From the NCBI GenBank assembly GCA_946482625.1, contig CAMLSH010000028.1, forward strand, positions 1 through 15,966: a stretch of 15,966 bases of DNA, in the 5' to 3' direction. The notes under the pieces were generated by a model. That model was not told where the DNA came from. It did not search any database and worked only from the letters and a program-made list of their open reading frames with translations. A program made the position numbers and the translations under genes. The DNA is from an uncultured Opitutaceae bacterium. GTDB taxonomy: Bacteria; Verrucomicrobiota; Verrucomicrobiae; Opitutales; Opitutaceae. Below are positions 1 through 15,966 of this stretch, in pieces. Within the stretch, counting starts at the first letter, position 1. Each line of letters starts with the position of its first letter.

Positions 1-1
1 G

Positions 2-775
2 GGCTCGCTCAAATGGCGCGTCCTCCCCCGCAATCCTCAGGCCCTCGCCCAAGCCATCGCGCCCATCGAAACCTCCACCGGCCTGCTCAACGCAGATGGC
101 AGCCTGATGCCGGTCTACATCTTCCTCGCCGATCACAAGGCCGAAACCCTCGATGCGGTCACCGACGCCGTAAAAGTTTTTCGCGAAGCCCATCCGTCTC
201 CGAAAGCGCGCTTCCAGCTCGCGAGCGGCAACGCCGGCGTCATGGCCGCCACCAACGAGGTCGTCGCCGCCGCGCAGTTCCCCATTCTCCTCTGGGTTTT
301 CGGCGCGGTCATCGTCCTTTGCCTGATCACCTTCCGCTCGGTCGCCGCCGCGATCTGCATCGTCACCCCGCTCGCACTCGTCTCCTGGCTCGCCTACGTG
401 GTCATGGCCTGGCTCGAGATCGGCCTCAAAACGTCCACCCTCCCCGTCGTCGCGCTCGGTGTCGGCATCGGCGTCGATTACGGAATCTACCTGTTCGCCC
501 GCCTTCAGGCCACCCTCCGCCAAGGCGAATATTTCGAAGACGCCATGCTCGTCAGCTTCATCCAGACCGGCAGTTCCATCGTCTTCACCGGCCTCGCGCT
601 CGCCATCGGCGTGGGCATGTGGGTTTTCTCCGACCTGAAATTCCAAGCCGACATGGGCCTGCTGCTCACCTTCATGTTCCTAGTCAACATGCTCGCCTCC
701 ATCGTCATCATGCCCGCCATGGCCCGCTGGTTTTTCCTGCATCACACCCGCCGCCGCCCGATTCTTCCGCTGTAA
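2..775 (+). CDS. RND-superfamily (MMPL/COG1033-type) exporter, C-terminal half, 5' truncated by the window
   Basis: The frame is open from base 2 and ends at TAA 773-775, so only the last 257 residues are seen and the start lies outside the window. The visible part begins in what should be the second periplasmic loop. It then has about six hydrophobic segments, starting with a helix at roughly visible residues 93-112. The stretch GVGIGVDYGIYLFARL matches the conserved helix of MMPL/HpnN-like RND proteins with its (G)xDY signature. Near the end, a long helix pair (SSIVFTGLALAIGVGMW, then the GLLLTFMFLVNMLASIVIMPA segment) is typical of the C-terminal helices of this superfamily. These proteins are inner-membrane, proton-driven exporters, often for lipids or hydrophobic compounds. 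The substrate cannot be inferred. An AI-2E-family gene follows after 62 bases on the same strand, so co-transcription is possible. Confidence 0.88.
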   Translation, partial: GSLKWRVLPRNPQALAQAIAPIETSTGLLNADGSLMPVYIFLADHKAETLDAVTDAVKVFREAHPSPKARFQLASGNAGVMAATNEVVAAAQFPILLWVFGAVIVLCLITFRSVAAAICIVTPLALVSWLAYVVMAWLEIGLKTSTLPVVALGVGIGVDYGIYLFARLQATLRQGEYFEDAMLVSFIQTGSSIVFTGLALAIGVGMWVFSDLKFQADMGLLLTFMFLVNMLASIVIMPAMARWFFLHHTRRRPILPL

Positions 776-837
776 CCGCCGGGCGGATTCGCGGTCCAAC
801 CGTTTCGCCACACGCTTCATCCTCCAGCCCACACCAC

Positions 838-2019
838 ATGCCGACCGCCGAAACACCCGACGCCGACCCGCTTCTTAGTCATGGACAACGCCGCCTGCTC
901 GGATTCGCCATCAGCTTTTTCTGCCTCGTCGCGTCCATCGCCCTCATCGTCTTCATCGCGATCGTCATCGGCCGGCTCATCGGCTTTTTCTCCGGCGTAC
1001 TCTGGCCTCTCGCGGTCGCAGCCATCATGGCGCTGATCCTGCGCCCCGTGGTCGACCGTCTGGAACACCGCTTCCGCGGCCGCCGTCTCGCCGCCGTGAT
1101 CGTGCTCTACAGCATCTTCGTCCTCGTCCTCGCCGCCCTGAGTCTCGCCTTCCTCCCAAAACTCGCCGGCCAGGTCCTCGATTTCTTCACGAACTTCCCC
1201 GCCACCTGGGAACGAATGGTCGTGTACGTGAAAACCAATTACCCAACCTGGAACGACACCGTCGTGCGCCTCATGGAGCAACCGATGATCGCTGGAATGG
1301 TCGAGAGCCTCCGCGAACAGGCGGGCAAGGCCTCCAGCGCAATGCTGCCTTCGCTCAAAGCGGTGGGGGGCGGTTTCTTCGCCATCCTCAGCTTCATCAC
1401 CCACGGCGTCGTGATTCCCATCTACCTCTTCTTCTTTCTCCTCTCGAAGGGCGAACCCACGCACAAACTCCCCGAAAATCTCACGTTCCTCCCCGAAAAC
1501 GCCCGGACCGACATCGTGTTTCTCGTCCGCGAATTCATCGGCATCATCGTCTCGTTTTTCCGCGGACAACTCGTCATCGGACTGATCATGGGCGTCCTGC
1601 TCTCGATCGGCTTCTCGATCGTGGGCCTGCAGTACGGACTCATGCTCGGCCTCGTCCTCGGCGTGTTGAACATCGTGCCGTATCTCGGCACCATCGTCGG
1701 ACTCGTCCTCACCATCCCGCTCGCGTTTCTTCAACCCGAGGGCGGCCCCAAACTCGTCCTGCTCGTGCTGGTCGTTTATAGCATCGTTCAATTCATCGAG
1801 GGCTGGTTCCTCACGCCTAAGATCATGGGCGACCGCACCGGGCTTCATCCGGTGATCATCATCTTCGCGATTTTCTTCTGGGGCACCGCGCTCGACGGCG
1901 TCCTCGGCATGGTCCTCGCGATTCCCCTCACCGCCTTCTTTGTCACGGCCTGGTTATTGCTTAAGAAGAAATACTTCGCATCCACGCCATGCGCCGTCCC
2001 CGCCCTCAAACGGGCCTGA
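838..2019 (+). CDS. AI-2E transporter family (PF01594-type) membrane protein
   Basis: This 393-residue polytopic inner-membrane protein has the normal length of the family. Hydrophobic helices lie at about residues 22-45, 48-70, 82-106, 177-203, 232-262, 265-296, 304-325 and 338-376, with a soluble segment at about 107-170 after the third helix, as usual in AI-2E proteins. Family hallmarks are FFRGQLVIGLIMGVL (about 240-254), the NIVPYLGTIVG loop (278-288) and TPKIMGDRTGLHPVIIIF (326-343). Members export or exchange small molecules or ions. The name comes from TqsA and AI-2, but most members have unrelated roles, including Na+/H+ antiport, so substrate is open. The same frame continues upstream to base 13, but that part only shadows the RND gene, so ATG 838 is chosen, where the hydrophobic N-terminus begins. 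No Shine-Dalgarno is visible; the upstream sequence is CTCCAGCCCACACCAC. Confidence 0.9.
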   Translation: MPTAETPDADPLLSHGQRRLLGFAISFFCLVASIALIVFIAIVIGRLIGFFSGVLWPLAVAAIMALILRPVVDRLEHRFRGRRLAAVIVLYSIFVLVLAALSLAFLPKLAGQVLDFFTNFPATWERMVVYVKTNYPTWNDTVVRLMEQPMIAGMVESLREQAGKASSAMLPSLKAVGGGFFAILSFITHGVVIPIYLFFFLLSKGEPTHKLPENLTFLPENARTDIVFLVREFIGIIVSFFRGQLVIGLIMGVLLSIGFSIVGLQYGLMLGLVLGVLNIVPYLGTIVGLVLTIPLAFLQPEGGPKLVLLVLVVYSIVQFIEGWFLTPKIMGDRTGLHPVIIIFAIFFWGTALDGVLGMVLAIPLTAFFVTAWLLLKKKYFASTPCAVPALKRA

Positions 2020-2066
2020 CGGCGCCACCGCCTCCACTCTCCGTCAGCATCGAGCGCACACCGCCT

Positions 2067-3008
2067 GTGAAATCCACGTCCGCGCCCACCTGCCGGGCTT
2101 GCCACGCCACCTGCACCGACACGTTTACCGCGACCGAACGCATGCTCGGGCTAGGCGATGAATTCACCTACGGCCGCTGCGCCGCTTGCGGTTCCCTCAG
2201 TCTCGCGGACGCCCCGGCCGACCTCGCCCGCTTCTATCCCGCGGCCAACTATTACTCCTTCAACGGATCGAAAGCCCAAGGCCCCGTCAGCTTCCGCGAT
2301 AAGATCTGCAACCGGCACCTCGCCATGGCCGGCATCCGCGCCCTAAATACAGCGCTGATCCGCAAACTCTGCCCCGATCCGACCAGCCGCATCCTCGATG
2401 TCGGCAGCGGCTCCGGCCGGAAACTCGAAACGCTCTGGGACGCCGGCTACCAAAATCTCTGCGGCATCGACCCGTTTCTCCCCGACGGCCAGGCACGCGA
2501 AAAACCGTTTCCGCTAAAACGCTGCTCCGTCGCCGACGCCGGCCCCGACTGGGACTTGATCATGTATCATCACGTGCTCGAGCACGTCCCCGATCCCGGT
2601 GAAGAGCTCGCACAGGCCGTCAAAAATCTCCGTCCCGGCGGCCGGCTTTTCATCCGCATTCCCGTGGCCGACAGCTGGGCCTTCTCCCACTACGGTCGCA
2701 ACTGGGTGCAGCTCGACGCGCCTCGTCACCTCTGTCTGCTCACCCGCAAGGCGATGGTCGCGCTCGCCGCGCGTCACGGCCTGAAGACGGAACGGCTTTA
2801 CGACGACTCCACCGCCTTCCAACTTTGGGCCAGCCGCGTGTATTCGAAAACCAACCGCAGCTTCATGGTCGGCGACAACGCCTACGTCCGCAGTGGGCGC
2901 GACATGCTTCGCTGGTTCCCCGCGCTCGCCTCGCAAACCCTTTTCGCGAGCTGGCTCAACCTCATCCGCCGCGGCGACCAGAGCTGCTTCGTCTTCCGCA
3001 AAGCGTGA
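2067..3008 (+). CDS. Class I SAM-dependent methyltransferase with N-terminal zinc ribbon
   Basis: With the GTG start at 2067 the protein has 313 residues. It opens with a four-cysteine zinc ribbon: C9-x2-C12 and C38-x2-C41. A Rossmann-type methyltransferase domain follows, with motif I ILDVGSGSG at about 109-117, an acidic motif II (CGIDPF), and the post-motif YHHVLEHVPDPGEEL, as in the Methyltransf_11/23 group. RPGGRLFIRIPV is the usual beta-5 region. Such ribbon-plus-methyltransferase proteins are common in polysaccharide and secondary-metabolite loci and are cytoplasmic; the acceptor is unknown. An in-frame ATG at 1989 would overlap the preceding gene by 31 bases and add a proline-rich 26-residue leader that looks like out-of-frame sequence, so GTG 2067, just before the ribbon, is preferred with moderate certainty. 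It lies 47 bases after the AI-2E gene and is probably in the same transcript. Confidence 0.87.
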   Translation: MKSTSAPTCRACHATCTDTFTATERMLGLGDEFTYGRCAACGSLSLADAPADLARFYPAANYYSFNGSKAQGPVSFRDKICNRHLAMAGIRALNTALIRKLCPDPTSRILDVGSGSGRKLETLWDAGYQNLCGIDPFLPDGQAREKPFPLKRCSVADAGPDWDLIMYHHVLEHVPDPGEELAQAVKNLRPGGRLFIRIPVADSWAFSHYGRNWVQLDAPRHLCLLTRKAMVALAARHGLKTERLYDDSTAFQLWASRVYSKTNRSFMVGDNAYVRSGRDMLRWFPALASQTLFASWLNLIRRGDQSCFVFRKA

Positions 3009-3054
3009 GCCAACCGTCCGCATAAACCACGAGCCGCCGCGCCGGACCGGTTTC

Positions 3055-3084
3055 TTGACGCCGCTCGATCGCGCCGCCTACCGT
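3055..3084 (+). promoter_or_regulatory. Candidate sigma-70-type promoter of the Nramp-family gene
   Basis: TTGACG (3055-3060) and TACCGT (3079-3084) are separated by 18 bases. The -35 matches consensus in five of six positions; the -10 keeps only the key T, A and final T. Transcription would begin at about 3091, next to the ATG at 3092, which implies a leaderless mRNA. In GC-rich DNA this could be chance. Confidence 0.3.
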
Positions 3085-3091
3085 CCGCCGC

Positions 3092-4438
3092 ATGGCTGAT
3101 ACCCCCGCCGGCTCCGAGGCTCCGAAACGCATCGTCGACGCCCTCCGCTACGTCGGTCCCGGCTTGATCCTCACCGCCGGAATCGTCGGCACCGGCGAAC
3201 TCGTCCTCACCCCTCGCGTCGCCGCCGAACACGGTTTCTCGCTGCTCTGGCTCATTCTGCTCGGCTGCATCGTGAAGGTCTTCGTGCAGGTTGAACTCGG
3301 CCGCTATTCCGTCGCGACCGGCCAGACCACCCTCCGCGCGCTCGACAGCCTTCCCGGCCCGCGCCTGCGCGTGTCGTGGATGCTCTGGATCTGGCTTCCC
3401 GTTTTCATCGCCATGATCTCGGTGATCGGCGGCATCCTCGCCGCCACCGCCGAGGTCATCCGCATGGCTGGCCTCGACCTCGATTCGCGTATCCTTGTCG
3501 TCGCCCTCGGCGCGCTCTGCTCCGTCCTGCTGGGCAGCGGACGCTACCGCCTCGTGGAAACGTTTTCGACCGCTCTCGTTGCCGTGTTCATCGTTGCGAC
3601 CGCTTATGCGGTGATCGCCCTCCAGTGGACGCCCTACCGCGTCACCGGCGCGCAGCTCGTCGAGGGTTTCAGCTTCAACCTGCCCGATAACTTCGCCACC
3701 GCCTTTGCGGCCTTCGGCATCATCGGTGTCGGCGCCGCCGAGCTTCTCTACTATCCGTATTGGTGCCTGGAAAAAGGATACGCCCGCCGCGTCGGACCGC
3801 GCGAAGGCGACAACGCCGGCTGGCTCCGCCGCGCCCAAGGCTGGCTGCGTGTCATGCGCGTCGATGCGTGGAGCTCCATGCTCGTGTACACCTCCACCAC
3901 GATGGGTTTCTACCTCCTCGGCGCGGCCATCCTTCACGCGAAAGGCCTGCGCGTCGCCAACCAGGACATGATCTCCACGCTCGCCCACATGTATCAGGAA
4001 ACGTTCGGCCCGCTCGGCCTCACCATTTTCCTCGCCGGCGCGTTCGCGACGCTGTTCTCCACCGCCTTCGCCGGCACCGCATCGAACGCCCGTCTGCTGG
4101 CCGACGCCCTCGGCCTGTTCGGACTCGCCACACGCAGCCCCGATTCCGCGACGTGGGATCGCCGCGTCCGCCTGTGTTCTCTAGCGCTCCCGATCTACGC
4201 CACGATCCTCTGCCTGCTCTGGCCGAAGCCGGTGACGTTGATTCTGATCAGCGGCATCGGCCAGGCGATCCTGCTGCCGTTCCTCGGCGGCGCCGCGCTC
4301 TATCTCCGCTACCGCCGTCTCGATCCCGCGCTCCGGCCGGGTCGGGCGTGGAGCCTTTTTCTCTGGCTCTCCGCGTCGAGTCTCACCGCCGTCGGCCTCT
4401 GGCAGCTCTTCGAAGAAATCCGCAAACGACTCGGCTGA
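3092..4438 (+). CDS. Divergent Nramp-superfamily transporter lacking the canonical metal-binding motifs
   Basis: This 448-residue polytopic protein has about 11 hydrophobic helices. Helix 1 (YVGPGLILTAGIVGTGELVL, residues 20-39) is followed by EHGFSLLWLILLGCIVKVFVQ (46-66) and RYSVATGQTTL, a pattern characteristic of Nramp/MntH proteins. The canonical helix-1 metal motif DPGN aligns with GTGE (33-36). The helix-6 motif with the metal-coordinating Met, MPH, aligns with AEL inside GVGAAELLYYPYWCLEKGY (212-230). The fold is therefore Nramp, but the known Mn/Fe ligands are replaced, so a standard divalent-metal role should not be assumed. Similar Nramp-related proteins have been annotated in several phyla without tested function. 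ATG 3092 gives the expected short cytoplasmic N-terminus. The gene converges on glgA with a 34-base gap. Confidence 0.85.
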   Translation: MADTPAGSEAPKRIVDALRYVGPGLILTAGIVGTGELVLTPRVAAEHGFSLLWLILLGCIVKVFVQVELGRYSVATGQTTLRALDSLPGPRLRVSWMLWIWLPVFIAMISVIGGILAATAEVIRMAGLDLDSRILVVALGALCSVLLGSGRYRLVETFSTALVAVFIVATAYAVIALQWTPYRVTGAQLVEGFSFNLPDNFATAFAAFGIIGVGAAELLYYPYWCLEKGYARRVGPREGDNAGWLRRAQGWLRVMRVDAWSSMLVYTSTTMGFYLLGAAILHAKGLRVANQDMISTLAHMYQETFGPLGLTIFLAGAFATLFSTAFAGTASNARLLADALGLFGLATRSPDSATWDRRVRLCSLALPIYATILCLLWPKPVTLILISGIGQAILLPFLGGAALYLRYRRLDPALRPGRAWSLFLWLSASSLTAVGLWQLFEEIRKRLG

Positions 4439-4453
4439 CGTCGCGCCGCCGAG
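4430..4453. terminator. Hairpin between convergent genes, possible bidirectional terminator
   Basis: CTCGGC (4430-4435) can pair with GCCGAG (4448-4453) around a 12-base loop. The hairpin includes the stop codon of the Nramp gene and lies 20 bases from the glgA stop. There is no T-run on either side, so intrinsic termination is uncertain. No other candidate occurs in the 34-base gap. Confidence 0.25.
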
Positions 4454-4472
4454 CCTCCGCCAACGCTCACGT

Positions 4473-5918
4473 TTACAGCGAGCTCTCGTAAAGCTGTTCG
4501 TACGCCAGCGCCGCCTTCTGCCAGCTGAAGTCGCGCGCCATACCCCGCGCCTGGACCGCCGCGTAGGCGGGCTTGTCCGCAAAAAGCGCCAGCGCGCGTC
4601 GCAAGCCCGTCTCAAGTCCTTCCGCCGTCGGCGCGAAGGAAATGCCCGTGCCATTCGCCGGATCTGCGATGATGTCCGTCACCGTGTCCACCAGTCCGCC
4701 CACGTGGCTCACCAGCGGCACGGTGCCATAAGCTTGTGAATACATCTGGTTCAGCCCGCACGGCTCGAAGAGCGACGGCATCACGAAGAAATCGCTGCCC
4801 GCCTCCACCAGATGGCTGAGCGCTTCGTCAAGTTTCGACGCGAGCCCAATCTTTCCCGGAGCGGCCGCGACGAGTTCGCGCACGCCCTGCTCCAGCCTTT
4901 TGTCGCCCGTACCCAAAATCACCAGACGGCAGTCGTGCTTCAGGAAAAAGTCACGATTCGCCAGCACGAGCTGCACGCCCTTTTGCTCGGTCAGCCGCGC
5001 CACGATCCCAAACACCGGCACGTTGGGCGCCGCCGGATCGAGCTTCAGTTGCTTCAACAACTCCGCACGACAGACCGCCTTGCCCGCCAGATTGCCCGCC
5101 GAATATCGCGCCGTCAGGTGCTCGTCGCTCACCGGATTCCACACCGAGACGTCGATGCCATTGATCAGCCCGACGATGTCATCCGCCCGCGTGGCGACCA
5201 CACCGTCCAAGCCGCAGCCAAACTCTGCTGTCTGGATCTCGCGCGCATAACGCGGACTCACCGTCGTCACGCGATCCGAGAAGAGGATACCGCCCTTCAT
5301 GAAACTCATCTGCCCATAGTATTCCACCCCATCAATGCCCATCAGCTCCTCGGGTAGATTCGTGCGGTAGAACGACCGCATCGGAAACACGCCTTGGAAC
5401 GCGATGTTGTGAATCGTGAACACGGTCTTGAGCGTGAGCGTCACTCCGTGGCGCCGTTCTTCATACCGCAAAAACAGCGGCATCATCGCCGCCTGCCAGT
5501 CGTGCGCGTGAACGATGTCCGCCCGCAGATTCGCCAGCCGCAACGTCTCCACCACGCCTTTGCAGAAAAAAATGTAGCGGTGGTGGTTGTCCTCGTAGTC
5601 GCGTTCGCCGTTTCCGTACGGCCCCTTGCGATCGAAAAACTCCTCCCGGCAGATCAGGTAGATCTTGAGATTTGTCCGCGGCGAAAACATCCGCACGTCC
5701 CCGCTCATGAAGCCGTCTCCCATCTCGATCTTGAGCGGCATCACTTTCTCCGCCCGCGACGCATCGCGATGATCCACGACCGTCCGGTAGCCAGGGATAA
5801 AAACCGACACCTCATGCCCATGTTCCGCCAGCGTCGCGCAAAGCGATCCCACGGCGTCGGCCAGTCCACCGGTTTTGACATACGGAAACAGTTCGCTGGC
5901 GACATGAACGATCTTCAT
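4473..5918 (-). CDS. glgA: Glycogen synthase (ADP-glucose type, GT5)
   Basis: The 481-residue product is full length for bacterial GlgA. It transfers glucose from ADP-glucose to the non-reducing end of an alpha-1,4-glucan in the cytoplasm. The N-terminal glucan-binding half starts with MKIVHVASELFPYVKTGGLAD, including the substrate-binding K15-T16-G17-G18-L19. IVHAHDWQAAM (135-145) and TIHNIAFQGVFP (168-179) are conserved. The C-terminal half carries INGID (252-256), GIVARLTEQKG (304-314) and the catalytic/nucleotide site EPCGLNQMYSQAYGTVPL (385-402), then GGLVDTV (407-413). The start is the only sensible one, as the conserved sequence begins at once. No Shine-Dalgarno precedes it. No other glycogen gene is visible nearby. 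It is divergent from rnr. Confidence 0.97.
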   Translation of the reverse strand: MKIVHVASELFPYVKTGGLADAVGSLCATLAEHGHEVSVFIPGYRTVVDHRDASRAEKVMPLKIEMGDGFMSGDVRMFSPRTNLKIYLICREEFFDRKGPYGNGERDYEDNHHRYIFFCKGVVETLRLANLRADIVHAHDWQAAMMPLFLRYEERRHGVTLTLKTVFTIHNIAFQGVFPMRSFYRTNLPEELMGIDGVEYYGQMSFMKGGILFSDRVTTVSPRYAREIQTAEFGCGLDGVVATRADDIVGLINGIDVSVWNPVSDEHLTARYSAGNLAGKAVCRAELLKQLKLDPAAPNVPVFGIVARLTEQKGVQLVLANRDFFLKHDCRLVILGTGDKRLEQGVRELVAAAPGKIGLASKLDEALSHLVEAGSDFFVMPSLFEPCGLNQMYSQAYGTVPLVSHVGGLVDTVTDIIADPANGTGISFAPTAEGLETGLRRALALFADKPAYAAVQARGMARDFSWQKAALAYEQLYESSL

Positions 5919-5995
5919 CGGGATTTTTAAGAAGGGTACGGGCGATCGGGCGAGAATTGGGGGGCGAAGCCAGTGGCTTCACGTATCCGGCATCG

Positions 5996-6025
5996 TCGCT
6001 ACAGACTTACGGCGCAAGTTGTCAA
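5996..6025 (-). promoter_or_regulatory. Candidate glgA promoter
   Basis: Read on the minus strand, a perfect -35 TTGACA (6025-6020) is followed after 18 bases by TAGCGA (6001-5996). The -10 is poor. The predicted leader before the glgA ATG is about 70 bases. The perfect -35 in an A/T-richer patch is the main support. Confidence 0.35.
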
Positions 6026-6051
6026 AAAACCAATGCCGCCCTGCAACGAAT

Positions 6052-6084
6052 AAAAAAACGCCGTTGTGTGATCATCGATACGGC
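6052..6084 (-). terminator. Terminator-like hairpin with U7 tract upstream of glgA
   Basis: On the minus strand GCCGT (6084-6080) can pair with ACGGC (6064-6060) around a loop of 15 bases, then G and seven T (6058-6052). The T-run is strong but the stem is only five pairs, with alternative pairing to a further ACGGC at 6093-6089. It lies upstream of the candidate glgA promoter, so it would stop transcripts arriving from antisense rnr rather than glgA itself. Confidence 0.33.
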
Positions 6085-6281
6085 CGGCGCCGTCCACCGC
6101 TCGCTCCCGCCCGGCCGCAGCACCGCACGCGTCTTTCCCACACACTGTTCGCCCCAGAGTTATCTTTAGCCGCCTTCCGTTCGGAATTTTACAAACCGCG
6201 GATAATGAGTCCTAGTCAGCGCATCAGCACCTGCGGGCTCCGGTCAAAGTCCCCGATCCCACGGCGCACTTGGTCTGCAAA

Positions 6282-6287
6282 TACACT
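6282..6287 (+). promoter_or_regulatory. Candidate -10 element close to the rnr start codon
   Basis: TACACT fits the TANNNT pattern and ends 8 bases before ATG 6296, as at leaderless genes with a -10-only promoter. No matching -35 is visible. GATAAT at 6201-6206 is an alternative -10, also without a clear -35. Low confidence. Confidence 0.22.
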
Positions 6288-6295
6288 CCTTCTTG

Positions 6296-8629
6296 ATGAA
6301 ACTTCGCGAAGCCATTCTCGCCCAGCTCCAACACCCCAACTATCGCCCCACCGACGAAACCGGTCTCGTCAAGCTCCTCGGCCTTCAGAAAAAGGAGCGC
6401 AAAATCCTCACCCACGAGGTCCGCATCCTCCTCAGCAAAGGCCTGCTTCAACGCGTGCGCGGCGACCGTCTCGCCCTCGCCAAAGGCGACGACGCCGGCG
6501 ACTCCCTCCGCGGTCGCATCCAATTTCGCGCCGGCGGCTCCGCGATTTTTCTCCCCGACGCCGAGCGCGCCGGCGAACGCGTTGACGGCATCCAGATCGC
6601 CTCCGACGACACCGGCGTCGCCCTCCACGGCGACCGTGTCGAAGTCGAGGTCAACGCCGGCCTCCAGCGCCGTCGCGACGGTCGCGGCACCGAGCAAACC
6701 GGCCGCATCGTCCGCGTCATCGCGCGCGCCCGCGACGAGATCGTCGGCCATCTCCAAAAAATCCGCGGCACCTTCTACGTCACCCCCGACGACCCGCGCC
6801 TCATCCACGACATCTACGTGCCCGATCCCGCGTCGAGCGGCGTGAAACCGGTCCCCGCCCCCGGCGACAAAGTCGTCGTCAAGCTCGGCGAGTGGAACCA
6901 GCGCCATCACAAACTCGAAGGCGTTATCACCGAGCGCCTCGGCAAAACCTTCGAACCCCGCGCCGAACTCGCCGGCATCTATCGCAAGTACAAACTCGAC
7001 ACCGCCTTCCCCGCCGAGGTCGAACGCGAGGTCGCCACCATTCCGCCCACCGTCCAGCCCAAGGAACTCACCGGCCGTCTCGACTATCGGGATACGCCCA
7101 CGTTCACGATCGATCCCGACGACGCCAAAGACTTCGACGACGCCCTCTCGCTTGAGGCACTCGAAAACGGCGATGTCTGCATCGGCATCCATATCGCGGA
7201 TGTCAGCACCTATGTGAAACCCGGCACCGCCCTCGACCGCGAAGCTCAAAAACGCGGCAACTCCACCTATCTCGTCGGCACCGTCGTGCCCATGCTGCCG
7301 GAGAAATTGTCCAACGGCCTCTGCTCCCTCGTCGAAGCGCAGGACCGCCTCTGCAAAGCCGTCTTCCTCACCTTCGATAAAAAGAACCGCCTCAAAGAAA
7401 CCGGCTACGGCAACACCGTCATCCGCTCGCTCAAACGCCTCACCTACAAACAGGCCTACGCGTTCCTCTTCACCGACGACATCGCCAAGATCCGCTCGCT
7501 CCCGCTCCCGCCCAAACACCAGACCGGCTCCACCGGCCGCGCGCTCAACGAACTCTCCGACACTGAGCTGAACAATCTGCAAACGTGGATTCGCCAGCTC
7601 TGGCGCATCGCCAGCCGCCTGCGCACCGACCGCATGGCCAACGGCTCCCTCGACCTCGACATGCCTGAGACGAAAGTCTTCGTCGACGCCGAGGGTTACG
7701 CCGACCGCCTCGAAAAAATCGAGCACGACGAAAGCCACCAACTCATCGAGGAGTTCATGCTCGCCGCCAACGAGGCCGTCGCCCGCGTCACCCGCCACCA
7801 CAAACTCCCGTCGCTCTACCGCGTCCACGACGAGCCCGACGCCGACAAACTCGACGAACTCCGCCAGCTCCTTGGCACTTTCAACGTCGAAACCGGCGAC
7901 CTCACCAAACGCGAAGAGATCGTGAAGCTCCTGCTGACCTTGGAGAAACACCCGCAAGGCTACACGCTCCGCACGCAGCTTCTCCGCAGCCTCAAAAAAG
8001 CCGCCTACCGCGCGTCACCGGACGGCCACTACGGTCTCGCGAAGAAAGATTACACCCACTTCACCTCGCCCATCCGTCGTTACAGCGACCTGGTCGTGCA
8101 CCGCGTGTTCGACCACTACCTCGTCAAACACGCCGGCCAGCCCGCACCCGCCGGGACAAAACCCGCCCTCACCCTCGGCCAGATGGAATCCATCGGCGAA
8201 CACCTCAGCATTACCGAGATCAACAGCGCCGAAGCGGAGCGCGAGAGCGTGAAGATCAAGCTCCTCGAGTTCTTCGAACGCGAACTCGCCAAGGAAGAAA
8301 AGACGCGCTTCGACGCCGTCATCACCGACGTTCGCGGCAACGGCCTCTTTGTCGAGCTTACCGAGTCCATGACGTTCGGATACATCCCGGCGGGTTCGCT
8401 CACCGACGATCAATACCAGCTCAACGCCGCCGGCACCGCGCTCGTCGGCCGCCGCACGAAACGCACGCTCACGCTCAGCGCGCATATCGACGTCGTCGTG
8501 GACAAAGTCGACCGCTTCAAACGCCTCATCGACTTCCGCCTCGCGCCGGAGACCACCGGGAAACCCCACGCCCGTCCTTCTCCCGGCAAACGCGCCACCT
8601 TCACTCCCTCGAAAAAACAGCCCCGCTGA
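6296..8629 (+). CDS. rnr: Ribonuclease R (RNB-family 3'-5' exoribonuclease)
   Basis: From ATG 6296 the protein has 777 residues, within the usual range. It is a processive 3'-5' exoribonuclease that degrades structured RNA in the cytoplasm. The domains in order are an N-terminal winged-helix-like region (about 1-65, ETGLVKLLGLQKKERKIL), two cold-shock/OB regions (about 70-220), the RNB catalytic domain (about 255-590) and a C-terminal S1 domain (about 670-755), with a basic tail rich in K, R and P. The four metal-binding aspartates are D273, D279, D281 and D282 within TIDPDDAKDFDDALSLE. HFTSPIRRYSDLVVHR (about 588-603) is the other diagnostic block. A TTG three bases upstream is in frame, but ATG 6296 is more natural. 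A stretch around 400-440 (PPKHQTGSTGRALNELSD) looks like a small insertion relative to my memory of the family. The response-regulator gene begins 40 bases later. Confidence 0.96.
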   Translation: MKLREAILAQLQHPNYRPTDETGLVKLLGLQKKERKILTHEVRILLSKGLLQRVRGDRLALAKGDDAGDSLRGRIQFRAGGSAIFLPDAERAGERVDGIQIASDDTGVALHGDRVEVEVNAGLQRRRDGRGTEQTGRIVRVIARARDEIVGHLQKIRGTFYVTPDDPRLIHDIYVPDPASSGVKPVPAPGDKVVVKLGEWNQRHHKLEGVITERLGKTFEPRAELAGIYRKYKLDTAFPAEVEREVATIPPTVQPKELTGRLDYRDTPTFTIDPDDAKDFDDALSLEALENGDVCIGIHIADVSTYVKPGTALDREAQKRGNSTYLVGTVVPMLPEKLSNGLCSLVEAQDRLCKAVFLTFDKKNRLKETGYGNTVIRSLKRLTYKQAYAFLFTDDIAKIRSLPLPPKHQTGSTGRALNELSDTELNNLQTWIRQLWRIASRLRTDRMANGSLDLDMPETKVFVDAEGYADRLEKIEHDESHQLIEEFMLAANEAVARVTRHHKLPSLYRVHDEPDADKLDELRQLLGTFNVETGDLTKREEIVKLLLTLEKHPQGYTLRTQLLRSLKKAAYRASPDGHYGLAKKDYTHFTSPIRRYSDLVVHRVFDHYLVKHAGQPAPAGTKPALTLGQMESIGEHLSITEINSAEAERESVKIKLLEFFERELAKEEKTRFDAVITDVRGNGLFVELTESMTFGYIPAGSLTDDQYQLNAAGTALVGRRTKRTLTLSAHIDVVVDKVDRFKRLIDFRLAPETTGKPHARPSPGKRATFTPSKKQPR

Positions 8630-8669
8630 TTGAGGGACCTCCCGCGCGCGGTGCTTGTCCGACGTCGCT

Positions 8670-10067
8670 ATGTCCTCGGAGACCAAACTCCCCGCCGGTT
8701 GCGAAATCCTCCTGTTGGAGGACGACCTTTCGCTGCGTAAACGGCTTTCGCTTCACCTCACTGCGCTCGGCGCCCAAGTGAGCGAAGCAGCCAAGATCGA
8801 GGAGGCCCGCCGGCTCCTCCGCGAAGTCCGCTTCGATTTCGCGGTCATCGATCTCCACCTGCCCGATGGCGAAGCCCTCGTGCTGTTGCGCGAACGCCTG
8901 TTCTCCGAAAACACCGGCGTGGTCGTCATGACCGCATTTGGCGGCATCAAAAAAGCCGTCGAAGCCATGCGCCTCGGCGCCGGCGACTACCTCGCCAAGC
9001 CGTTCGAGTCCGACGAACTCACCCTCGCCTTCCTGCGCTGTCGTCGCGACCGCAACATCTCCCGCCGCGAACAACACCAACTCGCCGCCGCCACCGACAC
9101 CGACGAACTTTTCTTCGGTCACAGCCTCTCCACCATCCGCGAACAGCTCGACACGATCCTAGCCGCCGAGCGCCGCATGGTGACCCATCTCCCGCCGGTG
9201 TTGATCGAAGGCGAAACCGGCACCGGTAAAAGCGCGCTCGCCCGCTGGCTCCATCGCAACGGCCCGCGCGCCGACCAGCCGTTCATCGCCATCAACTGTG
9301 CCGCGCTCCCCGAGCAGTTGGCCGAGTCCGAGCTGTTCGGACACGAACGCGGCGCCTTCACCGACGCGCGCCAGGCCCGCATCGGCCTCTTCGAAGCGGC
9401 CGACGGCGGCACGCTCTTTCTCGACGAGATCGCCTCGTTGTCACCCGCCGCCCAAGCCAAGGTCCTCGTGGCTGTCGAGGAAGGCCGGATACGCCGCTTG
9501 GGATCTGAGAAGGAGTTTGTCGTCGATGTCCGTGTGCTCGCCGCCAGCAACAAACCGCTGCGCGAGGCCGTCGCTGCCGGCGCGTTTCGCGAAGACCTTT
9601 TCCATCGACTCAATCTGTTGCACCTCACCTTGTCGCCGCTCCGCGAACGCGGGCCCGACATCCGCGCGCTCGCAGAACATCTCCTAAAACGCATCGCCGC
9701 CCGCCACCGCCTCAAAGGCGTCACCATCTCCCCCGACGGCGCCGCGCGTCTTCAGACGCAGCCCTGGCCGGGCAACATCCGCGAACTCGCCCACGAGCTC
9801 GAACGCGCCGTGATCTTCTCGCGCTCGCCGTCGCTGGATTTTTCTCATCTCGCGCCCTCGTCTTCCGCGCCGGGCCCGAACTGGCGCCACCCTCAGTGGC
9901 AGCTTCCCGAAATCGGATTTTCGCTCGAAGCCGCCATGCAGGAATTTATCGCCGAAGCCATGCGGGTCACCGATGGCAACGTCTCCGCCGCCGCCCGCCG
10001 CCTCGGCGTCACGCGCGACTACCTGCGCTACCGACTCGCAGAGCTCAAACCCAACGAGCCCGTCTGA
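8670..10067 (+). CDS. Sigma-54-dependent response regulator (NtrC family)
   Basis: The 465-residue protein has the three classic NtrC-type domains. The receiver (about 11-125) has acidic E17-D18-D19, phosphoacceptor D61 (FAVIDLHLPDG), T88 and K110. The AAA+ domain (about 145-385) has Walker A GETGTGKS (181-188), Walker B TLFLDEI (248-254), and arginine-finger region FREDLFHRL (306-314). The C-terminal Fis-type helix-turn-helix is at about 425-460 (VTDGNVSAAARRLGVTRDYLRYRL). It should use ATP hydrolysis to open sigma-54 promoters when phosphorylated. The sigma-54 contact loop reads GAFTDA (228-233), not GAFTGA. An in-frame TTG at 8655 adds only five residues, so ATG 8670 is chosen. Its likely cognate kinase is encoded at 12682-14076. 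The gap right after it contains a sigma-54 promoter and paired repeats, so the barrel gene downstream is its probable target. Confidence 0.94.
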   Translation: MSSETKLPAGCEILLLEDDLSLRKRLSLHLTALGAQVSEAAKIEEARRLLREVRFDFAVIDLHLPDGEALVLLRERLFSENTGVVVMTAFGGIKKAVEAMRLGAGDYLAKPFESDELTLAFLRCRRDRNISRREQHQLAAATDTDELFFGHSLSTIREQLDTILAAERRMVTHLPPVLIEGETGTGKSALARWLHRNGPRADQPFIAINCAALPEQLAESELFGHERGAFTDARQARIGLFEAADGGTLFLDEIASLSPAAQAKVLVAVEEGRIRRLGSEKEFVVDVRVLAASNKPLREAVAAGAFREDLFHRLNLLHLTLSPLRERGPDIRALAEHLLKRIAARHRLKGVTISPDGAARLQTQPWPGNIRELAHELERAVIFSRSPSLDFSHLAPSSSAPGPNWRHPQWQLPEIGFSLEAAMQEFIAEAMRVTDGNVSAAARRLGVTRDYLRYRLAELKPNEPV

Positions 10068-10075
10068 CCGGCTCT

Positions 10076-10133
10076 CTGGGTGAGTTCCCCCGATCACTCG
10101 CCCGCGCCGTGCGTGGACTGGGTGAAAGTTCCC
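10076..10133 (+). promoter_or_regulatory. Paired direct repeat, candidate enhancer (UAS) for the sigma-54 regulator
   Basis: CTGGGTGAGTTCCC (10076-10089) and CTGGGTGAAAGTTCCC (10118-10133) differ only by an AA insertion. Their starts are 42 bases apart, four turns of the helix. Relative to the start site predicted from the sigma-54 promoter they centre at about -165 and -122, the usual enhancer distance for NtrC-type activators. Each has partial dyad character (GGG...CCC; GAA-AG-TTC in the second). Binding by the neighbouring regulator is inference. Confidence 0.5.
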
Positions 10134-10189
10134 AACTCAAGCGGCAGCGGCCGTCGCGGAAAACCGTCCGAAACGACGCATCCCGTTTT

Positions 10190-10212
10190 GCGTAACGAGA
10201 TTACGGTTACGC
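10190..10212. promoter_or_regulatory. Inverted repeat just upstream of the sigma-54 promoter
   Basis: GCGTAAC (10190-10196) and GTTACGC (10206-10212) form perfect 7-base arms around a 9-base centre (GAGATTACG). It ends 9 bases before the -24 element and centres near -47. It could be an operator or bending site. A terminator for the upstream gene is less likely since no T-run follows. Confidence 0.35.
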
Positions 10213-10221
10213 GCGCGCCAG

Positions 10222-10237
10222 TGGCACGCGCATGGCA
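10222..10237 (+). promoter_or_regulatory. Sigma-54 (-24/-12) promoter for the outer-membrane protein gene
   Basis: TGGCACGCGCATGGCA matches the sigma-54 consensus TGGCACG-N4-TTGCW in every fixed position except one (TT to TG at -14). The essential GG (-25/-24, 10223-10224) and GC (-13/-12, 10235-10236) have exact spacing. The predicted start is about 10248, ten bases before ATG 10258. Its position right behind a sigma-54 activator gene supports the call. Confidence 0.65.
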
Positions 10238-10257
10238 AAGACAGCGGTGTTCATCCT

Positions 10258-10941
10258 ATGAAAAAACACCTCCTCATTCCTGTCATCGCACTGCTGCCGT
10301 GGACTGCCCAGGCCGCGGTCTCCGTCTATCTGGAGCCTCGCGTTTCCCACGTGCTGTACTCTGGAGATCCCCGACTGGAAAACGACCACGGCGTCGTCAT
10401 CGAGTCCGATCTTCCCAACGCCGTCGGCACTTTGGTCGCCGGAGTCGAAATCACACCACACGTCGGCATCGAGCTGCGCTACTCCATGCTCGACGATCTC
10501 CGAGTGCGGCGAATCTACCCCAGCTGGTCGTGGGGCATCGGCCTCCCCGGCGATCCGATCATCGCCAGCCCGGACGTGCTCAGCATCGTTCCTTGGTGGT
10601 ATCCCGAATATGAGCACCACCAAAAATCCACGCTGTTTTCCCTCGGCGTCCCCATCAAGATCGCGCGACTCGACAAACTCTCCGTGTCGTTCACCCCGCT
10701 TCTCACCCAAGAAGAATCGGAAGTGACCATCAGCCAGATGCCGTGGCCCTACGACGTCATCATTGCCGGCCAGAAGATCGTGATCCGCCGCGAAAAAGAA
10801 ACGTCCCTGCACGCCGGTGCCGAGCTGAGTGTCAACATCCAGGTCCACGAACACCTGAGCGTGAACGCGAGCTACACTTATTCTTCGCTCGAAACCTTCG
10901 ACGCCTCCTTCGCAAGCATCGGCCTGCGCGTGAAATTCTAG
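10258..10941 (+). CDS. Predicted outer-membrane beta-barrel protein
   Basis: The 227-residue protein starts with a clear signal peptide, MKKHLLIPVIALLPWTAQA, with predicted cleavage after residue 19. The mature part shows alternating hydrophobic strands, such as VSVYLEPRVSHVLY, NAVGTLVAGVEITPHVGIELRYSM, STLFSLGVPIKIARL, SLHAGAELSVNIQVHEHLSVNASYTYSS and FASIGLRVKF. It ends in phenylalanine, the usual C-terminal signature of barrel proteins inserted by BamA. The size fits an eight-stranded OmpA/OmpX-like barrel. A loop rich in W, Y and P (about 84-122, YPSWSWGIGLP and WWYPEYEHHQ) would be surface-exposed. I do not recognise a specific family. The sigma-54 promoter and paired repeats upstream suggest control by the adjacent regulator. 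No Shine-Dalgarno is seen, and a hairpin terminator follows 31 bases after the stop. Confidence 0.8.
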   Translation: MKKHLLIPVIALLPWTAQAAVSVYLEPRVSHVLYSGDPRLENDHGVVIESDLPNAVGTLVAGVEITPHVGIELRYSMLDDLRVRRIYPSWSWGIGLPGDPIIASPDVLSIVPWWYPEYEHHQKSTLFSLGVPIKIARLDKLSVSFTPLLTQEESEVTISQMPWPYDVIIAGQKIVIRREKETSLHAGAELSVNIQVHEHLSVNASYTYSSLETFDASFASIGLRVKF

Positions 10942-10972
10942 AAAATCTCTGACCCGCGCGACTCTCCCATGG

Positions 10973-11010
10973 AACGCCCGGCCCCCGTCGCCCTCGCAAG
11001 GCCGGGCGTT
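10973..11010 (+). terminator. Strong hairpin, probable terminator of the outer-membrane protein gene
   Basis: AACGCCCGGCC (10973-10983) and GGCCGGGCGTT (11000-11010) form a perfect 11-base stem around a 16-base loop. One T follows the arm, giving TTT in all, then CCCC, so the U-tract is short. The position 31 bases after the barrel gene and 60 bases before the next ATG suits a terminator that separates the two units. Confidence 0.6.
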
Positions 11011-11070
11011 TCCCCGCGAGAAAACAGGATTGATTGCCGTCCCGCGGAACCCTTTGTCGATTACCTCCCC

Positions 11071-12666
11071 ATGAAACTCCGCCGCACCCACCGCCTGAAC
11101 GCGATCGGATGGTTTCTCTCTCTCCTCGCGTGCTGCTCGCTCGCGACGCCGGCCATCTTGGCCCAGACCAATTCCGGCAACCCGCCCGGTGCCGGCAACT
11201 CCAGCGTCGGTGACGGCAGTGTGCGCCCGGTCCCGCGTTCCCCCGTTATCATCAACAGCGGCAGCCGCGGCCTCGGCTCTCCACGGCTCAGTACATCCCT
11301 CTCAGCGCTGTTGCCGATTTACTTTCCGCCAGCTCCGCCCGTGCTCGGCGCCGAACTCCCGCCCCAGCCGGCCGTGCGCGATTCCGTCTGGAACGAACTC
11401 ACACCCTGGAGCAACGAGCCCTTCTTCGCCCCGCTGAGCACGCGCCTCGCCCAAGGCGACCTCAACCGCAAGCATCGCGAGAAACTGGATACGTACAAAA
11501 CCACCCAAGCCGCCCTGCTCGCCGAACTCCGCACCCAACTAGACGCCGTCGCTTCCGCCGCCCCTTCCGCCCGCAAAGCCGCACTTCAAACGCTCGCCAC
11601 CGCCCAGGAGCCCCGCCTTCAACAACTCGCCGCCGACGCCGACGAGCTCCGCCGTGAGCTCTATCGCTACACCTTGCTCACCCAGGGCGCCGACTGGAAC
11701 GAACACCGCAACTGGCACCTCGGCGGCGATGACGGCAAACGCACCGCCCGCGAAAAAATCGGCGACGAACACAGCGTGGTCCGCGCCGCCATTTATTATC
11801 AGGAAGGACTCTCCTCTCAGCAACGGGAGCTCCTGAAGGAGGTCGTCATCGAACTCGCCGCCATGCTCGGAGAAGTGGATACGCCTCCCGCTTCCGACGG
11901 CTTTGAGCCCGATCAATTTCTTTTCTTCATGCCTCACGGATCGCGCCTGCGCGTGCCGTCCGATATCTCCGCAGATCTCTCGTCAGAAATCGCTGCCTTC
12001 ACTGCGGAGAAGACCGCGCTCAAACGAGAGCTGCGCGAAGCCATTTTCTCCCTCGACCGCGAAACACCCGGCAAACGCGAACGCGCCCTCCGCGACCTCG
12101 CCGCCGACCACGAGCCGCGTTTCGCCGCCCTCGAAGCAAAGGCCGAACATATCCGCGAGTCCCTGTCCACGATTCCCGCGCTCCAACCGGCGGCGCCCCC
12201 GACCGAGTGGCCGCCGGCACTCGCCGCCCGTATGAGCGCCTACTTGAGCGAGAAAGCGGAATTCCAAAAAGCCGCGCAACGACAGGCGCAAGATGCCGGC
12301 AAAAACAGTTCGGGGAAGAAATCCCCAGACGCATCCGCCAACGGCCGCGAAGCGCTGGCCGAGTTTGAAGATAAGAACCGCGCCCGTCTCGCCGCCCTCA
12401 CCGCCGAAGCCCGCGCGATTCGCGAGGAGGTCGCCCGTATCGCCAAATCGCGCACCGAAAAAGGCGCCGGCAAATCCGTGGACGCCCTGCTCGGCGACTT
12501 CATGCAGGCATACAAGCAGGAGCAGCTGCAAAAGCTCTACCGCGACTATCACCTCGCCGTGCTCGAACCGGGGCTCTCGGCCAGACAGCGCCAACTGTTA
12601 TTCGACGCCGCGATCGCCTCACTCGATCTCACCGGCGTGAAAGACTGGCAGGCCGTTCCGGAATAA
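11071..12666 (+). CDS. Secreted coiled-coil protein with internal repeats, function unknown
   Basis: From ATG 11071 the protein has 531 residues. A signal peptide (MKLRRTHRLNAIGWFLSLLA onward, predicted cleavage after AILA, about residue 32) points to the periplasm or outer membrane. A low-complexity G/N/S/P segment follows (about 33-75). Three diverged helical repeats lie at about 139-201, 307-369 and 388-458, sharing a pattern of K-x-A-L, then A-L-x-x-L-A, then E-P-R-x-x-A-L-x-A-x-A-x-x-I-R-x-E-L. Between and after them are two further related segments, GLSSQQRELLKE and GLSARQRQLLFDA. The LSxxQRxLL pattern resembles the LTxxQ motif of Spy/CpxP/ZraP periplasmic proteins, but homology is not established. 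The in-frame ATG at 10969 would start inside the terminator hairpin and destroy the signal peptide, so it is rejected. The kinase gene begins 15 bases after the stop, a likely operon. Confidence 0.82.
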   Translation: MKLRRTHRLNAIGWFLSLLACCSLATPAILAQTNSGNPPGAGNSSVGDGSVRPVPRSPVIINSGSRGLGSPRLSTSLSALLPIYFPPAPPVLGAELPPQPAVRDSVWNELTPWSNEPFFAPLSTRLAQGDLNRKHREKLDTYKTTQAALLAELRTQLDAVASAAPSARKAALQTLATAQEPRLQQLAADADELRRELYRYTLLTQGADWNEHRNWHLGGDDGKRTAREKIGDEHSVVRAAIYYQEGLSSQQRELLKEVVIELAAMLGEVDTPPASDGFEPDQFLFFMPHGSRLRVPSDISADLSSEIAAFTAEKTALKRELREAIFSLDRETPGKRERALRDLAADHEPRFAALEAKAEHIRESLSTIPALQPAAPPTEWPPALAARMSAYLSEKAEFQKAAQRQAQDAGKNSSGKKSPDASANGREALAEFEDKNRARLAALTAEARAIREEVARIAKSRTEKGAGKSVDALLGDFMQAYKQEQLQKLYRDYHLAVLEPGLSARQRQLLFDAAIASLDLTGVKDWQAVPE

Positions 12667-12681
12667 AGCGCCCCGCCGGCC

Positions 12682-14076
12682 ATGCCCCGTCGTCCACGCC
12701 TTCTCCTGTTGTTCGTCGCGATTGGGCTCGCCCTGTCCAGCATTCATGCCGCCACGCTCCTGTGGTTTCGCCACGGACTTCAGAAGGAGATCAAACGCAC
12801 CATCGTCGGTCGCGACTCCGCCGTCTTTCAACCGGTCGTGCGCCAACAAATCGCCCAGGCCGAAATCCGCACCGGCACCACTCCGCTGCGCGTGGATGAG
12901 CTCCTTTCCGCCGTGCTGCCCAGCGCCCAACAAGAAGGCATGCTCGCCATGGCCGTCTTCGATAAACAAGGCGCGCTTCTCCGCGCATTGCCCGACACCT
13001 TGCTCTTCGCCGAGCTCGCCGCCGAAGACTACCTTACGCTCCTTGCCGGAACTCCCGTCAGCCGCTTTCACCCCGACTTCCCGCTCGACCGTTACTTCAG
13101 CGGCACCGCCGCCGCCGTAACCGCGCCCGTACTTGAAGTTCTCCTACCGCTGGAGGGCAGCGTCTCCGGCCAGCAGCTCGGCTTCGCCCAATACTATCTC
13201 GATGCACGTGCGCTCAACGACGAGCTCGCGCTGATCGACCGCCAGCAGCGGAGCCAGACTTGGGCAACGTTTGCACTCGGCACTGGCCTGATCGCCCTCG
13301 TGCTCGGCCTTGCCTACCACGGACTCATTCGCGCTCAACGCCTGCTGCATGAACGCAACGCCCGGCTCGCGCGCGCCAATTCTGAACTCACGCTTTCCGC
13401 CAAAACTTCCGCGCTCGGCCAGATCACCTCGCACCTCATCCACGGCCTGCAGGGTTCGGTCGCCGGCCTCTGCTCGGTCGTCAGCGCCGAGTCGCCCGAC
13501 AAAGCGGATTGGGAGACCGCCGCGCGTTACGCCGACCGCATGCGCAACTTGATCGCCGAGATCGTCTGCCTGCTCGGCGACGCGCACACCGGCGCTCGCG
13601 CCGAGATCGCCGGCTGGGAACTCGCTGAAATCATCCGCCAGCGAAACACCCCGGTCGCCAACGCCCACGGAGTCCGGCTGATCGTCAAAGACGATCTGAC
13701 CGCCGGCATCGATGGACACACCGGAAGCATTCTCTGCCTGATCGCCTCCAACCTCGTCCACAACGCTGTCAAAGCCTCTGCTCGCGGCTCGCGTATCGAA
13801 ATTCATTTTACCTGCACGAGGGAGCGAATCTCCATGGTCGTTCTCGATGAAGGCACCGGCATCCCGCCCAACGTTCGCACGCGCCTCTTCGAACCCGGCG
13901 TGACCGGCGGACCCGACGGCTCGGGTCTGGGCCTGGCGATCAGCCGCCTCCTCGCGCGCCAGATTCACGGGGACCTAGAACTGCTTTTCACCGGTCCCAC
14001 CGGAACGTCGTTCCGCGTTTCGATGCCGACCGCCGACATCTCGTCGGTGAGTTCGCCAGCGGTCTTGCAGAACTAA
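12682..14076 (+). CDS. Membrane-bound sensor histidine kinase
   Basis: The 464-residue protein has an N-terminal helix (about 7-29), an extracytoplasmic sensor domain of about 165 residues, a second helix (about 193-214), a short coiled segment, then dimerisation and HATPase domains. The H-box ALGQITSHLIHGLQGSVAGL places phosphoacceptor H254. N-box SNLVHNAVKAS (356-366), G1 DEGTGIP (389-395), F403 and G2 GSGLGLAIS (413-421) are intact. The residue after the histidine is G255, not the usual E or D, and the following N-P-L is Q-G-S. It probably senses an envelope signal and phosphorylates the sigma-54 regulator encoded 2.6 kb upstream in the same cluster; that pairing is inference. It lies 15 bases after the coiled-coil gene, so the two are likely co-transcribed. 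Confidence 0.92.
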   Translation: MPRRPRLLLLFVAIGLALSSIHAATLLWFRHGLQKEIKRTIVGRDSAVFQPVVRQQIAQAEIRTGTTPLRVDELLSAVLPSAQQEGMLAMAVFDKQGALLRALPDTLLFAELAAEDYLTLLAGTPVSRFHPDFPLDRYFSGTAAAVTAPVLEVLLPLEGSVSGQQLGFAQYYLDARALNDELALIDRQQRSQTWATFALGTGLIALVLGLAYHGLIRAQRLLHERNARLARANSELTLSAKTSALGQITSHLIHGLQGSVAGLCSVVSAESPDKADWETAARYADRMRNLIAEIVCLLGDAHTGARAEIAGWELAEIIRQRNTPVANAHGVRLIVKDDLTAGIDGHTGSILCLIASNLVHNAVKASARGSRIEIHFTCTRERISMVVLDEGTGIPPNVRTRLFEPGVTGGPDGSGLGLAISRLLARQIHGDLELLFTGPTGTSFRVSMPTADISSVSSPAVLQN

Positions 14077-14102
14077 TTGTTTCGTCTGCCCGGCTCGCGC
14101 GA

Positions 14103-14133
14103 CAACGAGAAGTTCTCGTGCTCGTTGCGTTTT
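14103..14133 (+). terminator. Candidate terminator after the histidine kinase gene
   Basis: CAACGAG (14103-14109) and CTCGTTG (14121-14127) form a seven-base stem with an 11-base loop, followed by CGTTTT. An overlapping perfect 15-base palindrome, ACGAGAA-G-TTCTCGT (14105-14119), offers an alternative pairing or a protein-binding site. The hairpin lies in the 86-base gap between the kinase and the DUF5069-like gene. Confidence 0.38.
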
Positions 14134-14162
14134 CCGGCGTTCTGAATTCTTCAGTCTGCGAC

Positions 14163-14696
14163 ATGAGACACTACGATTTCGCCAAGACGTTCCGCTCCAT
14201 CTACGACAATGCCGTTTCCCTCTACGCACAGGGCAAACGCGAGGCCGCCGCGCTGCTGTCCGCCGAGGAACGCGCCTTTCTCGCCGCCAACGGCATCACC
14301 GCCCAGCACATCTACGACTACGCCGAGGATCACAACAATTACGCGGGCGAACCCGGTTTCGAAATCGCCCTCGGCGTAGAACTCATCCGCCGCGACTACT
14401 TCCTCAACGTTCAGGACGGCAAGCCCTCCACCGTCGTGCTCGACGAATCGAAACTTCCCGCCAAGACGGACGCCGTCCGTGGCATCGAGTGGCTCCCCCG
14501 CATCATCCCGAAAGTGAAAGCCAAACTCCGCGGCGAACTCCCTGCCTCGTTGATGTATTGCTGCGGCGGCGACAGAAAATTCCTCAAGGCGCACGACATC
14601 CTTCCCGCCGAGTTCCTCTCGCTCGTCTGGCGCAATCTGCACAACGACGACGCCACCATCGACTGGGTCGTCAAACGCAGCGCCGCCCAGAAATAA
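14163..14696 (+). CDS. DUF5069-like protein of unknown function
   Basis: From ATG 14163 the protein has 177 residues and is soluble, with no signal peptide or membrane helix. The N-terminal part is helical (MRHYDFAKTFRSIYDNAVSL and so on). The C-terminal part, GIEWLPRIIPKVKAKLRGEL (107-126) followed by CCGGDRKFLKAHDILPAEFL (133-152) and WVV, matches my memory of the DUF5069 pattern: WLPR-I-x-KARAKL, a cysteine/aspartate motif, then an acidic end. Function is unknown for that family. An upstream in-frame start at 14118 would fall inside the palindromic hairpin and add a poorly conserved leader, so 14163 is chosen. A REP-like repeat begins at the last base of its stop codon. Confidence 0.78.
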   Translation: MRHYDFAKTFRSIYDNAVSLYAQGKREAAALLSAEERAFLAANGITAQHIYDYAEDHNNYAGEPGFEIALGVELIRRDYFLNVQDGKPSTVVLDESKLPAKTDAVRGIEWLPRIIPKVKAKLRGELPASLMYCCGGDRKFLKAHDILPAEFLSLVWRNLHNDDATIDWVVKRSAAQK

Positions 14697-14723
14697 GGTG
14701 GAGCGCGCACTCCGAGCGCGCTG
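14696..14723 (+). repeat. REP-like palindromic repeat, copy A
   Basis: This 28-base unit begins AGGTGGAGCG and ends GCGCGCTG. It contains AGCGCGC and GCGCGCT arms around a 7-base loop. It starts on the final A of the preceding stop codon. Two related units occur within 180 bases. Confidence 0.6.
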
Positions 14724-14797
14724 TTTGGGTCTGCCCGCAAAGAAAGATCGCTCACGGTTCAACCTCGGACAACGCACTCAAGATCAAATCCGATCGA

Positions 14798-14825
14798 AGG
14801 TGGAACGAGCGGTCCCCGCGCGTTG
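14798..14825 (+). repeat. REP-like palindromic repeat, copy B
   Basis: The unit begins AGGTGGAACG and ends GCGCGTTG, with AACG/CGTT and GCG/CGC arms around the centre. It has the same orientation as copy A and pairs with inverted copy C as a larger hairpin. Confidence 0.6.
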
Positions 14826-14872
14826 AAAGACGTCGCACGTGCGAATCGCGTCGTGAGTGACTCAACGTCGCT

Positions 14873-14900
14873 CAGCGTGCGCGGAGCGCCCGCTCCACCT
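14873..14900 (-). repeat. REP-like palindromic repeat, copy C (inverted)
   Basis: Read on the minus strand this unit begins AGGTGGAGCG and ends GCACGCTG, aligning with A and B along 28 bases. Its own arms are AGCG(G)GCG and CGC(A)CGCT around CTCCG. Similarity to the reverse complement of B continues inward as GACGTTG versus GACGTCG. Confidence 0.6.
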
Positions 14901-14982
14901 CGGAAATCGAACTCACAATTGCAGCAGACTGTTGAGCGCTCGCTTCGTGGACCATCCTAAACGCGCACGGCGCCGCCCCCAC

Positions 14983-15609
14983 TCACTTCGGCCGGATCGG
15001 CGCTCGCGAGTGCGTGCCGTACAGCCGGTTTTCACACTCCGGACAAAACCCATGCGTGAACTCGATACCCGCGTGCTTCTGGAAATACTCTTCCAGCTTC
15101 GTCCAGCGGCCGTCGTCTTCGTGGATTTTTTTGCAGCCCGCGCAGATCGGCAGCAGTCCGCGCAATTCCCGTAGGCTCGCATTCGCCGCCTCCTGCGCCG
15201 GTCGCAGCGTGGCGCGCTCGGCCTCCAATTGATGTCGATGGAGCGCTAGTTCGAGGCTCACGAAAAGTTGATCCGAGTTGAAAGGCTTTAGCACGAAACC
15301 GTACGGCTCCGCTTCCTTCGCGCGTTTCAAAACAGCCGGCTCCATCTGCGCCGTGAGAAAAACGACCGGACGCCCCACGCTAAGCCGGATCTGTTTCGCC
15401 GCCTCGGCGCCGTCGATCGATCCCCGCAGCCCGATATCCATCAACACGAGATCCGGCGTCTGCGAAAAGGCCTGGCTCACCGCATCGTCGCCATTGTCCA
15501 CCACAGCCACGACTTCGTACCCGAGCCGAAGCAACGTCTGCCCGATCGCTTGAGCAACCAGCGGATCGTCCTCGACGATCAGGATGCGACGCTTGTTGGC
15601 CTTCGTCAT
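14983..15609 (-). CDS. Response regulator receiver protein with C-terminal CxxC/CPxC (putative zinc-binding) module
   Basis: The 208-residue protein has a complete receiver domain (about 7-125): E13-D14-D15, phosphoacceptor D58 (LVLMDIGL), T86 and K108 (VLKPF). A short helical, probably coiled-coil linker (about 126-150) leads to a compact module with C156-x2-C159 (LPICAGCKKIHEDDGRW) and C189-x2-C192 (FTHGFCPECENRLYG). This tail, with the pattern LPICAxCKKI..DxGxW..xExY...H....F.HGxCPxC, is one I recall at the end of various receiver and PAS proteins. The four cysteines suggest zinc binding. No DNA-binding or enzymatic output domain is present, so it may act through protein contacts. No kinase is adjacent on its strand. 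It may be read after fabF, 207 bases upstream, or alone. Confidence 0.9.
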   Translation of the reverse strand: MTKANKRRILIVEDDPLVAQAIGQTLLRLGYEVVAVVDNGDDAVSQAFSQTPDLVLMDIGLRGSIDGAEAAKQIRLSVGRPVVFLTAQMEPAVLKRAKEAEPYGFVLKPFNSDQLFVSLELALHRHQLEAERATLRPAQEAANASLRELRGLLPICAGCKKIHEDDGRWTKLEEYFQKHAGIEFTHGFCPECENRLYGTHSRAPIRPK

Positions 15610-15776
15610 CGGGCTAAAATGAATGGTGGGCCGGGCGCATCAGTTTCTTGAGGACGGAGTTAAGAGTCCTTCCTCCCCGTGCGTCGAGCCCGGCATCACT
15701 GCAGCCGCCAAAATGAGTAATGCGCCCCACCTGTTTTGCAGAAGGGTCGCATCGCCAAAGGCTATAATCGCCCGCT

Positions 15777-15803
15777 CTGCGTTTCGCGCCGGGCGAAACG
15801 CAG
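15777..15803. terminator. Hairpin downstream of fabF, possible terminator
   Basis: CTGCGTTTCGC (15777-15787) and GCGAAACGCAG (15793-15803) form a perfect 11-base stem with a 5-base loop, 14 bases past the fabF stop on the minus strand. No T-run follows on either strand, so it may be a transcript-stabilising or factor-assisted termination structure. The remaining gap to 15609 contains no gene that I can support. Confidence 0.45.
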
Positions 15804-15816
15804 GCTCTGATCGGAC

Positions 15817-15966
15817 TTAAAGCGCGCGGAAAACCACGGCGGCGTTCTGTCCGCCGAAACCCAGATTGTTGCTCAACACGGTCTTCACCTTCGCGCTGCG
15901 CTTCACGTTCGGCACGTAGTCGAGATCGCACTCCGGATCGGGCTCCGTGAGGTTGATCGTGGGCGG
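15817..15966 (-). CDS. fabF: 3-oxoacyl-ACP synthase II (KAS II), C-terminal 49 residues, truncated by the window
   Basis: The minus-strand frame is open from the window edge to the TAA at 15819-15817. It reads [20 protein letters not shown], then a K/V-rich stretch, then [19 protein letters not shown]. The [18 protein letters not shown] and SNxxGFGGxNA motifs are diagnostic of the C-terminus of FabF, the condensing enzyme that elongates acyl-ACP in fatty-acid synthesis. GFGGQNA is the usual glycine-rich loop near the active site. The catalytic Cys and two His lie upstream, outside the window. The paralogue FabB is less likely given [14 protein letters not shown] hairpin follows the stop. Confidence 0.93.

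Follow-up and report, generated by a model that had tools for sequence, protein, structure and literature searches.

A candidate sigma-54 promoter with two phased upstream dyads beside an activator gene in the Opitutales

The -24/-12 consensus of sigma-54 promoters and the position of the transcription start relative to it are well established, and at NtrC-type promoters, such as that of glnA, tandem dyads lie about 100-150 bp upstream of the -24/-12 element and are phased by whole helical turns. A sigma-54 response regulator and a kinase serving exported proteins also form the PrsK-PrsR system (XrtA/PEP-CTERM), and the ZraP and Spy families carry an LTxxQ motif. The nearest working analogue of the circuit described here is ZraSR-ZraP of E. 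coli and Salmonella, in which, according to the excerpts cited, sigma-54 promoters control the kinase-regulator genes together with a periplasmic protein in envelope stress (PMC4987338). Control of envelope genes by sigma-54 has precedents (PMC3162934). A sigma-54 survey mentions Opitutia, and its sections cited here make no mention of the present circuit (PMC12316311); among the matches listed in the open-licence literature, no described regulon of this kind in Opitutales was found.

The locus considered here lies in a stretch of 15,966 nt (hereafter the window, to which all feature coordinates refer) and comprises, in order, an RNase R-like gene, a response regulator, an intergenic gap, a beta-barrel gene, a secreted helical protein and a histidine kinase (Table 1). 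The regulator start was set at the ATG at 8670, although translation may instead begin at a TTG at 8655, which would give a longer protein. As judged from sequence, the kinase is the probable partner of the regulator, and the pair is kept together in relatives. On the 3' side of the kinase, the protein at 14118-14696 bears a weak likeness to DUF5069 (25.7 bits against a cut-off of 27), and frames with a similar start (HYDFA..FR) also lie 3' of the kinase in L112 and L117; further on, 14983-15609 (-) encodes a second receiver-domain protein with a cysteine-rich tail, in which Pfam finds no output domain.

Table 1. Coordinates of the features discussed in the window
Feature	Position	Strand	Basis or remark
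Sigma-54-dependent response regulator	8670..10067	+	Pfam Response_reg, Sigma54_activat, HTH_8
Distal dyad CTGGG-N8-CCCGA, imperfect	10076..10093	.	Start 146 bp upstream of the -24 T
Proximal dyad CTGGG-N8-CCCAA	10118..10135	.	Start 104 bp upstream of the -24 T
-24/-12 sigma-54-type promoter TGGCACGCGCATGGC	10222..10236	+	Predicted start 10248
Outer-membrane beta-barrel (OMP_b-brl), first gene past the promoter	10258..10941	+	PF13505
Stem-loop behind the barrel gene	10971..11012	+	Folding z about -2.1; bigger hairpins in relatives
Secreted helical-hairpin protein, two LSxxQRxLL motifs	11071..12666	+	Motif alignment, model, profile match
Membrane histidine kinase	12682..14076	+	HATPase_c; LIHGLQGSVAG, NLVHNA and GSGLGL boxes

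With ZraSR-ZraP the locus shares a two-component sigma-54 activator and a membrane kinase, but it differs in that a barrel gene comes first among the targets, the activator carries GAFTDA, and regulator and targets run in one direction rather than divergently. Against the ZraR and ZraS cut-offs, the regulator reaches 277.8 of 760 bits and the kinase 51 of 479; against the PrsK-PrsR families TIGR02915/TIGR02916, the corresponding values are 297.9 of 502.6 and 46.2 of 300 bits. The LSxxQRxLL motifs of the hairpin protein show no more than a resemblance to the LTxxQ of ZraP/Spy, and no Pfam family of that type was listed for the protein. NtrC-type promoters share the tandem phased-dyad layout, whereas the dyad sequence differs (TTGGGnAATATTnCCCAA in the distant clade defined below, CTGGGTGAAAGTTCCCAA in the window). 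By analogy, the circuit would work like Zra-type sigma-54 envelope systems, and it stays below the curated cut-offs of the families tested.

The original prediction that the adjacent upstream gene encodes a sigma-54 activator is borne out by its domains, a receiver (REC), an AAA+ module (Sigma54_activat) and a Fis-type HTH, which place it in the NtrC class. The sigma-54 contact loop of this regulator family reads GAFTDA rather than the exact GAFTGA, as found in 99 of the 102 entries compared, the other three giving no match to the regular expression. GAFTGA prevails among loci L001-L082, which are mostly more distant (83 copies versus 4 of GAFTDA, two of the latter belonging to the orthologue of the window regulator). 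The same variant occurs in D. vulgaris DVU2106 and Dickeya VfmH, as given in the cited parts of PMC4641369 and PMC10714721; unlike the window regulator, DVU2106 is listed there as single-component and in cell-division operons (PMC4641369). GAFTDA is listed among variants that would keep activity (PMC4641369), VfmH did not pull down sigma-54 (PMC10714721), and in NorR the equivalent change, G266D, frees the activator from repression by its regulatory domain (PMC2941729). The presence of conserved sigma-54-type promoters next to GAFTDA regulators, described below, argues for a working variant here.

Relatives were sampled outward from L001, the one good relative, a Puniceicoccaceae metagenome-assembled genome (MAG) of 56% identity detected in a scan of genome contigs. 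In the 372 genomes of its order that were searched, a regulator orthologue at E ≤1e-105 was present in 98, and the comparison set comprised 102 entries (100 fetched loci, L001 and the window). A close clade (L112-L123, 61-72% identity) retains the gene set of the window in whole or part; in a distant clade, the usual order of open frames is regulator, small helical protein, a protein of about 400 residues and kinase. The sigma-54 domain PF04552 was matched in 336 of the 372 genomes, including all nine of the window's clade, and was unmatched in at least five regulator-bearing genomes, for which completeness is not given (G053, G075, G079, G100 and G193).

The gap had been predicted to hold a near-consensus sigma-54 promoter with one deviation and exact GG-GC spacing, and both features are found at that position: TGGCACGCGCATGGCA (10222-10237) has one mismatch to TGGCACG-N4-TTGCA and an exact GG-N10-GC spacing, and the core TGGCACGCGCATGGC combines TGGCAC at -24 with GG and GC ten bases apart, the -12 half being TGGC, not TTGC. 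Sites with at most two mismatches number three in the window versus 1.45 expected, and in the 400 bp after the regulator 1 of 20 shuffles reached 13.3 bits, the observed promoter scoring 13.1. The match by itself is thus moderately unusual, and its weight rests on conservation. For the promoter scan, 98 of the 102 entries were scored, those with less than 350 bp after the stop being skipped. Sites of at least 12 bits within 400 bp after the regulator stop were present in 39 of 74 kinase-bearing entries (window included), and the remaining 35 scored below 12 bits. The reverse strand gave 1 of 74, and shuffled sequences about 0.01 per locus. At a 16-bit threshold, the same 74 entries gave 20, with none on the reverse strand or in shuffles. 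Among entries without a kinase, 3 of 24 had such a 12-bit site (L131, L179 and L195), and in all three the stretch available ends at a contig end. No promoter was found between regulator and kinase in L118, where the two are directly adjacent. The regulator stop of L186 is probably misplaced, the gene being far longer than its neighbours, so its rows in the promoter and dyad scans are unreliable.

Within the window's clade, GGCAC and GC are invariant over nine promoters, and GC alone is constant among the four bases of the -12 half. The start codon lies 28-36 bp past the first -24 base in the window (10236-10258), L112, L115 (two promoters), L116, L117 and L121-L123. A start codon so near the promoter implies a predicted leader of 2-10 nt in those nine promoters, that before the window's barrel being about 10 nt; in the others of the 13 promoters compared (L113, L114, L119 and L120), the distance from -24 to start codon is 46-79 bp.

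Upstream of the promoter, two repeats stand at 10076-10089 (CTGGGTGAGTTCCC) and 10118-10133 (CTGGGTGAAAGTTCCC). The pattern CTGGGTGA-N0-2-GTTCCC had no match in 200 dinucleotide shuffles of the window, and the tandem repeats are far beyond chance. They had been described as two copies 42 bases apart at about -165 and -122; the positions and the spacing stand, but the direct-repeat reading, with a 2-bp indel, was dropped, since the feature common to relatives is an inverted repeat in one register. In that register, YTGGG-N8-CCCRA, the window reads CTGGG-TGAGTTCC-CCCGA (10076-10093) and CTGGG-TGAAAGTT-CCCAA (10118-10135), that is, two dyads exactly 42 bp apart with centres at about -164 and -122, taking the predicted start at 10248. 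The exact string CTGGGT(G/A)A-N0-4-GTTCCC was likewise discarded as a conserved element, the window alone matching it among 41 sequences scanned.

A symmetric dyad matrix was built from 87 sites, all outside the window's clade, with the consensus TTGGGnAATATTnCCCAA; its seed core was suggested by the window and its relatives viewed together and is therefore not blind, while the spacing is. The matrix gives 17.0 bits to the proximal and 9.2 bits to the distal dyad, and these exceed every other non-overlapping site on either strand of the window; base shuffles of the gap reached 17.0 bits in 0 of 5000 and 9.2 bits in 0.04%. The gap of the distant clade contains TTGGGGAATATTTCCCAA-like inverted repeats, often two. 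All 41 dyad pairs in which both members score at least 9 bits are 30-33 or 42-44 bp apart, corresponding to three or four helical turns, the window pair being at 42, and none of 20000 draws of spacings from 26-48 was equally phased. Looser dyad lists add pairs at 24 (L143), 34 (L133) and 35 bp (L120). Palindromes counted by no consensus were in excess at 18 bp (41 vs 10.3 expected), as well as at 13, 14 and 16 bp (39, 37 and 36 vs 12.6, 11.6 and 10.6); the 14- and 16-bp excess fits nested parts of the dyad, and that at 13 bp is not explained. In the distant clade, the dyad-to-promoter distance showed no sharp periodicity at 10.5 (Rayleigh 0.52 for the nearest dyad, best near 11.5), so our claims are limited to the dyad-dyad spacing and to the fixed distances in the window's clade. 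At nine loci (L134, L144, L149, L156, L158, L169, L171, L176 and L205), a dyad-like site begins inside the regulator gene, 10 bases from its end, and overlaps the stop codon, so that part of the enhancer would be coding.

Ten clade promoters share one geometry. Counted upstream from the first base of TGGC (CGGC in L121-L123), the distal dyad begins at 146-149 bp and the proximal one at 104-105 bp in the window, L112, L114, L115, the second barrel gene of L115, L116, L117, L121, L122 and L123. Half-sites drift within the clade (TGGG, TGGC, TGGT) with the geometry unchanged. Owing to the drift to TGGC/TGGT (TTGGCTG-N4-CAGCCAA), the distant-clade matrix misses the dyads of L115-L117, which were recovered by a looser TGG-N10-CCA rule. 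Over nine promoters (omitting L122, a near copy of L121), column information is 1.24 bits in the promoter, 0.80 in the proximal dyad, 0.55 in the distal zone, 0.54 between the dyads and 0.48 in the spacer, with 0.34 for random columns; the distal zone is level with the inter-dyad stretch in fixed columns because the distal dyad shifts by 1-3 bp. The conservation expected of relatives that keep the gene pair thus holds on the whole, with exceptions: the proximal dyad of L112 is degenerate, L119 has a promoter and no recognisable dyad, L120 has 35 bp between its dyads and 69 bp from dyad to promoter, L113 fits the clade geometry poorly, and among 61 distant-clade loci, 5 lack a promoter and 9 have a promoter without a dyad by the rules used.

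The element also occurs apart from the regulator. Across the 372 genomes, the dyad-plus-promoter pattern was found at 39 places in 35 genomes, with 7 for a reversed-pattern control. Fifteen of the 39 places directly follow the regulator. Among the remaining 24, 20 were inspected, those in G302, G311, G222 and G210 being left out (regulator search alone for G302 and G311). Ten of the 20 precede the same type of operon (L242, L244, L246, L248, L249, L252, L255, L258, L259 and L260), where the kinase and at least one further operon gene were matched in every case, and the other ten do not. L258 and L259 have the regulator about 0.6 kb and 2.3 kb away, L246, L248 and L244 have it at 9 to 17 kb, and L260 (G095) has it on the same contig at about 0.84 Mb; for the remaining relocated operons, it is on other contigs, a fragment of 51% identity (G192) or absent (G043, where the operon has dyad and promoter and the best regulator match is 39% identical). 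Eight of the ten genomes possess the regulator at E ≤1e-105. In G014, the C25 regulator-kinase pair (L118) lacks the barrel and hairpin genes, and a different contig carries the element immediately before a gene for a hairpin protein (L265, E 7e-46); this unlinked site could be served by the additional, distant-type regulator of G014 (C17, L141). In the close clade the element search gave 9 places versus 5 for the reversed pattern, so single extra matches are not proof.

Dyad and promoter were also seen before other genes in L245/L247 (G353, G351), L250/L251 (G343, G345) and L267 (G115), in two cases before similar-looking genes in two genomes, and these are possible further regulon members. 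A PQQ-type beta-propeller gene identified by Pfam follows the kinase in the L125 operon (7689-9203), and PQQ-propeller matches occur in eight of the ten relocated operons (L244, L248, L249, L252, L255, L258, L259 and L260).

Regarding the targets, the barrel named in the original prediction is upheld, but not as the sole one, as the conserved target is wider and probably includes the hairpin protein and the kinase. The barrel passes PF13505 (33.2 bits vs a cut-off of 28.7); a protein search returned itself and one 75% relative, and more distant barrels adjoin the regulators of relatives. Independent support for the barrel as a target comes from L115, where a further barrel paralogue is preceded by a promoter and dyad pair of its own, with the distances unchanged. 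The hairpin protein (531 aa) has LSxxQRxLL-type motifs that are invariant over 11 aligned relatives and is modelled as helical hairpins (mean pLDDT 73). Its 95 relatives (7996 candidates scored) are unnamed or hypothetical, and the named organisms among them are Opitutae. No Pfam family, including the ZraP type, was listed for it (max_evalue 10, with HMMER filters dropping most matches above about 0.1), and no solved relative was found by sequence profile (best E 0.8). Fold searches with two helical models gave weak helical matches, none at E ≤0.001 (families listed only). In a profile comparison, its residues 289-452 matched the distant clade's small helical protein (probability 97.6, E 4e-12), although composition alone can produce matches between helical profiles. 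The hairpin proteins would be a new family of secreted proteins without a Pfam entry, probably following the barrel as a target.

Between these two genes, the window stem-loop lies directly behind the barrel and is followed by TTTCC, with no long T run; it may be a partial terminator or an mRNA stabiliser. Larger stem-loops occur in relatives at L115:4770-4882, L115:5704-5804, L116:5424-5539 (-), L117:5136-5226 and L112:5494-5619 (-), with up to 32 pairs, a 5-nt bulge and compensatory changes at six pairs over the five sequences. Their folding z ranges from -4.0 to -5.0 in L115-L117 and is -1.6 in L112, compared with -2.1 in the window. A model from the five recovered those five places alone in nine genomes (150 candidates scored per genome) and matched the window weakly, on the opposite strand; Rfam gave nothing at gathering threshold in the window, L112 or L115-L117.

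Taken together, the conserved promoter, the phased dyads and the domains of the regulator agree with the NtrC-type architecture originally proposed. We consider it likely, from the sequence comparisons, that the gap combines a sigma-54 promoter with a two-site enhancer for the regulator encoded just upstream, which very probably turns on the adjoining promoter. These comparisons support the promoter, the dyads, their geometry and phasing, and the link to the target genes; binding of the dyads by the regulator, looping, read-through to the kinase and an envelope signal are what we infer from them. In the proposed circuit, the kinase would phosphorylate the regulator, which would bind the two 18-bp dyads on one helix face, four turns apart, allowing its AAA+ ring to assemble; looping over about ten turns would then open the RNA polymerase-sigma-54 complex at TGGCACG-N6-GC. 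Transcription would start near 10248 and yield the outer-membrane barrel, and read-through past the stem-loop would yield the secreted hairpin protein and the kinase, so that the circuit would boost its own sensor. The hairpin protein would most likely report or buffer the state of the envelope, as ZraP does for ZraSR; an envelope role of the circuit as a whole appears evenly balanced.

That the promoter match and repeats are chance features of a GC-rich gap is very improbable, for a single promoter match in isolation is not rare, but conservation, geometry and the tests on unlinked elements contradict such an origin. Alternatively, the promoter may be a genuine sigma-54 promoter and the dyads operators of another repressor or activator, with the adjacent regulator acting elsewhere. 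The assignment of site to protein indeed rests on co-occurrence, and G043 has dyad, promoter and operon with no close regulator orthologue. This explanation is nevertheless improbable: a pair of phased dyads held some ten turns from the promoter is what a hexameric enhancer-binding protein would need, more than a repressor, and most relocated operons occur in genomes that have the regulator.

A more serious alternative, which we still hold to be unlikely, concerns the extent of the transcript: the promoter may serve the barrel alone, with the stem-loop ending the message and the hairpin protein and kinase expressed from another promoter. The stem-loop after the barrel stop, larger in four relatives, makes read-through uncertain, the barrel and hairpin-protein genes are 129 bp apart, and in L113 a separate sigma-54-type site lies 46 bp ahead of the hairpin-protein start. 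Against this, the promoter directly precedes the hairpin-protein gene in L119-L123, a consensus scan of the + strand from 8400 to 14300 found no sigma-70-like promoter, and the window stem lacks the long T run noted above. Under the preferred reading of the gap as promoter and enhancer for the adjacent regulator, a broader and tentative proposal is an order-wide Opitutales envelope circuit with a fixed GAFTDA, and, in the window's clade, near-leaderless barrel and hairpin transcripts (predicted leader of 2-10 nt in 9 of 13 promoters) together with a conserved RNA structure separating the barrel gene from that of the hairpin protein; as GAFTDA is the equivalent of NorR G266D, control in such a circuit may rest on phosphorylation-driven assembly alone.

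A natural family with a fixed GAFTDA raises the question of how a change that made NorR constitutive is compatible with regulation. The locus offers a complete, testable circuit of sensor, activator, two-site enhancer, promoter and targets, and its analysis provides a matrix for the binding site, a rule for the spacing and a family of secreted proteins absent from Pfam. With a promoter and two palindromes regularly spaced in many relatives, what would be an undescribed control circuit of the cell envelope becomes testable.
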